Below, piece by piece: positions 1-64,000 of a stretch of 64,000 nucleotides of DNA. The notes below the pieces were generated by a model that was not told the origin of the DNA, did no database searches, and saw only the letters and a list, made by a program, of their open reading frames with translations. Source of the DNA: Pseudarthrobacter sp. PS3-L1 (lineage in GTDB: Bacteria > Actinomycetota > Actinomycetes > Actinomycetales > Micrococcaceae); assembly GCF_030063285.1 (NCBI RefSeq), contig NZ_JASISU010000001.1:682001-746000 (forward strand), in the 5' to 3' direction. The translations under genes and the position numbers were made by a program. How positions within the stretch are numbered: the stretch's first letter is position 1; each line of letters starts with the position of its first letter.

Positions 1-104
1 AAACCGAGCCCGCCAATGAGGAAAATGCGTCCCTGCACCTTCCACCGCCACGGCAGATCCTGCACCACCTGTTCGCCCGTGGGCACCGCTGTATATGTGT
101 TCAT
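1..104 (-). CDS. MFS transporter, N-terminal fragment
   Basis: Only the first 34 codons are inside the window; the gene runs off the left edge. The visible start reads MNTYTAVPTGEQ, followed by a Pro-Trp-Arg-Trp stretch and then RIFLIGGLG, the beginning of a first membrane helix. This matches the cytoplasmic lead-in and TM1 of sugar/aromatic-acid type MFS permeases of Arthrobacter relatives. Two ATG codons are adjacent (at 107 and 104 on the minus strand). The AGGAGG at 111-116 is 6 nt from the second but only 3 nt from the first, so I chose 104. It is transcribed divergently from purH across a 250-bp intergenic region. The substrate cannot be judged from this fragment. Confidence 0.6.
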   Translation of the reverse strand, partial: MNTYTAVPTGEQVVQDLPWRWKVQGRIFLIGGLG

Positions 105-356
105 CATCAGCCTCCTGAGGAGAATAGTAGCCGCCATCCCATGGTCATTTGGCCCACAGCCCGGGAACGGGCGACGCCGGACCCCCGCCCTGGGTGGAAC
201 GGTGAACGGACGCCGCCCGGCGCCGTCGTCCGCGGCAGGATGGGGCCCCGGCGCTTAACACTGCGGTGCCCAGCACGAGGCGCGGAGCAGACGCGATAAA
301 CTGGCACAATCCCCACCAACCGCGGCGTCTGGCCGCGCGATACGACGGAGACTTTT

Positions 357-2027
357 GTGAGCTTCACGCAGCTTGACCGTGTTCCCATCCGCCGAGCGCT
401 GATCTCGGTGTACGACAAGACCGGTCTGGAGGAGCTTGCGCGCGGACTGCACGACGCCGGCGTGACCCTCGTGTCCACCGGTTCCACCGCCAAGAAGATC
501 GCCGCCGCCGGTATCCCGGTCCAGGAAGTCGAGGAGGTGACAGGGTCCCCGGAAATGCTCGACGGCCGGGTCAAGACCCTGCACCCCCGTGTCCACGGTG
601 GCATTCTTGCTGACCGTCGCGTCCCCGCGCACATGGAGACGCTGGCCAGCATGGAGATCGAAACCTTCGACCTCGTGGTGGTGAACCTCTACCCGTTCGT
701 GGAAACCGTGAAGTCCGGCGCAGAGCGCGATGACGTTGTTGAGCAGATCGACATTGGCGGGCCCGCCATGGTGCGCTCCGCTGCGAAGAACCACGCCGCC
801 GTCGCAATTGTTGTGGATCCGACCTTCTACGGTTCCGTCGTTACAGCTGCGGCTGAGGGGGGCTTTGACCTGAAGACCCGACGCCGGCTGGCTGCGAAAG
901 CCTTCGCCCACACCGCGTCCTATGACACCGCAGTGGCCAGTTGGACTGCCAGCCAGTTCCTGGATGAAGACGGCGACGGAGTCATTGACTGGCCCGCCTA
1001 CGCCGGTCTCGCTCTGGAGCGTTCAGAGGTTCTGCGCTACGGCGAAAACCCGCACCAGCAGGCAGCACTTTATGTGGACCACTCCGCCCCGGCCGGCATT
1101 GCGCAGGCCGACCAGATCCACGGTAAAGCCATGAGCTACAACAACTTTGTTGATGCCGATGCTGCCCTGCGTGCTGCATTCGACTTCAGCGAGCCGGCCG
1201 TCGCCGTCGTTAAGCACGCCAATCCGTGCGGAGTTGCGGTGGGGTCCGTTGATGCCGCAGATCCCATTGCTGATGCCCACGCCAAGGCGCACGCCTGCGA
1301 TCCGGTCTCCGCATTTGGTGGCGTCATCGCTGCGAACAGCACGGTCACCGCTGGCATGGCGCGCACCGTGGCTGGCATCTTCACCGAAGTTGTCATCGCC
1401 CCGTCGTTCGAGCCTGAAGCCGTCGAAATTCTGTCCAAGAAAAAGAACATCAGGCTCCTGGCCCTGCCTGAGGGATACGGCCGCTATCCGTCCGAAATCC
1501 GCCAGGTATCCGGTGGTGTGCTGGTCCAGATGTCCGACAAGGTAGACGCCGACGGCGACAATCCAGCCAACTGGACCCTCGCCGCCGGTGTCGCAGCCGA
1601 CGAGAAAACCCTCGCCGACCTGTCCTTTGCCTGGACCGCGTGCCGCGCAGCCAAATCCAATGCGATCCTGTTGGCCGCCGACGGTGCAGCAGTGGGCATC
1701 GGCATGGGCCAGGTCAACCGCCTGGATTCCTGCCGGCTGGCTGTCGAACGCGCCAACACGCTTGGGGTTACCGTCGATTCCGATGTTGACGGCGCAGGTG
1801 GGGCCTCTAACGCAGATTCCGACGGTGCCCCCCAGCGCGCACGTGGCGCGGTGGCGGCTTCGGACGCGTTCTTCCCGTTTGCTGACGGACTGCAGATTCT
1901 GATCGATGCCGGTGTTCGCGCCGTGGTCCAGCCCGGCGGCTCGGTTCGCGACGAGGAAGTCATTGCCGCAGCCAATGCCGCAGGGATCACCATGTACTTC
2001 ACGGGCGCCCGGCACTTCTTCCACTAG
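357..2027 (+). CDS. purH: Bifunctional AICAR formyltransferase / IMP cyclohydrolase
   Basis: Catalyses the last two steps of purine synthesis: formyl transfer from 10-formyl-THF to AICAR, then ring closure to IMP, in the cytosol. The protein is 556 aa. The N-terminal MGS-like cyclohydrolase domain (about residues 10-150) contains [15 protein letters not shown]. The transformylase domain carries the KHANPCGVA catalytic motif near residue 286 and ends with the typical [15 protein letters not shown] and [10 protein letters not shown] blocks. A Gly/Ala/Asp/Ser-rich insertion lies at about residues 474-493, just before the conserved [12 protein letters not shown] block. The start is GTG with a GGAG about 8 nt upstream. 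There is no purN next to it; the upstream neighbour is divergent, so purH has its own promoter, which I could not place. Confidence 0.97.
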
Positions 2028-2063
2028 GACTCGGGTCGCGCGGTTGCTGCTCGCCAAACAACC

Positions 2064-2107
2064 AAGAATGGACATGTCCGTCCTCCCCGACGGACATGTC
2101 CATTCTT
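2064..2107. repeat. Perfect hairpin, copy A of repeat unit
   Basis: The left arm AAGAATGGACATGTCCGTC (2064-2082) and right arm GACGGACATGTCCATTCTT (2089-2107) are perfectly complementary over 19 bp, with a CTCCCC loop. Each arm contains one GGACATGTCC palindrome. It starts 36 bp after the purH stop and could act as a bidirectional terminator or mRNA 3' end, although no clear U-run follows. Confidence 0.85.
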
Positions 2108-2292
2108 TGTTGGTGCCCGTGGGCATGATCGGTTCTGCTCACTGGTGGGATTCAGGGCTGGACATGTCCAGTGAAAGTTCTGTCCCCAAAGGTTGGACAT
2201 GACCAATCTGGGACGTCGTCCAAAGCTGTGGGTGTTCCAACGCCACGCTTCGTGGCTGGGCTTGATGTCGGATATGTCCATGCCCTGCAACG

Positions 2293-2338
2293 AAGAATGG
2301 ACATGTCCCTCGCGATGCGGAGGGACATGTCCATTCTT
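2293..2338. repeat. Perfect hairpin, copy B of repeat unit
   Basis: The left arm AAGAATGGACATGTCCCTC (2293-2311) pairs perfectly with GAGGGACATGTCCATTCTT (2320-2338) around an 8-nt loop. Compared with copy A, the base pair at arm position 17 is switched from G-C to C-G, a compensatory change that keeps the stem. The 64 bp after the stem are nearly identical to those after copy A. Confidence 0.85.
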
Positions 2339-2460
2339 TGTGGCTACCTGTGGGCATGATCGGTTGTGCTCACTGGTGGGATTCAGGGCTGAGCATGTCC
2401 AGCCGGGGCGGGGCTAGAGATTGAGCATGTCCAACCCGCGGGGGTGGGGGAGGGGGCTGC

Positions 2461-3432
2461 TCAGGCCGCTGCGGCCCGGTTATAGGCCTGCTGGATGACG
2501 GAGCCCCAGTACGGGCCATACATGGTGCTTGAGTTGGTTCCGTAGCCATAGCTGTTGACGGAGTTTTGCTTGCCGGTGGAGCTGGTGCCCACAAACCATG
2601 GCCCGCCTGATGATCCGCCAGTCATGTCGCAGGGGATGCCCTGGGTGGTGCCTCCCGGGTTGACGGTGTCGTTGGTGGCCTTGCCGGAACAGCTCTTGAG
2701 TGTTGCGCCATTGAATGGGGAAGCGGCGGGGTAGCCGAAGGCCTTGTAGGTCAGTCCGCGGGATGCATTGAACTGGATTCCGGAAGCTCCGACGGTGTCG
2801 CTGAGGGTGCGCCCGTTGAGCGGGGAGACCACGGCGAAGCCTGTGTCGTACTGGATGTCGCCCTGGCCGGTCCACTGCGTGGGTGCGTACAGGCCTTTGG
2901 CTGCGAACTTGCCGTAGGGTGCTGCACCGTTGTTGTAGGCGGGGACAAAAACGAAGTTGGTGACAAAGTTGCCCGGCCCGTCATTGATGCAGTGCCCGGC
3001 GGTGGAGACTGTGCTCTTGTTGGCAGCGGCAATAGAGTTACCGGAACAGACGAAGTTCTGGCCGCCCTGGGTGAAGAAGACCTTGCCGATTGTTGCCACA
3101 GGGCTCTCGCTGGCCGCGTTCAGGACCGGGGTTTTCGGGGCAAGTTTTTCTGCGCTGGCGGGTGCGCCCTTGTCCACCACGGACCGCTCCAGGCCCAGGG
3201 TGCGCTTGACGGCGGCGTCCGCCCGCTGATCAGCGGGAATGGCTCCGATCATCCGCTCGGCTGTCCAGTACTCGGCTGCCGAGCTATTGTCCACGGCGGC
3301 GCTGGCAACGGAAGGGTTGACCTTTTCCTGTGCGGCCGGCGCGGCTGTGGCAGCTCCGGCAGAGGTCAGTGCCAGGAGTGCAGCAGCTGAGAGGCTGAGC
3401 AGTCCCGTGGTCATTTTTCTGGTCGACGTCAT
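2461..3432 (-). CDS. Secreted trypsin-like serine protease
   Basis: Predicted extracellular chymotrypsin-fold (S1/V8-like) endopeptidase of 323 aa. Residues 1-31 form a Sec signal peptide (Arg/Lys start, Leu/Ala core, cleavage near ATAAPA). A propeptide-like stretch of about 90 residues follows. The catalytic triad is visible: His147 in STAGHC, Asp196 in DTGFAVV and Ser275 in GGSSGGPWF. Cys129, Cys148, Cys248 and Cys268 could form two disulfides. The gene is convergent with purH across the CATG repeat array and divergent from icd. A TGTCAA/TTGACA palindrome lies 95 bp upstream of the start. The substrate is unknown. The calcium and extra-domain features of larger secreted proteases are absent. 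Confidence 0.9.
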   Translation of the reverse strand: MTSTRKMTTGLLSLSAAALLALTSAGAATAAPAAQEKVNPSVASAAVDNSSAAEYWTAERMIGAIPADQRADAAVKRTLGLERSVVDKGAPASAEKLAPKTPVLNAASESPVATIGKVFFTQGGQNFVCSGNSIAAANKSTVSTAGHCINDGPGNFVTNFVFVPAYNNGAAPYGKFAAKGLYAPTQWTGQGDIQYDTGFAVVSPLNGRTLSDTVGASGIQFNASRGLTYKAFGYPAASPFNGATLKSCSGKATNDTVNPGGTTQGIPCDMTGGSSGGPWFVGTSSTGKQNSVNSYGYGTNSSTMYGPYWGSVIQQAYNRAAAA

Positions 3433-3526
3433 TGCTTTCCTGACTGATCGGGCGGCGCTGCGAGTGGGTGGTGCGCCACGTGATGGAAGAGAATCTAGCG
3501 GTACATGACAGATTTGTAAACTAGGA

Positions 3527-3541
3527 TGTCAAGTATTGACA
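3527..3541. promoter_or_regulatory. TGTCAA-N3-TTGACA palindrome upstream of protease
   Basis: A perfect inverted repeat with 6-bp arms and a 3-nt spacer, in the divergent region between the protease gene and icd. Each arm reads TTGACA on one strand, so it may combine a -35 hexamer with an operator. I found no convincing -10 at 17 bp on either side. Confidence 0.4.
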
Positions 3542-3646
3542 CTTACGACGGCGGTGCGGTCGCCGTCGTCGTGGTCCAGCAGTTCCGGCGGTAAACGTGA
3601 GCAGAAGTCAGCACCCAGTGCAGCTGGTAAGCGTGTCCTCGGGTAG

Positions 3647-5935
<2,289 letters not shown>

Positions 5936-5945
5936 CATCGCAGTG

Positions 5946-5965
5946 GTGCGCCCCGACGGGCGCAC
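5946..5965 (+). terminator. GC hairpin after icd
   Basis: An 8-bp perfect stem (GTGCGCCC / GGGCGCAC) with a CGAC tetraloop begins 11 bp after the icd stop. It has no U-run, so it is either a stabilising 3' hairpin or part of a composite terminator with the next stem-loop. Confidence 0.5.
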
Positions 5966-5984
5966 ACGCATCTAGGAGCGCAGG

Positions 5985-6030
5985 AACGCCGCCCATCCAC
6001 TGGTTCATCCAGCGGGTGGGCGGCGTTTGT
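5985..6030. terminator. Bidirectional terminator between icd and oxidoreductase
   Basis: The arm AACGCCGCCCA pairs with TGGGCGGCGTT across the gap between two convergent genes, followed by TGT on the plus strand. It can serve both icd and the minus-strand Gfo/Idh/MocA gene. Confidence 0.65.
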
Positions 6031-6055
6031 CTAGGCTGCCTGTGCAGCGGAGGTT

Positions 6056-7126
6056 TCAGCGAGTGTCGTTGGCGTACGTGGTGCCGAGCTGCGCCCTGAC
6101 GCCGTCAAAGAACTCCATGGTGGCAAGGGTGTCAGCCAGGGGCATGACGGGACTTTCGGTCAGGCCCTGCTGGATGCAGCGGGTAACTTCACGTAGCTCA
6201 TAGGTATAGCCGCGGCCAACCGGTGCGAACGCCTCTGCGCGTTTGGTATCCCAGCCCGTGCTGACCAGCAGCTCGGTGGGGTTGTTGATGGAACCGATGC
6301 TCTGCAGGACGCCCTTGCTTCCGGCCACCGTGGCGGTCCTCGGTCCGTGCGCCAGTAGCGACGAGGTCAGCTGGACGTGGGCGCCGGAGGCGTAGCCAAG
6401 GGTCAGGACATTCTGGGCATCCACGCCGTCATCATTGATGGTTCCTGCTGCGGCGACGGACTGCGGGAAGCCCAGGGTTCCCAGAGCCCAGAGCAGTGGA
6501 TAGATGGTCAAATCCAGGAGGGCGCCGCCGCCGGCCTCCCGGGCCCAGATCCTGGCATTGGGATCATAGGGGGCCGGAAACCCAAGATCCGCACTGATCC
6601 ACTGGACCTGCCCAATCTCCCCTGAGGCGATGATCTCGAACGCCCGCTGCATACTTGGCAGGAACCGGCTCCACATGGCCTCCATCAAAAACAGGTTCCT
6701 GGAGCGGGCTAGCTCTATCAGTTCCTTGGCCTCGCCGGCATTTATGGTGAAGGCTTTCTCGCAGAGTACATGCTTGCCGGCCAGCAGGGCTGCTCGGACA
6801 ATCTCAAAGTGCTGGCCGTGGGGCGTGGCCACGTAGACAACGTCCACTGATGCATCGGCAAACAACCGCTCGTAGCCCTGGGCTTCAGCGCTGTCCCCGT
6901 AGGCCGTGCCAAAACCATGTTGTGCCGCAAATGCCTCGGCAGATGCCTGGCTGCGCGAACTCACGGCATACAGTTCAGCGTCCTGCAGGAGGGCCAGATC
7001 CTCTGTGACTGACTGTGCAATTCCGCCGGTGGCCACCACACCCCAGCGCAGTGGTGCTCCTGTAGCGGAGCGGGGATCGGTGTCGGACTGGGCGGAAAGC
7101 CATGGCGTGGCAAGGGGGGCACTCAT
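6056..7126 (-). CDS. Gfo/Idh/MocA-family oxidoreductase
   Basis: NAD(P)-dependent dehydrogenase of sugar- or inositol-like substrates, 356 aa. An N-terminal Rossmann fold begins at WGVVATGGIAQSV (about residues 28-40). The catalytic Glu-Lys lies in VLCEKAFTINAGEA, where the family usually has EKP; here the third residue is Ala. The C-terminal alpha/beta dimerisation domain carries the AGGGALLDLTIYPL block. The start ATG has a GAGAGGA ribosome site. It lies downstream of chvE on the same strand but is separated from it by a strong terminator, so it is probably a separate unit functionally linked to monosaccharide uptake. The specific substrate cannot be told from sequence. Confidence 0.9.
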   Translation of the reverse strand: MSAPLATPWLSAQSDTDPRSATGAPLRWGVVATGGIAQSVTEDLALLQDAELYAVSSRSQASAEAFAAQHGFGTAYGDSAEAQGYERLFADASVDVVYVATPHGQHFEIVRAALLAGKHVLCEKAFTINAGEAKELIELARSRNLFLMEAMWSRFLPSMQRAFEIIASGEIGQVQWISADLGFPAPYDPNARIWAREAGGGALLDLTIYPLLWALGTLGFPQSVAAAGTINDDGVDAQNVLTLGYASGAHVQLTSSLLAHGPRTATVAGSKGVLQSIGSINNPTELLVSTGWDTKRAEAFAPVGRGYTYELREVTRCIQQGLTESPVMPLADTLATMEFFDGVRAQLGTTYANDTR

Positions 7127-7230
7127 CTGTCCATCCTCTCACTGCACGCGCCAGGAAGGTGTGCTGCACCACACCAGTGGCGTGCGCCGTCGTCGCCCCC
7201 GTCCCGTCCCCGCATGCAGGAGATCCCTCC

Positions 7231-7279
7231 TTAAAAGCGCAGGAGCCCGGACCCTGTGAAAAGGGGCCGGGCTCCTGCG
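7231..7279 (-). terminator. Intrinsic terminator of the mms operon
   Basis: A 13-bp perfect stem (CGCAGGAGCCCGG at 7238-7250 with its complement at 7267-7279). On the minus strand the run CTTTTAAGG follows the stem. It lies 25 bp after the chvE stop and ends the mmsA-mmsB-chvE transcript. Confidence 0.85.
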
Positions 7280-7303
7280 GTGAAACGGGTAAAACCGGGA
7301 TGA

Positions 7304-8404
7304 CTACTTGGTCAGCGGGCCAAGTACCGGATCGTCGGTGTAAGCGGTCTTGACATTCTCCGCCGTCACGATGACCGGCTCCAGCAGGTATGCCGGAACA
7401 ACCTTGCTTCCGTTGTCGTAGGACTTGTCATCATTGATCTCAGGAGTCTTGCCGGACTGCAGGTCCTTGACCATGGTGATGGCGTGCTCAACAAGCTTGC
7501 GGGTGTCCTTGTTGATGGTGGAGTACTGCTCACCGGCGAGGATGGACTTGACGGACTCCAGCTCGGAGTCCTGGCCGGTGATGACCGGGATGGACTTGCC
7601 TGCGGACTTGACCGAGGTGATGACCGCGCGAGCCAGGGTGTCATTCGGGGAGAGCACGCCGTCAAGTGTCTCGGAGGAGTAGCTGCCCGTGAGCAGGTTG
7701 TCCATGCGACGCTGGGCGTTCTCAGCCTTCCAATCCTGGGTAACGGCCTTTTCGAAAGTGGTCTGACCGGAGACAACCTTCAGGGTACCGTCGTCAATCT
7801 TGGGCTGGAGGACCTCCATGGCGCCGTCGAAGAAGACCTTCGCATTGGCGTCATCAGGTGAACCGGCAAACAGCTCAATGTTGTAGGGACCACTGGCCTT
7901 CTTGGCCTGCATTCCGTCCAACAGTGCCTGGCCCTGCAGCTGGCCGACCTTGAAGTTGTCGTACGCCACGTAGTAGTCCACGTTCTCCGTGTTGAGGAGA
8001 AGACGGTCGTACGCAATGATCGTGGCGCCGGCGTCCTTGGCCTGCTGCAGCTGGGTGCCCAGCTGCGAGCCGTCCAGGGCACCCACAATGATGACCTTGG
8101 AGCCGTTGGCAATCATGGCGCTGATCTGGTTCTGCTGTTCGGCAACACCGTTGTTTGCGAACTGGACCGTCGGCTTGAAGCCGGATTCGTTCAGTCCGTC
8201 ATTGAACAGCTTTTCAGCGAGGACCCAGTTTTCTGAGGTCTTCTTGGGAAGCGCGACGCCAATCGAGGAGTCCTGCGCAAATCCTGCAGCTTCACCGCTG
8301 GCACCGGCAGTGGTGCCAGTATCGGCGCGGCCGCAGGCGGTCAGCGCCAGTGCTGCAATTGCAGCTACGGCTGCTGCCTTTCCTGCTTTACCAATAAGTC
8401 GCAT
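7304..8404 (-). CDS. chvE: Multiple-monosaccharide ABC substrate-binding lipoprotein
   Basis: Periplasmic-binding-protein type 1 fold (ChvE/xylose-galactose group), anchored to the membrane exterior as a lipoprotein. The predicted 366-aa precursor has a basic N-terminus, a hydrophobic segment and the lipobox LALTAC with Cys24. Conserved parts include the strand IGVALPKKTSENW, the AMIANGSKVIIVGALDGSQL block and the hinge-region DAGATIIAYDRLLLNTENVDYYV. I chose ATG 8404 rather than an upstream in-frame start, because the signal peptide then begins properly (MRLIGKAGKA). It is the last gene of the importer operon, 46 bp after mmsB. It likely binds aldoses such as glucose, galactose or xylose; the ligand is inferred from the family. 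Confidence 0.93.
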   Translation of the reverse strand: MRLIGKAGKAAAVAAIAALALTACGRADTGTTAGASGEAAGFAQDSSIGVALPKKTSENWVLAEKLFNDGLNESGFKPTVQFANNGVAEQQNQISAMIANGSKVIIVGALDGSQLGTQLQQAKDAGATIIAYDRLLLNTENVDYYVAYDNFKVGQLQGQALLDGMQAKKASGPYNIELFAGSPDDANAKVFFDGAMEVLQPKIDDGTLKVVSGQTTFEKAVTQDWKAENAQRRMDNLLTGSYSSETLDGVLSPNDTLARAVITSVKSAGKSIPVITGQDSELESVKSILAGEQYSTINKDTRKLVEHAITMVKDLQSGKTPEINDDKSYDNGSKVVPAYLLEPVIVTAENVKTAYTDDPVLGPLTK

Positions 8405-8450
8405 TACGTGGTTCTCTTTCTTTGAGTGGAATCCAGTGTCTGAGGAGAAC

Positions 8451-9734
8451 TCAGGCTTCCCTGGAGATTGCTTCCTTGGTGGAGGTGGTTTCGTCGGGTT
8501 GGTTTGGGTTGCTGGGACCATCGGGGGAGCGATTGAAGTTCTTCATCATCATCCCGATGATTGACACGCGGCCCTGGCTCTTGTTGTAGACGTCAATGGC
8601 TACAGCGATGAGGAGCACCAGGCCCTTGATCATGGACTGCCAGTCGGCGCCGACCCCCAGTAGCTGGAGGCCGTTGTTCAGGACAGCCATGACGAGGCCA
8701 CCAACGATTGATCCGATCACAGTGCCCACGCCGCCGGTAACGGCGGCGCCGCCGATGAACACGGCAGCAATGGCATCAAGTTCCCAGCCGGTGCCGTCGG
8801 ACGGGCCTGCTGAAGTGGAGCGGGCCACGAAGATCATGCCAGCAAGTCCGGCAATGATGGACATGTTCATCATGACCAGGAAGTTGATCTTCTTGGACTT
8901 CACGCCGGAAAGTTCTGCTGCGTGGCGGTTGCCACCCACAGCGTAGACGTGGCGGCCCACGATGGTTTTGGAGGAGATAAACCCATAGATCAGGACCAGT
9001 ACGGCCAGGATCAGGCCGGGAACCGGGAAGGACGTGCCGGGGCGACCGGTGGCAAAGAGGTATGTGGCGTACAGGATAGCAACTGAAATCAGGACCACCT
9101 TGGCGATGCTGATCCAGAGCTCGGGGACCTCTGCGCCGAGTTCCCTGGCTGCCTTGCGCTTGCGCAGTTCACCAACGATGACAAAGGCGACGCCAGCCAG
9201 GCCAAGGAGGAGTGTGAGGTTGTTGTAGCCGGTGTTGGGGCCAACCTCCGGCAGGTAGCCGGCACCGATGTACTGGAATTCCTTGGGAACGGGGATGGAG
9301 TTTGACTGTCCCACGAACTGCTGGGCACCGCGGAAGATTAGCATTCCAGCGAGGGTCACAATGAAGGCAGGGATGCCGACGTAGGCCGTCCACCATCCTT
9401 GCCATGCACCAATCAGGGCGCCCAGGGCAAGGCCCAGGAGGATGCCGAGGTACCAGGGAATACCCCAGTCCCGCATCGCAATGGCAACCACCATGCCCAC
9501 GAAGGCTGCTACGGAGCCCACGGAGAGATCAATGTGCCCCGCAATGATGACCAGCACCATGCCGATGGCAAGAATCAGGATGTAGGAGTTGCCATTGAAC
9601 AGGTTGATCATGTTGGCCGATGTCAGCGTGATGCCGTCGGTCCTCCACTGGAAGAACAGGATCAGGGCCACAAGGGCAAAGATCATGCCGAACTGGCGGG
9701 TATCGCCACCGAACATCTTCTTGATCGATTTCAT
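8451..9734 (-). CDS. mmsB: Multiple-monosaccharide ABC transporter permease
   Basis: Membrane permease of the RbsC/XylH/GguB type, 427 aa with about ten hydrophobic segments. The permease signature region reads AGHIDLSVGSVAAFVGMV, and the C-terminal half contains GGAAVTGGVGTVIGSIVGGLVM. A central charged linker (about residues 190-210, RKRKAARELGAEVPEL) is typical of the XylH/MmsB subgroup rather than RbsC. It lies 43 bp downstream of mmsA and 46 bp upstream of chvE on the minus strand, and pairs with the MmsA ATPase. Confidence 0.93.
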   Translation of the reverse strand: MKSIKKMFGGDTRQFGMIFALVALILFFQWRTDGITLTSANMINLFNGNSYILILAIGMVLVIIAGHIDLSVGSVAAFVGMVVAIAMRDWGIPWYLGILLGLALGALIGAWQGWWTAYVGIPAFIVTLAGMLIFRGAQQFVGQSNSIPVPKEFQYIGAGYLPEVGPNTGYNNLTLLLGLAGVAFVIVGELRKRKAARELGAEVPELWISIAKVVLISVAILYATYLFATGRPGTSFPVPGLILAVLVLIYGFISSKTIVGRHVYAVGGNRHAAELSGVKSKKINFLVMMNMSIIAGLAGMIFVARSTSAGPSDGTGWELDAIAAVFIGGAAVTGGVGTVIGSIVGGLVMAVLNNGLQLLGVGADWQSMIKGLVLLIAVAIDVYNKSQGRVSIIGMMMKNFNRSPDGPSNPNQPDETTSTKEAISREA

Positions 9735-9777
9735 TAATTCAGTCCTTGGTCTGGAAAAGTTCTGGAGTATTCCAGCG

Positions 9778-11337
9778 TTATGCGGCGGTCTTGCGGGCGG
9801 AGGTCATCAGCTTCATCAGGGATTCCTGGTTGGCCTGTTCCTTGGTGAGGACGCCTGTGATGGCGCCTTCAAAGATGGTGTAGATCCGGTCGGAGAGTCC
9901 CAGGAGTTCTGGGAGTTCAGAGGAAATGACAATGACGCCTTTCCCCTGGCTGGCAAGCTCCTGGATGATTCCGTAGATCTCGTACTTTGCGCCCACGTCA
10001 ATGCCGCGTGTGGGTTCGTCAAGGATCAGGAGGTCAGGATCCGTGAACATCCACTTGGCCAGGACAACCTTCTGCTGGTTACCACCCGAGAGTTTGGAGA
10101 CACCTTCCATGACGGACGGTGTCTTGGTCCGCAGGGATTTCCGGTACTGCTCAGCAACGGCGAATTCCTTGTCGGTGTTCACCACTGTGCGTTTACTGAT
10201 TTTTTCCAGATTGGCGGAGACCGTGGTGGTCTTGATGTCATCGAGGAGGTTCAGCCCCAGGGACTTCCGGTCCTCTGTCACATAGGCCAACCCGGCGCCG
10301 ATGGCGGAGTGCACGGACTTGAGCTGGACAGCCTTCCCGTCCTTGTAGATCTCGCCCGTAATGAATTTTCCGTAGGAGCGGCCAAAGATCGAGCGGGCAA
10401 GCTCGGTACGTCCGGCACCCATCAGTCCCGCGAATCCAACAATCTCGCCACGGCGGACAAAGAAGCTGGACTCTTTGCAGACCAGCCGGTCCTGGATCTG
10501 CGGGTGGGCCACAGTCCAGTTCTTGACCTCGAAGAACGTCTCGCCAAGGGCGGGGGTGTGGTCCGGGAAGCGGGATTCGAGCGTCCGGCCCACCATGCCC
10601 TTGATGATGCGGTCCTCGTCAACGCCGTCAGCCTTGACGTTGAGGGTCTCGATCGACTTTCCGTCGCGGATGATGGTGATGGAATCTGCGATCTGCTCAA
10701 TTTCGTTGAGCTTGTGGGAAATGATGATGGACGTGATGCCCTTGGCCTTCAGGCCGAGGATCAGGTCCAGCAGGTGCTGTGAGTCCGATTCGTTCAGGGC
10801 CGCAGTGGGCTCGTCGAGGATCAGGATCTTCACGGACTTGTTCAGCGCCTTGGCAATTTCCACCAGCTGCTGCTTGCCGACGCCGATTTCCTTGACCTGG
10901 GTGTCCGGGTCATCGCGCAGGCCAACACGGGCCAGCAGATCCAAGGAGCGGAGCCGGGCTTCGGCCCAGTTGATGACTCCGCGTTTGCTGGGTTCGTTAC
11001 CCAGGAAGATGTTCTCCATGATGGAGAGTTCGGGGATCAGCGCTAGCTCCTGGTGGATGATCACGATCCCGGCAGATTCGCTGGCCCGGATGTCACGGAA
11101 CTGCTGGACCTGGCTCTGGTAGACGATGTCTCCGGTGTAGGTCCCGAAAGGGTATACGCCGGAGAGGACCTTCATCAGGGTGGATTTGCCGGCACCGTTC
11201 TCGCCGCAGATGGCGTGGACTTCGCCGGCTTTGACGCTGAGGCTTACTTCGGCCAGGGCCTTGACGCCGGGGAATTCCTTGGTGATGGAGCGCATCTCCA
11301 GGATGACTGGCTCACTGTGCGATTCGAGCGAGGACAT
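9778..11337 (-). CDS. mmsA: Multiple-monosaccharide ABC transporter ATP-binding protein
   Basis: Tandem ABC ATPase of the carbohydrate-uptake-2 family, 519 aa, energising sugar import with MmsB. The first domain has Walker A GENGAGKS, signature [15 protein letters not shown] and Walker [12 protein letters not shown]. The second has the degenerate Walker [11 protein letters not shown] usual in this family, signature [14 protein letters not shown] and Walker [13 protein letters not shown] chose ATG 11337 ([10 protein letters not shown]) because a GGAGG lies upstream. The longer in-frame start at 11379 would place that ribosome site inside the gene. It is the first gene of the operon, with a promoter-like element 70-100 bp upstream. 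The ROK regulator upstream on the same strand is the likely repressor. Confidence 0.94.
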
Positions 11338-11404
11338 AGCCTTCGCGCCTCCAATGCATGACTTCGTTGTCTGCCCCACAGATCGAGGGGCCGTCTGATG
11401 AAAA

Positions 11405-11434
11405 AGTAAACTGGATCACTACCCTTGTCGTCAA
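11405..11434 (-). promoter_or_regulatory. Candidate promoter and operator of the mms operon
   Basis: On the minus strand, TTGACG (11429-11434) and TTTACT (11405-11410) are 18 bp apart, a good sigma-A-type pair. The -35 overlaps an 11-bp palindrome TCAAGTCTTGA (11431-11441), a plausible repressor site, for example for the adjacent ROK protein. The assignment is inferred from position. Confidence 0.5.
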
Positions 11435-11468
11435 GTCTTGAACGCAACGGGAAGGTAACGATCGGGTT

Positions 11469-12656
11469 TCAGGTCTTGCGGATCACTGACTGCGCGAACA
11501 CCAGGGCCGCGCCGCCAAGGGCCTCGGCGCGATCGCCCAGGGAGGAAATGGCAAGGCTGGTTGTCTCGCCCACCACTGGCACCGCATGCCGGATGAGGCC
11601 ACGCCGGATCGGATCCAGGAGCAGTCCATTGAGCCCCGCCAGGGGCCCGCCCACCACAATGACCTCAGGGTTGATGAGGTTGGCAACGTTACCCAGTGCG
11701 CGCCCTACGGCGAGTCCCGCGTCGTCAATGACACGCAGGGTCGCGGGGTCTCCTTCGAGTGCGCTGCGGACCAGGTCCACGGGCGTGAGCTTGCCGGGCT
11801 TGCCGCGGCTCAGGAGCTCGATCATGGTGGTGGTGGAGGCGATGGTTTCCAGGCAGCCCCGGTTCCCACAGCGACAGATCAAGCCCTGTTCATGAATGGT
11901 GGCGTGGCCAATTTCGCCCGTGATGCCCACATTGCCGTAGTACGTTCCGCCGTTGAGGATCAGGCCCGAGCCAATACCGGATCCGATCTTGATGAAGAGC
12001 AAATTGCTGACGTGCCTGTGATGGCCCCACGTCACCTCGGACAAGGCGCCCAAATTCGCGTCGTTATCAAGATAGACGGGGATTTCAAGGGCGTCCTCCA
12101 TCTCGCTGAGGATGTCGATTCCCACCCACTCAGGAAGGATGGCGCCCGGTGCTACGGTACTGCTCCGCCGGTCGATAGGCCCAGGAATTCCGACGCCGGC
12201 ACCCAGCAGGGCGGACCGCTCCACGCCGCTTTCGGCCAGGAGGCGTGTCAGCAACTCCGTGGCTGCGCGGATTCCTTCGCTGGCGTGGTGTCCAAGGGGC
12301 AAATGGACGGATTCCTCGGCGATGACCCGGTAGCTCAGGCTGGCCAGCACCACCCGTAGGTGGCGGCGGCCAAAGTCGATGCCCACGGCAACGGCGCCGT
12401 TGTCGTTGAGCCGCACGTTGAGGGCGCGCCGTCCAGAGCTGGTGACGGGTTCCGTCGACGCAAGGCCCGAGGCCTGCATGATCTTCACGATGTTGGACAC
12501 GGTGGCTGTGGACAGCCCCGTCTGGCGCGCAAGCTCAGCCTGTGTTGCGGGTCCGCCACGAAGGGCTTCGATGATCCGTTGCTGGTTCAGTTGCCGCAGT
12601 GCGGACTGTGAGCCAGGTTTGCGGAGTTTGCTCCTCGTTGAGCGCGGTGTGGGCAT
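11469..12656 (-). CDS. ROK-family transcriptional repressor
   Basis: XylR/NagC-type sugar-responsive repressor of 395 aa. The N-terminal winged helix (about residues 15-75) has QQRIIEALRGGPATQAELARQTGLSTATVSNIV. The C-terminal ROK kinase-like domain has the GIDFGRRHLRVVLA phosphate loop and a zinc motif ending in CRCGNRGCLETIAS. ATG 12656 is preferred; the longer open frame to 12794 adds 46 residues unlike the family. It lies 131 bp upstream of mmsA on the same strand and is the natural candidate to control the importer in response to a sugar. The ligand is not evident. Confidence 0.9.
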   Translation of the reverse strand: MPTPRSTRSKLRKPGSQSALRQLNQQRIIEALRGGPATQAELARQTGLSTATVSNIVKIMQASGLASTEPVTSSGRRALNVRLNDNGAVAVGIDFGRRHLRVVLASLSYRVIAEESVHLPLGHHASEGIRAATELLTRLLAESGVERSALLGAGVGIPGPIDRRSSTVAPGAILPEWVGIDILSEMEDALEIPVYLDNDANLGALSEVTWGHHRHVSNLLFIKIGSGIGSGLILNGGTYYGNVGITGEIGHATIHEQGLICRCGNRGCLETIASTTTMIELLSRGKPGKLTPVDLVRSALEGDPATLRVIDDAGLAVGRALGNVANLINPEVIVVGGPLAGLNGLLLDPIRRGLIRHAVPVVGETTSLAISSLGDRAEALGGAALVFAQSVIRKT

Positions 12657-12709
12657 GCCATTTAGGGTGCCGGTTTTCAGCGTTGTAGTCAAGAAGTTAA
12701 CGCATGACC

Positions 12710-12730
12710 CGCATCGTGTCGCGCGATGCG
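12710..12730. promoter_or_regulatory. Inverted repeat between ROK and davA genes
   Basis: CGCATCG and CGATGCG (7-bp arms, 7-nt spacer) sit in the 204-bp divergent region. It could be an operator for either flanking gene. No regulator is assignable from sequence alone. Confidence 0.3.
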
Positions 12731-12860
12731 ACAGGGGCGAAGTGCCCGCGATCTCCGCCTCAGGGGGCAGATCGTCCACACCATTTCGTCGCAAGGCTGG
12801 CTACTCTGGCTACAGGGGCTTTCCGTGATAAGCCCGATCCAACAACGTAAGGTGCTAGGA

Positions 12861-13655
12861 ATGTTGCTCGCGCTGATGCAGGCCAACGCTGCAGTGCTGG
12901 ATGTGGAGGAAAACCTGGCGACGCTGGAGGCCGCGGCGGCAGCAGCCGCCGAGTCGGGTGCTGCGATGCTGCTTACCCCCGAGCTCTTCCTGGTCGGTTA
13001 TGCCCCAGCGCGGCTGCGCGCACACCTTGATCCCACGAGTCTCCCGGCGGTCCATCAGCGTGTGGCCGCGATCGCCGTCGAGCAGCACATTGCCATCGCC
13101 TTCAGCCTGCCGGCAGTGACGGAATCGGGAGAGCTCACCATTGCAGCAACCCTGGTGGATGACGCTGGCACCGTGATCCTGACGTACGCCAAAGTCCACC
13201 TGTTTGGCCCCGAAGAGCGTGAAGCCTTCGTTCCCGGCGCCCTGGCTCCCACGGTGGTGCAGTTTCAGGGAATGGGTGTCTGCCTGGCCATCTGTTATGA
13301 CATTGAATTTCCCGAGGTAGCACGGGCCGCAGCCCTGGCCGGTGCTGATCTTCTCCTGGTCCCCACAGCCTTGGCCCACGGCTTTGACGCCGTGCCGCAG
13401 GTCCTCGTTCGGGCCCGGGCGCTGGAGAGCCAATTGACCATCGCCTACGCCAACCACTCTGGTGTGGAGGATGGCTGTACCTTTCTCGGCGGAAGCGTGA
13501 TTGCGGCGCCCGACGGCGGCCTGCTGGCCGCCGCCGGAATGGCACCGGAGATACTGCTCGCCGAGGTCAGTGCGGCCGCCGCGTCGGCAGCCAGGAGTGC
13601 GGTGCCGTACCTTGCGGAGCGCCGCCCGGACCTTTATGGGTCCTGGGGTCTCTAG
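12861..13655 (+). CDS. davA: Nitrilase-superfamily amidase, DavA-like
   Basis: Predicted 5-aminovaleramide amidohydrolase, converting the product of lysine 2-monooxygenase to 5-aminovalerate and ammonia in the cytosol. The protein is 264 aa, the same length I recall for Pseudomonas DavA. The catalytic triad is Glu41 (LLTPELFLVGY), Lys111 (YAKVHLFG) and Cys145 (AICYDIEFPE). Conserved DavA-like pieces include DLLLVPTALAHGFDAVPQVLVRARALE-type and YANHSGVED segments. ATG 12861 is preceded by AAGG and AGGA. A longer open frame upstream is not used. Context is the strongest clue: a DavB-type flavoprotein, an amino acid permease and a PucR regulator follow. The alternative is a general omega-amidase or other amide hydrolase. 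Confidence 0.8.
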   Translation: MLLALMQANAAVLDVEENLATLEAAAAAAAESGAAMLLTPELFLVGYAPARLRAHLDPTSLPAVHQRVAAIAVEQHIAIAFSLPAVTESGELTIAATLVDDAGTVILTYAKVHLFGPEEREAFVPGALAPTVVQFQGMGVCLAICYDIEFPEVARAAALAGADLLLVPTALAHGFDAVPQVLVRARALESQLTIAYANHSGVEDGCTFLGGSVIAAPDGGLLAAAGMAPEILLAEVSAAAASAARSAVPYLAERRPDLYGSWGL

Positions 13656-13662
13656 GTCGGCT

Positions 13663-15312
13663 TCAGGCTTCCCCGCTCGCGACGGCGGGAACAAACTGCA
13701 ACGCGATCAGGAGTTCTGCCCGGGCCTGAGCCTGGCCAAGGTCACAGCCTAGAAGTTCCGCGACGGCGTTGATCTGACGGCGGACGCTGTTCCTGTGCAG
13801 TCCCAGAACCTTGGCGGTGGCGTCCCAGCTTCCGTTCTCCGCAAGCCACGATCGCAGCAGGACCAGGTGCGCGGTACGCCGTTCCTGCTCCAGGTCAAGG
13901 ATCGGTCCCAGCAGGCGCCTGGCAAGAACCTCCCCAGCGCTGGTACCCAACAGCCCCACGATGCTCCAGTTGGTGGCATCGAGCCGGACGCTCCTGCCCG
14001 AGCTGCGGACCTGGGACCGCAGGGCGCAGGTGCGCTGGTAGGCATCCTGTAGTCCCTCGACATCCGTTGCCTCGCCCACCACCAGCCCCCAGCCGAGCCC
14101 CTCGATGGTCGCCATCAGTGGTTCATCCACCTTCAGCCGCGTGATAGCAGAGAACCCGTGTTCTGTGAGTTCCACCAGCTTGGTGTCCAGGAGACGGCGC
14201 CACTGCAGGATCTCGCGTACCGGTTCAGCAGGGGAAGCCCTGGCTGCCTGGACAGCTCCCATCGGCTGGGGCAGCCGGATTCCCTGCACCACCCGAAGCG
14301 GGCTGGTCCTGGTTCCCGAGACGCTCTGGGCCACCAGTTCGCGCCGCAGCAGCACGTCCCTGCCGCTATGTGACTGCAAGGTATCAGGGCGCAGCAGCAG
14401 GGTTGTGGCGAGTTGGCTCGGTGCCAAGGCCCCACTGGTCCGCTGCCGGACCAGCAGCTCAAGCAGGCCCACCACCGAGGAGATCACGCTGTTGTGTGCT
14501 GCTGTGAGCTGCTGCGTGGACCCAATGATCAGCGCTCCGAGGGTGGCGTCGCGGCTACTGCGCAGCGGGTGCCCCAGGATCGTTGCGTTTCCGCCTGTGG
14601 CAGGGTGCTGCGTTTCCACCCGCGGTCCCGTTCCGCCGAGGAGGCGGCCAATCAAGTCCTGCAGATCCGCATCTGCGGGACTTCCGACGTCGACGGCGGT
14701 AGCGGCTGCACGCGAGCGTACCTTGCCGTCCGCTCCCACCAGGACTGCCCACACCGGTACCCGGGTGGCCAGGGCTGCGAGGAGCTCGTGGTCCGGACGG
14801 GGGGAGAGCACCGCGCGCATGAGCAGCCGGTTGGTGTCCGCTAGGTGACGAAAAACCCTTGCGTTGCCCGACTCGAGCAGAGTGGAGAAAGCCAGCCCAA
14901 TGGCATTGAAGGGGACGGTATGGGACACGGCCACCAGAGTCAGGCCCTGCGCCCTGCACTCCGTTTCGAGAAGCTCGGGGACTGTCTCAAAGTAGGGTTT
15001 CAGGCCAAACCCCAGGGCCTGGACGCCGGCCGAGACCAGCCGCGATACGTAGCTGGCTACGTGCGCCTGGCTGCCACCGTTGTCGATCAGGGGCAGGCCG
15101 GCCGTCAGGACAAACTCACCCTCCAGGAGGTAGGGGGTGGGATCCGCGAGTTCACTCGCCTCGACCCACCGCAGCGGAGCGTCTGACTGTCCGGCATCGT
15201 GAAGGACGTCCACGCCGTCAGGGAGGGAAGCAAGCAATTCGCCCAGGGTGACGGCCGCCAGGGCTGGCCCAGCGAATTCCCGCTCGGCCGCCAATGGTGC
15301 ACTATGTCTCAT
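13663..15312 (-). CDS. PucR-family transcriptional regulator
   Basis: Predicted activator or repressor of the neighbouring amino acid catabolic genes, 549 aa. The N-terminal PucR sensing domain (about residues 20-150) opens with VTLGELLASLPDGVDVLHD. The C-terminal helix-turn-helix (about residues 470-530) contains LRSWLAENGSWDATAKVLGLHRNSVRRQINAVAELLG in family form. It is convergent with davA (7 bp between stops) and divergent from the permease, so it probably controls the permease-davB promoter in the 102-bp gap at 15313-15414. The effector is inferred to be lysine or a downstream metabolite; nothing in the sequence proves this. Confidence 0.88.
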   Translation of the reverse strand: MRHSAPLAAEREFAGPALAAVTLGELLASLPDGVDVLHDAGQSDAPLRWVEASELADPTPYLLEGEFVLTAGLPLIDNGGSQAHVASYVSRLVSAGVQALGFGLKPYFETVPELLETECRAQGLTLVAVSHTVPFNAIGLAFSTLLESGNARVFRHLADTNRLLMRAVLSPRPDHELLAALATRVPVWAVLVGADGKVRSRAAATAVDVGSPADADLQDLIGRLLGGTGPRVETQHPATGGNATILGHPLRSSRDATLGALIIGSTQQLTAAHNSVISSVVGLLELLVRQRTSGALAPSQLATTLLLRPDTLQSHSGRDVLLRRELVAQSVSGTRTSPLRVVQGIRLPQPMGAVQAARASPAEPVREILQWRRLLDTKLVELTEHGFSAITRLKVDEPLMATIEGLGWGLVVGEATDVEGLQDAYQRTCALRSQVRSSGRSVRLDATNWSIVGLLGTSAGEVLARRLLGPILDLEQERRTAHLVLLRSWLAENGSWDATAKVLGLHRNSVRRQINAVAELLGCDLGQAQARAELLIALQFVPAVASGEA

Positions 15313-15414
15313 GTGGCTTTACTTTAGGCCATTCTGCACTGCCCTGAGAGCCGGGTCACAGTCCTAGGCTTTAAGCGGGGAATTCACCCACTACCCATCA
15401 GAAGGACGTCAACG

Positions 15415-16926
15415 ATGACTGTGCCCACATCACCGGGTCCTGCACCGCAGGACGCGAGCAGCACGGCACTCGGTGCCCAGCTGCTGCGCCGCAAACCCAT
15501 CTCGCAGATGATTGCCCAGGCCAACGCAGACCATGAGGGGCCCAGGCTGGTCCGCAGCTTCGGAGTCCTTCAGCTGACCATGATCAGCGTTGGCGCTACC
15601 CTGGGCACCGGCATCCTGGTGATCTTGGGGGAGTCTGTCCCGCTGGCGGGCCCTGCCATCTGGATATCGTTTGCCATTGCGGGACTGGCGGCGCTCCTGT
15701 CTGCCGTGTCCTATGCAGAGATGGCCGGGCTGGTCCCGGTGTCCGGGTCGAGCTACTCCTACACCTACGCCACCATGGGCGAGGGAATGGCCTGGATCTG
15801 CGGGTGGTGCCTGGTCCTGGAATATGCGGTTTCCGTTGCCGCAGTTGCCGTAGGGGCTGGCCAGTACGTCAACGAGGCCCTCGGCATTTTTGGCCAGGTC
15901 CTCCCTGATGCGCTCTCCCAGCCGCCAGGCTCGGGCGGCATGGTGAATATCCCCGCCATGGTGATTGTCCTGCTGGCAACTGTCCTCCTGGTGAAGGGTG
16001 CCAAGGAAAGCGCCTGGATCAACACCTCGATCGTGGTGATCAAGGTTGGCATCCTGCTCTTCTTCTGCGCTGTCGCGTTTACTGCATTCAACGCAGGGAA
16101 CTTCGAGCCGCTCCTGCCCATGGGCGCGGCAGGAGTATCCGCTGCTGCCTCCCGGGTGTTTTTCTCCTACATCGGCTTTGACGCGGCCTCCACGGCTGGC
16201 GAGGAAGCCAAAAACCCTACCCGGGACATGCCGCGGGCCATCCTGCTCTCCATGCTGATCGTCACCACCATCTACGTCCTGGTTGCCGTCGCAGCGATTG
16301 GCGCCAGGCCCTGGGGGTGGTTTGACGGCACCGAAGCGGCCCTGGTCAAGATCCTCGAAGAGACCACCGGGCAGCCCTGGATCGGATTTGTCTTTGCCGT
16401 GGGAGCAGTTCTGGCCATCGCCAGCATCGTTCTGACAGTGCTCTACGGGCAGACTCGAATCCTGCTCTCGATGTCCCGTGATGGCCTGATCCCGAAAATC
16501 TTCAGCCGCGTCTCACGCCGGACCGGCACTCCTGTTGCCGGGACCATCCTGGTGGGATCCGTCGTCGCGCTCACCGCAGGCCTGGTACCGCTCGGTGCCC
16601 TGGCCGATGCCACAAGCATTGGTACCCTTTTCGCCTTTGCGCTGGTCAACATCGCCGTGATTTACCTCCGGAGGGCACGGCCCGAACTGGAGCGGACTTT
16701 CAGGGTCCCGCTGTTCCCCCTGACCCCTATCCTTGGAGCGGTGATGTGCGGGTACCTCATGCTCAACCTGGGTGCCGATACCTGGGTGGTGTTTGGCCTC
16801 TGGATGGCTGTGGGAATCGCCTTCTACTTCGGCTACGGCCGCCGGCACTCTAAAGTGGCAGCACTCAGCACAGCCGAATACTTGGAACTCTCCGTCAGCA
16901 GCCCCACGAAAGCAGGCACTCCATGA
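15415..16926 (+). CDS. APC-superfamily amino acid permease
   Basis: Cytoplasmic-membrane amino acid/proton symporter of 503 aa with about twelve hydrophobic helices. The TM1 signature is MISVGATLGTGILVILGE, and the TM6-7 loop carries the FFSYIGFDAASTAGEEAKNPTRDMPRAI block typical of cationic amino acid transporter (CAT/YfnA) permeases. The ATG lies 12 nt downstream of AGAAGGA. Its stop overlaps the davB start by 4 nt (ATGA), so the two are translationally coupled. Lysine or a related basic amino acid is the likely substrate, from subfamily and context. Confidence 0.92.
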   Translation: MTVPTSPGPAPQDASSTALGAQLLRRKPISQMIAQANADHEGPRLVRSFGVLQLTMISVGATLGTGILVILGESVPLAGPAIWISFAIAGLAALLSAVSYAEMAGLVPVSGSSYSYTYATMGEGMAWICGWCLVLEYAVSVAAVAVGAGQYVNEALGIFGQVLPDALSQPPGSGGMVNIPAMVIVLLATVLLVKGAKESAWINTSIVVIKVGILLFFCAVAFTAFNAGNFEPLLPMGAAGVSAAASRVFFSYIGFDAASTAGEEAKNPTRDMPRAILLSMLIVTTIYVLVAVAAIGARPWGWFDGTEAALVKILEETTGQPWIGFVFAVGAVLAIASIVLTVLYGQTRILLSMSRDGLIPKIFSRVSRRTGTPVAGTILVGSVVALTAGLVPLGALADATSIGTLFAFALVNIAVIYLRRARPELERTFRVPLFPLTPILGAVMCGYLMLNLGADTWVVFGLWMAVGIAFYFGYGRRHSKVAALSTAEYLELSVSSPTKAGTP

Positions 16927-18647
16927 CCACCGCCACCGAACTGCCAGCACCGGACCCGTCCAACACCTCTTATTCGGAGACTGCGCACCCAGGTGCCGTC
17001 CAGGACCCCATCACCATGCTGAATCCGGACTTCCCTTTCAGCTATGACCACTACCTGGCCCACGACGCCGGGCTGGGCTCCGTCCCGCCAGAGCTCTACG
17101 GAACAGAGGTGGCAGTAGTCGGGGCCGGGCTCTCCGGGCTCGTCACTGCCTATGAACTGATGAAGCTGGGCCTGCGGCCGGTTCTGTACGAGGCGGACCA
17201 GATTGGTGGCCGGCTCCGCTCTGCATCCTTCCCCTCGGCCCCCGGCGTGGTCGCCGACCTCGGCGGCATGCGCTTCCCCGTCTCAGGCAAGGCGTTCTAC
17301 CACTACGTAGACCTTCTGGGCCTGCAGACCCAGGAGTTCCCCAACCCGCTCTCGGCTGCAACCACCAGTACAGTCATTGAACTTGCAGGAAAAAAGCACT
17401 ACGCCGAAACTCCTGCCGACCTGCCGCCCTTCTTCCGTGAAGTAGCGGAGGCCTGGAAAGCCGCCGTCAATGACGGAGCCAAATTCGCCCAGATGCAGGA
17501 CGCCATCCGCACCCGGGACACGGCGCGGATCAAGGAGATCTGGAACGAACTGCTGCCGCTGATGGACGAACAGACGTTCTATGGCTTCATTGCCGGCAGT
17601 GAATCCTTCCGCAACGCGGGCTTTGCGCACCGTGAGGCGTTTGGCCAGGTAGGTTTCGGTACCGGCGGCTGGGATACCGACTTCCCCAACTCCATCCTGG
17701 AGATCCTCCGCGTGGTCTACACCGACGCTGATGACCAGCACCGCCTCATCACGGGAGGGGCGCAACGGCTGCCCGAGGCACTCTGGCAGCACGCGCCGTC
17801 GGACCTGGTCCACTGGCCAGCAGGAACCACCCTGGAATCGCTGCACTCAGGTGTTCCGCGCGGCGCCGTGGGCCGCATCAGCCGTGCAGCGGACGGAACC
17901 TTCACGGTGCAGGAGCGCTGGGGGAGGACGGCAACCTATCCGGCGGTGGTCACCACCTGCCAGTCATGGCTGCTCTCCACCCGCATCCACACCGAGGAGG
18001 CGCTCTTCCCGGCGGAGCTCTGGACGGCCATCGAGCGCTCGCACTACATGCAGTCCTCAAAAACCTTTGTCATGGTGGACAGGCCATTTTGGAAAGACAA
18101 GAACCCGGACACAGGCCACGATGTCCTGTCGATGACACTCACTGACAGGCTGAACCGGGCGACCTACCTGCTCGATCACGGACCAGACAAGCCTGCGGTG
18201 ATCCTGCTCTCCTACACCTGGAACGATGACGCCCTCAAGTGGCTTGCCCTGGACGCCGAGGAGCGCGTGGAACTCATGCTGCACTCCCTGGCCCAGATCT
18301 ACCCGGACGTGGACATCACCAGCCACATTGTGGGCCAGCCCATCACTGTGTCGTGGGAAGCTGACCCCAACTTCATGGGCGCGTTCAAGGCCAACCTGCC
18401 GGGGCACTACAGGTACCAGCAGAGGATTTTCACGCACTTCAAGCAGGATGCCCTGCCGGAATCGCAGCGCGGAATCTTCCTGGCTGGCGACGATGTGTCC
18501 TTCACCGCCGGGTGGGCTGAGGGCGCAGTGACAACGGGACTCAATGCCGTCTGGGGCGTGGTGAACCACCTTGGCGGGTCCTCAGCTGCCGAAAATCCGG
18601 GCCCCGGAGACCTGCTGGACGCCATCGGCCCGATCGCGCTGGACTGA
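16923..18647 (+). CDS. davB: L-lysine 2-monooxygenase (flavin amine oxidase family)
   Basis: Predicted FAD enzyme that oxidatively decarboxylates L-lysine to 5-aminovaleramide. The protein is 574 aa. The FAD Rossmann motif VVGAGLSG is at residues 65-72 and the distal FAD motif GIFLAGDDVSF is near residue 515. Stretches such as AYELMKLGLRPVLYEA, LGGMRFPVS, FGQVGFGTGGWDTDFPNS, RPFWKDKNPDTG, LSMTLTDRL and the C-terminal NPGPGD...IGPIAL agree closely with Pseudomonas DavB as I know it, more than with monoamine oxidases or tryptophan 2-monooxygenase. It is coupled to the permease by an ATGA overlap. The DavA-like amidase upstream supports the assignment. The later davDT steps are not in the window. 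Confidence 0.87.
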   Translation: MTTATELPAPDPSNTSYSETAHPGAVQDPITMLNPDFPFSYDHYLAHDAGLGSVPPELYGTEVAVVGAGLSGLVTAYELMKLGLRPVLYEADQIGGRLRSASFPSAPGVVADLGGMRFPVSGKAFYHYVDLLGLQTQEFPNPLSAATTSTVIELAGKKHYAETPADLPPFFREVAEAWKAAVNDGAKFAQMQDAIRTRDTARIKEIWNELLPLMDEQTFYGFIAGSESFRNAGFAHREAFGQVGFGTGGWDTDFPNSILEILRVVYTDADDQHRLITGGAQRLPEALWQHAPSDLVHWPAGTTLESLHSGVPRGAVGRISRAADGTFTVQERWGRTATYPAVVTTCQSWLLSTRIHTEEALFPAELWTAIERSHYMQSSKTFVMVDRPFWKDKNPDTGHDVLSMTLTDRLNRATYLLDHGPDKPAVILLSYTWNDDALKWLALDAEERVELMLHSLAQIYPDVDITSHIVGQPITVSWEADPNFMGAFKANLPGHYRYQQRIFTHFKQDALPESQRGIFLAGDDVSFTAGWAEGAVTTGLNAVWGVVNHLGGSSAAENPGPGDLLDAIGPIALD

Positions 18648-18704
18648 CCCCCTAGCGGGTAGTGGGCGGGTCAACCGGCATCCTGGCCGGATCCCCAGGG
18701 CTCC

Positions 18705-19223
18705 TCAGGAGTGCATGTCCCGGTGAGCCTGCGCCAGGGTCCGGTAGTGGGCGGCGTTGGCCCGGACGCCGTCGAACTCTTCCTCGGTGAGCTCGCGGCG
18801 GACTTTTCCGGGCACGCCCGCCACCAGCGACCGAGGCGGAATGACGGTTCCCTCAAGCACCACGGCACCGGCTGCAATCAGTGACCCTGCGCCAATGCGG
18901 GCACCATTGAGGACAGTGGCGCCCATGCCGATCAGGCAGTCGTCCTCAACGGTGCAGCCGTGGACGACGGCGCCGTGCCCCACGCTGACTCCCGCGCCGA
19001 CTGTGCAGGGGAAGCCGGGGTCCGCGTGGAGGACCACATTGTCCTGGAGGTTGGAGCCAGCACCGACGCTGATGGCGGCGGTATCTGCACGGACCACAGC
19101 CCCATAGAAGGCGCTGGACCCGGCACCCAGGGTGGCACTGCCAATGATGGTGGCACTCGGGGCGATAAACGCCGTGCCATGGACGTCCGGCGTCGAACCG
19201 GCAAAAGGGTACAGGGGAGACAT
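18705..19223 (-). CDS. Gamma-carbonic anhydrase-like hexapeptide protein
   Basis: Left-handed beta-helix protein of the PaaY/YrdA/CaiE group, 172 aa. Hexapeptide repeats run from about residue 15 to 140 (ATIIGSATLGAGSSAFYGAVVRAD, then VGAGSNLQDNVVLH and VGAGVSVGHGAVVHGC). Three His in LHAD, GHGAV and VHGC positions match the metal ligands of the family. The C-terminal helix starts around RRELTEEEFDGVRAN. The family includes metal-dependent thioesterases and carbonic anhydrases, so the activity is uncertain. It is convergent with davB and adjacent to purU on the same strand, with 74 bp between them, and may share that transcript. Confidence 0.85.
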   Translation of the reverse strand: MSPLYPFAGSTPDVHGTAFIAPSATIIGSATLGAGSSAFYGAVVRADTAAISVGAGSNLQDNVVLHADPGFPCTVGAGVSVGHGAVVHGCTVEDDCLIGMGATVLNGARIGAGSLIAAGAVVLEGTVIPPRSLVAGVPGKVRRELTEEEFDGVRANAAHYRTLAQAHRDMHS

Positions 19224-19297
19224 GGTCCCACCCTAGACCCTGCGCCTGCCCGCCTCAGGGGACGGCGTGAACCGGTGTGGTGCCGGGGATCGTCCGG

Positions 19298-20158
19298 TTA
19301 GTTGAAGACCACTGTGCGGTTGCCGTCCAGCAGGACGCGGTGCTCGGCATGCCACTGAACCGCCTGGGCCAGCGTGCGACCCTCAACATTGCGGCCCATC
19401 TGGACGAACTGTTCGGGCGTCCGGGCATGGTCCACGCGGATGACTTCCTGCTCGATGATGGGACCCTCGTCCAGAGCAGCCGTGACGTAGTGCGCGGTGG
19501 CACCAATCAGCTTCACACCGCGGGCATGCGCCTGGTGGTAGGGCTTGGCGCCTTTGAAGGATGGCAGGAACGAATGGTGGATGTTGATGGCCTTGCCCGT
19601 CAGATCAGCACAGAGCTCATCGGAAATAATCTGCATATAACGGGCCAGGACTGTCAGCTCAACGTCGTGTTCAGCCATGATGGCCCGGAGCTTTTCCTCT
19701 GCCTGGACCTTGGTGTCCCGCGTCACGGGAATGTGGTGGAAGGGAACTCCGTAGAACTCCGCGAGCCCGGCGAGGTCCCGGTGATTGGAGACAATGGCGG
19801 GTATCTCGATAGGCAGGCTGCCAGAGCGCTGCTGGAAGAGGATGTCGTTGAGGCAGTGCGCGGACGTGCTGGCCATCAGCAGGGTGCGGACTTTCTGCCC
19901 CACCGTGTACAGCCCCCACTGCATGCCAAAGGCCGTTGCCACCGGCTCCAGTGCTGCGTGCAACTCTGCGCGCGAGGCCGACGTCGTCGCCTCCACCCGC
20001 ATGAAAAACGTCCCTGTTGATTCGCTGCCGTACTGCTGGGAATCGGTGATGTTGCAGCCCGCCACCAGGAGGGCGCCCGCCACGGCATGGACAATCCCGG
20101 GACGATCAGGGCAGGAAAGAGTGAGGACATAGGCGTCATTTGTTTGCACAGGGTTCAC
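19298..20158 (-). CDS. purU: Formyltetrahydrofolate deformylase
   Basis: Hydrolyses 10-formyl-THF to formate and THF, balancing the one-carbon pool. The protein is 286 aa, the normal size. An N-terminal ACT domain (YVLTLSCPDRPGIVHAVAGAL, about residues 8-85) is followed by a formyl-transferase fold with the catalytic Asn-His-Asp set in KAINIHHSFLPSF and ALDEGPIIEQ. GTG 20158 is preceded by AGGAAG; the longer frame to 20353 runs through the riboswitch region of the opposite strand and was rejected. It is divergent from the ZTP-riboswitch-controlled glyA-folD unit. Confidence 0.95.
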   Translation of the reverse strand: MNPVQTNDAYVLTLSCPDRPGIVHAVAGALLVAGCNITDSQQYGSESTGTFFMRVEATTSASRAELHAALEPVATAFGMQWGLYTVGQKVRTLLMASTSAHCLNDILFQQRSGSLPIEIPAIVSNHRDLAGLAEFYGVPFHHIPVTRDTKVQAEEKLRAIMAEHDVELTVLARYMQIISDELCADLTGKAINIHHSFLPSFKGAKPYHQAHARGVKLIGATAHYVTAALDEGPIIEQEVIRVDHARTPEQFVQMGRNVEGRTLAQAVQWHAEHRVLLDGNRTVVFN

Positions 20159-20202
20159 GCTTCCTAGGGTACCCGCGAGGATGGCCTGACTTTGATATTC
20201 TG

Positions 20203-20284
20203 GACCGGTCGCAACTGGCGTTGGGTGGCTTACCACCAGGGAGCGGCACTTACGAAGACCACGGATCGTACGCCTGGGCCGAGG
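20203..20284 (+). ncRNA. ZTP (pfl) riboswitch
   Basis: An aptamer sensing ZMP/ZTP, the AICAR phosphates that build up when 10-formyl-THF is short. The conserved blocks of the pfl motif appear in order: GGTCGCAACTGGCG (20207-20220), a GGTGG-CTTA-CCACC hairpin followed by AGGGAGCGG (20224-20246), and the distal CGCCTGGGCC (20271-20280) that pairs back as the pseudoknot. It sits in the 5' leader of glyA, about 155 nt before the start codon, the usual setting for this class, and serves glyA-folD. Assigned from motif recognition only; no covariance model was run. Confidence 0.85.
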
Positions 20285-20304
20285 GTCATGTTTTACCGCT
20301 AACT

Positions 20305-20326
20305 GGCTGCTGGACGCAGCCTGTTT
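20305..20326 (+). terminator. Candidate expression-platform terminator of the ZTP riboswitch
   Basis: GGCTGC-TGGAC-GCAGCC (6-bp stem, 5-nt loop) followed by TGTTT lies 20 nt after the aptamer. It is short but suitably placed for transcription attenuation. The switch could instead act elsewhere in the 110-nt leader before glyA. Confidence 0.45.
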
Positions 20327-20438
20327 CCGCGCAGTGCCCTCAACGACCACCATGGCCGGGTGTCATGAACAGCAGTTGCGGCGCCCCAGCCGGTAGCCTG
20401 ACCTAAGCAGTGCCCGTACCCCCACCCAGGAGTAATTC

Positions 20439-21737
20439 GTGACTTCAACAGCAATCACATCCACCTCCGTCAGCAACCAGTCGCTGGCTGACCTTGATCC
20501 CGAGATCGCAGCGGTCCTCAGCCAGGAGCTGGGCCGCCAGCGCGGCACCCTGGAAATGATCGCCTCCGAGAACTTCGCTCCGCGTGCCGTCATGGAAGCC
20601 CAGGGCTCGGTCCTGACCAACAAATATGCTGAGGGCTACCCGGGCCGCCGTTACTACGGTGGCTGCGAATATGTAGACATCGCCGAACAGTTGGCTATTG
20701 ACCGCGTCAAGGACCTGTTCGGTGCGGAATTCGCCAACGTCCAGCCGCACTCCGGTGCGCAGGCAAACGCCGCCGCACTGTCCGCCATGATCAAGCCCGG
20801 CGACAAGATCATGGGACTTTCCCTGGCCCACGGCGGTCACCTGACCCACGGCATGAAGCTTAACTTCTCCGGCAAGCTGTATGAGGTCGCTGCCTACCAG
20901 GTTGAAGAAGACGACTTCCGGGTGGACATGGAAAAGCTCCGTGAGCAGGCCCTCGCCGAGAAGCCGCAGGTGATCATTGCGGGCTGGTCCGCATACCCCC
21001 GCCACCTCGACTTCGCTGCCTTCCGCTCGATCGCGGATGAGGTCGGAGCCCTGCTGTGGACGGACATGGCGCACTTTGCTGGCCTGGTGGCTGCAGGACT
21101 GCACCCGAGCCCCGTGCCGTACTCCGATGTGGTCACCTCCACCGTGCACAAGACGCTGGCTGGCCCGCGCTCCGGCGTGATCCTGGCCAAGCAGGAATGG
21201 GCCAAGAAGCTCAACTCCAACGTGTTCCCGGGCCAGCAGGGTGGGCCGCTCATGCATGTGATCGCGGCCAAGGCTGTGGCGTTCAAGATAGCTGCCGGCG
21301 AGGAATTCAAGGAACGCCAGCAGCGCGTCATTGAGGGTGCCAAGATCATTGCCGATCGCCTGAACCAGCCCGATGTCGCCCAGGCCGGGGTCTCCGTGCT
21401 GACCGGCGGCACAGATGTGCATCTGGTCCTCGTGGACCTGCGGCACTCGCAGCTGGACGGCCAGCAGGCCGAAGATCTCCTGCATTCCGTGGGCATCACC
21501 GTGAACCGCAATGCTGTTCCGTTTGATCCCCGTCCGCCGATGGTCACCTCAGGGCTGCGGATCGGTACCCCGGCCCTGGCCACCCGCGGTTTCGGCGCCA
21601 ACGAATTTACCGAGGTCGCCGAAATCATCGCAGCCGCACTCAAGGCCGGCACCGCAACCGACGTTGACGCCCTGCAGTCTCGCGTGGACAGGCTTGCTGC
21701 CGATTTCCCGCTGTACCCGCAGCACGAGCAGTGGTAG
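20439..21737 (+). CDS. glyA: Serine hydroxymethyltransferase
   Basis: PLP enzyme that transfers the serine hydroxymethyl group to THF, giving glycine and 5,10-methylene-THF. The protein is 432 aa. The PLP lysine is Lys238 in [15 protein letters not shown]. Other family blocks are [31 protein letters not shown] and [16 protein letters not shown]. The GTG start has a strong CAGGAGT ribosome site. It is controlled by the ZTP riboswitch in its leader and followed after 3 nt by folD. Confidence 0.97.
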
Positions 21738-21740
21738 GTC

Positions 21741-22646
21741 ATGGGTACCGCAGAGACTGAAAAGACGGCCCGGATCCTTGACGGCAAAGCCACGGCTGCA
21801 GCCATCAAGGCGGAGCTCACCCAACGTGTGGCAGTGCTGAAGGAGCGCGGAATTGTTCCTGGCCTGGGCACCATCCTGGTGGGCTCCGACCCGGGTAGTA
21901 CCTGGTATGTGGGTGGCAAGCACAAGGACTGTGCCGAGGTGGGTATCACGTCCATCAGGCGCGATCTGGCTGCGGACACCTCCGAAGAGGAGCTCCTGGC
22001 CGTCGTCCGGGAACTGAACGAGAACCCGGAGTGCACAGGCTACATTGTGCAGCTTCCGTTGCCGGCGCACATCAACCAGGATGTCATCCTGGAGGCGATG
22101 GACCCGGCCAAGGATGCTGACGGCCTGCACCCCATGAACCTTGGCCGCCTGGTGGCCAACGTCAGCGGACCCATGACGAGTCCACTGCCGTGTACGCCGA
22201 AGGGCTGTGTTGAGTTGCTCACCAGGCATGGCATCAGCCTCAGGGGTAAACGTGTCCTGGTGGTGGGTCGCGGCGTGACCATCGGCCGCCCCGTGGGCCT
22301 GCTGCTCACCCGCAAGGATGTCAATGCCACAGTCATCCTGGCCCACACCGGCACGCTGGACCTGGCCGCTGAACTTCGCCAGGCCGACGTCGTGATTGCT
22401 GCCGCAGGGGTTCCCCACATGATTGCCGCGGCGCACCTCAAGCCGGGCGCTGTGGTGCTCGACGTCGGTGTCAGCCGTGTGGATGACGGCAACGGCAAGG
22501 CAGTTGTCACCGGAGATGTCCACCCGGATGTTGCGGGCGTGGCTGCGTGGCTCTCACCCAACCCCGGCGGCGTGGGCCCGATGACCCGCGCCATGCTGCT
22601 GGCCAACGTGGTGGAAACCGCTGAGCGCCAGGCCGGCATCGCCTGA
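21741..22646 (+). CDS. folD: Methylene-THF dehydrogenase / methenyl-THF cyclohydrolase
   Basis: Interconverts 5,10-methylene-THF and 10-formyl-THF, feeding formyl groups to PurH and PurN. The protein is 301 aa, the normal size. Visible family blocks are [39 protein letters not shown], the Rossmann [14 protein letters not shown] and the C-terminal [13 protein letters not shown]. The start is 3 nt after the glyA stop, so it belongs to the same riboswitch-controlled mRNA. A GC-rich stem-loop follows. Confidence 0.97.
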
Positions 22647-22660
22647 TACCCGTTTGACCA

Positions 22661-22694
22661 GTGGCCGTCCGCTCCTGCACGGAGCGGCGGCCAC
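22661..22694 (+). terminator. Hairpin after folD
   Basis: GTGGCCG-T-CCGCTCC pairs with GGAGCGG-C-GGCCAC around a 5-nt loop, 14 bp after the folD stop. A U-run is lacking but the stem is strong. Confidence 0.6.
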
Positions 22695-22718
22695 GCTGGG
22701 TTAAATCGCCCGGACACT

Positions 22719-22738
22719 CTTAACACATATACGTTAAG
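22719..22738. promoter_or_regulatory. 20-bp palindrome upstream of the ABC exporter
   Basis: CTTAACACATATACGTTAAG has 6-bp perfect outer arms and an AT-rich centre, 16 of 20 positions symmetrical. It is 80 bp upstream of the exporter ATPase start. The form resembles TetR- or GntR-type operators, but no regulator gene is adjacent. Confidence 0.45.
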
Positions 22739-22817
22739 TTGCGGCCACACGATGTCGGCAACGGAAAATCTGCAATATCCCTTTCACATCCTGCAGCGTT
22801 GCACTAGTCTGCTGTGA

Positions 22818-23792
22818 ATGCACCCTCACACTGTTCCTGCCGCCAGTCTGCCCGCGGATGCCCCCGCGCGGAAGATTGTCATCAGCGCCCACAACCTCAC
22901 CAAGTCCTACGGTGACTTCACCGCCGTGGACGGTATCTCCTTCGATGTACCCCAGGGGGAGGCTTTTGGGCTCCTGGGCCCCAACGGTGCAGGGAAATCC
23001 ACCACCATGAAGATGATCGGGGGTGTATCCCAACGGACATCCGGCGATCTGAGGATCATGGACCTGGACCCGGGAACACACGGTCCTGAAGTCCGGGCCC
23101 ACCTCGGGGTGGTGCCCCAGCAGGACAACCTGGATGAAGAACTGCGGGTCAGGGACAACCTTCTGGTGTATGGCAGGTATTTTGGGCTGCCCATGAGCTA
23201 TCTCAGGCCAAAAGCGGACGAGCTGCTCGAATTTGCCCAGCTGACGGAGAAAGCCAAGGCCAAGGTCGATGATCTTTCGGGAGGTATGAAGCGACGGCTC
23301 ACCATTGCCCGCTCCCTGATCAACGAGCCCAGGATCCTCCTGCTGGATGAACCCACCACCGGACTGGACCCGCAGGCGCGCCATATCCTCTGGGACCGGC
23401 TCTTCCGCCTCAAGGAACAGGGCGTCACGCTGATCCTCACGACGCACTACATGGATGAAGCGGAACAGCTCTGCGACAGGCTGATTGTGGTGGACAAGGG
23501 TCGCATCATGGCCGAGGGCACCCCGGCAAACCTGATCCGCGACTATTCCACCCGTGAAGTGGTGGAACTTCGGTTCGGGTCGGAGCGCAACGCGGGAATC
23601 GGTGCTGAGCTGGGGGGTATTGGCGACCGGCTCGAAACTTTGCCAGACCGGGTCCTGATCTACGCTCATGACGGTGAGGCCGCACTGGAGCAGGTCATAG
23701 CACGGGGACTTCGGCCACTCACGTCCCTGGTGCGCCGTTCCTCACTCGAGGATGTTTTCCTCCGACTGACAGGGAGGAGCCTCGTTGACTGA
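22818..23792 (+). CDS. ABC-2 type exporter ATP-binding protein (NodI-like)
   Basis: Energises export by the two downstream permeases, 324 aa. Walker A is GPNGAGKST, signature LSGGMKRRL and Walker B ILLLDEPTTGLD, with the H-loop in TTHYMDEAE. The order MKMIGGVSQRTSGDLRI and the two NodJ-like permeases place it in the lipooligosaccharide/drug exporter (NodI/DRA) group. The actual substrate is unknown, and nothing nearby suggests Nod-factor chemistry. The downstream permease starts inside its end (8-nt overlap), indicating tight coupling. Confidence 0.9.
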   Translation: MHPHTVPAASLPADAPARKIVISAHNLTKSYGDFTAVDGISFDVPQGEAFGLLGPNGAGKSTTMKMIGGVSQRTSGDLRIMDLDPGTHGPEVRAHLGVVPQQDNLDEELRVRDNLLVYGRYFGLPMSYLRPKADELLEFAQLTEKAKAKVDDLSGGMKRRLTIARSLINEPRILLLDEPTTGLDPQARHILWDRLFRLKEQGVTLILTTHYMDEAEQLCDRLIVVDKGRIMAEGTPANLIRDYSTREVVELRFGSERNAGIGAELGGIGDRLETLPDRVLIYAHDGEAALEQVIARGLRPLTSLVRRSSLEDVFLRLTGRSLVD

Positions 23793-24669
23793 GAACGTGA
23801 CGCACCGCGAAACAGCCGCCCTGGGCGAGGGACCCAGCACGGCCGGCAGCACACCTGCCCACGCCCCGGAAGTGTCCGCAGCAAGAGTGCGCCGCTGGGG
23901 CGCCTTCTACTATGCCGAAAAAGTCCTGCGCGCCATGCGGAGCTACGTCTGGACCATCGTGCTCTACAGCCTGGGCCAGCCTGCCGCGTACCTGTTTGCC
24001 ATGGGTGTTGGCCTGGCTACCCTTGTTGATGCCAACAGCACCAACGCCTTTGGTGGCGTCAGCTATATCGTGTTCATTGCCCCTGCGCTTCTCGTCTCCG
24101 CAGCCGTGATGACAGCATCGGGGGAGTTCACCTATCCCGTGATGGATGGCTTCAAGTGGCGACGGGTCTACTACGGCCCCCATGCCACGCCCATCACGCC
24201 GCAGCAGATTGCCGCCGGGCACATCATGGCAATTGCCGTCCGCTTCGCGGTGCAGTCTGTCCTGTATTTGCTCGTGATGATGCTCTTTGGCGCAACGCCG
24301 AGCGCCTGGAGTTGGGTCCTGGTACCGATTGCCATCCTCACGGGGTTGTCCTTCGGAGTTCCGCTGCTGGCCTACGCAGCATCCGTCAGGGAAGACAAGG
24401 GGCAGTTCCCCATGGTGATGCGCTTCATTGTCACACCGCTGTTCCTGTTTTCTGGAACGTTTTTTCCATTGGACAACCTGCCGCTGGGTGTGCGGTGGAT
24501 CGGCTGGATCTCACCGATCTGGCATGGCACAGAGCTGGGTCGCGGCGTCTCCTACGGATACCAGGAACCGTTGTGGCTAATTGCCGTGCACCTTGTCTTT
24601 CTGCTGGTACTGGTCATTGGCGGCTGGCATCTGGCCAAGAAGCAGTTTGTCAGGAGGCTGGGACAGTGA
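23785..24669 (+). CDS. ABC-2 type exporter permease 1 (NodJ-like)
   Basis: Integral membrane subunit, 294 aa with six predicted helices after a 40-residue cytoplasmic N-terminus. The ABC-2 motif region FIVTPLFLFSGTFFPLDNLP is near residues 210-230. It starts with TTG 23785, supported by GGGAGGAG just upstream and by overlap with the ATPase gene. Its end overlaps the next permease by 4 nt (GTGA). It probably forms a heterodimer with the second permease. Confidence 0.87.
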   Translation: MTENVTHRETAALGEGPSTAGSTPAHAPEVSAARVRRWGAFYYAEKVLRAMRSYVWTIVLYSLGQPAAYLFAMGVGLATLVDANSTNAFGGVSYIVFIAPALLVSAAVMTASGEFTYPVMDGFKWRRVYYGPHATPITPQQIAAGHIMAIAVRFAVQSVLYLLVMMLFGATPSAWSWVLVPIAILTGLSFGVPLLAYAASVREDKGQFPMVMRFIVTPLFLFSGTFFPLDNLPLGVRWIGWISPIWHGTELGRGVSYGYQEPLWLIAVHLVFLLVLVIGGWHLAKKQFVRRLGQ

Positions 24670-25523
24670 GCGTTCAGGACTCTAGGACCCTTTTGACGAC
24701 CGACGGCGGCCCGCACCCCACTGAACAGGTGCGGCGTCGAAAATATGGTCCCTTGTATTCGCGGAACGCGCGGGCGGTGGTGGCCCGCGGACTCATGGCC
24801 ACCAAGAGCAGTAACTGGACCGTCATGGCGTCAGGTTTCCTGGAGCCTGTGCTTTTCCTTGTTGCCATGGGGGTGGGATTGGGCAGTGTGGTGGGTAGTG
24901 TGCAGGGCCCGGGCGGGCAGGAAATTAGTTACTCCGCCTACATTGCGCCCGCGCTGCTGGCAGTGTCGGCCATGAATGGCGCCGTCTACGACTCCACCTG
25001 GAACGTCTTCTTCAAGATGAACTTCGCCAAGCTCTATCAGGGCATGCTGTACACATCCCTGGGGCCGCTTGATGTCGCCATTGGTGAGATTTTCCTGGCC
25101 CTGCTGCGGGGACTGCTCTACGCCACAGGATTCACTGCGGTCATGGGAATGATGGGGCTCATCACATCACCATGGGCGCTGCTGATGGTGCCGGCATCGG
25201 TGCTCATCGCCTTCGGATTTGCGAGCTTCGGGATGGGCATCACCAGTTTCCTGAAGACGTTCCAGCAGATGGACTGGGTGAACTTTGTGATGCTGCCCAT
25301 GTTCCTGTTCAGCGCCACGTTCTACCCGCTGAGCGTTTACCCGGAGCCAGTCCAGTGGCTGATCCAGGCCATGCCACTGTGGCACGGGGTGGAACTTCTG
25401 CGCCAGCTCAGTGTCGGCTCATTCGGGCCTATCATGCTGGTGCATGTGGGGTACTACGTTGTGATGATAGGCCTTGGCCTGATGCTCACCACGGGCAGGC
25501 TGCGAAGCCTGTTCCTGAAGTAG
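24666..25523 (+). CDS. ABC-2 type exporter permease 2 (NodJ-like)
   Basis: Second membrane half of the exporter, 285 aa with about six helices, paralogous to the preceding protein (compare NFVMLPMFLFSATFYPLSVYP with the matching FFPLDNLP stretch). GTG 24666 overlaps the upstream stop as GTGA. A longer open frame back to 24156 lies inside the preceding gene and was rejected. Two non-identical NodJ-type permeases behind one NodI-type ATPase is a recurring actinobacterial arrangement; the cargo is unknown. Confidence 0.87.
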   Translation: MSVQDSRTLLTTDGGPHPTEQVRRRKYGPLYSRNARAVVARGLMATKSSNWTVMASGFLEPVLFLVAMGVGLGSVVGSVQGPGGQEISYSAYIAPALLAVSAMNGAVYDSTWNVFFKMNFAKLYQGMLYTSLGPLDVAIGEIFLALLRGLLYATGFTAVMGMMGLITSPWALLMVPASVLIAFGFASFGMGITSFLKTFQQMDWVNFVMLPMFLFSATFYPLSVYPEPVQWLIQAMPLWHGVELLRQLSVGSFGPIMLVHVGYYVVMIGLGLMLTTGRLRSLFLK

Positions 25524-25660
25524 GGAAGCAGCACACACGGCCAGGTGTTCGCCCGCGGTGGAAGAACTGCCCGGGGACCGTCCTTATTTGCGACAATGGA
25601 GGCATGCAATCAGTGGGTAGTTCCAGATTTCCGTCCATGCAGGCCAAAGGCGGACCATCC

Positions 25661-26167
25661 ATGTTCCGCATCGGCGGCTTGGGGATGACGGTGTTCATCA
25701 TCGCGTTCCTGGTGGCTGTGATTTTCGCTGCCAACCAGAACGACGTCGTGGGCTGGGTGGTTGCCATTATCGCCCTGTTCTGGCTTTTGCTGGCCTCGTT
25801 TGTGGTGTTCAGCATCCAGAAGGCCGCCAAGAAAGCGGGCGCAAAACTCACTGAGGCCCAGAATGCCTTTAATACCGCGTCTGGCCGCGCACCCATGCCG
25901 GATTCGAAGAACAACGGCGGAACCACCATGGTCTCCGAATCCACTGCCACGGATCCGGCGCGGGACCTCAAACTCGACCACTCCTTCAAGATTGTCCAGG
26001 TCCAGATCCGGGTTGTGGAGGAAGAGCGCGCCAAGGGTCCAGCTGCGGATTCCGAAACCATCCGCCGCGCTTTGGAAACCATCGATATCACTGCAACAAA
26101 CGCGCGCGACATGATCCGTTCTGGCGGCCCCGACGACGAGCCCGTGAGTGGAACCATTGTCGACTAG
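25661..26167 (+). CDS. Small membrane protein of unknown function
   Basis: I do not recognise a named family. The 168-aa product begins MFRIGGLGMTVFIIAFLVAV and has two closely spaced hydrophobic helices (about residues 7-23 and 29-50). A Lys/Ala-rich helix and an acidic cytoplasmic tail follow, with EEERAKGPAADSETIRRALETIDITATNARDMI. The start is uncertain: in-frame ATGs at 25604 and 25637 are also possible. A GGAGG sits only 1 nt before 25604, too close, and a GACAAT box just upstream could put the transcript start there. It is followed 10 bp later by exonuclease III. Confidence 0.7.
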   Translation: MFRIGGLGMTVFIIAFLVAVIFAANQNDVVGWVVAIIALFWLLLASFVVFSIQKAAKKAGAKLTEAQNAFNTASGRAPMPDSKNNGGTTMVSESTATDPARDLKLDHSFKIVQVQIRVVEEERAKGPAADSETIRRALETIDITATNARDMIRSGGPDDEPVSGTIVD

Positions 26168-26177
26168 AGTGGGTCCG

Positions 26178-27011
26178 GTGAGCTCGGCATTGAAGAAGGA
26201 CACCCTTCGTATCGCATCAGTCAACGTCAACGGCCTCCGGGCTGCCTACCGCAACGGTATGGCGGACTGGCTGGCGGAACGCGATGCTGACATCCTCTGC
26301 CTGCAGGAGGTCCGAGCCCCTGACGCCATAGTCCACGAGCTGCTGGGCAGCGACTGGCACATCCTGCATGCCGAAGCCGAGGCAAAGGGCCGGGCCGGGG
26401 TGGCCATCGCCAGCCGCCAGAAGCCAACTGCCACCCGCAGCGGCATTGGTGATGCCTACTTTGCCACGGCAGGCCGCTGGGTCGAGGCCGACTTCGCAGT
26501 GACGGGAGCCGATGGAAAAGACCAGCAGCTCACCGTCGTTAGCGCCTATGTCCACTCCGGTTCCGTGGGAACACCCAAACAGGACGACAAGTACCGCTTC
26601 CTTGACGTGATGATCGAGCGGCTCCCCGCGCTGGCCAAACACAGCGATCACGCCGTGGTGGTGGGCGACCTGAACGTTGGCCACACCGAACGCGACATCA
26701 AGAACTGGAAGGGCAACACCAAAAAGGCCGGGTTCCTGCCCGAGGAGCGCGCTTACTTTGACCGCTTTTTTGGTGCGGACATCAATTGGCGTGACGTGCA
26801 CCGGGACCTTGCAGGCGACGTCCCGGGACCCTACACGTGGTGGTCGCAGCGGGGTCAGGCGTTCGATACCGACACTGGCTGGCGTATCGATTACCAGATG
26901 GCAACCCCAGCCCTTGCGGCGGCTGCCGTGTCCGCCGTCGTGGACCGTGCGGCGTCGTACGACACCCGCTTCTCTGACCATGCTCCGCTGGTAGTGGACT
27001 ACCGGCTCTAG
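26178..27011 (+). CDS. xth: Exodeoxyribonuclease III
   Basis: AP endonuclease and 3'-5' exonuclease of base excision repair, 277 aa. It has the EEP-fold order: IASVNVNGLRAA, ILCLQEVRA (catalytic Glu), VVSAYVHSG, VVVGDLNVGHTERD (Asp-Asn), WWSQRGQAFDTDTGWRIDYQM and the terminal FSDHAPLVVDY (catalytic His). I chose GTG 26178 (VSSALKKDTLRIASVN), with a GAGTGGG ribosome-like site; the ORF also opens 10 codons earlier, overlapping the previous gene. trpS follows after 18 bp. Confidence 0.94.
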   Translation: MSSALKKDTLRIASVNVNGLRAAYRNGMADWLAERDADILCLQEVRAPDAIVHELLGSDWHILHAEAEAKGRAGVAIASRQKPTATRSGIGDAYFATAGRWVEADFAVTGADGKDQQLTVVSAYVHSGSVGTPKQDDKYRFLDVMIERLPALAKHSDHAVVVGDLNVGHTERDIKNWKGNTKKAGFLPEERAYFDRFFGADINWRDVHRDLAGDVPGPYTWWSQRGQAFDTDTGWRIDYQMATPALAAAAVSAVVDRAASYDTRFSDHAPLVVDYRL

Positions 27012-27029
27012 GCACGAAGGCCCCCTTTC

Positions 27030-28118
27030 ATGACTGAAACCATTACTGGAACAACCACGGCCGACGGCGGCGCTCCTGCCGCGCACGCGGCGGCAGGTAC
27101 CAAAAAACGGATCCTTTCGGGCGCCAAGCCCACAGCCGATTCGCTCCACCTTGGGAATTACATCGGTGCTGTCCGCAACTGGGTTGACATGCAGGCCGAG
27201 TACGACGCTGTTTTTTTCATCCCGGATCTGCACGCAGTGACTGTCGACTTTGACCCCGCCGAACTGGCACACCGCACCCGGGTGGTTGCGGCCCAGTACA
27301 TTGCCGCAGGGATAGACCCAGACAAGAGCATCTTTTTTGTCCAGTCCCATGTACCTGAGCATGCCCAACTCGCTTGGGCGTTGAACTGTATTACAGGCTT
27401 TGGCGAGGCATCGCGAATGACGCAGTTCAAGGACAAGACCCAGAAAACGGGGTCAGACTCTGCGACCCTTGGCCTCTTCGCCTACCCCACGCTGATGGCC
27501 GCGGACATCCTCCTGTACCAAACGGACCTTGTCCCGGTGGGGGAGGACCAGCGCCAGCACCTGGAACTCACCCGGAACCTGGCCCAGCGCTTCAACACCA
27601 GATTCGGCGAGACCTTCACCGTTCCAGAGGCGACAATCCTCAAGGCAAACGCCAAGATCTATGATCTGCAGAACCCCAATGCCAAGATGTCCAAGACAGG
27701 CGAATCGCCCAACGGGGCCATCCAGCTGCTGGAAGATCCAAAGATCGCGGCCAAGCGCATCAAATCGGCCGTGACAGATGCCGGCACCGAGATTCGTTTT
27801 GACGCCACGGAGAAGCCTGGTGTGTCGAACCTCCTGACCATCTACTCCTCTCTTACTGGAACTCCAGTGCCAGAGCTGGAAGCAGCCTACGAGGGCAAGA
27901 TGTACGGGCACCTGAAGGTCGATCTTGCTGAGGTAATGGTTGACTTCATCACCCCACTGCGGAACCGTACCAACGAGCTGATGGCTGACCCTGCAGAGCT
28001 GGATCGTCTGCTGGCCCAAGGCGCTGGGAGGGCGCGTGAGATCGCGTCGGGGACACTTGCTGGGGTTTATGAGCGCATGGGGTTCCTGCCGTCCGGCAAC
28101 CTTCCTGGAGTTCGTTAG
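27030..28118 (+). CDS. trpS: Tryptophanyl-tRNA synthetase
   Basis: Class I aminoacyl-tRNA synthetase charging tRNA-Trp, 362 aa. The HIGH-like motif reads LHLGNYIGA after SGAKPTADS, and the KMSKS motif reads [10 protein letters not shown]. An N-terminal extension of about 28 Thr/Ala/Gly-rich residues precedes the catalytic core and is common in actinobacterial versions. A KxGx loop and a [26 protein letters not shown] block confirm the family. It follows exonuclease III closely and may share its transcript. Confidence 0.97.
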
Positions 28119-28121
28119 CCC

Positions 28122-28799
28122 ATGACCCGCGTCAGCAGATCTCCGGTACGCAGTTCCTCGCGTCCAGTGTGCCCGGCGGATGCCGTGGTCCAGATGCCTC
28201 CTGGAGATTCTGACGCGGGCCCTGGCCTCGGGGAGACCGAAGATGACGCAGGGCAGGGGATGAGCGTTGGCGTGATCCTGCGGTTCCCACCCCAGGTTGC
28301 AGCTGAGCTACAGTCGTGGCGTGCATCGTTCGGAGATCCCATGGCCGAGGTCATCCCAGCCCACATCACCCTGGTGACCACCACCTTTACCGACGACTGG
28401 GAAGCAACGTCGGAGCACGTCAGGGCGGTAGCCAAGCAGCAGGAACCGTTTACAGTCACTATCCGCGGCACGGGCACGTTCCGGCCTGTTTCGCCAGTGG
28501 TTTTCCTCCGGGTAGATCAGGGCTTCACAGACTGCGTATGGCTGCACGAGCAACTCCAGGCCGGTCCGCTGGAAAGGGAACTGCCCTTCTCCTTCCATCC
28601 CCACGTGACGATTGCCCACGACGTTGCGCCAGAAAGCCTCGATGCGGCAGAAACGGTCCTCAAGGATTACGAAGTAAGCTTCCCAGTCGCTAGCATGGGG
28701 CTGTACCAACACGACCAGGATGGTATCTGGCAGCTACGGGAAGAGCTCGATTTTGGCAACCAAACTGACACCGCCGGAGGCGCAGCTCTCCCGGACTGA
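28122..28799 (+). CDS. 2H phosphoesterase / 2'-5' RNA ligase-like protein
   Basis: Member of the 2H superfamily, with two H-x-T motifs, HITL (near residue 86) and HVTI (near residue 165), about 80 residues apart, as in LigT/ThpR cyclic phosphodiesterases. The length is 225 aa if translation begins at ATG 28122, 3 nt after the trpS stop. The first 46 residues are Ser/Pro/Gly/Asp-rich and look disordered. ATG 28260 (MSVGVILRFP), which matches where the fold starts, is a serious alternative. The RNA substrate is unknown. Adjacency to trpS suggests, but does not show, a tRNA-related role. Confidence 0.8.
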   Translation: MTRVSRSPVRSSSRPVCPADAVVQMPPGDSDAGPGLGETEDDAGQGMSVGVILRFPPQVAAELQSWRASFGDPMAEVIPAHITLVTTTFTDDWEATSEHVRAVAKQQEPFTVTIRGTGTFRPVSPVVFLRVDQGFTDCVWLHEQLQAGPLERELPFSFHPHVTIAHDVAPESLDAAETVLKDYEVSFPVASMGLYQHDQDGIWQLREELDFGNQTDTAGGAALPD

Positions 28800-28806
28800 G
28801 CCTGCG

Positions 28807-29904
28807 TTGCCCACTGACCTGGCACGCCTGAAACTTGAGGTAAGCCGGAAAAAGGTGGAACTCAGCAAGGCGCGGCGCGCTGGTGGGGGGCCTTTTGTTG
28901 TGCCCCTGGCCGTGATCGGGTTGCTTCTGGCCCGGCTTAACGCGTTCCTGCCCATGCGGGCATTCCAGAACTACAACAGGCAGCATGGGCCACTGATGGC
29001 CGCGGGCATTGGCTTTGTCATGTTCTTCTCGATCACTGGCCTGCTGGCTACCGGTTTTTCCATTGCGGGTCTGGTTCTGCGGGGCCAGCCGGAGCTCCTG
29101 GACACGATCATTGGCAGTGTTTCGCAGAGTGCCCCCGGCCTGCTAAGTATTGACGGCAGCGATGGGCTTGTTGATCCCAAGAGCCTCCTGAACCCAACCG
29201 GCCTGGGGTGGACAGCAATCATTGCTGCTGTTGTCACCATCCTGACCGCGCTGAACTGGATCAACGGGGTCCGGGAAGGCCTTCGCGGAGTGAACCAACT
29301 TCCACCCCTGACGATCAGCCCGGTAGTCCTCAAGGCCGGTGATGCGGGGGCCCTGGTCCTTCTGGGTGTGGCGCTTGTGGTCAGTTCTGGAGCCTCGCTC
29401 GTGTTTGGGACAGCTGCCGACCTTGTCACCAATTTCCTCAGCCTCAACGATGCGATAGCCGGGCCACTGACGTGGTTGATCAAGATCGCCGTACCGCTGC
29501 TCCTGGGGTGGGCCACTGCCATGATCATGTTCCGCCTGGCGGGTAAATTGAAACTGGAAAAGCGTCCCCTGCTGGAAGCCACCATCCTGGCGGCCGTGGG
29601 AACCACCGTGCTGCAGCTGTTCAGCACGGAATTGCTGGCCAATGCAGGACGCAACCCACTGCTGGCTCCTTTTGCCATCATCATCGGCCTGCTCATCTGG
29701 TTCAACCTGGTCAGCCAGGTCTACCTGATCTCAGGGTCGTGGGCAGCAATCCGGCAGGGAGACCTTGAGGCGGCCCAGGAAGGCCCCTCAAGTTCCTGGG
29801 GATCGCGCCAGGTCCAGCCCGGCAAGATGCCCGTGGGTGGCGCTTCGAAGGGCCGCGGACTGGCTGTCAGGCGTCGAGGTACTGGTCTGCCCAGGCCGCG
29901 ATGA
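28807..29904 (+). CDS. YihY/BrkB-family membrane protein
   Basis: Inner-membrane protein of the YihY (formerly RNase BN) family, 365 aa from TTG 28807. A basic N-terminal segment (LARLKLEVSRKKVELSKARR) is followed by six hydrophobic spans, with family-typical pieces AGIGFVMFFSITGLL, ALNWINGVREGLRGV and LLIWFNLVSQVYLISGSWAAI. The start is uncertain: GTG 28855 is an alternative, and no strong ribosome site supports either. The Arg-rich C-terminus overlaps the end of the convergent hydrolase gene by 38 bp. Function is unknown; the old ribonuclease label was disproved for the family. Confidence 0.82.
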   Translation: MPTDLARLKLEVSRKKVELSKARRAGGGPFVVPLAVIGLLLARLNAFLPMRAFQNYNRQHGPLMAAGIGFVMFFSITGLLATGFSIAGLVLRGQPELLDTIIGSVSQSAPGLLSIDGSDGLVDPKSLLNPTGLGWTAIIAAVVTILTALNWINGVREGLRGVNQLPPLTISPVVLKAGDAGALVLLGVALVVSSGASLVFGTAADLVTNFLSLNDAIAGPLTWLIKIAVPLLLGWATAMIMFRLAGKLKLEKRPLLEATILAAVGTTVLQLFSTELLANAGRNPLLAPFAIIIGLLIWFNLVSQVYLISGSWAAIRQGDLEAAQEGPSSSWGSRQVQPGKMPVGGASKGRGLAVRRRGTGLPRPR

Positions 29905-30631
29905 TGCGTGCCGCGCGGGCCGCCTGACCCTTTCCGGTCAACAGGTGGTCGCTACCCTCCAGGGACACGAAGTTACGCGGATGGCGTGCGGTCCGGAAGA
30001 TGGTGCTTGCATTATCAATGCCTACGGTGTTGTCCGTGGGGGAGTGCAGGACCATCAGGGGTTTATGCAGTTGGCGGATGCAGTCCGTCAGGTCGGCGTC
30101 TTCGAGGTCTTCCACAAAGTGCCTGCGGATCTCCACGATTTTGCCACCGAGGTCCACCTCTGCGCTGCCTTCGTTGAGGATCGTCTCCAGGGCCGCGTCA
30201 AATACGTGGGCCACGTGGTTGGGGGAGAACGGTGCAGCTACCGTTGCCACTGCATCAAGTTCAGGAATGTGCCGTGCTGCGGAGAGCACGGCTGCGCCAC
30301 CAAAGGAGTGCCCCACCAACAGGGAGATCTCCTTTCCCTGTTCCTTCATGAAGGCCGCCGCACGCACCGTGTCAGCCACTTTGTGGCTGAAGGAGCCCTC
30401 AGCCCACAGGCCTGCGGAGTCTCCCAGCCCGAGGTTGTCGAAGCGCAGCATGCCCACGCCGTTTTCCGCCAGCGCCTTACACATCCTTGATGCCGCAGGG
30501 CTGTCCTTGCCCAGCGTGAATCCGTGCGAGAAGACGCCCCATCCTTTGATCCGTCCCTCGGGAATATCCAGAATTCCGGAGAGCAACTCCCCGGTGGAAC
30601 CCGTGAAGCTTACTTTTTCGGAGCGTGACAT
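29867..30631 (-). CDS. Alpha/beta hydrolase
   Basis: Soluble serine hydrolase of 254 aa. The nucleophile elbow is GHSFGG (Ser near residue 108), the acid is in LHSPTDNTVG and the His in LEGSDHLLTG. The oxyanion region is VFSHGFTLGKDS. There is no signal peptide. Similar proteins are annotated as OsmC-linked or dienelactone-like hydrolases; the substrate is not evident. The 3' end overlaps the convergent BrkB gene by 38 bp. The upstream gap toward sdhB contains an AT-rich stretch near 30675-30705, likely its promoter. Confidence 0.85.
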   Translation of the reverse strand: MSRSEKVSFTGSTGELLSGILDIPEGRIKGWGVFSHGFTLGKDSPAASRMCKALAENGVGMLRFDNLGLGDSAGLWAEGSFSHKVADTVRAAAFMKEQGKEISLLVGHSFGGAAVLSAARHIPELDAVATVAAPFSPNHVAHVFDAALETILNEGSAEVDLGGKIVEIRRHFVEDLEDADLTDCIRQLHKPLMVLHSPTDNTVGIDNASTIFRTARHPRNFVSLEGSDHLLTGKGQAARAARIIAAWADQYLDA

Positions 30632-30722
30632 GGTCCGCCTTTCAATGGCCCCCCGACGGTGCCGTGGGTGGTAGGTAAGTATGTATACCGTTTAAGTTAT
30701 ATGTTCGGTCGTGTTAACGGGC

Positions 30723-30759
30723 GACGGCGCCGCTCACCGGTGTGGTGAGCGACGCCGTC
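30723..30759 (-). terminator. Hairpin after sdhB
   Basis: GACGGCG and CGCTCACC pair with CGCCGTC and GGTGAGCG (15 bp with one mismatch, 5-nt loop), about 17 bp past the sdhB stop on the minus strand. No strong U-run follows. Confidence 0.6.
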
Positions 30760-30776
30760 GTACGCAGTGCTGGAGG

Positions 30777-31559
30777 TCAGACCTTGCGGGAGAGAATCGC
30801 CTGCTTGACCTCGGCAATTGCCTTGGTCACCTGAATCCCGCGCGGGCAGGCTTCTGAACAGTTGAACGTCGTGCGGCAGCGCCACACACCCTCTTTGTCG
30901 TTGAGGATTTCAAGGCGCATGTCGCCGGCGTCATCGCGGGAATCGAAGATGAACCGGTGGGCGTTGACGATTGCCGCCGGACCGAAATACTGTCCATCGG
31001 TCCAGAAAACCGGGCACGAGGACGTGCACGCGGCGCAGAGAATGCACTTGGTTGTGTCATCGAACCGCTCGCGTTCCTCGGAGGACTGCAGGCGTTCCTT
31101 CGTGGGTTCATGGCCACGGTTGACAAGGAATGGCATGACCTCGCGGAAGGACTGGAAGAACGGCTCCATGTCCACAATCAGGTCCTTCTCCACGGGTAGT
31201 CCCTTGATGGGCTCCACGGTGATGGGCTTGGTGGTGTCGAGGTCCTTCAGCAGTGTCTTGCAGGCCAGGCGGGTGCGGCCATTGATGCGCATGGCATCGG
31301 AACCGCACACGCCGTGCGCGCAGGAGCGGCGGAAGGAGACGCTGCCATCGATTTCCCACTTGACCTTGTGGAGGGCATCCAGGACGCGGTCGGTGCCGTA
31401 CATGGTGACGTGGAAATCATCCCAGGTGGCCTCCTCGGAAACCTCTGGATTGTAGCGGCGGACGCGCAGGTGTACATCGAATGTGGGGATCTCCCCACCG
31501 CCGCCTACGCCTGCGGGCAGTTCAATCTTGGAAGCTGGCTCAGCGAGTTCAGCAGTCAT
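30777..31559 (-). CDS. sdhB: Succinate dehydrogenase iron-sulfur subunit
   Basis: Carries electrons from the flavoprotein to quinone in complex II, 260 aa. The 2Fe-2S ligands are in RRSCAHGVCGSDAM and RLACKTL. The 4Fe-4S and 3Fe-4S ligands lie in CILCAACTSSCPVFW and CRTTFNCSEACPRGI. It is the last gene of sdhCDAB, starting 1 bp after the sdhA stop, and is followed by a hairpin. Confidence 0.97.
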   Translation of the reverse strand: MTAELAEPASKIELPAGVGGGGEIPTFDVHLRVRRYNPEVSEEATWDDFHVTMYGTDRVLDALHKVKWEIDGSVSFRRSCAHGVCGSDAMRINGRTRLACKTLLKDLDTTKPITVEPIKGLPVEKDLIVDMEPFFQSFREVMPFLVNRGHEPTKERLQSSEERERFDDTTKCILCAACTSSCPVFWTDGQYFGPAAIVNAHRFIFDSRDDAGDMRLEILNDKEGVWRCRTTFNCSEACPRGIQVTKAIAEVKQAILSRKV

Positions 31560-31560
31560 C

Positions 31561-33360
31561 TCAGTACTTCCTCACCATTGGCTCGTAGCGTGTAAAGACC
31601 ACCGGTTTGGTGCCCAGGCGGATCCCGGCAATTGCTTCAGCCGAGCCATCTGCCGGGGCGTGGTCATCCTTGTACGCCATGGAGTGCTTCATGAATTTCT
31701 CGTCATTACGTTCCGGGAAGTCCTCGCGGAAGTGGCCGCCGCGTGACTCTTCGCGGTGCAGCGCAGCAACTGTCATGACCTTGGCCAGTTCCAACAGGAA
31801 GCCGAGCTCAACGGCTTCCAACAGGTCAAGGTTGAAGCGCTTGCCCTTGTCTTGGACCGTGATGTGGCGGTAACGCTCCTCGAAGGACTCGATATCGCTC
31901 AGCACCTGGTTCAGGGTGTCAGCCGTGCGGAACACCTGCATGTTGGCATCCATGGTGTCCTGGAGTTCCTTGCGGATCACGGCCACCTTCTCGGTACCCG
32001 TGCCGTTGCGGGCAATGTCCAGAAGCTCGATCGTGTATGCCTCGGGGTTCTCCGGAAGTTCCACATAATCCGCAGTCTTGGCGTATTCGGCAGCTGCGAC
32101 ACCAGCGCGCTTGCCGAACACGTTGATGTCCAGCAGCGAGTTGGTGCCCAGACGGTTCGATCCGTGGACCGAGACGCACGCTACTTCACCAGCGGCATAC
32201 AGGCCCGGAACGATGGTGTTGTTGTCCTGGAGGACCTCTGTGGTGATGTTCGTGGGAATGCCACCCATGGCGTAGTGCGCTGTCGGGAAGACGGGGACCG
32301 GCTCGGTGTAGGGCTCCACACCGAGGTAGGTCCTTGCGAACTCCGTGATATCCGGAAGCTTGGCGTCGATGTGGGCAGGCTCCAGGTGGGTCAGGTCCAA
32401 CAGGACATAGTCCTTGTTGGGGCCACAACCGCGCCCCTCACGCACCTCGTTGGCCATGGAGCGGGCCACGATGTCGCGGGGCGCCAGGTCCTTGATGGTG
32501 GGTGCGTAGCGCTCCATGAAGCGTTCGCCTTCTGAGTTGCGAAGGATGGCGCCCTCACCACGGGCTGCTTCGGAGAGCAGGATACCCAGGCCAGCCAGGC
32601 CTGTCGGGTGGAACTGGAAGAACTCCATGTCTTCCAGCGGAATGCCACGGCGGAACGCGATGCCCATGCCGTCGCCGGTCAGGGTGTGTGCGTTGGATGT
32701 TGTCTTGAAGACCTTCCCTGCACCGCCGGTGGCGAACACTACGGACTTGGCCTGGAAGACATGCAGTTCCCCAGAGGCCAGGTCGTAGGTGACCACGCCT
32801 GCAACGCGCTTCTGCTTGAACGGCGTGCCATCCTCGCGGACAGCGTCCTCGTCGACCATCAGCAGGTCGAGGACGTAGTACTCGTTGTAGAACTCCACAT
32901 TGTGCTTGACGCAGTTTTGGTACAGCGTCTGGAGGATCATGTGTCCAGTACGGTCGGCTGCATAGCAGGAACGGCGTACCGGAGCCTTGCCGTGGTCGCG
33001 TGTGTGGCCGCCAAAGCGGCGCTGGTCAATGCGTCCTTCGGGGGTCCTGTTGAACGGGAGACCCATTTTTTCCAGGTCCAGCACGGCGTCAATGGCCTCT
33101 CTGGCCATGACTTCAGCGGCATCCTGGTCCACCAGGTAGTCACCACCCTTGACAGTGTCAAAGGTGTGCCACTCCCAGTTGTCTTCCTCGACGTTGGCAA
33201 GTGCTGCGCACATGCCGCCCTGGGCCGCACCCGTATGTGAACGGGTGGGGTAGAGCTTGGTCAGTACAGCTGTACGTGCCCGCTGACCGGATTCGATCGC
33301 CGCGCGCATGCCTGCGCCACCGGCGCCGACAATCACGACGTCGTACTTATGGACCTGCAT
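31561..33360 (-). CDS. sdhA: Succinate dehydrogenase flavoprotein subunit
   Basis: Oxidises succinate to fumarate with covalently bound FAD, 599 aa. The N-terminal Rossmann motif is VVIVGAGGAGMRAAIE. The FAD-attachment His is in TRSHTGAAQGGMCAAL, and the active-site Arg region is HTRDHGKAPVRRSCYA. ATG 33360 (MQVHKYDVVIVG) is chosen, with an AGAAAGAG upstream; the open frame continues 46 codons further but does not look like sdhA. The sdhD stop lies 97 bp upstream. The complex is membrane-bound on the cytosolic side. Confidence 0.97.
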   Translation of the reverse strand: MQVHKYDVVIVGAGGAGMRAAIESGQRARTAVLTKLYPTRSHTGAAQGGMCAALANVEEDNWEWHTFDTVKGGDYLVDQDAAEVMAREAIDAVLDLEKMGLPFNRTPEGRIDQRRFGGHTRDHGKAPVRRSCYAADRTGHMILQTLYQNCVKHNVEFYNEYYVLDLLMVDEDAVREDGTPFKQKRVAGVVTYDLASGELHVFQAKSVVFATGGAGKVFKTTSNAHTLTGDGMGIAFRRGIPLEDMEFFQFHPTGLAGLGILLSEAARGEGAILRNSEGERFMERYAPTIKDLAPRDIVARSMANEVREGRGCGPNKDYVLLDLTHLEPAHIDAKLPDITEFARTYLGVEPYTEPVPVFPTAHYAMGGIPTNITTEVLQDNNTIVPGLYAAGEVACVSVHGSNRLGTNSLLDINVFGKRAGVAAAEYAKTADYVELPENPEAYTIELLDIARNGTGTEKVAVIRKELQDTMDANMQVFRTADTLNQVLSDIESFEERYRHITVQDKGKRFNLDLLEAVELGFLLELAKVMTVAALHREESRGGHFREDFPERNDEKFMKHSMAYKDDHAPADGSAEAIAGIRLGTKPVVFTRYEPMVRKY

Positions 33361-33457
33361 ACCAGACGCTCTTTCTCTCAGAATTCGCAATGTGCCTGCG
33401 GATCGGCGAAACCTGCTCCGCAAAAAGTTGGCCGCGACAGTGCGCGGGGTCGGGCGA

Positions 33458-33919
33458 TCAGGCCGGGCAGAAACCGCCGGGGAGCGGAATGCCGTCAACC
33501 ATGGGGCACGGGTTGAAGGTGAAGATCACCATGGTGCCGAGGACGATGATGACTGTAGTTGCTGCGTAGAGAACAACTTTCAGTGCCATCCGCGTGGAGT
33601 TCTTCTCGGCGTAGTCATTGATGATGGTCCGCACTCCGTTGGTGCCGTGCAGCATGGCGAGCCACAGCATGGCCAAGTCCCAGACCTGCCAGAATGGGTC
33701 CGCCCATTTGCCGGCGACGAAGCCGAAGTCAATGGCGTGGATGCCGTCACCGAGCATCAGGTTGACGAAGAGGTGCCCAAAGATGAGGACCACGAGGACA
33801 ACGCCGGAGAGCCGCATGAACAGCCATGCAAGCATCTCGAAATTGCCCTTGGATGCTCCGGAACGGCGGTAGTTGGACGAGACCCTGCCGCTGCGGGGGG
33901 ATTCGATGGTGGCAGTCAT
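33458..33919 (-). CDS. sdhD: Succinate dehydrogenase membrane anchor
   Basis: Hydrophobic subunit anchoring complex II and helping bind haem and quinone, 153 aa. Three helices are visible (about residues 30-55, 75-98 and 113-137). Family residues include RLSGVVLVVLIFGHLFVNL with the haem-ligand His, and LHGTNGVRTIINDY. It follows sdhC with 3 bp between stop and start. Confidence 0.93.
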   Translation of the reverse strand: MTATIESPRSGRVSSNYRRSGASKGNFEMLAWLFMRLSGVVLVVLIFGHLFVNLMLGDGIHAIDFGFVAGKWADPFWQVWDLAMLWLAMLHGTNGVRTIINDYAEKNSTRMALKVVLYAATTVIIVLGTMVIFTFNPCPMVDGIPLPGGFCPA

Positions 33920-33922
33920 GGC

Positions 33923-34303
33923 TTAGTGACCTCCGAGGGCGAGGGACAAGTGGCGGATGGAGAAGCCGACCATGACAACAACCCAGAGACCCAGGACAAC
34001 CCAGAGCATCTGGCGCTGGTACTTGGCGCCCTTCTTCCAGAAGTCGATGGCGATGATCCGCAGGCCGTTGAAGGCGTGGAAGACGATCGCGGCGACGAGG
34101 CCCGTTTCACCGAGCGCCATCAGCGGATTTTTGTAGGCTCCGATAACAGCGGTGTAGGCCTCAGGGGATACCCGTACCAAGGACGTGTCCAGGACGTGCA
34201 CCAACAAAAAGAAAAAGATCACAACACCGGTAATGCGGTGTCCAACCCAGGACCACATGCCTTCACGGCCGCGGTACAAGGTGCCAGCTGGTTTTGTCGG
34301 CAC
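33923..34303 (-). CDS. sdhC: Succinate dehydrogenase cytochrome b556 subunit
   Basis: First gene of the sdhCDAB operon, 126 aa with three helices. The sequence GMWSWVGHRITGVVIFFFLLVHVLD carries the SdhC signature (Ser/His/Arg before helix 1, haem-ligand His in LLVHVLD). HAFNGLRIIAIDF is the second family motif. A promoter-like pair lies 90-118 bp upstream. Confidence 0.94.
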   Translation of the reverse strand: MPTKPAGTLYRGREGMWSWVGHRITGVVIFFFLLVHVLDTSLVRVSPEAYTAVIGAYKNPLMALGETGLVAAIVFHAFNGLRIIAIDFWKKGAKYQRQMLWVVLGLWVVVMVGFSIRHLSLALGGH

Positions 34304-34392
34304 TGATTAAACCTCCCTGCACAACAGCGGCGCTGGCGTGGGATCCACGCGGGGGGAACGCCTGCTGCGAGAGCACTCGTAGCTCAACACTA

Positions 34393-34421
34393 AATGTAGG
34401 CTTCGCTTAGCTGTTATTCAA
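34393..34421 (-). promoter_or_regulatory. Candidate sdh promoter
   Basis: On the minus strand, TTGAAT (34416-34421) and TACATT (34393-34398) are separated by 17 bp, in an otherwise AT-rich stretch upstream of sdhC. This leaves a leader of about 80 nt. Confidence 0.5.
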
Positions 34422-34571
34422 TTTAGGAACACCTTGCAAGGGTGGGAAGGCCTGCAATCGCGGGTCCCTGAGACTAACGCCACACCAAGTCGCACCGTGC
34501 AGGACGGCACGCTGCGACCAGCCTTGCTGGACTACCTCCGCTGCGGCTGGGCGTCAGATACAGTGTCCGTG

Positions 34572-35705
34572 ATGAATACTGACCAAGTGAAGAGCCAAAA
34601 ATCCCCGCTGGACCGCTTTGTCGCGGTGATCCCGGCGGGCGGCGTGGGGACCCGTCTTTGGCCATTGTCACGAGCTGCTGCCCCCAAGTTCCTGCACGAC
34701 CTCACCGGATCAGGCAGTACGCTGCTGCGTGCAACCTATGACAGGTTGCAGCCGCTTGCCGGTGATCGCATTCTGGTGGTGACCGGTACGGCGCACCGTG
34801 ACGCGGTCAGCCGCCAACTGCCTGAAATCAGGGATGCCGATCTGGTCCTTGAGAGTGAGCCCAAGGATTCGGCAGCGGCCATTGGCCTCGCTGCAGCCAT
34901 CCTCTACCAGCGCGATCCGGCCACCATCATGGGTTCGTTCGCGGCGGATCAGGTGATCAGTCCGGACGAGCTTTTCCATTCCGCTGTCAAGGAAGCGATC
35001 TACACAGCCGCGGCAGGAAAGATTGTCACCATCGGTATCTTGCCAACGCATCCCTCAACAGGATTTGGCTACATCAGGTCAGGCAAATCCCTGAAGATCC
35101 AAGGGGCACCCAGTGCCCAAGAAGTCGTCGAATTTGTCGAGAAGCCGGACGAGGACGTTGCTCGCCAGTATGTGGAGAGCGGAGAGTACGCCTGGAACGC
35201 TGGAATGTTCGTGGCGCCCGTGTCCCTGATGCTGAGCCACCTGGAAGCCAACCAGCCGGTGCTTTTCGCCGGACTGCAGGAAATCGCCAGGGCGTGGGAC
35301 ACGCCGGAGCGCGACGAGGTTACAGCCCGTGTCTGGCCAACGCTGCCCAAGATCGCCATCGACTACGCCGTGGCTGAGCCCGCGGCAGAAGCCGGGGATG
35401 TCGCTGTCGTACCTGGCACCTTTCGCTGGGACGACGTTGGCGACTTTGCCTCTGTTGGCCGGCTGAACAGCGCCCGAGAAGTTGACGACGTGACGGTTCT
35501 GGGGGAGGGCGCCCGCGTCTTCAGCGAGAATGCCAGCGGCGTGGTTGTGACAGACACCAAGCGGGTGATCGCTTTGATAGGGATTAAGGATGTTGTCATC
35601 GTTGACACCCCGGACGCCCTCCTGGTGACCACCATGGCCAATTCACAGCGGGTCAAGGCGGCTGTTGATGCACTCAAAGCCAGCGGAGACACTGACGTTC
35701 TGTAG
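34572..35705 (+). CDS. manC: Mannose-1-phosphate guanylyltransferase
   Basis: Makes GDP-mannose from GTP and mannose-1-phosphate for glycan or lipomannan synthesis, 377 aa. The nucleotidyltransferase motif AVIPAGGVGTRLWPLSRAAAPKFL opens the protein. Later blocks are EPKDSAAAIGLAAA, VEFVEKPDEDVA and ENASGVVV. The isomerase domain of bifunctional enzymes is absent. ATG 34572 (MNTDQVKSQKSPLDRF) is preferred; the frame is open to 34434 but the extra part is unlike the family. No good Shine-Dalgarno is seen, so a short-leader or leaderless mRNA is possible. It is divergent from sdh. Confidence 0.93.
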   Translation: MNTDQVKSQKSPLDRFVAVIPAGGVGTRLWPLSRAAAPKFLHDLTGSGSTLLRATYDRLQPLAGDRILVVTGTAHRDAVSRQLPEIRDADLVLESEPKDSAAAIGLAAAILYQRDPATIMGSFAADQVISPDELFHSAVKEAIYTAAAGKIVTIGILPTHPSTGFGYIRSGKSLKIQGAPSAQEVVEFVEKPDEDVARQYVESGEYAWNAGMFVAPVSLMLSHLEANQPVLFAGLQEIARAWDTPERDEVTARVWPTLPKIAIDYAVAEPAAEAGDVAVVPGTFRWDDVGDFASVGRLNSAREVDDVTVLGEGARVFSENASGVVVTDTKRVIALIGIKDVVIVDTPDALLVTTMANSQRVKAAVDALKASGDTDVL

Positions 35706-35827
35706 GGATTGCATTCGGCCACAGCGGCATCCACCGTTCCTGTGCGAATGTCAATACGGATGACGCCTGGCGTGTAACGCTGGGGTGGTGATGCCCGTAT
35801 TGGAAGACGCGTGACTAGAGTGAACCC

Positions 35828-37027
35828 GTGCGTAACTACACTTCCGAGACCGAGCCCACCACGCTGGTTGGTCCTTGGCTGGAGCCATTGCTGGCCGAAT
35901 TGATCGACTTTCGCCGGGACCTCCATGCCCACCCGGAGTTGTCTTTCAAGGAGTTCCGCACCACCGACAAGTTGGTGGAACGGCTTGCAGCAGCCGGGTT
36001 GACGCCACGCCGGCTTGCCGGCACAGGTGTGAGTGTCGACGTCGGCGCTGGACCCATTTCCACTGCCTTGCGTGGCGATATCGACGCACTGCCCATTATT
36101 GAGGAAACGGGCTTGCCGTTCGATTCAAAAAACCACGGCGTCACGCACGCCTGCGGGCACGATATCCACACCACCACCATGTTGGGCGTTGCGCTGGTGC
36201 TTCACGAAATCCACCAGAAGCATCCCTTGGGTGGGACGGTGCGCATCATCTTCCAGCCTGCGGAAGAGACAATGCCCGGTGGTGCGCTGTCCTGTATTGA
36301 ACAGGGGGTCCTTGAGGGCGTTCCCCGTATTTTGGCCTTGCACTGCGATCCCAGGATTGATGTCGGCCGCATTGGTACCCGGATTGGGGCCATTACGTCA
36401 GCTTCCGACACCATCAAGATTGAGCTCAGCGGTCGCGGCGGGCACACCTCCCGGCCGCACCTGACGGAAGACCTGGTTTTCGCGTTGGCGCAGATTGCCG
36501 TCAACGTTCCGGCTGTCCTCTCGCGCCGCGTCGATGTTCGCAGCGGAGTATCGGTTGTCTGGGGTCAAATCGGTGCGGGCTCCGCTCCAAACGCCATTCC
36601 AGGCACTGGTTATATGGCAGGGACTATGCGCTGCCTGGACCGGGATGCCTGGCATGATGCCGGGAAGCTCCTTGATGAAGTAGTCCAGCAGGTTGCCGCC
36701 CCTTACGGCGTGGACGTGCACCTGGAGCACACCAGGGGAGTGCCGCCAGTGGTCAACTCAGAGCACGAAACTGCACTCATTGAGGCTGCCGCACGTGCCG
36801 AGCTGGGTGAGGGCGCTGTGGTCCTCACCCCGCAGTCCATGGGCGGCGAGGATTTTGCCTGGTTCCTGGCGGAGTTGCCCGGTGCCATGATGCGGTTGGG
36901 CACCAAGACTCCCGGTGGCGAAGAATATGACCTGCACCGGGGCGACTACATTGTGGACGAACGGGCGCTAGGCCTTGGCATTCAAGTCATGGCTGCTGCT
37001 GCGCTGCGGACGTTGCGGGACCTCTAG
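35828..37027 (+). CDS. M20 family metallopeptidase / amidohydrolase
   Basis: Zinc amidohydrolase of the M20D (IAA-amino-acid hydrolase, N-acyl-amino-acid amidohydrolase) group, 399 aa. The catalytic part begins RRDLHAHPELSFKE. Metal ligands are in HACGHDIHTT and IFQPAEETMPGG, and GRGGHTSRP marks the dimerisation domain. The C-terminal MGGEDFAWF holds the last ligand region. It starts at GTG 35828. The gene stands alone, with a repeat array behind it. The physiological amide is unknown. Confidence 0.92.
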   Translation: MRNYTSETEPTTLVGPWLEPLLAELIDFRRDLHAHPELSFKEFRTTDKLVERLAAAGLTPRRLAGTGVSVDVGAGPISTALRGDIDALPIIEETGLPFDSKNHGVTHACGHDIHTTTMLGVALVLHEIHQKHPLGGTVRIIFQPAEETMPGGALSCIEQGVLEGVPRILALHCDPRIDVGRIGTRIGAITSASDTIKIELSGRGGHTSRPHLTEDLVFALAQIAVNVPAVLSRRVDVRSGVSVVWGQIGAGSAPNAIPGTGYMAGTMRCLDRDAWHDAGKLLDEVVQQVAAPYGVDVHLEHTRGVPPVVNSEHETALIEAAARAELGEGAVVLTPQSMGGEDFAWFLAELPGAMMRLGTKTPGGEEYDLHRGDYIVDERALGLGIQVMAAAALRTLRDL

Positions 37028-37035
37028 ACCCAGCC

Positions 37036-37369
37036 GGACATGTCCATCCCGACCCGGGACAGGTGGGCATGTGCGTTTCTGCCAAGCCGCCAATTCGGAC
37101 ATGCTCAGCTGCTTGGGGAAGCGATGGACATGGCGGGTTATGACCATCCTTTGCAGTTACAAACGAGCATGTCCGTCCCCATGGGTTGTTCCTTTTGGGC
37201 CATCATTCACTCCAGCTGCGTTGAATGGTCATGCCCATCGTTGACATGAGATCGCGGATGAACATGTCCTGCGGCTTCGTTGAGCGCTGGACAGGGTGGT
37301 TTATGCCCACCCTTCGCATCTTCGAACGAGCATGTCCGAGGGGGTTGTGCTGGAAGGATGAGCATGTCC
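37036..37369. repeat. Array of CATG-centred palindromes, locus 2
   Basis: Fills the 393-bp gap between the amidohydrolase and ohrR. RRCATGTCC-type motifs occur at 37036 (perfect GGACATGTCC), 37065, 37097, 37126, 37165, 37227, 37260, 37328 and 37360. Steps are 29, 32, 29, 39, 62, 33, 68 and 32 bp, the same set of spacings as locus 1, with some steps doubled. Motifs are more degenerate than at 2064-2432 and no perfect long hairpin remains. No gene is visible in it. Confidence 0.75.
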
Positions 37370-37387
37370 ATTTGGGATACTAGGTTG

Positions 37388-37406
37388 TGCACAATTGAAT
37401 TGTGCA
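37388..37406. promoter_or_regulatory. ohrR: OhrR operator
   Basis: A perfect 19-bp palindrome TGCACAATTGAATTGTGCA ends 14 bp before the ohrR start. Its core ACAATTNAATTGT matches the known OhrR box (TACAATT-AATTGTA). It explains autoregulation of ohrR-ohr by organic peroxides. Confidence 0.85.
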
Positions 37407-37420
37407 GTAGTGTTTTAATC

Positions 37421-37870
37421 ATGACAGACGCTCCCAGACTCGACCGGCAGGTGTGCTTTGCGCTGTACTCCGCGTCGCGGGCTGCAACTGCCGTCTACCG
37501 GCCCATGTTGGACGAGCTTGGCCTGACCTACCCGCAGTACCTGGTAATGCTGGTGCTGTGGGAAGAAGAGCCACGCACGGTCCGCGGGCTGGGCAAGGAG
37601 CTGGGGCTTGATTCCGGCACTCTTTCGCCGCTGCTGAAACGGCTCGAAGGCATGAAGATGCTGGAACGACGCCGGTCCGCTGAGGATGAGCGCCGGGTTG
37701 AAGTTTTCCTGACGGAAGCAGGCCGTGCGCTCAGCGCCCGTGCCGTGGCCGTCCCGCAGCAGCTTGCAGCAGCAGCCGGGCTAACTGGTGATGAGCTGGA
37801 ACGGCTCCGGGAAACCCTGAGCAAACTGTCAACAACTTTGCACAACGCCAACAGATTGGATCCACAGTGA
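37421..37870 (+). CDS. ohrR: Organic-hydroperoxide-sensing repressor OhrR (MarR family)
   Basis: One-cysteine redox repressor of 149 aa. The sensing cysteine is Cys12 in LDRQVCFALYSASRA, in the same context as Cys15 of Bacillus OhrR. The winged helix contains TVRGLGKELGLDSGTLSPLLKRLEGMKMLERRRSAEDERRVEVFLT. ATG 37421 begins the family-conserved part; an open frame back to 37280 runs through the repeat array and the operator and was rejected. No Shine-Dalgarno is evident, so the mRNA may have a very short leader. It overlaps ohr by 4 nt (GTGA). Confidence 0.94.
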   Translation: MTDAPRLDRQVCFALYSASRAATAVYRPMLDELGLTYPQYLVMLVLWEEEPRTVRGLGKELGLDSGTLSPLLKRLEGMKMLERRRSAEDERRVEVFLTEAGRALSARAVAVPQQLAAAAGLTGDELERLRETLSKLSTTLHNANRLDPQ

Positions 37871-38298
37871 AGACTCTTTACACAGCAGAGGCATTGGCAT
37901 CCGGCGAGGGTCGTGACGGTAGCGCCGTGACCAACGATGGAAAGCTTTCCGTCACTCTTGCCAGCCCCAAGGAACTGGGTGGCAGTGGCCTCGGTACCAA
38001 TCCTGAGCAGTTGTTCGCAGCCGGCTACGCAGCATGCTTCCACTCAGCCCTGCGCGTTGTTGCGGCACAGAACAAAGCTGACCTCACGGACTCTGCGGTT
38101 GCGGCCAAGGTGCACCTCGGGGCACTCGACGGCGGCGTTGGCTACGGCCTGGCTGTTGACCTCGAAGTTGCTTTGCCTGCCCTGGACCGTGCTACGGCGC
38201 AGGACCTTGCCGACAAAGCGCACCAGGTGTGCCCGTACTCGAATGCCACCCGTGGAAACATCGTCGTCACCATCAACGTCATGGAGGTTGCCGAGTGA
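37867..38298 (+). CDS. ohr: Organic hydroperoxide resistance protein (OsmC/Ohr)
   Basis: Thiol peroxidase that reduces organic hydroperoxides, 143 aa, acting as a homodimer. The two catalytic cysteines are Cys57 (AACFHSAL) and Cys122 (QVCPYSNATRG), and the N-terminal pattern MKTLYTAEALASGEGRDG is typical of Ohr rather than OsmC. The GTG start overlaps the ohrR stop and its own stop overlaps the next start, so the three genes are coupled under the OhrR operator. Confidence 0.96.
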   Translation: MKTLYTAEALASGEGRDGSAVTNDGKLSVTLASPKELGGSGLGTNPEQLFAAGYAACFHSALRVVAAQNKADLTDSAVAAKVHLGALDGGVGYGLAVDLEVALPALDRATAQDLADKAHQVCPYSNATRGNIVVTINVMEVAE

Positions 38299-39320
38299 GC
38301 ACCGCAGACACCCGCCCCACGTCGACTCGCGAAGTCCAGCTGGCCTCACGCCCGGTGGGGCGGCCCACGCCCGAAAACTTCCGCTTGGCCGAGTCCGCAC
38401 TGCCGGAGCTCCAGGACGGACAGATCCTGGTCCGCAATAACTTCATGTCTGTGGACCCGTACATGCGCGGCCGGATGAATGACGTCAAGTCCTATTCGGC
38501 CCCGTTTGCCGTCGGGGCAGCGCTCGACGGCGGCGCTGTCGGCGAAGTCATCGAGTCGCGGTCAGCTGACGTCGCCGTTGGACAGACTGTGGTTCACTCG
38601 CTCGGCTGGCGCGAATACGCCGTCGTCGACGCTGCCTCCGCAGCAGTGGTTCGCCCTGACCTTGCCCCAGAGTCCGCCTTCCTTGGTGCCTTGGGCATGA
38701 CTGGCCTGACTGCCTATGCCGGGTTGCTCAAAGTGGCCGAGTTCAAGGCCGGCGACGCCGTGTTCGTCTCCGGTGCCGCCGGAGCCGTTGGTTCCCTCGT
38801 TGGGCAGATCGCAAAGGCGATGGGAGCTTCGAAGGTCATCGGTTCGGCTGGCACGGCCGCCAAGGTGGCCCGGCTGCTCGAACTCGGGTTCGATGAGGCC
38901 TTCAACTACAATGACGGCCCTGTCCTGGAGCAGTTGGAGAAGGCCGCCGGCCCCGAAGGGATCGACGTTTACTTCGACAACGTCGGTGGCGAGCACCTGG
39001 AAGCGGCCCTTGCGGTGCTGAACGTCGGTGGCCATGTAGCCATGTGCGGCGCCATTGCCCAGTACAACTCGACCGAACCGACGCCGGCCCCACGGAATTT
39101 GATGCTGGCCATTGGCAAGGCGTTGACTCTCCGAGGTTTCCTGGTTGGTGGCTACTGGAACCTGAAGGACGAGTTCATGGAGAAGGCTGCCGCTTGGCTG
39201 GCTGACGGTTCCATCAGCTATGACGAGACAATCGTCGATGGACTGGAGAACGCGCCACAGGCGTTCATGGACCTCCTTGATGGCGCCAACACCGGCAAGA
39301 TGCTGGTCCGCGTTCCGTAG
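38295..39320 (+). CDS. NADP-dependent MDR-family oxidoreductase (CurA-like)
   Basis: Zinc-free medium-chain reductase of the leukotriene-B4 12-hydroxydehydrogenase/CurA group, 341 aa. It has the family start ASRPVGRPTPENFRL, NFMSVDPYMRGRMND, the coenzyme loop SGAAGAVGSLVGQIAKAMG (about residues 155-175) and YFDNVGGEHLEAAL. GTG 38295 overlaps the ohr stop as GTGA, placing it in the OhrR regulon. Here it may reduce reactive enals or enones from lipid peroxidation; that role is inferred from context. A perfect terminator follows. Confidence 0.9.
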   Translation: MSTADTRPTSTREVQLASRPVGRPTPENFRLAESALPELQDGQILVRNNFMSVDPYMRGRMNDVKSYSAPFAVGAALDGGAVGEVIESRSADVAVGQTVVHSLGWREYAVVDAASAAVVRPDLAPESAFLGALGMTGLTAYAGLLKVAEFKAGDAVFVSGAAGAVGSLVGQIAKAMGASKVIGSAGTAAKVARLLELGFDEAFNYNDGPVLEQLEKAAGPEGIDVYFDNVGGEHLEAALAVLNVGGHVAMCGAIAQYNSTEPTPAPRNLMLAIGKALTLRGFLVGGYWNLKDEFMEKAAAWLADGSISYDETIVDGLENAPQAFMDLLDGANTGKMLVRVP

Positions 39321-39337
39321 CGGTACCACATCTCTAC

Positions 39338-39378
39338 GCAGAAAGGAGCGGCACACGACGTGTGCCGCTCCTTTCTGC
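39338..39378 (+). terminator. Terminator of the ohr operon
   Basis: A 19-bp perfect stem (GCAGAAAGGAGCGGCACAC and its complement) with a GAC loop, 17 bp after the oxidoreductase stop. Because the A-rich and T-rich tracts are inside the arms, it can work in both directions. Confidence 0.8.
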
Positions 39379-39574
39379 TTGGTAACAAATTCTCAACGAT
39401 CTTCTTGAACGGCGGCTCGCGGTCACGTGAACGTGTCCCAGGCCACTAAAGTATTCTCCATCAGTGCGCCCCGGCGCAGTGCTGCGATCCTTCAGTGACA
39501 ACAGAATTTCAGTGTAGAAACGGACACTCATTGACTTCACCTCGTAGCGCCACTCTCTTCACCCTGGAGGAATC

Positions 39575-40684
39575 TTGAAGACATCACTGCGTGCCATCCC
39601 CAAGCGCGGTTCCCTTGCCACTGTTGCGGCCCTTGGTGCCACGGCACTCCTGCTGACCAGCTGTGGCGCTCCGCCCGAGGCTGGCGGCACCTCTTCCGAG
39701 GGTGCCAGCGACTACACAGGTTGCATCGTCTCCGACTCCGGTGGATTTGATGACCAGTCGTTCAACCAGTCCTCTTACGAGGGACTGAAGAAAGCCGAAA
39801 CCGACCTTGGTATCAAGGTCAACCAGGCGGAATCAACTGCCGATACCGACTTCGGACCCAACCTTCGCGCTATGGTCACGGCCGGATGCGACATGACGAT
39901 CACCGTCGGCTTCCTGCTCGGTGACGCGACCGAAGAACAGGCAACTGCCAATCCGGACAGCCACTTCGCCATCGTGGACTTCAACTACGAGACGCCTATT
40001 GCCAACGTCAAGCCGATCATTTATGACACGGCCCAGGCTGCGTTCATGGCCGGGTACCTCGCTGCAGGCACCACGAAGACCGGAACCGTTGCAACCTTCG
40101 GCGGCATCAAGATTCCGACAGTGACCATCTTCATGGATGGCTACGCCGACGGCGTCAAGTACTACAACGAGCAGAACAACAAGCAGGTCAAACTTCTGGG
40201 CTGGAACAAGGACGCCCAGGATGGCAGCTTCACAGGCGACTTCGAAAAGCAGGATGTTGGCAAGCAGCTCACCCAGAACTTCCTGGACCAGGGCGCAGAC
40301 ATTGTCATGCCGGTCGCCGGTCCGGTAGGTAAGGGTGCTGGCGCTGCCCTCCAGGAAGCAAAGGACTCCGGCAAGGACGTCAAGCTCATCTGGGTTGACT
40401 CCGATGGATTCCTCAATGCTCCTGAGTACGCCGACGTCATGCTCTCCTCCGTCATGAAGAGCATGGGCGAAACCGTCGAGGAAGTCGTCAAGGAAGACAA
40501 GGACGGCAACTTCAGCAACACCCCGTATGTGGGAACCCTGGAGAACAACGGCGTTGCGCTGGCTCCGTTCCACAACTTTGACTCAGAAGTTTCAGCTGAC
40601 ATGAAGTCCCAGTTGGAGCAGATCAAGAAAGACATCATCAGCGGCACGCTGGTTGTTTCCTCGGAAGCCAGCCCGAAGTCCTGA
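39575..40684 (+). CDS. BMP/PnrA-family nucleoside-binding lipoprotein
   Basis: Substrate-binding protein of a nucleoside ABC importer, 369 aa. The signal peptide ends in the lipobox LLLTSC with Cys30. Family blocks are SDSGGFDDQSFNQSSYEGL (nucleoside-binding Asp region), DFNYETPIANVKPIIYDTAQAAFMAGYLAAG and GTVATFGGIKIPTVTIFMDGYADG. The start codon is TTG with a strong GGAGG 4 nt away. An attenuator-like hairpin follows, then ATPase and permease genes, which fits higher expression of the binding protein. Nucleoside specificity rests on the family and on cdd, deoA and add downstream. Confidence 0.93.
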   Translation: MKTSLRAIPKRGSLATVAALGATALLLTSCGAPPEAGGTSSEGASDYTGCIVSDSGGFDDQSFNQSSYEGLKKAETDLGIKVNQAESTADTDFGPNLRAMVTAGCDMTITVGFLLGDATEEQATANPDSHFAIVDFNYETPIANVKPIIYDTAQAAFMAGYLAAGTTKTGTVATFGGIKIPTVTIFMDGYADGVKYYNEQNNKQVKLLGWNKDAQDGSFTGDFEKQDVGKQLTQNFLDQGADIVMPVAGPVGKGAGAALQEAKDSGKDVKLIWVDSDGFLNAPEYADVMLSSVMKSMGETVEEVVKEDKDGNFSNTPYVGTLENNGVALAPFHNFDSEVSADMKSQLEQIKKDIISGTLVVSSEASPKS

Positions 40685-40696
40685 TCTTTGCCGCAT

Positions 40697-40744
40697 AGCG
40701 CCGCCGCCCGGACAGTCTCAGACTTTCCGGGAGGTGGCGCTTTG
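40697..40744 (+). terminator. Attenuating hairpin after the BMP gene
   Basis: AGCGCC-CC-CCCGG pairs with CCGGG-GG-GGCGCT around a 15-nt loop and is followed by TTT. Placed between the binding-protein gene and the ATPase gene, it probably gives partial termination so that the binding protein is made in excess. Confidence 0.65.
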
Positions 40745-40831
40745 CGTTGCTTCCTGCCTGCGGGGAGTTCCCCGCCCCGAGGGTGCACGCGCTAGTCTTG
40801 TGCTGCATCCGCCTACCCGTCCATCTGCTGC

Positions 40832-42415
40832 ATGGACGCTTCGAGAATGGTCAGAGTTTTGAAACTTGAACTCAGAGGGATCACAAAAACTTTCGGCACC
40901 CTGGTTGCCAATGACCACATTGACGTGGTTGTTGAGCCGGGGCAGATCCACTGCCTGCTGGGCGAGAATGGCGCCGGAAAATCCACCCTGATGAACGTGC
41001 TGTACGGCTTATACGAGCCCACCGATGGGCAGATCCTCATCGATGACAAACCTGTAGTTTTCCGCGGCCCTTCCGACGCCATGGCTGCCGGGATCGGTAT
41101 GGTGCACCAGCACTTCATGCTGGTCCCCGTTTTCACCGTGGCGGAAAATGTCGCGCTGGGTGCTGAACCCACCAAAGCCGGCGGATTCCTCAACCTTGAG
41201 CAGACCCGCAAAAAAATTAAGGACATCTCCGACAAATACGGGTTCGACGTCGATCCGGACGCCTTGGTAGAAGACCTCCCGGTGGGTGTCCAGCAGCGAG
41301 TCGAGATCATCAAGGCTCTGGTTCGGGATGCCAATATCCTGATCCTCGACGAACCCACCGCGGTCCTGACGCCCCAGGAGACAGACGAGCTGCTTAACAT
41401 CATGCGCCAGCTCAAGGCCAACGGGACGTCCATCGTCTTCATCTCTCACAAGCTTCGTGAGGTCAAGGCTGTCTCGGACATCATTACCGTGATTCGTCGC
41501 GGCAAGGTTGTCGGTTCTACACAGCCTGAAACATCAACTACTGAACTGGCGTCCATGATGGTGGGCCGCTCGGTAAGCCTGACATTGAACAAGGCCCCGG
41601 CCAACCCTCAAGAAACTACGTTCGAGGTGCGTGATCTGACGGTTGTCGCACCCAACGGACAGCACGTCGTTGACGGCATCAGTTTCGATATTGCCAGGGG
41701 AGAAATCCTTGCCCTTGCCGGCGTCCAGGGCAATGGCCAGACGGAGCTCACAGAGGCCGTCCTGGGACTGCAGGAACGAGTCAGCGGATCCATCCGCCTG
41801 GACGGTCACGAACTTGTGGGCCGCAGCGTCAAGCAGGTTCTTTCCGCCGGTGTCGGGTATGTACCAGAGGACCGCACGGTCGATGGCCTGGTGGGTACGT
41901 TTTCCGTCGCCGAAAACCTGGTGCTGGACCTCTATGACAAGGTGCCTTTCGCCAAGGGCATCAGTATGAGCCCTGCCAAGGTCCTTGAAAATGCCTCGTC
42001 CCGTATTGAGGAGTTCGATGTACGGACTCCCTCGGCCATGGCCCCGGCCGGCAAGCTCTCCGGCGGCAACCAGCAGAAAGTTGTCATGGCACGCGAGCTG
42101 TCGCGTCCGCTTCGCCTGTTCATCGCCTCACAGCCCACCCGTGGCGTGGATGTGGGTTCCATCGAGTTCCTGCATCGCCGGATCATCACCGAACGCGATA
42201 GGGGTACACCCGTGATGATCGTGTCGACGGAGCTTGATGAGGTTATGGAACTCGCCGATCGGATCGCCGTGCTCTACAAAGGAAAACTCGTGGGAATCGT
42301 TCCCTCGGGCACCAGCCGCGATGTCCTGGGCCTCATGATGGCCGGCATTGCCCCCGACGACGGCGCATCACAGGCGCCTTCCACTTCCAGAGCCGAAGGA
42401 GGCGACCATGTCTGA
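40832..42415 (+). CDS. Nucleoside ABC importer ATP-binding protein
   Basis: Tandem ABC ATPase, up to 527 aa, of the NupA/YufO group. The first domain has [22 protein letters not shown] and [13 protein letters not shown]. The second has GVQGNGQTEL in place of a canonical Walker A, and [15 protein letters not shown]. The start is uncertain: ATG 40832, ATG 40847 and TTG 40859 are all in frame before the conserved KLELRGITKTFG, and none has a strong ribosome site. Its 3' end overlaps the permease start by 8 nt. Confidence 0.92.
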   Translation: MDASRMVRVLKLELRGITKTFGTLVANDHIDVVVEPGQIHCLLGENGAGKSTLMNVLYGLYEPTDGQILIDDKPVVFRGPSDAMAAGIGMVHQHFMLVPVFTVAENVALGAEPTKAGGFLNLEQTRKKIKDISDKYGFDVDPDALVEDLPVGVQQRVEIIKALVRDANILILDEPTAVLTPQETDELLNIMRQLKANGTSIVFISHKLREVKAVSDIITVIRRGKVVGSTQPETSTTELASMMVGRSVSLTLNKAPANPQETTFEVRDLTVVAPNGQHVVDGISFDIARGEILALAGVQGNGQTELTEAVLGLQERVSGSIRLDGHELVGRSVKQVLSAGVGYVPEDRTVDGLVGTFSVAENLVLDLYDKVPFAKGISMSPAKVLENASSRIEEFDVRTPSAMAPAGKLSGGNQQKVVMARELSRPLRLFIASQPTRGVDVGSIEFLHRRIITERDRGTPVMIVSTELDEVMELADRIAVLYKGKLVGIVPSGTSRDVLGLMMAGIAPDDGASQAPSTSRAEGGDHV

Positions 42416-43778
42416 GGACAAGGGAAAACACGTAGCTGAGCCTGCGCCAGAGCCCGCAGACCAGCCGCTTTCGGCAGAACAAGCGAGGGCTGCCAAGGCA
42501 GACCTCGAAACTGCGGGCGGCGCCAAGGAGCCCTCGCTGGTCCCCGCCGCAGCCCAGGGTGGCATCACGGCCGAGCGGGATTCCTCACCCTTCCGCAATT
42601 TCTTTGCCGGTAGCGCCATGACCTCGGTGTTGGCTGTCCTGCTCGCGCTGATAGCCGGTGGACTACTCATCGCCTCCACCGACAAGCAGGTCGCTTCCTC
42701 GGCAGCGTATCTCTTTGGGCGGCCCACCGACTTCCTTGCGGCTGTCTGGAACGCTGCAACGCAGTCCTACGTGGCCCTCTTCCAGGGGGCGGTCTTCAAC
42801 CCCCGGGCTGCCACTGTTGCGGGTCAATTCGCTCCGATCATGGAGACGCTGACAATCGCCACACCGCTGATCACTGCTGGCCTCGGTGTTGCCCTTGCCT
42901 TCCGGGCCGGACTGTTCAACATTGGCGCCCAGGGCCAGATCATCTTCGCTGGCATCTTCGCTGGTTGGGTAGGGTTTGCCCTGCACTTGCCCATGGGGCT
43001 GCACCTGCTGCTGGTGCTGGTGGCTGGCATCATCGGCGGTGCGATCTGGGGTGGGCTGGTAGGCCTTCTCAAGGCCCGCACGGGAGCCCACGAGGTCATC
43101 CTCACCATCATGTTCAACTACATAGCCCTGTACTTCCTGCGCTTCCTGCTGACCACTCCCGCTTTCCAGCGGCCCGGTGCATCCAACCCGATCTCTCCGG
43201 TCCTGGACCCTTCAGCTATTTACCCGCAGATTTTCGGGTCCCAGTACCGTCTGCACCTAGGCTTCATTCTTGCCATCGCCGCAACGGTCCTGGTCTGGTG
43301 GCTCCTGAACCGCTCCACACTGGGTTTTGAGTTCCGCGCCGTGGGCGCCAACCCCAAGGCAGCCCAGACGGCCGGTATCAACGTTTCCCGGGCCACCATC
43401 CTGGTGATGGCGATGGCAGGTGGTCTCGCGGGCATGGCCGGTGTGGCCCAGGTTGCCGGCACCGAAAAGGTACTCACTGAGGGCGTGGCTGCGAGCTTCG
43501 GCTTCGACGCCATCACGGTTGCCCTGCTGGGACGATCCTCACCCTGGGGAACGTTTGCAGCTGGCATCCTCTTCGGAGCGTTCCGTGCAGGTGCCGTACA
43601 GATGCAGGTCCAGACAGGTACACCCATCGACATTGTCCTGGTGGTTCAGTCACTGATCGTCCTGTTCATCGCCGCGCCCCCTCTGGTCCGGGCCATCTTC
43701 GGCCTGAATCCCCGACGCAAAAAAATGGCAACCGCCGCTACATCCCCCAAAGCAGCTCTTCCCGGAGGCGCAGCATGA
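42408..43778 (+). CDS. Nucleoside ABC importer permease 1
   Basis: RbsC-fold membrane permease of 456 aa. A charged cytoplasmic N-terminus of about 70 residues (Glu/Ala/Pro-rich) precedes roughly ten helices. The signature areas are LAFRAGLFNIGAQGQIIFAG and TGAHEVILTIMFNYIALY, both typical of NupB/YufP. ATG 42408 has GGAGGCGACC directly upstream. It is coupled by overlap to the ATPase before it and to the second permease after it (ATGA). Confidence 0.93.
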   Translation: MSEDKGKHVAEPAPEPADQPLSAEQARAAKADLETAGGAKEPSLVPAAAQGGITAERDSSPFRNFFAGSAMTSVLAVLLALIAGGLLIASTDKQVASSAAYLFGRPTDFLAAVWNAATQSYVALFQGAVFNPRAATVAGQFAPIMETLTIATPLITAGLGVALAFRAGLFNIGAQGQIIFAGIFAGWVGFALHLPMGLHLLLVLVAGIIGGAIWGGLVGLLKARTGAHEVILTIMFNYIALYFLRFLLTTPAFQRPGASNPISPVLDPSAIYPQIFGSQYRLHLGFILAIAATVLVWWLLNRSTLGFEFRAVGANPKAAQTAGINVSRATILVMAMAGGLAGMAGVAQVAGTEKVLTEGVAASFGFDAITVALLGRSSPWGTFAAGILFGAFRAGAVQMQVQTGTPIDIVLVVQSLIVLFIAAPPLVRAIFGLNPRRKKMATAATSPKAALPGGAA

Positions 43779-45082
43779 GCACCACAGCAACAGCTCCCCG
43801 GCCGGAGTCCACAACCCCGAGTTCGGCGAAGGGCATCTCAGGCAAGCCGGTCACCTGGCGCACTCCCATAGTCCTTGCTTTTATGGCGGTGGTGGCCCTT
43901 CTCATTTTCGGGATCCTTGGCCCTAACCAGGAAGCCAGTTTTGGTATTTCCTCCGGTGGCGATTTCTTCCAGTTGCCAGCAATCATTGTTCCGGCATTTG
44001 CAGCTGGCATCATCCTCTCCATCATCCTGCTGGGCCTTGCTGGCTGGACGATCTACCTCAAAACGAAGGGCACTGCGGCTCCGGCCTGGCTGCCAGTGCT
44101 CTTCATCGTCGTCTTCGTGGTTGCGTTCCTGATCTGGGTGGTGGGCGGTGCACGCACTCCCAGTATTTCCTTGGCTGGACTGATTGCGGGTTCTGTCACC
44201 CTTGCGGTGCCGTTGGTTTTCGGGTCGCTCTCGGGTGTCCTCTGCGAACGTGTAGGCGTGGTCAACATTGCCATTGAGGGCCAGCTCCTCGGCGGCGCCT
44301 TCACCGCCGCAATTGTTTCCAGCATCACCAAGAATCCATTCATTGGCCTCTTGGCGGCCGCTCTGGCAGGTGCCGTCATCTCCATGGTGCTGGCTCTGTT
44401 CAGCATCAAGTACGTGGTGAACCAGATCATCGTTGGTGTTGTCCTGAACGTGCTGGTTTCGGGCCTGACAGGGTTCCTGTTCAGCACCGTGATGCAGTCC
44501 GATCCCCAGAAGTACAACTCCCCAGAAGGCCTTCCCATCGTCGAGATTCCCTTGCTCTCTAGCATTCCGATCCTGGGCCCCATTCTCTTCAAGCAGTCAG
44601 TGGTTGGCTACCTCATGTATTTTGCGGTCTTTGCCGTGTGGGTAGGACTCTTTAAGACCAAGTGGGGACTGCGGGTCCGGGCTGTGGGGGAGCACCCCCA
44701 GGCGGCCGACACCATGGGCATCAACGTCAATGCGACGAGATTCTGGAACGTCACTCTGGGCGGAGCGGTTGCCGGGATTGGTGGATCGTTCTTCACACTG
44801 GTGGCTATTGACAGTTTCACCAAGGAAATCTCCGGAGGCCGTGGCTTCATCGCACTTGCAGCGCTGATTTTTGGCCGGTGGAATCCCATTGGTGCCTTCT
44901 TTGCGGCGCTACTTTTCGGTTTTGCCGATAACCTGCAGTCCATCCTGACCATCATTGGCACCCCGGTGCCAAGCCAGTTCATGGCCATGCTGCCGTATCT
45001 GGTAACCGTCCTCGCAGTGGCGGGTCTGGTGGGCAAGTCCCGCGGACCGGCAGCCAGCGGCATACCTTACGTCAAGGGTTGA
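43775..45082 (+). CDS. Nucleoside ABC importer permease 2
   Basis: Second RbsC-fold permease, 435 aa (NupC/YufQ type), forming the heterodimeric channel with the preceding gene. Key blocks are FGSLSGVLCERVGVVNIAIEGQLLGGAF, IIVGVVLNVLVSGLTGFL and ERVGVVNIAIEG-type loops. An ATGA overlap links it to the first permease. The cytidine deaminase gene begins 2 bp after its stop, so import and catabolism are co-transcribed. Confidence 0.93.
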   Translation: MSTTATAPRPESTTPSSAKGISGKPVTWRTPIVLAFMAVVALLIFGILGPNQEASFGISSGGDFFQLPAIIVPAFAAGIILSIILLGLAGWTIYLKTKGTAAPAWLPVLFIVVFVVAFLIWVVGGARTPSISLAGLIAGSVTLAVPLVFGSLSGVLCERVGVVNIAIEGQLLGGAFTAAIVSSITKNPFIGLLAAALAGAVISMVLALFSIKYVVNQIIVGVVLNVLVSGLTGFLFSTVMQSDPQKYNSPEGLPIVEIPLLSSIPILGPILFKQSVVGYLMYFAVFAVWVGLFKTKWGLRVRAVGEHPQAADTMGINVNATRFWNVTLGGAVAGIGGSFFTLVAIDSFTKEISGGRGFIALAALIFGRWNPIGAFFAALLFGFADNLQSILTIIGTPVPSQFMAMLPYLVTVLAVAGLVGKSRGPAASGIPYVKG

Positions 45083-45084
45083 GC

Positions 45085-45492
45085 ATGGATAACACGCACG
45101 ACGTCGACTGGGCAGCTTTGGAGCGCACGGCCGTTGCCGCGATGAAGAAGGCGTACGTGCCCTATTCGAAGTTCCCGGTGGGGGCCGCTGCACTCACGGC
45201 AGACGGGCGGATTGTCAGCGGCTGCAATGTCGAGAACGCCAGCTATGGCCTGACCCTCTGTGCCGAGTGCGCCATGGTGGGTGACCTCCATATGAGCGGC
45301 GGTGGCCTTCTTCGGGCGTTCTACTGCGTGGACGGGGCCGGCAACGTGCTGATGCCGTGCGGGCGGTGCCGCCAGCTGCTCTACGAATTCCGGGCTCCCG
45401 ACATGGAACTGATGACTACCCAAGGAATTAAAACCATGGACCAGGTATTACCCGATGCCTTCGGCCCCGAACATTTGGAGGATCCCCGGTGA
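45085..45492 (+). CDS. cdd: Cytidine deaminase
   Basis: Zinc hydrolase turning cytidine and deoxycytidine into uridine and deoxyuridine, 135 aa (the small tetrameric class). Zinc ligands are Cys59 in LCAECAMVGD and Cys92/Cys95 in MPCGRCRQLL, with Glu61 as proton shuttle. PYSKFPVGAA is the N-terminal family motif. I chose ATG 45085, with AAGGG 7 nt upstream; an in-frame TTG two codons earlier is less likely. It overlaps deoA by 4 nt. Confidence 0.96.
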   Translation: MDNTHDVDWAALERTAVAAMKKAYVPYSKFPVGAAALTADGRIVSGCNVENASYGLTLCAECAMVGDLHMSGGGLLRAFYCVDGAGNVLMPCGRCRQLLYEFRAPDMELMTTQGIKTMDQVLPDAFGPEHLEDPR

Positions 45493-46808
45493 CTGGAACC
45501 ACGCAGAATGAAGCATTTGACGCCGTCGACATCATCCGGGTCAAGCGGGACAGAGGCACGCTGACGCCGGCCCAGATTGACTGGACCATCGATGCCTACA
45601 CCCGTGGCGTGATCGCTGATGAACAGATGGCTGCACTGAACATGGCTATTCTGCTCAATGGCATGGACCGGGCAGAAATTGCACGATGGACCGCCGCCAT
45701 GATCGCCTCGGGGGAGCGGATGGACTTCAGCAGCCTTCGCCGTCCTGACGGGGGTGTAAAAGCGACAACCGACAAGCACTCCACTGGCGGAGTAGGGGAC
45801 AAAATCACCCTGCCCCTGGCGCCTCTGGTTGCTGTTTTCGGGGTGGCAGTGCCGCAGCTTTCGGGGCGCGGGCTGGGCCATACCGGTGGCACCCTGGACA
45901 AGCTCGAAGCCATTCCCGGATGGCGTGCGGCGCTGAGCAATGATGAAATGATGGCCCAACTCCAGGATGTGGGTGCCGTGATCTGCGCTGCTGGCGCAGG
46001 CTTGGCTCCGGCTGACAAGAAGCTCTATGCGCTTCGCGACGTCACGGGAACCGTGGAAGCCATCCCGCTCATTGCGTCCTCCATCATGAGCAAGAAAATC
46101 GCAGAGGGCACCGGATCATTGGTGCTCGATGTCAAGGTGGGGTCCGGTGCCTTCATGAAGGACCTTGCCCAGGCGCGCGAACTCGCGCAGACCATGGTGG
46201 CGCTGGGCAAAGACGCCGGGGTAAACACCGTGGCACTTCTCACCAATATGGACACTCCCCTGGGACTTACAGCGGGTAACGCCATTGAAGTCGAGGAATC
46301 AGTGGAGGTGCTTTCCGGTGGTGGTCCCAGGGACGTTGTCGAACTGACGGTACGCCTGGCACAGGAGATGCTGGTATGTGCCGGAGTCCATGATGCTGAT
46401 CCGGCCGCGGCACTCAAGGATGGCCGGGCCATGGACGTCTGGAACCGGATGATTGAGGCACAGGGCGGAGACCCGCGGGCGACGCTTCCCGTGGCAAAGG
46501 AGTCGGAAACGATCTATGCCACGACCAGTGGTGTTGTCGCCGAACTTGACGCCCTTTCCGTGGGCGTCGCGGCCTGGCGACTCGGTGCAGGCCGTGCCCG
46601 GAAGGAAGATGTAGTCCAGGCCGGGGCCGGAGTCCGGCTGCATGCCAAACCGGGGGACCGGATCAGCGCGGGCGACCCCCTGATGACACTGTTGACTGAC
46701 ACCCCGGAACGATTTGCCCGGGCCACGGAGGTCCTCTCAGGCGCCGTGGTCATCGATCAGGCGGGCTCTGTGGCCGCCCAACCGCTGATCCTTGACAGGA
46801 TCGCATAG
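45489..46808 (+). CDS. deoA: Thymidine phosphorylase
   Basis: Phosphorolyses thymidine and deoxyuridine to base and deoxyribose-1-phosphate, 439 aa. The signature region is SGRGLGHTGGTLDKLEAIPGW, preceded by KHSTGGVGDKITLPLAPLVA, and the C-terminal pyrimidine phosphorylase domain contains GRARKEDVVQAGAGVRLHAKPGD. The GTG start overlaps the cdd stop (GTGA). This is the second catabolic step after import and deamination. Confidence 0.96.
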   Translation: MTGTTQNEAFDAVDIIRVKRDRGTLTPAQIDWTIDAYTRGVIADEQMAALNMAILLNGMDRAEIARWTAAMIASGERMDFSSLRRPDGGVKATTDKHSTGGVGDKITLPLAPLVAVFGVAVPQLSGRGLGHTGGTLDKLEAIPGWRAALSNDEMMAQLQDVGAVICAAGAGLAPADKKLYALRDVTGTVEAIPLIASSIMSKKIAEGTGSLVLDVKVGSGAFMKDLAQARELAQTMVALGKDAGVNTVALLTNMDTPLGLTAGNAIEVEESVEVLSGGGPRDVVELTVRLAQEMLVCAGVHDADPAAALKDGRAMDVWNRMIEAQGGDPRATLPVAKESETIYATTSGVVAELDALSVGVAAWRLGAGRARKEDVVQAGAGVRLHAKPGDRISAGDPLMTLLTDTPERFARATEVLSGAVVIDQAGSVAAQPLILDRIA

Positions 46809-46848
46809 CTGGCAGGAGAGAAAACGCCTCCTCGCCCGTTAGGACAGT

Positions 46849-47478
46849 GTGCAGGAAATCAATGACTTCATTCTCGCGGCAGCGGGCCAACCCTGGGTTC
46901 TGTTCCTGGTCTTGGCCTGCTGCATCATTGACGGGTTTTTCCCGCCCATACCCAGCGAATCGGTTGTTGTTGGCCTGGCCGCGGTAGCTGCCACAGCTGC
47001 AGTACCGAACCCGTGGCTACTTATGGTTGTGGCAGCGCTGGGGGCATTCCTCGGCGACAACATTGCCTACGTGATTGGGCAAAAGATTGGCACTGATCGG
47101 TGGGCCTGGATGCGCAGGCCAAGGATGCAGCGATCCTTCTCGTGGGCAGGAACTGAGCTTCGCAAGCGACCAGCGTCCCTGATCCTGGTGGCGCGTTTCA
47201 TCCCCATCGGGCGGGTGGCGGTCAACTTCACTGCTGGCGTGACCCGGTACAGCAGGGGACGTTTTGTGCTGCTTACTGCACTCTCAGCAGTTCTCTGGGC
47301 TGTGTACTCGGTGGCGATCGGGCTGTTCTTCGGTCAATGGTTTGAGAGCAACCATCTTTTGGGTGCAGTGATTGCCATTGTTTGCGCAGTGGTTTTGGGC
47401 ATTGCGGTGGACTACGTGATCAACAGGCTCCGCGGCAAGAGCTCCGCCGTCGAGCGCCTGCGGGAAACCGATGCCTGA
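46849..47478 (+). CDS. DedA-family membrane protein 1
   Basis: DedA/SNARE-associated (VTT) domain protein, 209 aa with four to five helices. The family pattern is FIPIGRVAVNFTAGVTRYSRGRFVLL with the conserved Arg, and IDGFFPPIPSESVVVGLA with the Glu/Ser segment. The family takes part in lipid flipping and membrane-potential upkeep. The GTG start has AGGA 5 nt upstream. It begins 40 bp after deoA and is probably read from the same transcript; a hairpin lies behind it. Confidence 0.9.
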   Translation: MQEINDFILAAAGQPWVLFLVLACCIIDGFFPPIPSESVVVGLAAVAATAAVPNPWLLMVVAALGAFLGDNIAYVIGQKIGTDRWAWMRRPRMQRSFSWAGTELRKRPASLILVARFIPIGRVAVNFTAGVTRYSRGRFVLLTALSAVLWAVYSVAIGLFFGQWFESNHLLGAVIAIVCAVVLGIAVDYVINRLRGKSSAVERLRETDA

Positions 47479-47580
47479 GGGCATCTGTCCACCCAGGGGT
47501 GGACACGGACCACCTCCGCAGATCAGCCCGTGGGACGACGATTTCCATAAGGCTGCAGCGGTATCGTTGAGGGACGTCCA

Positions 47581-47616
47581 CACGGCTGGAACGTAGCGAA
47601 CGACGTTCCAGCCGTG
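47581..47616 (+). terminator. Hairpin between the two DedA genes
   Basis: A 14-bp perfect stem (CACGGCTGGAACGT with its complement) and an 8-nt loop, about 100 bp after the first DedA gene and before a fresh -10-like TATAGT (47648-47653). It probably ends the nucleoside operon. Confidence 0.65.
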
Positions 47617-47679
47617 GGACACTCCCATTTTCTTTTCATCCGTGCGTTATAGTCACTTTCGTTGAGGAGCAGGACCCGC

Positions 47680-48408
47680 GTGGACTTCCTATATGACGCT
47701 GTACTCCATGCAGCTGGTCAGTGGTGGATCTACCCTATTCTTCTGGTGTTCTTCTTCGTTGACGGATTCGCCATGATCGTTCCCAGCGAGACCCTCATTG
47801 TCGCGCTGGCTACCTTCTCCCGAATCAGCGGAGAGCCCAACCTGTGGATCCTGGGTGCGACAGCGCTAGTTGGCGCCATCGCAGGCGACAATATGGCTTT
47901 CATGCTGGGTCGCCGGATTGGCCTTGAGCGCTGGAAGTGGATGCGCCGCCCGCGCGTCCGCAAAGTCTTCGACTGGGCCCGTTCGGGGCTCGACAAACGC
48001 GGAGCCGTGCTCATCTTCACAGCCCGCTACATTCCCTGGGGTCGAGTGGCCGTGAATTATGTCGCAGGAACAACAGGGTTCGGGCACCGCCGGTTTTTCA
48101 TCCTTGACGCCATGGCGTGCACCACGTGGGTGGGCTACTCCATCGGCATCGGACTCCTGGCGAGTTCCTTCCCCTGGCTGCATAGCAATCCACTGCTGAG
48201 CGTACTCATTGCTGTTGTCTTCGCGATCGTCCTGGGAGTGGTGATTGACCACGCGCTGCGGCTGTGGCATAGCCATCTCGCCAAAAACGATGCGAAAAAG
48301 GCAGATGACTGGCTGGATGGCGGCCCTGAGGGCACTCGGCCATCAAACGGCGGTGTCTCACCGCAGTTGGCTGGCTCTGTCACCGAAGCCGAGGCTGACG
48401 GACGCTAG
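47680..48408 (+). CDS. DedA-family membrane protein 2
   Basis: Paralogue of the preceding DedA protein, 242 aa. It shows the same order of motifs: VDGFAMIVPSETLIVALA, GDNMAFMLGRRIGLERWKWMRRPRVRKVF and YIPWGRVAVNYVAGTTGFGHRRFF. The C-terminal 40 residues are charged and cytoplasmic. GTG 47680 follows GAGGAGCAGG; an in-frame TTG 6 codons earlier would contain this ribosome site. A TATAGT -10 box lies about 30 bp upstream, suggesting its own promoter. Confidence 0.9.
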   Translation: MDFLYDAVLHAAGQWWIYPILLVFFFVDGFAMIVPSETLIVALATFSRISGEPNLWILGATALVGAIAGDNMAFMLGRRIGLERWKWMRRPRVRKVFDWARSGLDKRGAVLIFTARYIPWGRVAVNYVAGTTGFGHRRFFILDAMACTTWVGYSIGIGLLASSFPWLHSNPLLSVLIAVVFAIVLGVVIDHALRLWHSHLAKNDAKKADDWLDGGPEGTRPSNGGVSPQLAGSVTEAEADGR

Positions 48409-48447
48409 CGGCTGGCATAAGAAGCCGGTCAACTCTATGGTTGGAAC

Positions 48448-49593
48448 GTGACTGAGCCAATTCTTGACGCTGCCCCTGCCCTTGATTTCAACCTCTCGAG
48501 CCTTCCCAAGGTCTCCCTGCATGACCACCTTGACGGTGGCCTGAGGCCTGCGACCATTATTGAACTAGCCGAGGCTGTGGGCCACACACTTCCGTCAACG
48601 GATACCGTTGCACTGGGCGAGTGGTTCCGCGAATCCGCCAACTCGGGCTCACTGGTTCGCTACCTGGAGACTTTTGACCACACCATTGCCGTGATGCAGA
48701 CCCGCGAGGGGCTGATCCGCGTCGCCAAGGAATTTGTTGAGGACCTCGCGGACGACGGCGTTGTGTACGGCGAAGTGCGCTGGGCCCCCGAGCAGCACCT
48801 CCAGAAGGGCCTCTCGCTTGATGAGGTTGTGGAGGCAGTCCAGGAAGGCCTTGAAGCCGGTATCGAGGCGGTTTCCGATTCAGGCCGCGAGATCCAGGTG
48901 GGTCAGCTCATTACCGCCATGCGGCACGCTGACCGCGGCCAGGAAATAGCCGAACTCGCTGTCCGCCACCGGAACAAAGGCGCTGTTGGCTTCGATATTG
49001 CTGGTGCCGAAGACGGTTTCCTCCCGGCCCGGTTCCGTGACGCATTCACTTTCTTGGCCGAGAACAACTTCCCGGCAACAGTGCATGCTGGTGAGGCGGC
49101 GGGGCTTGAGAGTATCCAGTCCGCCCTCGTCGACGGACGGGCGCTTCGCCTGGGCCACGGCGTCCGCATTGCCGAGGACATCATGGTCGAATTCGAGTCC
49201 GACGAAGAATCAGATGATCCGGAGGACAACATTGGCCTCGTCACCCTGGGCGACCTTGCCAGCTGGGTCCGGGACCGCGGGATCGCACTTGAAATCTGCC
49301 CGTCCTCAAACCTGCAGACCGGCGCTATCGCCAACTTCGGTGAGGACATTGAGAGCCACCCGGTGGACATGCTCTACCAACTTGGTTTCAACGTCACGAT
49401 CAATACCGACAACCGCCTCATGAGCGGTGTCAGCCTCACGGACGAATTCGAACTCCTGGTCGAGACTTTTGACTACGATCTAGATGATCTCCTGGAACTG
49501 ACCCTCAACGCTGCCGAGGCTGCCTTCCTTCCCCTGGAAGAGAAGGAAGCCCTGGTGGAGTACATCAACGAAGCCTACGAAACCCTTGGCTGA
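48448..49593 (+). CDS. add: Adenosine deaminase
   Basis: Zinc enzyme converting adenosine and deoxyadenosine to inosine and deoxyinosine, 381 aa. Metal and substrate residues are in VSLHDHLDGGLRP (His-x-His), VHAGEA and LRLGHGVRI, with the catalytic Asp pair in NVTINTDNRLMS. An acidic loop (ESDEESDDPEDN, about residues 250-262) is inserted after GHGVRIAEDIMVEF. The GTG start lies 39 bp after the second DedA gene, and the 3' end overlaps mazG by 8 nt. Confidence 0.95.
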   Translation: MTEPILDAAPALDFNLSSLPKVSLHDHLDGGLRPATIIELAEAVGHTLPSTDTVALGEWFRESANSGSLVRYLETFDHTIAVMQTREGLIRVAKEFVEDLADDGVVYGEVRWAPEQHLQKGLSLDEVVEAVQEGLEAGIEAVSDSGREIQVGQLITAMRHADRGQEIAELAVRHRNKGAVGFDIAGAEDGFLPARFRDAFTFLAENNFPATVHAGEAAGLESIQSALVDGRALRLGHGVRIAEDIMVEFESDEESDDPEDNIGLVTLGDLASWVRDRGIALEICPSSNLQTGAIANFGEDIESHPVDMLYQLGFNVTINTDNRLMSGVSLTDEFELLVETFDYDLDDLLELTLNAAEAAFLPLEEKEALVEYINEAYETLG

Positions 49594-50311
49594 GACCCCC
49601 TCTGCGCCTCTTGGCCAGTCCGCCTTCCGGCGGACTGGCCAAGGTGGCCAACTTGGGGACCTCCTGGAGACTATTTCTGCCCTCCGGGAACATTGTCCCT
49701 GGATGGCAGCTCTGACCCATGAGTCGCTGGTGGAGTACCTTCTTGAGGAATCCCACGAGGTTGCCGAGGTCATCGAGTCAGGCGCTGGCATCATCGATTC
49801 CGAGCTTCGGGACGAGCTGGGCGATGTCCTGCTCCAGGTGGTGTTGCATTCACAACTGGCCCACGAGCGGGGATCTTTCAGCTTTGCCGATGTTGCCGGG
49901 TCCATCAATGCCAAGATGATTCGCCGAAACCCCCACGTGTTCCTACCCGACGGTTCACTGCGGGAGACGTTTCCGGCAACCGTGGACCAGATCGTGCAGA
50001 CATGGGACGAGGTCAAGAAATCTGAAAAACCCCAGCGAACAGATCCCTTTGACGGTATTCCACAGTCCCTCCCGGCCCTCGCTCGCGCGCAGAAGACCCT
50101 GGATCGGGCAGAACGGTCGGGTCATCAACGACCCTCGGCGTCGGCACAGCATGGCGACCTGATCTCCGAAGCTGAACTCGGTGACCAGCTTTTTGCACTG
50201 GTGGAAGCCGCACGGGTTTTCGGTTTTGACGCTGAGCGTGCCCTGCGGGGGGCCATTACCACGTATCAAACGAACACCCTCCCGCCGCACACCAGTCCAT
50301 TGGTTGGATAA
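49586..50311 (+). CDS. mazG: MazG-family nucleotide pyrophosphohydrolase
   Basis: House-cleaning NTP pyrophosphatase, 241 aa. The all-alpha MazG core has the metal motif LLEESHEVAEVI followed by ELRDELGDVLLQVVLHSQLA (ExxE...ExxD). The TTG start overlaps the end of add. A second MazG repeat, present in long E. coli-type proteins, is here only partial (residues about 150-230, LPALARAQKTLDRAE and ELGDQLFALVEAARVFG). It precedes eno, the arrangement common in actinobacteria. Confidence 0.9.
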   Translation: MAETPSAPLGQSAFRRTGQGGQLGDLLETISALREHCPWMAALTHESLVEYLLEESHEVAEVIESGAGIIDSELRDELGDVLLQVVLHSQLAHERGSFSFADVAGSINAKMIRRNPHVFLPDGSLRETFPATVDQIVQTWDEVKKSEKPQRTDPFDGIPQSLPALARAQKTLDRAERSGHQRPSASAQHGDLISEAELGDQLFALVEAARVFGFDAERALRGAITTYQTNTLPPHTSPLVG

Positions 50312-50404
50312 GCGAGGTGTAACACGCAGCACTCTGGACTAGGCTGGGTGCTGACGAGGACGTCCATTTTTCCTGCATTTTCCCTGTAGACCGCTTCACC
50401 ATAA

Positions 50405-51697
<1,293 letters not shown>

Positions 51698-51714
51698 TTA
51701 CAGCCCACCACAGG

Positions 51715-51758
51715 ACCGGCGGTTATGGTTGAAAGACCATAGCCGCCGGTTTTGTTTT
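51715..51758 (+). terminator. Intrinsic terminator of eno
   Basis: A 15-bp stem (ACCGGCGGTTATGGT with ACCATAGCCGCCGGT, one G-T pair), a TGAAAG loop and the tail TTTGTTTT. This is the clearest rho-independent terminator in the window. Confidence 0.93.
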
Positions 51759-51805
51759 CGGTGCACGTCAGTTGGGCCGCAGGCCGGAACAGATACAGGA
51801 GTGTC

Positions 51806-52531
51806 ATGGCTACCCGCCGTCCCCACGTTCCCAGGGTTACCCCCAGCCGCAAGCCTGCTGCGGAAGAACATCAGGCAGCGGACGTCATCCGGGCAGATTT
51901 CGGCCATGCAGCTGCTGGCAAGATTTCTCCTGCAGGACGCTCCACAACCGCTGGTTCATCAGGACCAACCGTGCAGGATCAGTCTGCTGGCAGGGAACAG
52001 GCTTCGGGTGGGGGGAAAGCCGCTGGGCTCAACGCAGGGCAAAGTGCGGTGGGTCGATCTGGTGGCAAGGAGCTGGCTGTCCCGACTGGAAAGTCTGTCG
52101 CCCTGAGTGCTCCGCAGAGGCCGCAGGGGGATGCCGACGGACCCGTGCCCGCCAAGGGTTTTTCTGGCAGGATGCTGGCGCTTGCGGTCGTGATGATCGC
52201 GATCACCATCATGCTGGCCCCCACCGTCAAGATATTCCTGGACAAGCGAGCCGAAATCAGTGCGCTAAACGCAGACATTGCTGCCCGCCAGGAAGAACAG
52301 GCTGGACTCAACCAGCAGATTTCACGCTGGCAGGACCCCAACTACGTCAAGCAGCAGGCCCGTGATCGGATTAACATGGTGATGCCAGGGGAAACCAGCT
52401 ACTGGGTCTTCGGGACTGACGGCGTTCCGGCCGAGGATTCTTCAGAAGCGGCCGCGCCGTCGGAGAATCCCGCCAACACGCCGTGGGTTGACGCAATGTG
52501 GCAGTCGATCACGCGCTCCGGCACCGACTGA
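51806..52531 (+). CDS. Septum formation initiator family protein (DivIC/FtsB-like)
   Basis: Predicted bitopic divisome protein, 241 aa. A long Ala/Gly/Ser-rich cytoplasmic region (about residues 1-120) is followed by one membrane helix (LALAVVMIAITIMLAPTVKIFL) and a short coiled coil (KRAEISALNADIAARQEEQAGLNQQI). The family motif RWQDPNYVKQQARDRINMVMPGE follows. ATG 51806 has CAGGAGTGTC upstream. Its position between eno and DUF501 is the conserved actinobacterial order. Confidence 0.88.
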   Translation: MATRRPHVPRVTPSRKPAAEEHQAADVIRADFGHAAAGKISPAGRSTTAGSSGPTVQDQSAGREQASGGGKAAGLNAGQSAVGRSGGKELAVPTGKSVALSAPQRPQGDADGPVPAKGFSGRMLALAVVMIAITIMLAPTVKIFLDKRAEISALNADIAARQEEQAGLNQQISRWQDPNYVKQQARDRINMVMPGETSYWVFGTDGVPAEDSSEAAAPSENPANTPWVDAMWQSITRSGTD

Positions 52532-52701
52532 TCACCAGGACTCCCACCCGTACCCTGTTTTGAGACTTTCCCGGGCCGGCCGCTGCTCCCAGGGATAACG
52601 TCACTGCACGCAGGATACAGACTCCATCAGCACCATGCGGGCCCTCCGCAGACCTCGGCAACTGGCCGGTGGCACCCAGGGCAGGAAGGACAGCAGTTCC
52701 A

Positions 52702-53433
52702 GTGGATACACACCAGGCCGCAGACATCCCAGAAGATCTGGATGCCAGCACTGCAGCACAGGCGGGGGAGCCTGCACGACGTGCGTCGCCAAGCCCCAGT
52801 ACTCCGTCCGCACATGACCTTGAGGTCCTGAGCCGGCAACTCGGACGGCCCGTGCGTGACGTGGTGGAAATTCCGGCACGTTGCGTGTGCGGGAATCCCC
52901 TGGTGGCGGCCACAGCACCCCGCCTCAGCAATGGCACTCCCTTTCCCACCACGTACTACCTCACGCATCCGGTCATCACCGCCGCTGTGTCCCGCCTGGA
53001 AGCTGGGGGCACCATGGGCGCCATGAATGAGCGCCTCAGCGTGGAGGCTGACCTGCAAGAAAGCTATGCGGCAGCCCACGAGTCCTATCTCGCGGCACGG
53101 TCTGCCGTTGGGCTGCGCGCCGGTACTGGACCGGTACCCGAGATTGCGGGCATCTCCGCGGGAGGTATGCCCACCCGGGTCAAATGCCTGCATGTCCTGG
53201 TAGGCCATTCACTGGCTGCCGGCCCCGGTGTCAATCCACTCGGCGACGAGGCACTGGGCCTGATCGGGGAATGGTGGACTGCAGACCGCTGCTGGTGCGA
53301 TGGCGCGTGGGACACCGACGGAGTAACACCCTCGCAGGACCTCAGCAGGCACGGACCGCAGGGCCTGCCAGCCATGGTGGGACGGCCAGCTCCGGTTCGG
53401 CGCAGTGCCGCGCAGACAGAAGGTGCCCAGTGA
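52702..53433 (+). CDS. DUF501 domain protein
   Basis: Conserved actinobacterial protein of unknown function, about 243 aa. The DUF501 core starts near residue 40 (LSRQLGRPVRDVVEIPARCVCGNPLVAATAPRL) and includes TYYLTHPVITAAVSRLEAGGTM and, later, HVLVGHSLA...GDEALGLIGEWW. Cysteine pairs in CVCG and CWCDG suggest a metal site. GTG 52702 is the best start, with AGGAAGGA 11 nt away; the frame is open for a further 11 codons upstream. The end overlaps ppx by 4 nt. Confidence 0.85.
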   Translation: MDTHQAADIPEDLDASTAAQAGEPARRASPSPSTPSAHDLEVLSRQLGRPVRDVVEIPARCVCGNPLVAATAPRLSNGTPFPTTYYLTHPVITAAVSRLEAGGTMGAMNERLSVEADLQESYAAAHESYLAARSAVGLRAGTGPVPEIAGISAGGMPTRVKCLHVLVGHSLAAGPGVNPLGDEALGLIGEWWTADRCWCDGAWDTDGVTPSQDLSRHGPQGLPAMVGRPAPVRRSAAQTEGAQ

Positions 53434-54392
53434 CGCGTGTGGCCGCGATCGACTGCGGCACGAACTCCATCCGACTGCTGATTGCTGATGCTGTCCAGGA
53501 CGGTGATGCCTGCACCCTTGTGGACATAGTGCGTGAGATGCGGGTAGTGCGTCTGGGCCAGGGCGTTGACGCGACAGGGGAGTTGGCGCCGGAAGCCCTC
53601 AAGCGCACCTTCGCGGCCGCGGCAGACTATGCTGCCCTGATCCGGGAGCATGGCGCCGTCGCAGTGCGCTTTGTTGCCACCTCGGCAAGCCGCGATGCCA
53701 GCAACAGGCACGTCTTCGTGGATGGCATCAAAGACCTGCTGGGAGTTGAGCCCGAAGTCATCAGTGGAGACGAAGAAGCTGCCCTGTCTTTCGCCGGAGC
53801 CAGTAGTGTCCTTCCCATTGCGGCGGGCGATCACGTTGTGGTGGTTGACCTCGGGGGCGGCAGTACCGAGTTTGTCCTTGGTGACGCCGGGGGCGTGGAG
53901 GCAGCAAAGTCTGTGGACGTCGGCTGTGTCCGGATGACCGAACGGCATCTGCTTGGCGACCCGCCCACACTGGAACAGATCACCGCAGCAGAGGCCGACG
54001 TCGACGCCGCCATTGACGCCGCGCTGGCTGTTGTGCCGCTGCAGCGCGCGACGGCACTGGTGGGCGTGGCAGGTTCCGTCACCACCATCACCGCCCACGC
54101 ACTCCACCTGACGGAATACTCGGCGTCGGCTATCCATGGCAGGGAACTGGACCTCAAAACCATTGCCGCTGCTTGCTCCGAGCTCTTGGCTATGACACGG
54201 GAGCAGCGCTCGGTGCTGCCGTACATGCACCCGGGCCGCGTCGATGTCATTGGCGCCGGCGCGCTCGTGTGGCGACGCGTCGTCAGCCGTTTAGCGGCGT
54301 TGAGTGATGGTCGCATCGAGTCGGTGATGACCAGCGAACACGATATCCTTGATGGAATTGCCCTCAGCATCGGCCGGAACCAGCCGCGATGA
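53430..54392 (+). CDS. ppx: Exopolyphosphatase / Ppx-GppA phosphatase
   Basis: Actin-fold phosphohydrolase acting on polyphosphate or pppGpp, 320 aa. The phosphate loops are VAAIDCGTNSIRLLIAD and VVVVDLGGGSTEFVLG, with the catalytic Glu in ISGDEEAALSFAGA. It is of the short actinobacterial form, without the C-terminal HD-like domain of E. coli Ppx. The GTG start overlaps the DUF501 stop (GTGA). It is translationally coupled to DUF501. Confidence 0.93.
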   Translation: MTRVAAIDCGTNSIRLLIADAVQDGDACTLVDIVREMRVVRLGQGVDATGELAPEALKRTFAAAADYAALIREHGAVAVRFVATSASRDASNRHVFVDGIKDLLGVEPEVISGDEEAALSFAGASSVLPIAAGDHVVVVDLGGGSTEFVLGDAGGVEAAKSVDVGCVRMTERHLLGDPPTLEQITAAEADVDAAIDAALAVVPLQRATALVGVAGSVTTITAHALHLTEYSASAIHGRELDLKTIAAACSELLAMTREQRSVLPYMHPGRVDVIGAGALVWRRVVSRLAALSDGRIESVMTSEHDILDGIALSIGRNQPR

Positions 54393-54423
54393 CCGGGAAC
54401 CCCACACTGAGCATCGGAACGTT

Positions 54424-55818
54424 ATGACCAGATCACCTGGCCGGATTGCCCGGGTATCAGCTGCGGCCACCGCCCTACTCGTCGCAGGCCTTAGCGCCAC
54501 CCTTGGAACTGCCCCGGCTGCGCACGCCGAGGAGATCAGGGACAAGCAGTACTGGCTCAGCGAATACGGGGTGACCAAGGCCTGGGAAATTTCCAAGGGC
54601 GCAGGGGTCAAAGTTGCCGTGATCGACAGCGGGGTGGATGCCAGCCACCCGGATCTGAAAGGTGCAGTTACCGGCGGCTATGACGCCTCGGGCGCCGGCT
54701 CCGCCAACGGCCAGAAGGGGATTGGGGCCGAACCGGAGCACGGCACCCTGGTTGCCTCCATGCTTGCTGGCAGGGGCCACCAAAGGCCGCCCGCACCAGC
54801 GCCGAGCAGCTCTGCCAGTCCCAGCGCATCGCCAACACCGGATCCTGACCTCAAGGGTGCGGACGGAATTATCGGCGTTGCCCCGGAAGCTGAACTGCTC
54901 TCCGTATCAACGTGGCTCGGCTCCGAGAATCCGGCGGGGAAGAGCGACCAGGACCAGATTCCCGAGGCCGTCCGCTGGGCAGTGGACAACGGGGCCCGCG
55001 TCATCAATATCTCCCTCGGCAGCACATCGCCGCAGTGGCCACAGAGTTGGGATGCCGCGTTCCTGTATGCCGAGCAGAAGGATGTGGTTATTGTCGCCGC
55101 GGCAGGAAACAGGGTTGGTGGCAATGTCCAGGTAGGCGCACCTGCCACCATTCCGGGCGTCCTCACCGTTGCTGGTCTGGACCGGAACGGTGTGGCGAGC
55201 GTGGATTCGTCATCCCAGGGCATCAGCATTGGCGTGGCGGCCCCGGCTGAGGATCTCGTAGGGGGGCTTCCCGGTGGCGGATATGCCGAGTGGGCTGGAA
55301 CATCTGGCGCCACGCCCATCGTGGCTGGTATTGCTGCCCTGATCCGCTCTGAATGGCCTGACATGACAGCTGAACAGGTCATCAACAGGATCGTTAGTAC
55401 AGCCAAGGATGCTGGAGCTCCCGGCAAAGACCCGCTCTATGGGTTCGGTGTCATGGATGCCAATGCGGCGCTCAGGGCCGATGTAGCCGACGTGGACACC
55501 AATCCGCTGGGCAGCATCGCAGACTGGATTACTGTGCATCGGCGCGGCAGCCTCGAAACGACACCCGCCAAGCCTGCCGAACCGGCTCCTTCGGCTGTTC
55601 CCACCCTGCCAGCGGCAACCATCCCCGTAGCAGTTGCCCCCCAGCGAATGGATGGGATGGTCACCGGCACTGTTGTCGTCGGGGCTGGCGCCGTGTTCAT
55701 CCTGGTCCTGGCGGGTGCAGGAATCCACCTTGCCAGGGCAGCTAGAAGTGCCTCATCCCTGCGGGAGGATCCTGATACCGGCGTCATGGATCAGGTGGGT
55801 TCAGGTGAGCGCAAGTAG
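54424..55818 (+). CDS. Membrane-anchored subtilisin-like protease
   Basis: Secreted S8 protease of 464 aa, anchored by a C-terminal helix (about residues 414-436), the architecture of mycosins. The signal peptide ends near APAAHA. The catalytic Asp is in KVAVIDSGVD, the His in PEHGTLVASMLAG and the Ser in WAGTSGATPIVAGIAAL. A Pro/Ser-rich loop (about residues 118-140) after the His motif is also typical of mycosins. No type VII secretion genes are in the window, so the link to that system is open. It follows ppx after 31 bp. Confidence 0.88.
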   Translation: MTRSPGRIARVSAAATALLVAGLSATLGTAPAAHAEEIRDKQYWLSEYGVTKAWEISKGAGVKVAVIDSGVDASHPDLKGAVTGGYDASGAGSANGQKGIGAEPEHGTLVASMLAGRGHQRPPAPAPSSSASPSASPTPDPDLKGADGIIGVAPEAELLSVSTWLGSENPAGKSDQDQIPEAVRWAVDNGARVINISLGSTSPQWPQSWDAAFLYAEQKDVVIVAAAGNRVGGNVQVGAPATIPGVLTVAGLDRNGVASVDSSSQGISIGVAAPAEDLVGGLPGGGYAEWAGTSGATPIVAGIAALIRSEWPDMTAEQVINRIVSTAKDAGAPGKDPLYGFGVMDANAALRADVADVDTNPLGSIADWITVHRRGSLETTPAKPAEPAPSAVPTLPAATIPVAVAPQRMDGMVTGTVVVGAGAVFILVLAGAGIHLARAARSASSLREDPDTGVMDQVGSGERK

Positions 55819-55819
55819 T

Positions 55820-55837
55820 TAGTGAAGATTTTCACAA
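55820..55837. promoter_or_regulatory. Rex operator upstream of ndh
   Basis: TAGTGAAGATTTTCACAA matches the Rex box TTGTGAANNNNTTCACAA at all but one defined position. It lies 20 bp before the ndh start, next to a TATTCT -10-like box (55845-55850), so bound Rex would block the promoter until NADH rises. Confidence 0.75.
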
Positions 55838-55856
55838 ACTGCTGTATTCTGGAGCC

Positions 55857-57344
55857 ATGGCAATCACTCCCCAGCTCCAGGACCGTCCCCGTGTGCTCGT
55901 CGTCGGCGGTGGCTATGTCGGCCTGTACGTAGCACTCAAACTGCAGAAGAAGATCGCGAATGCCGGTGGCATTGTCACCCTCGTGGATCCACTGCCCTAT
56001 ATGACGTACCAGCCCTTCCTCCCCGAGGTCGCCGGCGGCAACATTGAACCGCGCCACGCTGTGGTTTCGCACCGCCAGCACCTCAAGCAGACGGAACTCA
56101 TCCAGGGTCGGGTCACCTCGATCGACCACGTCAACCGCACTGCAGTGGTTGCCCCTTCCGAGGGCGGCGAGAACATCGAAATTCCGTACTTCGACGTGGT
56201 TCTGGCAGCGGGCGCCATCACCCGTACATTCCCCATCAAGGGACTGGCGGACAAGGGCATAGGCCTCAAGACCATTGAGGAAGCTGTTGCGCTTCGCGAC
56301 AAGGTCCTTGACCGGATCGAGGTTGCCTCGGTCATGACGGACCCCGCAGAACGCGCCCGAGCCCTGACCTTCGTTGTTGTTGGTGGCGGTTTCGCCGGCA
56401 TCGAGTGCATCACCGAAATGGAAGACATGGCCCGCGCGGCTGTCAAGAACAACCCGCGCATCAAGCAGGAGGAAGTTCGCTTCGTCCTGGTCGAGGCCAT
56501 GGGACGGATCATGCCCGAGGTCACCGCTGCCCAGGCTGACTGGGTTGTCGAGCACCTCCGCAGCCGTAACATCGAAGTCCTGCTCAACACGTCCCTGGAC
56601 AACGCTGAGGGTTCGCTCAAGCTCATCAACCTCCCGGACAAGACCCCGGCCCAGGAATTTGAAGCTGACACCCTGGTGTGGACAGCTGGCGTCATGGCCA
56701 ACCCCATGGTCCGTTCCACCGATTTCCCGCTCGAGCCCCGTGGACGCGTCCGGGTGCTTCCCGACCTTCGCATTGCAGGCGATGAGGGCATCATCGAGCA
56801 CGCCTGGGCTGCCGGCGACATTGCAGCTGTTCCTGATCTCTCGGGCACAGGCCTGCCAGACGGCACGTGTGTCCCGAACGCACAGCACGCACTTCGCCAG
56901 GCCAAGCGCCTTGCCAAGAACCTGTGGGCTTCTCGCTGGAACAAGTCGCTGACTGACTACAAGCACAAGAACCTTGGTGCCGTGGCCGGATTCGGCCAGT
57001 GGAAGGGTGTCGCCAACATCAACCTCTTTGGTCGCATTGGCCTGAAGGGTCCGCTGGCGTGGCTCGCACACCGTGGCTACCACGGCTTCGCCATGCCGAC
57101 GGTGGAGCGCAAGTTCCGTGTCATTTCAGGCTGGCTCTGGTCGCTCTTCCTGGGCCGCGACACCACGCAGCTGCTGGATCTCGACAACCCCCGCGGAGCT
57201 TTTGTTGCTGCCGCCACTCCTGCCCCGAAGCCGGCAGCCAAGGTTGAGGACACCAAAACCGACGCTCCCATTGCTGGTGCGGAGGGCTCTGCTGAAAAGA
57301 CCAAGGTAGACCCGAAGGAACCGGTGACGGCGGAAGCGAAGTAA
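55857..57344 (+). CDS. ndh: Type II NADH dehydrogenase
   Basis: Non-proton-pumping NADH:quinone oxidoreductase on the cytosolic membrane face, 495 aa. Two dinucleotide motifs are visible: VLVVGGGYVGLYVALKL (FAD) and FVVVGGGFAGIECITEM (NADH). VWTAGVMANP and AWAAGDIAAVPD complete the FAD site. The C-terminal 45 residues are Ala/Lys/Pro-rich and probably a flexible tail. ATG 55857 follows GGAGCC closely. A Rex-type operator covers its promoter. It is followed by a hairpin. Confidence 0.95.
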   Translation: MAITPQLQDRPRVLVVGGGYVGLYVALKLQKKIANAGGIVTLVDPLPYMTYQPFLPEVAGGNIEPRHAVVSHRQHLKQTELIQGRVTSIDHVNRTAVVAPSEGGENIEIPYFDVVLAAGAITRTFPIKGLADKGIGLKTIEEAVALRDKVLDRIEVASVMTDPAERARALTFVVVGGGFAGIECITEMEDMARAAVKNNPRIKQEEVRFVLVEAMGRIMPEVTAAQADWVVEHLRSRNIEVLLNTSLDNAEGSLKLINLPDKTPAQEFEADTLVWTAGVMANPMVRSTDFPLEPRGRVRVLPDLRIAGDEGIIEHAWAAGDIAAVPDLSGTGLPDGTCVPNAQHALRQAKRLAKNLWASRWNKSLTDYKHKNLGAVAGFGQWKGVANINLFGRIGLKGPLAWLAHRGYHGFAMPTVERKFRVISGWLWSLFLGRDTTQLLDLDNPRGAFVAAATPAPKPAAKVEDTKTDAPIAGAEGSAEKTKVDPKEPVTAEAK

Positions 57345-57358
57345 GTATCTGAATCTGT

Positions 57359-57392
57359 CGACGGCGGTTCTCCATCTGGAGGGCCGCCGTCG
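57359..57392 (+). terminator. Hairpin after ndh
   Basis: CGACGGCGG and CCGCCGTCG (9 bp), extended by an inner CTCCA/TGGAG helix, followed by GCATTTAA, 14 bp after the ndh stop. Confidence 0.7.
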
Positions 57393-57468
57393 GCATTTAA
57401 CTGCCCTTTGGGACGCCGACGTTCCATCCCCGGACGTACCCCACGGAGTCAGTGTCTAGACTTGTCGC

Positions 57469-58413
57469 ATGATCGCAGAAACACTCCTGGCAACCCTCCT
57501 CGCCTCATTGCGGCCAACCCTCGTCCCGGGGGAATGGGTTTTTGTCAGCGTCCCGCGCGATTCCCCTGTACCGGCCGAGTGTGCGGCCACTGTTCTTGAG
57601 GCTGAGGGACGGACCCTTGTCCTGCCCCGCCTGAAAGCTGACCAGCTGGGGCTTGAATACGACTTTGTGGCGGCGTGGATCACCCTGGAAGTCCGCTCAT
57701 CACTGGAGGCCGTGGGGCTCACCGCAGAAGTCAGCAAGGTCCTCGCAGAGGCGCGGATCAGCTGTAATGTGCTCGCAGGGTTGCATCACGATCACCTGCT
57801 TGTTTCGGTTGCCGATGCAGCCCGAGCAGTCGAAACACTGCAGGAGCTTTCTGCCCGGCACGCGCAGGTGCCGCTGAGCCCCATAAGGTTGCGGGCGGAA
57901 GAAGCCGCCGACCGGCCAGCCATCCTGGCCCTGGTGTCTGAAGCATTTGCTCTAGCACCCGCCACGGGGTTGCCGGTGGAGGGTGAGCCACAGGAAGCAG
58001 CCATGCTCCGGCACTTGTGGGAGCATTCGGCTTATCTCCCCGGTTTCAGCCTCGTGGCGGAGAGTGCTGGCAAGGTGGTGGGGTACGTCATCAGCACCCG
58101 CGGATCTGCCGACGGCCTCGACCTGTTGGCGCTGGGTCCGCTGGCGGTGGCACCGCGGCTGCAGCGACACGGAGTCGGCAGTGCCCTGGTCCACGAATCC
58201 ATCCATCGTGCCAACGCTGCGGGGGAACGTGGAATTGCGCTCCGCGGAGACCCTGGGTTCTACCAACGGTTCGGCTTCGTCTCCGCGGCGTCGCTTGGCG
58301 TTGAGTCTCCCGACCCAGGGTGGAAGGAGCACTTCCAACTCCTGCCCCTGGCACTGTGGCCCGGAGGGGTCCATGGTGCCTTCACTTACGCGCACCAGCA
58401 GGAGCGATTCTGA
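57469..58413 (+). CDS. ACT-like domain fused to GNAT acetyltransferase
   Basis: A two-domain protein of 314 aa. Residues about 1-130 resemble the DUF2241/ACT_7 family: LRPTLVPGEWVFVSVP, a WITLEVRSSLEAVGLTA segment, then ISCNVLAGLHHDHLLVSVADAARAVETL. Residues about 140-314 form a GNAT fold, with LGPLAVAPRLQRHGVGSALVHESIHRA (acetyl-CoA binding) and YQRFGFVSAAS. Each part is known as a separate small protein; the fusion suggests an acetyltransferase controlled by, or acting on, an amino acid. Substrate unknown. Its stop is 18 bp before the tRNA. Confidence 0.85.
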   Translation: MIAETLLATLLASLRPTLVPGEWVFVSVPRDSPVPAECAATVLEAEGRTLVLPRLKADQLGLEYDFVAAWITLEVRSSLEAVGLTAEVSKVLAEARISCNVLAGLHHDHLLVSVADAARAVETLQELSARHAQVPLSPIRLRAEEAADRPAILALVSEAFALAPATGLPVEGEPQEAAMLRHLWEHSAYLPGFSLVAESAGKVVGYVISTRGSADGLDLLALGPLAVAPRLQRHGVGSALVHESIHRANAAGERGIALRGDPGFYQRFGFVSAASLGVESPDPGWKEHFQLLPLALWPGGVHGAFTYAHQQERF

Positions 58414-58417
58414 CCGG

Positions 58418-58423
58418 TACGAT
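58418..58423 (+). promoter_or_regulatory. Possible -10 box of the tRNA
   Basis: TACGAT, inside the 15-bp GGTACGATATACCGG stretch, is 8 bp before the mature tRNA 5' end. The -35 region would fall within the end of the acetyltransferase gene. Confidence 0.35.
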
Positions 58424-58431
58424 ATACCGGG

Positions 58432-58505
58432 GCCCCAATAGCCCAATTGGCAGAGGCAACAGACTTAAAATCTGTGTGTTGTGGGTTCGAGTCCCACTTG
58501 GGGTA
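58432..58505 (+). tRNA. tRNA with UAA anticodon and short variable loop
   Basis: A full cloverleaf of 74 nt. The acceptor stem is GCCCCAA with TTGGGGT (first pair G-U), the D stem GCC/GGC has a GG-containing loop, the anticodon stem is ACAGA/TCTGT, and the T arm is GTGGG-TTCGAGT-CCCAC. The anticodon loop CTTAAAA places TAA at 58466-58468, which reads UUA (Leu). The variable loop has only 5 nt, whereas bacterial tRNA-Leu normally has a long variable arm, so the isotype is uncertain. The discriminator is A and CCA is not encoded. A strong terminator follows, and a partial copy lies at 58778-58822. Confidence 0.8.
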
Positions 58506-58510
58506 CTGAC

Positions 58511-58561
58511 GAAGCGGCTCCGGACCCCCTGTGGTTACAGGGGATCCGGAGCCGCTTCTGT
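58511..58561 (+). terminator. Terminator of the tRNA gene
   Basis: A 22-bp stem with one mismatch (arms 58511-58532 and 58537-58558), a GGTT loop and TGTT behind it, 5 bp after the tRNA. Confidence 0.88.
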
Positions 58562-58777
58562 TCCATTGCAGCCTCCGCGCAATCCGTTGGGTGGGAGTTT
58601 CGGTGAGATGTCGGGGTGGGATGGCAGCCCCTTGCGACGAAGGGCCCCTGGAACCGGATGGATGTGGCGCCAGTTGCAGCCGGTGACCGCTGATTTCGGC
58701 CAATTGTGCGGATTCCAAGTTCCGCGTAATCTAGGCAAGTCCGATCTAGAAAGATCTCGCCAGCTGGGGTGGCGCAG
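58562..58777. other. Gene-free stretch between tRNA and its partial copy
   Basis: 216 bp with no credible ORF, no RNA motif that I recognise and no integrase remnant. Near its right end, GCC-AGCTGGGGT-GGC (58759-58773) resembles a decayed D arm in front of the partial tRNA copy. Confidence 0.6.
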
Positions 58778-58822
58778 GACTTAAAATCTGTGTGTTGTGG
58801 GCTCTAGTCCCACTTGGGGTAC
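58778..58822 (+). pseudogene. 3' portion of the UAA tRNA, duplicated
   Basis: 45 bp identical at 43 positions to 58462-58506, covering the anticodon loop through the acceptor 3' strand. Two changes fall in the T loop (TTCGAGT becomes CTCTAGT), destroying conserved residues, and the 5' half is missing or unrecognisable, so it is not a working tRNA. It fits either an attachment-site duplication or a decayed tandem copy. Confidence 0.8.
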
Positions 58823-58857
58823 AGATCCAATGCCACGTCTCATCCGAAGGTTGTACC

Positions 58858-60231
58858 GTGTTCCGAGCCTTTTCACGTCTTGGCGCCTTGGCGCTAGTGG
58901 TCCTGTTCAGTTTTTCCCTCGTTCCTACTGCACCCGCGTTTGCGGTGCCCAGCGTGGCGTCGCCTGTCGTTCCGGCTGCGCTCGTCCGGCAGGACAACAG
59001 CAAGGAGATTATTGCTGTCTTTGACGCAATTAATGCCTACCGGAAGGCCAATGGGGTACCAGCGGTTCGCTACAACGCGAAGGTCAGCCGGATGTCGCAG
59101 GAATGGGTAGCAGCGATGGCCTCCCGGCAGGCAATCGAACACAATCCGGGCTTCCTCAATGATTCTCGGGCTGTCGGGTGGAATGCCGCAGGGGAGGTCA
59201 TCGCCGTCAGGTGGGACCGTAAGGCCGCCGCGCTGGTGGATTGGTGGAAGAGCTCTCCCTCGCACAAGGCGGTTCTCTTGGACAAGCGGATGACAGTGGT
59301 TGGCTTGGGTATCAGTTTCACCAATGCAACAAATAACTACAGCATGGCTGGCCTGGCGAACTTCTTTGGCTTCACCAAAGCGCCCGCCGAGACGTACGCG
59401 ACGCCCAAGGACTACTTTGGCTTGGCTGGGACTGCCAAAGACCCCATCACGGTCAAATATTCGTCCGCCGGAGGGCTAAAGGCTCTCGGCGCCGCCACGG
59501 GTAAGCAGGTGACTGGATTGGCCGCCGGCGGACGAGTCCAGGAATACGAGAAGGCAACCATTTCCTGGTCTCCAGCTGCGGGCGCAGCAATTACAGGCGG
59601 CGCCATCCGTGCCCTCTGGCGTTTCAACTGGGCCCAGGACGGCTACCTTGGGTATCCAGTCTCAGATGAGGCGGCTGGGAGAGGGGGCTCCCTCCAGGTG
59701 TACGAACGCGGTCGCTTGGCTTGGACCCTCGAGGGCGGCGCCGTCAATCTCAGCGGCGCTATTGGACCCGCTTGGGCTTCTTCCGGAGGTCCTTCGAGCG
59801 CCCTGCGGTATCCGATTCAGAACGAGCGGTCAGTTCCCGGCGGTGCGGTCCAAAACTTCCAGGGGGGTCAGTTTTTCTGGTCACCTTCAACCGGAGCCCA
59901 CTTTGTTTTCGGTGGTATCAAGGGGACATGGGAACAGATGGGTGGAAGCCAGGGGTATTTGGGTTTCCCCCTGACGAATGAGCAGTACGGCTTTCGAAGT
60001 GGCGGTGCCGTCCAGGAGTTCATGCGTGGGGCGGTGACCTGGAGCCCGTCGACCAACACCCATGTTGTTATCGGGGGGATCTTCGGGACATGGAAGGCCA
60101 ATGGAGGTGCAGCTGGACGTCTGGGGTTCCCGGTGACCGGCGAATACCCGGTTAAAGGTGGTGCCGCACAACGCTTTGAAGCGGGAACCATTACGTGGAC
60201 CAGTGCCGGTCCGAAGGTGGTTTCTTCGTAG
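58858..60231 (+). CDS. Secreted CAP-domain protein with LGFP repeats
   Basis: Predicted cell-surface protein of 457 aa. A signal peptide (residues about 1-30, LALVVLFSFSLVPTAPAFA) precedes a CAP/SCP domain (about residues 50-175) with NAYRKANGVPAVRYNAKVS, EHNPGFLND, GEVIAV and the WKSSPSHKAVLL block. The rest consists of LGFP-type repeats (LGYPVSDE, LRYPIQNE, LGFPLTNE, LGFPVTGE), each followed by a GGAVQ-type strand, as in actinobacterial cell-envelope proteins. GTG 58858 follows CGAAGG. Four LGFP units are clear and one more is degenerate. It begins 36 bp after the partial tRNA copy. Confidence 0.88.
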   Translation: MFRAFSRLGALALVVLFSFSLVPTAPAFAVPSVASPVVPAALVRQDNSKEIIAVFDAINAYRKANGVPAVRYNAKVSRMSQEWVAAMASRQAIEHNPGFLNDSRAVGWNAAGEVIAVRWDRKAAALVDWWKSSPSHKAVLLDKRMTVVGLGISFTNATNNYSMAGLANFFGFTKAPAETYATPKDYFGLAGTAKDPITVKYSSAGGLKALGAATGKQVTGLAAGGRVQEYEKATISWSPAAGAAITGGAIRALWRFNWAQDGYLGYPVSDEAAGRGGSLQVYERGRLAWTLEGGAVNLSGAIGPAWASSGGPSSALRYPIQNERSVPGGAVQNFQGGQFFWSPSTGAHFVFGGIKGTWEQMGGSQGYLGFPLTNEQYGFRSGGAVQEFMRGAVTWSPSTNTHVVIGGIFGTWKANGGAAGRLGFPVTGEYPVKGGAAQRFEAGTITWTSAGPKVVSS

Positions 60232-60250
60232 CTGGGAGTGCCGCGGAGTG

Positions 60251-60312
60251 CAGTAGTTTACGGACGTTCGGGGTCTGGGGATCGGCGTTCGATTTCTGAG
60301 AGAAAACTACTG
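60251..60312. repeat. 9-bp inverted repeat after the CAP gene
   Basis: CAGTAGTTT (60251-60259) and AAACTACTG (60304-60312) are perfect complements 44 bp apart, between the CAP gene and the amino-acid-binding gene. It may form the 3' end of the CAP transcript. No U-run is present. Confidence 0.4.
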
Positions 60313-60321
60313 TTATAAGGC

Positions 60322-60337
60322 TGTGACCTAAGTCACT
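60322..60337. promoter_or_regulatory. Crp/GlxR-type operator
   Basis: TGTGACCTAAGTCACT matches TGTGANNTANNTCACA at all but the last defined position. It lies 100 bp upstream of the binding-protein start and about 16 bp before a TATAGA -10-like box (60353-60358), a location suited to cAMP-receptor-type control. Confidence 0.7.
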
Positions 60338-60436
60338 TTTGTTCGCGGGGAATATAGATTAGCTTGAAGCTCAGCCAGGAACACCTGGCCATTCGTATCA
60401 AAGGCCGTTCGCACCTTTCGATCGAGGAGATTCTTA

Positions 60437-61798
60437 ATGATTTCAGTCCACCCAGGTGCGCCCCGCGTTGCCAAGCTCACAGCGCTTGGAATCGGAGTCG
60501 CCCTTTTGGCTACCGCATGTGGCGGTACCTCTGAGCCGGCCGCATCTGAAGGCAGCTCTTCCGCTACGACCACGTCGGGTATTTCCTGCCCGGCACCCGG
60601 AGAGGGTGCAGGCGCTGGAAGCACTGCAGCCGCTGTGGACACCGGTGCTGTCCCGGAAACTAAAACCGTCAGTGATACCCCGCTGAAGCTCGGCACTCTT
60701 CTTCCCACTACCGGCTCGCTAGCATTCCTGGGCCCGCCCGAAATCGCGGGCGTAGGCCTGGGCCTGAAGGAAATCAACGACGCAGGGGGAGTGCTCGGCA
60801 AGCCCGTTGAAGTCATCCAGCGAGACTCAGGCGATACCAAGACTGATATTGCTACCCAGTCGGTCTCCGATCTCCTGGGCCAGGGCGTCAGCGGCATCAT
60901 CGGTGCCGCATCGTCAGGTGTCTCCAAGACAGTCATCAACCAGATCACCGGCGCCGGCGTTATCCAGTTCTCCCCGGCCAATACCTCTCCAGACTTCACC
61001 ACGTGGGATGACAAGGGCCTGTTCTGGCGAACTGCTCCCTCGGACGTCCTGCAGGGCAAGGTCCTGGGCAACTACATGGCAACGTGTGGCGCCCAGACCG
61101 TGGGCATGATCGTCCTCAACGATGCCTACGGAACCGGTCTGGCCACCAACATCAAATCAGCCTTTGAAGCAGCAGGCGGCCAGGTTGTTGCGGAGGAGCT
61201 CTTCAACGAAGGCGACTCGCAGTTCAGCAGCCAGATTGACAAGGTCATTGCGGCCAAGCCGGATGCCATTGCCCTGATCACCTTCGACCAGGCCAAGAGC
61301 ATTGTTCCGCTCCTGACCGGTAAGGGCGTCGACCCTACGCAGATGTTCCTGGTGGATGGAAACACCTCCGACTACAGCAAGGACTTCGATCCGGGTACAT
61401 TGAAGGGCGCTCAGGGCACTATCCCAGGCACCTTTGCCAAGGACGACTTCAAGAAGTCCCTGCTCACTGTTGATCCGGCGCTCAAGGACTTCAGTTACGC
61501 AGGCGAGTCTTACGACGCCATCAACCTGATCGCACTGGCAGCTGAGGCTGCTGGCAGCGTCAAGGGTCCGGATATTGCAGCGCAACTGAAGGGCGTCTCC
61601 GAGGAAGGGGAGAAGTGCATGAACTTCGCCTCCTGTGTCACGCTCCTCCGTGAAGGCAAGGACATTGACTACGACGGAAAGTCAGGTCCGGTCACGTTCT
61701 CCGACGCTGGTGATCCTACAGAGGCCTACATCGGGATCTACGAATACCAGGAAGACAACACCTACACCCCCGTCAAGGAAGAATTCGGCAAGCTGTAA
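60437..61798 (+). CDS. Branched-chain amino acid ABC substrate-binding lipoprotein
   Basis: Type 1 periplasmic-binding fold of the LivJ/LivK group, 453 aa, outside the membrane as a lipoprotein (lipobox LLATAC). Typical blocks are LKLGTLLPTTGSLAFLGPPEIAGVGLGLKEINDAGGVLGKPVEVI, IIGAASSGVSKTVINQI and FSPANTSPDF. A 70-residue Ser/Thr/Ala-rich linker follows the lipid anchor. It starts at ATG 60437 with GAGGAGATT upstream. It is convergent with livF/livG, so the binding protein is transcribed apart from its transporter, with a Crp/GlxR-like site upstream. Confidence 0.92.
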   Translation: MISVHPGAPRVAKLTALGIGVALLATACGGTSEPAASEGSSSATTTSGISCPAPGEGAGAGSTAAAVDTGAVPETKTVSDTPLKLGTLLPTTGSLAFLGPPEIAGVGLGLKEINDAGGVLGKPVEVIQRDSGDTKTDIATQSVSDLLGQGVSGIIGAASSGVSKTVINQITGAGVIQFSPANTSPDFTTWDDKGLFWRTAPSDVLQGKVLGNYMATCGAQTVGMIVLNDAYGTGLATNIKSAFEAAGGQVVAEELFNEGDSQFSSQIDKVIAAKPDAIALITFDQAKSIVPLLTGKGVDPTQMFLVDGNTSDYSKDFDPGTLKGAQGTIPGTFAKDDFKKSLLTVDPALKDFSYAGESYDAINLIALAAEAAGSVKGPDIAAQLKGVSEEGEKCMNFASCVTLLREGKDIDYDGKSGPVTFSDAGDPTEAYIGIYEYQEDNTYTPVKEEFGKL

Positions 61799-61823
61799 AC
61801 CGCCTTTTCCCAGCGACAGATGG

Positions 61824-61854
61824 AAAGCCCCGGCCTTTGGTGGCCGGGGCTTTT
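61824..61854 (+). terminator. Intrinsic terminator of the binding-protein gene
   Basis: AAAGCCCCGGCC and GGCCGGGGCTTT form a 12-bp perfect stem with a 6-nt loop and a TTTT tail, 25 bp after the stop. Confidence 0.93.
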
Positions 61855-62165
61855 CGCTGTTCAGCCACCTGACGTCCTGACGGGCCGACCAGCGTCAGCA
61901 CCAGTGATCTTCACGCCCCACACCGTTTCCTGCGACGGTGACGAATGCCGCGATTCACAGTTACACTCCGTCCCAGCGCGGGAGGGGCCAGTTGGCCACT
62001 GGACACACTCCTGATGCAGCCGTAGGTGCCAGCTCGGCGCCCTGCAGGGCCTCCTGCGGCCATCGTGGAGTGCACAGGGGTGGCAGCCGGTTTCACAGAC
62101 GTCCACGCCCGCTACGGAGCCCCGTCCTGACGCAAAGACTATGGGTGCAGGGGAAGCGGACGCAA
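61855..62165. other. Gene-free stretch between liv units
   Basis: About 310 bp between two terminators. The short open frames on both strands have no ribosome site and no familiar sequence. I see no repeat, RNA motif or promoter. Confidence 0.6.
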
Positions 62166-62200
62166 AGAAGGAGCCGCCCCACGTTGGGACGGCTCCTTCT
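62166..62200 (-). terminator. Terminator of the livGF transcript
   Basis: AGAAGGAGCCGCCCCA and TGGGACGGCTCCTTCT form a 16-bp stem with one mismatch. On the minus strand TTTGCG follows. It is 85 bp beyond the livF stop. Confidence 0.8.
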
Positions 62201-62284
62201 CTGTGATCTTGCTCGGTAATCTTCGAGTGTTCGCGGGAAAAATCTGCTGTCCTGGGCTTCAGCCCGGGCCTAGGCCCGGCGTGC

Positions 62285-63055
62285 CTAGTCGGAATCGGCC
62301 AGGGTGCCCAGATACAGCTGAATGACCTTCGGGTCTTTCATGAGCTCCCGGCCAGTGCCTGTGTAGGCGTCACGGCCCTGGTCCAGAACGTAACCCCTAT
62401 CGCAGATCTGGAGGCAACGACGCGCGTTCTGCTCCACCATGATCACTGAGACCCCGGCGCGGTTGATTTCGTGGACCCGCAGGAACGTCTCATCCTGCTT
62501 GACGGGGGAGAGGCCTGCAGATGGTTCGTCCAGCAGCAGCACTGCAGGATCCATCATCAGCGCCCTTCCCATGGCGACCATCTGGCGTTCTCCACCCGAC
62601 AGCGAGCCGGCCCGCTGCGCACGTCGCTTGCCGAGCTCGGGGAAGAGACCCGTCACGAAGTCGAACCGGTTGGCAAAGTCCTTTGGCCGCTGGAACATCC
62701 CCATCTGCAGGTTTTCCTCGATGGTCAGGGCCGCAAACACGTTGTTGGTCTGCGGCACAAATCCCACGCCCTGCGTGACAAGTTTGTTGGCCTTGAGTCC
62801 GGTAAGGTCCTGACCGCGCACCACAACCGTTCCTGAATGCACCTTGACGAGCCCAAACATCGCCTTGAGCAGGGTTGATTTTCCAGCTCCGTTGGGGCCG
62901 ATGATGCCGATAAGTTCGCCCTTGCGGGCCTCTATGTTGCATCCGTTGAGGATGTTGACCCCGGGGAGATAGCCGGCAACCAGATCGGTAACCTTGACCA
63001 CAGCTTCCTCGGTGGCCGTAGAACCCGCAGCTGCTGCGGGGCTGGTAGCGCTCAT
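62285..63055 (-). CDS. livF: Branched-chain amino acid ABC ATP-binding protein LivF
   Basis: ATPase subunit of the high-affinity branched-chain amino acid importer, 256 aa. Walker A is IGPNGAGKST, signature LSGGERQMVAMGRAL, Walker B VLLLDEPSAGLSP and the H-loop MVEQNARRCL, all in LivF form. An N-terminal extension of about 18 Ala/Thr-rich residues precedes the core. Its start overlaps the livG stop by 4 nt (ATGA), and a terminator follows. Confidence 0.95.
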   Translation of the reverse strand: MSATSPAAAAGSTATEEAVVKVTDLVAGYLPGVNILNGCNIEARKGELIGIIGPNGAGKSTLLKAMFGLVKVHSGTVVVRGQDLTGLKANKLVTQGVGFVPQTNNVFAALTIEENLQMGMFQRPKDFANRFDFVTGLFPELGKRRAQRAGSLSGGERQMVAMGRALMMDPAVLLLDEPSAGLSPVKQDETFLRVHEINRAGVSVIMVEQNARRCLQICDRGYVLDQGRDAYTGTGRELMKDPKVIQLYLGTLADSD

Positions 63056-64000
63056 GGCGTGTCCTTTTCTGTTCGGCTGTGCGGCTGTCCCGTCACAGTT
63101 TCGACGCCGATGATCCCGGCGTCCTCGGTGCCTACCACCGACTCGTCATTTGCCTCGAGTTCGGCTTCCAACTCCCGGATGCCCTCGGCATCACCCAGAT
63201 CCACGTCGTGGTGGGCCCCAAGGTAGGCATCGATGACTGCCGGATTTTTCATGACCTCGCCGGGCGGTCCTTCCGCGACGACCTTCCCCTCGGCCATGAC
63301 CACTACCCAGTCGGCGATGTGGCGCACCATGTGCATGTCATGCTCCACAAAAAGCACTGTCATACCATCAGCCTTGAGATTCTTGATGTGATCTAGCAGG
63401 GACTGGGTCAGCGCAGGATTTACTCCTGCCATCGGCTCGTCCAGCATCACCAGTTTGGGCTGGACCATCAGTGACCGGGCCATCTCAAGAAGCTTTCGTT
63501 GCCCACCTGAGAGGGAGGCTGCATAGTCGTCAGTTTTGGCATCGAGCTTGAACTTCTCCAGGAGTACTTCGGCCTGCGCCGTAATTTCTTTCTCCCGGCC
63601 GCCCCAGATGTTCTTGAACAGGGCCTTGCCCAGGCTTTCGCCAGGCTGGTTCGCGGCGCCAAGGCGCATGTTTTCCATTACCGTCAGCTTGCCCATGACC
63701 TTGGTCAGCTGGAACGTTCTGACCATGCCCATCCGGGCCACCTTGTAGGAGGAAACCCCTGCAAGGCTCTTGCCCTCAAACGTCCAGGTACCCGAATTGG
63801 GCGTGTCGAAGCCGGTCAGCAGGTTGAACAGGGTTGTCTTTCCTGCGCCGTTGGGTCCAATCAGTGCAGTGATCTTGTGACGCGGAATCTCAAGATAGTC
63901 GACGTCGACGGCGTTGATGCCGCCAAAGCTACGGGTCACGTTTTCGGCCACGACAATGGGGTCGCGCTTCTTGCACCCAGGCAACGCTTCACCAACGGCG
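63052..64000 (-). CDS. livG: Branched-chain amino acid ABC ATP-binding protein LivG, 5' end off window
   Basis: Partner ATPase of LivF, at least 316 aa. Walker A is IGPNGAGKTT, signature LSGGQRKLLEMARSL and Walker B LVMLDEPMAGVNP; the FQLTKVMGKLTVMENM stretch is typical of LivG. The acidic C-terminal tail (about the last 55 residues, rich in Asp and Glu) is longer than usual. A TTG at 63984 could serve as start, but the frame stays open to the window edge, reading AVGEALPGCKKRDP, so the true start probably lies outside. The permease genes livH and livM are expected further upstream on this strand. Confidence 0.93.
   Translation of the reverse strand, partial: AVGEALPGCKKRDPIVVAENVTRSFGGINAVDVDYLEIPRHKITALIGPNGAGKTTLFNLLTGFDTPNSGTWTFEGKSLAGVSSYKVARMGMVRTFQLTKVMGKLTVMENMRLGAANQPGESLGKALFKNIWGGREKEITAQAEVLLEKFKLDAKTDDYAASLSGGQRKLLEMARSLMVQPKLVMLDEPMAGVNPALTQSLLDHIKNLKADGMTVLFVEHDMHMVRHIADWVVVMAEGKVVAEGPPGEVMKNPAVIDAYLGAHHDVDLGDAEGIRELEAELEANDESVVGTEDAGIIGVETVTGQPHSRTEKDTP

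Follow-up and report, generated by a model that had tools for sequence, protein, structure and literature searches.

REP, ERIC and similar short palindromes lying between bacterial genes were recognised decades ago, and their purpose is still argued. REP sequences are defined by a RAYT-type transposase; the MITE-like ERIC/RU-1, RUP and NEMIS repeats are imperfect palindromes of about 100 bp that occupy intergenic DNA in tens of copies within one bacterial group; and parS, matS and KOPS are dispersed protein sites. Here we describe a family of four-site modules, present as an array behind purH in Pseudarthrobacter sp. PS3-L1, which looks like the ERIC/BIME repeats, its copies sharing mainly half-sites and distances. 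In this family, which occurs at housekeeping gene ends, the retention of half-sites and spacing can be quantified in situ and separately from the remainder of the element, which opens the way to a direct test. In the open-licence literature, nothing was found for GGACATGTCC together with Arthrobacter, and the family is undescribed among the matches listed (titles and beginnings of abstracts).

As in the REP, BIME and REPIN sequences, short intergenic palindromes lie here at gene 3' ends in composite arrays with set distances; unlike them, the module is a 73-bp, four-site structure with variable spacers, and no GTAG-type tag was noticed in its consensus. Membership in the REP/RAYT class was rejected: the Y1 transposase (PF01797; matches in 5 of 14 known genomes in a control search) matched in two of 204 genomes of the genus and exceeded the cut-off in only one, G032, a carrier of modules, with no match in the window's own genome. 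Hence, the modules are not REP/RAYT elements. With ERIC/RU-1, RUP and NEMIS the module shares the form of an intergenic imperfect palindrome, a likeness to their general description rather than to their consensus sequences, but its copies are only weakly alike internally, mainly half-sites and distances being kept, and no target duplication was seen. The two hairpins of the purH array (T1 and T2, below) resemble intrinsic terminators in their strong stem, T-rich tail and location 3' of purH, with an A-rich stretch on the other side, whereas the modules at most loci have no T tract and show little sign of selected pairing. Finally, the sites resemble parS, matS and KOPS as palindromes apparently held in place by selection, but are arrayed with steps of 29 and 10-11 bp at gene ends instead of being scattered singly.

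Layout of the purH array

The window, that is, the whole 64,000-nucleotide stretch of DNA that was analysed, carries the array in the gap between two genes which, as the initial annotation had it, are convergent. The features are as follows (features other than genes have no strand assigned).

357..2027, + strand: purH (AICAR transformylase / IMP cyclohydrolase; Pfam AICARFT_IMPCHas, E 7.4e-111), ORF, the upstream convergent gene
2059..2112: hairpin T1, arms 2059-2082 and 2089-2112, loop 6, inverted repeat 96%
2092..2169: module E1, with M1 2092-2101, M2 2121-2130, M3 2134-2141 and M4 2160-2169; 2 mismatches
2195..2204: isolated site GGACATGACC, lying between modules
2233..2305: probable decayed third module, score 11.5 of 16, under the chance-test threshold of 12
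2287..2344: hairpin T2, arms 2287-2311 and 2320-2344, second copy of T1 from a tandem duplication
2323..2400: module E2, the duplicate of E1
2423..2432: isolated site GAGCATGTCC, trailing the modules
2461..3432, - strand: protease-like ORF, predicted secreted trypsin-like serine protease, the other convergent gene
37036..37369: another array of this family, consisting of modules 37100-37171 and 37263-37334 and of single sites

The ORF at 2461..3432 matched no Pfam family at E 0.001; we take it to be a protease from its GHC and GGSSGGPW motifs. The second array lies 3' of a peptidase-type ORF (+) and ahead of a MarR-type ORF (+), both named by eye.

The CATG motifs reported earlier are real, and the array is larger than had been described. 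Eleven CATG occur within 2064-2432, where the window's own density predicts 1.9, namely at 2073, 2095, 2124, 2163, 2198, 2279, 2302, 2326, 2355, 2394 and 2426; five of these eleven sites are the perfect palindrome GGACATGTCC that had been noted. Over the window, RRCATGTCC has 22 strand-matches against 3.2 expected, a number reached in none of 100 shuffles. The successive CATG steps are 22, 29, 39, 35, 81, 23, 24, 29, 39 and 32 bp, so that the reported steps of 29, 32-35 and 39 were correct, but those of 22-24 and the one of 81 had been omitted. The 81-bp step is accounted for by the probable decayed module at 2233-2305, which fills it and prolongs a 35-29-11-29 rhythm. In E1, the CATG-type sequences start at 2095, 2124, 2134 and 2163, M3 having decayed to TCTGCTCA; the cores of E1 and E2, as searched, are 2095-2166 and 2326-2397.

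The whole stretch 2059-2432 is a tandem duplication with a unit of about 230 bp: segments 2089-2171 and 2320-2402, covering the 83-nt overlap of E1 and E2, are 90% identical at an offset of 231 bp, and segments 2059-2082 and 2288-2311 are 92% identical at an offset of 229 bp. Each unit consists of one terminator-like hairpin and one 72-73-bp module, the right arm of the hairpin (T1, T2) doubling as the first site of the module. T1, preceded by an A-rich and followed by a T-rich stretch, is terminator-like on both strands and folds at -42.8 kcal/mol (z -8.6 against shuffles). Our own scan called both T1 and T2 terminator-like on both strands; a second terminator scan listed T1 on the - strand only. 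No Rfam family reached its gathering score within the array. The earlier statement that this is not a CRISPR holds: the palindromic half-sites alternate in orientation, and the repeat families have two to four unequally spaced copies. Going beyond the initial annotation are the symmetric 29-10-29 spacing, the third, decayed module, the duplication of a whole unit, and the finding that modules recur behind genes in other genomes.

The spaced module and its place behind genes

The initial annotation had proposed to gauge the motif by its genome-wide count, its intergenic enrichment, its spacing and position relative to gene ends, and its recurrence in relatives. The count as such does show an excess, with 24 copies of GGACATGTCC in the window's own genome against 2 for the reversed pattern, 10-78 against 0-5 in 48 genomes of the same genus, and 0-16 against 0-6 in 30 genomes from other families of the order. 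The bare 10-mer, however, is a poor measure, and counting it was dropped: genome G001 has 21 copies against 2 reversed and yet no module, and lone copies, inspected by eye, lie mostly inside reading frames. Among 15 loci with GGACATGTCC from three relatives, 3 were in arrays, at two sites. Since the 10-mer is enriched where modules are absent and the lone copies inspected are mostly coding, the spaced module, which is the actual signal, was used as the measure.

The module comprises four GGACATR-type half-sites within 72-73 bp, M1 and M2 pointing forward and M3 and M4 backward, with CATG-to-CATG steps, in the clusters of the window's own genome, of exactly 29, 10 (or 11) and 29. The inner half-sites face each other as TGGACATR-N6/7-YATGYCCA, with one outer half-site 29 bp away on each side, and the consensus of 57 copies with one centre length is GGACATGCCC-N-TGGACATA-N7-TATGTCCA-N-GGGCATGTCC. 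Copies of the own genome and of Soil763 have a centre step of 10 (one of the former being readable as 11), and most copies elsewhere have 11; both lengths coexist in some genomes, and among 98 non-redundant copies the centre is 11 in 60 and 10 in 38. Four CATG at module distances, with up to 2 mismatches, occur at 12 places of the own genome and nowhere with the reversed control. At array loci that had not been chosen for their step, the step of 29 was found 31 times (seven genomes, purH site) and 27 times (eight own loci), whereas steps of 28 and 30 at the same loci stayed below the listing threshold of 3; in 380 kb of own background, no step reached that threshold. The motif, as RRRCATGYYY, coincides with the p53 half-site consensus, surely by chance. 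Two loci are unusual in their layout: L225 1668-2830 (G295) has nine tandem modules with a nearly constant 7-bp centre, several at a 104-bp period, and at L069 1600-2990 (own genome, C13) motif sites flank one ORF on both sides, the C-terminus of which is endonuclease-like (DUF559-like).

The module recurs in relatives. Of the 206 genomes in the GTDB genus to which the window belongs, 58 match the three-site pattern (M1-M2-M3, centre 10 or 11); each carrier has between 1 and 33 forward matches, and the reversed control matches in no genome. The other 148 have no match, so that the genus can do without the module. A scan of 84,980 species (one genome each), from which the record of the window itself and those very close to it may be missing, yielded 21 stretches of the 10-step form, all in Arthrobacter (Soil763, ok362, U41, SO5, Leaf69, OVS8 and AL12). 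The module is, accordingly, seen only in Arthrobacter, a statement that is collection-wide for the 10-step form and, for the 11-step form, concerns genomes within the genus, to which that genome search was confined apart from viral contigs. Viral contigs had no match to either form, and plasmids none to a four-module array. A search for four CATG with one mismatch and a 10-step centre matched 25 of 150 genus genomes: in eight (G000, G024, G031, G046, G083, G118, G119 and G159) the GRRCATG context was seen by eye, and the other 17 had one match each without it. In 120 genomes of the family, the 10-step search matched five, with the GRRCATG context in G000 and G119.

The modules sit behind stop codons, mainly between convergent genes, singly or in tandem. 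Two of 161 module matches, a number that includes at least one place (L069 1608) counted at both centre lengths, fall inside genes predicted by our own simple gene finder (L102 and L114, from G046 and G083), so that the modules, in this respect, behave like the REP palindromes, placed outside genes at 3' ends. The gaps that contain modules, 101 in all when those of related genomes are treated separately, are convergent in 51 cases, tandem in 45 and divergent in 5. As a baseline, DNA sampled from the own genome and from G024, together with the window, has 27 convergent gaps and 48 divergent ones, and within the module loci themselves the numbers are 10 and 43; the convergent bias has an odds ratio of 25 with p 1e-15 against the pooled baselines, and p 7e-11 against the first baseline alone. 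When gaps that share an orthologous flank are collapsed, 41 groups remain, of which 20 are convergent, 18 tandem and 3 divergent (p 2e-5), and retraining the gene finder on all loci shifts one or two gaps (51, 43 and 6 of 100). In tandem gaps, the module is closer to the upstream stop in 38 of 45. The flanking genes include those for an S1-domain protein (a flank at 7 module loci), DnaX, a class-III aminotransferase and ferredoxin; among 202 flank proteins, 49 clusters join different loci, and the purH/protease pair makes both flanks at six loci (L007, L156, L197, L205, L246 and L247).

Binding sites or hairpins

How the half-sites fare relative to the sequence between them was followed in the loci of G109 and G306, those of G306 having been located by alignment without use of the motif. 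Alignment was possible for eight of the nine modules; the remaining one is an additional tandem copy present in G109. The differences amount to 5 of 240 positions in half-sites, 22 of 288 in spacers, 1 of 56 in the centre and 156 of 4953 in the flanks. Half-sites thus differ less than spacers (p 0.005) and, between these genomes, are selected in place relative to them; from the flanks, which include coding DNA, they do not differ (p 0.45). Between different loci of one genome, 93-94% of half-site positions are alike, a value inflated because the copies were found via their half-sites. One extra tandem module distinguishes L287 5882-5987 (G109) from L284 9777 (G306), the aligned stretches being about 97% identical.

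Recognition sites and distances that are kept exact across related bacteria look like a working DNA element. We infer that the module is bound by a protein, acts as DNA and insulates or ends transcription; specifically, we favor, tentatively and with slightly less than even confidence, the reading in which a putative sequence-specific DNA-binding protein, which would mark or insulate gene ends, recognises the phased sites of the array. Such a protein would bind the half-sites, most likely as a dimer or higher oligomer, and the bound complex, most likely marking or insulating the gene end, might block read-through and the collision of converging transcription, or hold torsion; at purH, the bound array would act next to a terminator-like hairpin made of the same motif. 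Among the three roles offered by the initial annotation, an array of protein-binding sites is the best supported, by the exact spacing, by the conservation of half-sites above spacers and by the lack of a signal of strand-specific RNA pairing described below, the binder itself being putative. Against this reading speak the covariation at the inner flanks and the near-perfect hairpin copies, features that binding sites do not need, as well as half-sites that change no more slowly than the mixed flanks and spacers that are not free.

A more specific version, possible but on the unlikely side, envisages a genus-specific device in which a dedicated putative DNA-binding protein would occupy the four-site modules between convergent genes, so that transcription would be ended or separated by a roadblock. 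If true, this would be a bacterial counterpart of protein-made terminators. Bolder still, a tyrosine recombinase could use the inner half-site pair around the variable 6-7-bp centre as its core site and the outer half-sites as its arm sites.

Less probable than the binding-site reading, and in our judgement unlikely, is that a folded nucleic acid is what matters, each module forming one long hairpin, either at the RNA 3' end, as a terminator or end protector of either transcript, or as a DNA cruciform. The dyad symmetry of the module, an imperfect palindrome, is real, and its position at 3' ends would suit this explanation, as would the hairpins T1 and T2. All ten folded stretches (nine modules and T1) lie below the shuffle mean, with z from -1.6 to -11.2; near-perfect hairpins were found in L226 (z -11.2) and L234 (z -11.0), but E1 of the window folds only weakly (z -1.6). 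In the 57 copies of one centre length, spacers pair in 422 of 969 cells, compared with 395 in shuffles (sd 14; highest of 2000, 449). The covariation score was reached by 1 of 500 shuffles and the number of paired cells by 6 of 500, and controls slid along the alignment pair in 33-43% of cells versus 74%; the excess over shuffles is, however, small (74.1 versus 72.6%), and two measures are at chance, namely pairs changed on both sides (23 versus 22.8 expected; 331 of 500 shuffles) and further pair types (71 versus 69.8; 203 of 500). Column 24, beside the inner half-site, makes Watson-Crick pairs in 29 of 57 copies, about 17 being expected. The variable half-site columns 4, 5 and 28, in contrast, pair at 0.74, 0.60 and 0.70, near the chance values of 0.72, 0.59 and 0.70, as does column -1 at 0.74 versus 0.66. 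A z of 4.2 for covariation at position 28 was inflated because copies with centres 10 and 11, whose lineages differ there, had been pooled; it is absent in the 57-copy set. In the alignment A1, columns 29-33 with 57-61, the arms covary just outside the inner half-sites and hardly inside them. Folding of each arm as a hairpin of its own was rejected, the values being below the shuffle mean (145 versus 157; 158 versus 172).

The data give no support to strand-specific pairing of RNA. In 44 tandem copies read on the sense strand, 56 G-T against 52 A-C amounts to no significant bias; copies mixing the two kinds number 43 of 98, with 44.7 expected; and a wider column set, with 126 G-T and 105 A-C, leans RNA-ward without significance (p 0.19). 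Of 64 tandem copies, 6 have a T-rich tail on the sense strand and 4 have one on the other. Terminators built of the motif were also discarded as a general rule, since they account for 16 of 163 strand-calls, some of which are one hairpin called on both strands, and 14 of the 16 are at the purH site. A stem-loop with a T tract is, therefore, a property of T1 and T2 and not of modules generally, and the structured mRNA 3' region suggested in the initial annotation suits these two hairpins and lacks support in the modules.

Mobility and the history of the purH site

Doubtful, and weaker again, is the possibility of a small non-autonomous mobile palindrome, of the ERIC, RUP or MITE kind, that settles at gene ends and whose putative mover needs both motif and spacing. 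The intergenic position, the palindromic form, the variable number of matches per carrier and the patchy occurrence in the genus all agree with it, as does the number of tandem copies, which differs between close species by a whole 105-bp unit.

The purH site offers the best point in its favor, or in that of a transferred element. The protease homologue is present in 196 of 204 genus genomes; 30 loci were taken, of which seven were dropped for want of a recognisable purH end. Among the remaining 23, motif sites occur in seven (4 to 39 sites) and are missing from 16, several of which have, by eye, an ordinary GC-rich terminator; G175 and G313 have no sites in the purH gap, yet match the module pattern elsewhere. 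The purH tree groups the window's genome with G128 and G137 (98/94), and the closest proteases found to that of the window, at 80% identity, are from the same two genomes, so that both genes flanking the array had an ordinary history; the other carriers at this site in the tree, except G161, form a separate clade (97/93). Neither G128 nor G137 has a motif site in its purH gap. From this kinship with site-free genomes it follows that either the window's lineage acquired the array or its close relatives lost it; the whole gap differs in G128 and G137, however, so that no boundary is readable.

Against mobility, copies within a genome lack the whole-length similarity typical of MITE/ERIC-like elements. 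Spacer identity between loci is 44% (G109) and 47% (G081), above the 30-31% of shuffled letters, so that a weak likeness remains, from common origin or constraint, which in itself speaks for mobility; at this level, though, no recent spread is seen. Furthermore, the positions recur across several genomes, the Y1 transposase is nearly absent, viral contigs and plasmids were negative in the searches described above, and an unsystematic look met no empty site with a target duplication. The REP/BIME-like mobile repeat of the initial annotation, accordingly, keeps its look and its 3'-end location but is countered by the scarcity of the transposase and the dissimilar spacers.

An origin in chance, base composition or mere duplication of terminators, to which the two terminator-like hairpins, the tandem duplication and the enrichment of the 10-mer in module-free genomes might point, is extremely improbable and was refuted by the reversed module controls (0), by 20 simulated windows with no module at threshold 12 against four observed in the window, and by a step of 29 without neighbours at 28 or 30, most modules elsewhere, moreover, having no T tract.

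Elsewhere in the window, a ZMP/ZTP riboswitch (Rfam RF01750) lies at 20201-20286, shortly 5' of a serine hydroxymethyltransferase-like ORF that is followed by a folD-like ORF (both named by eye).
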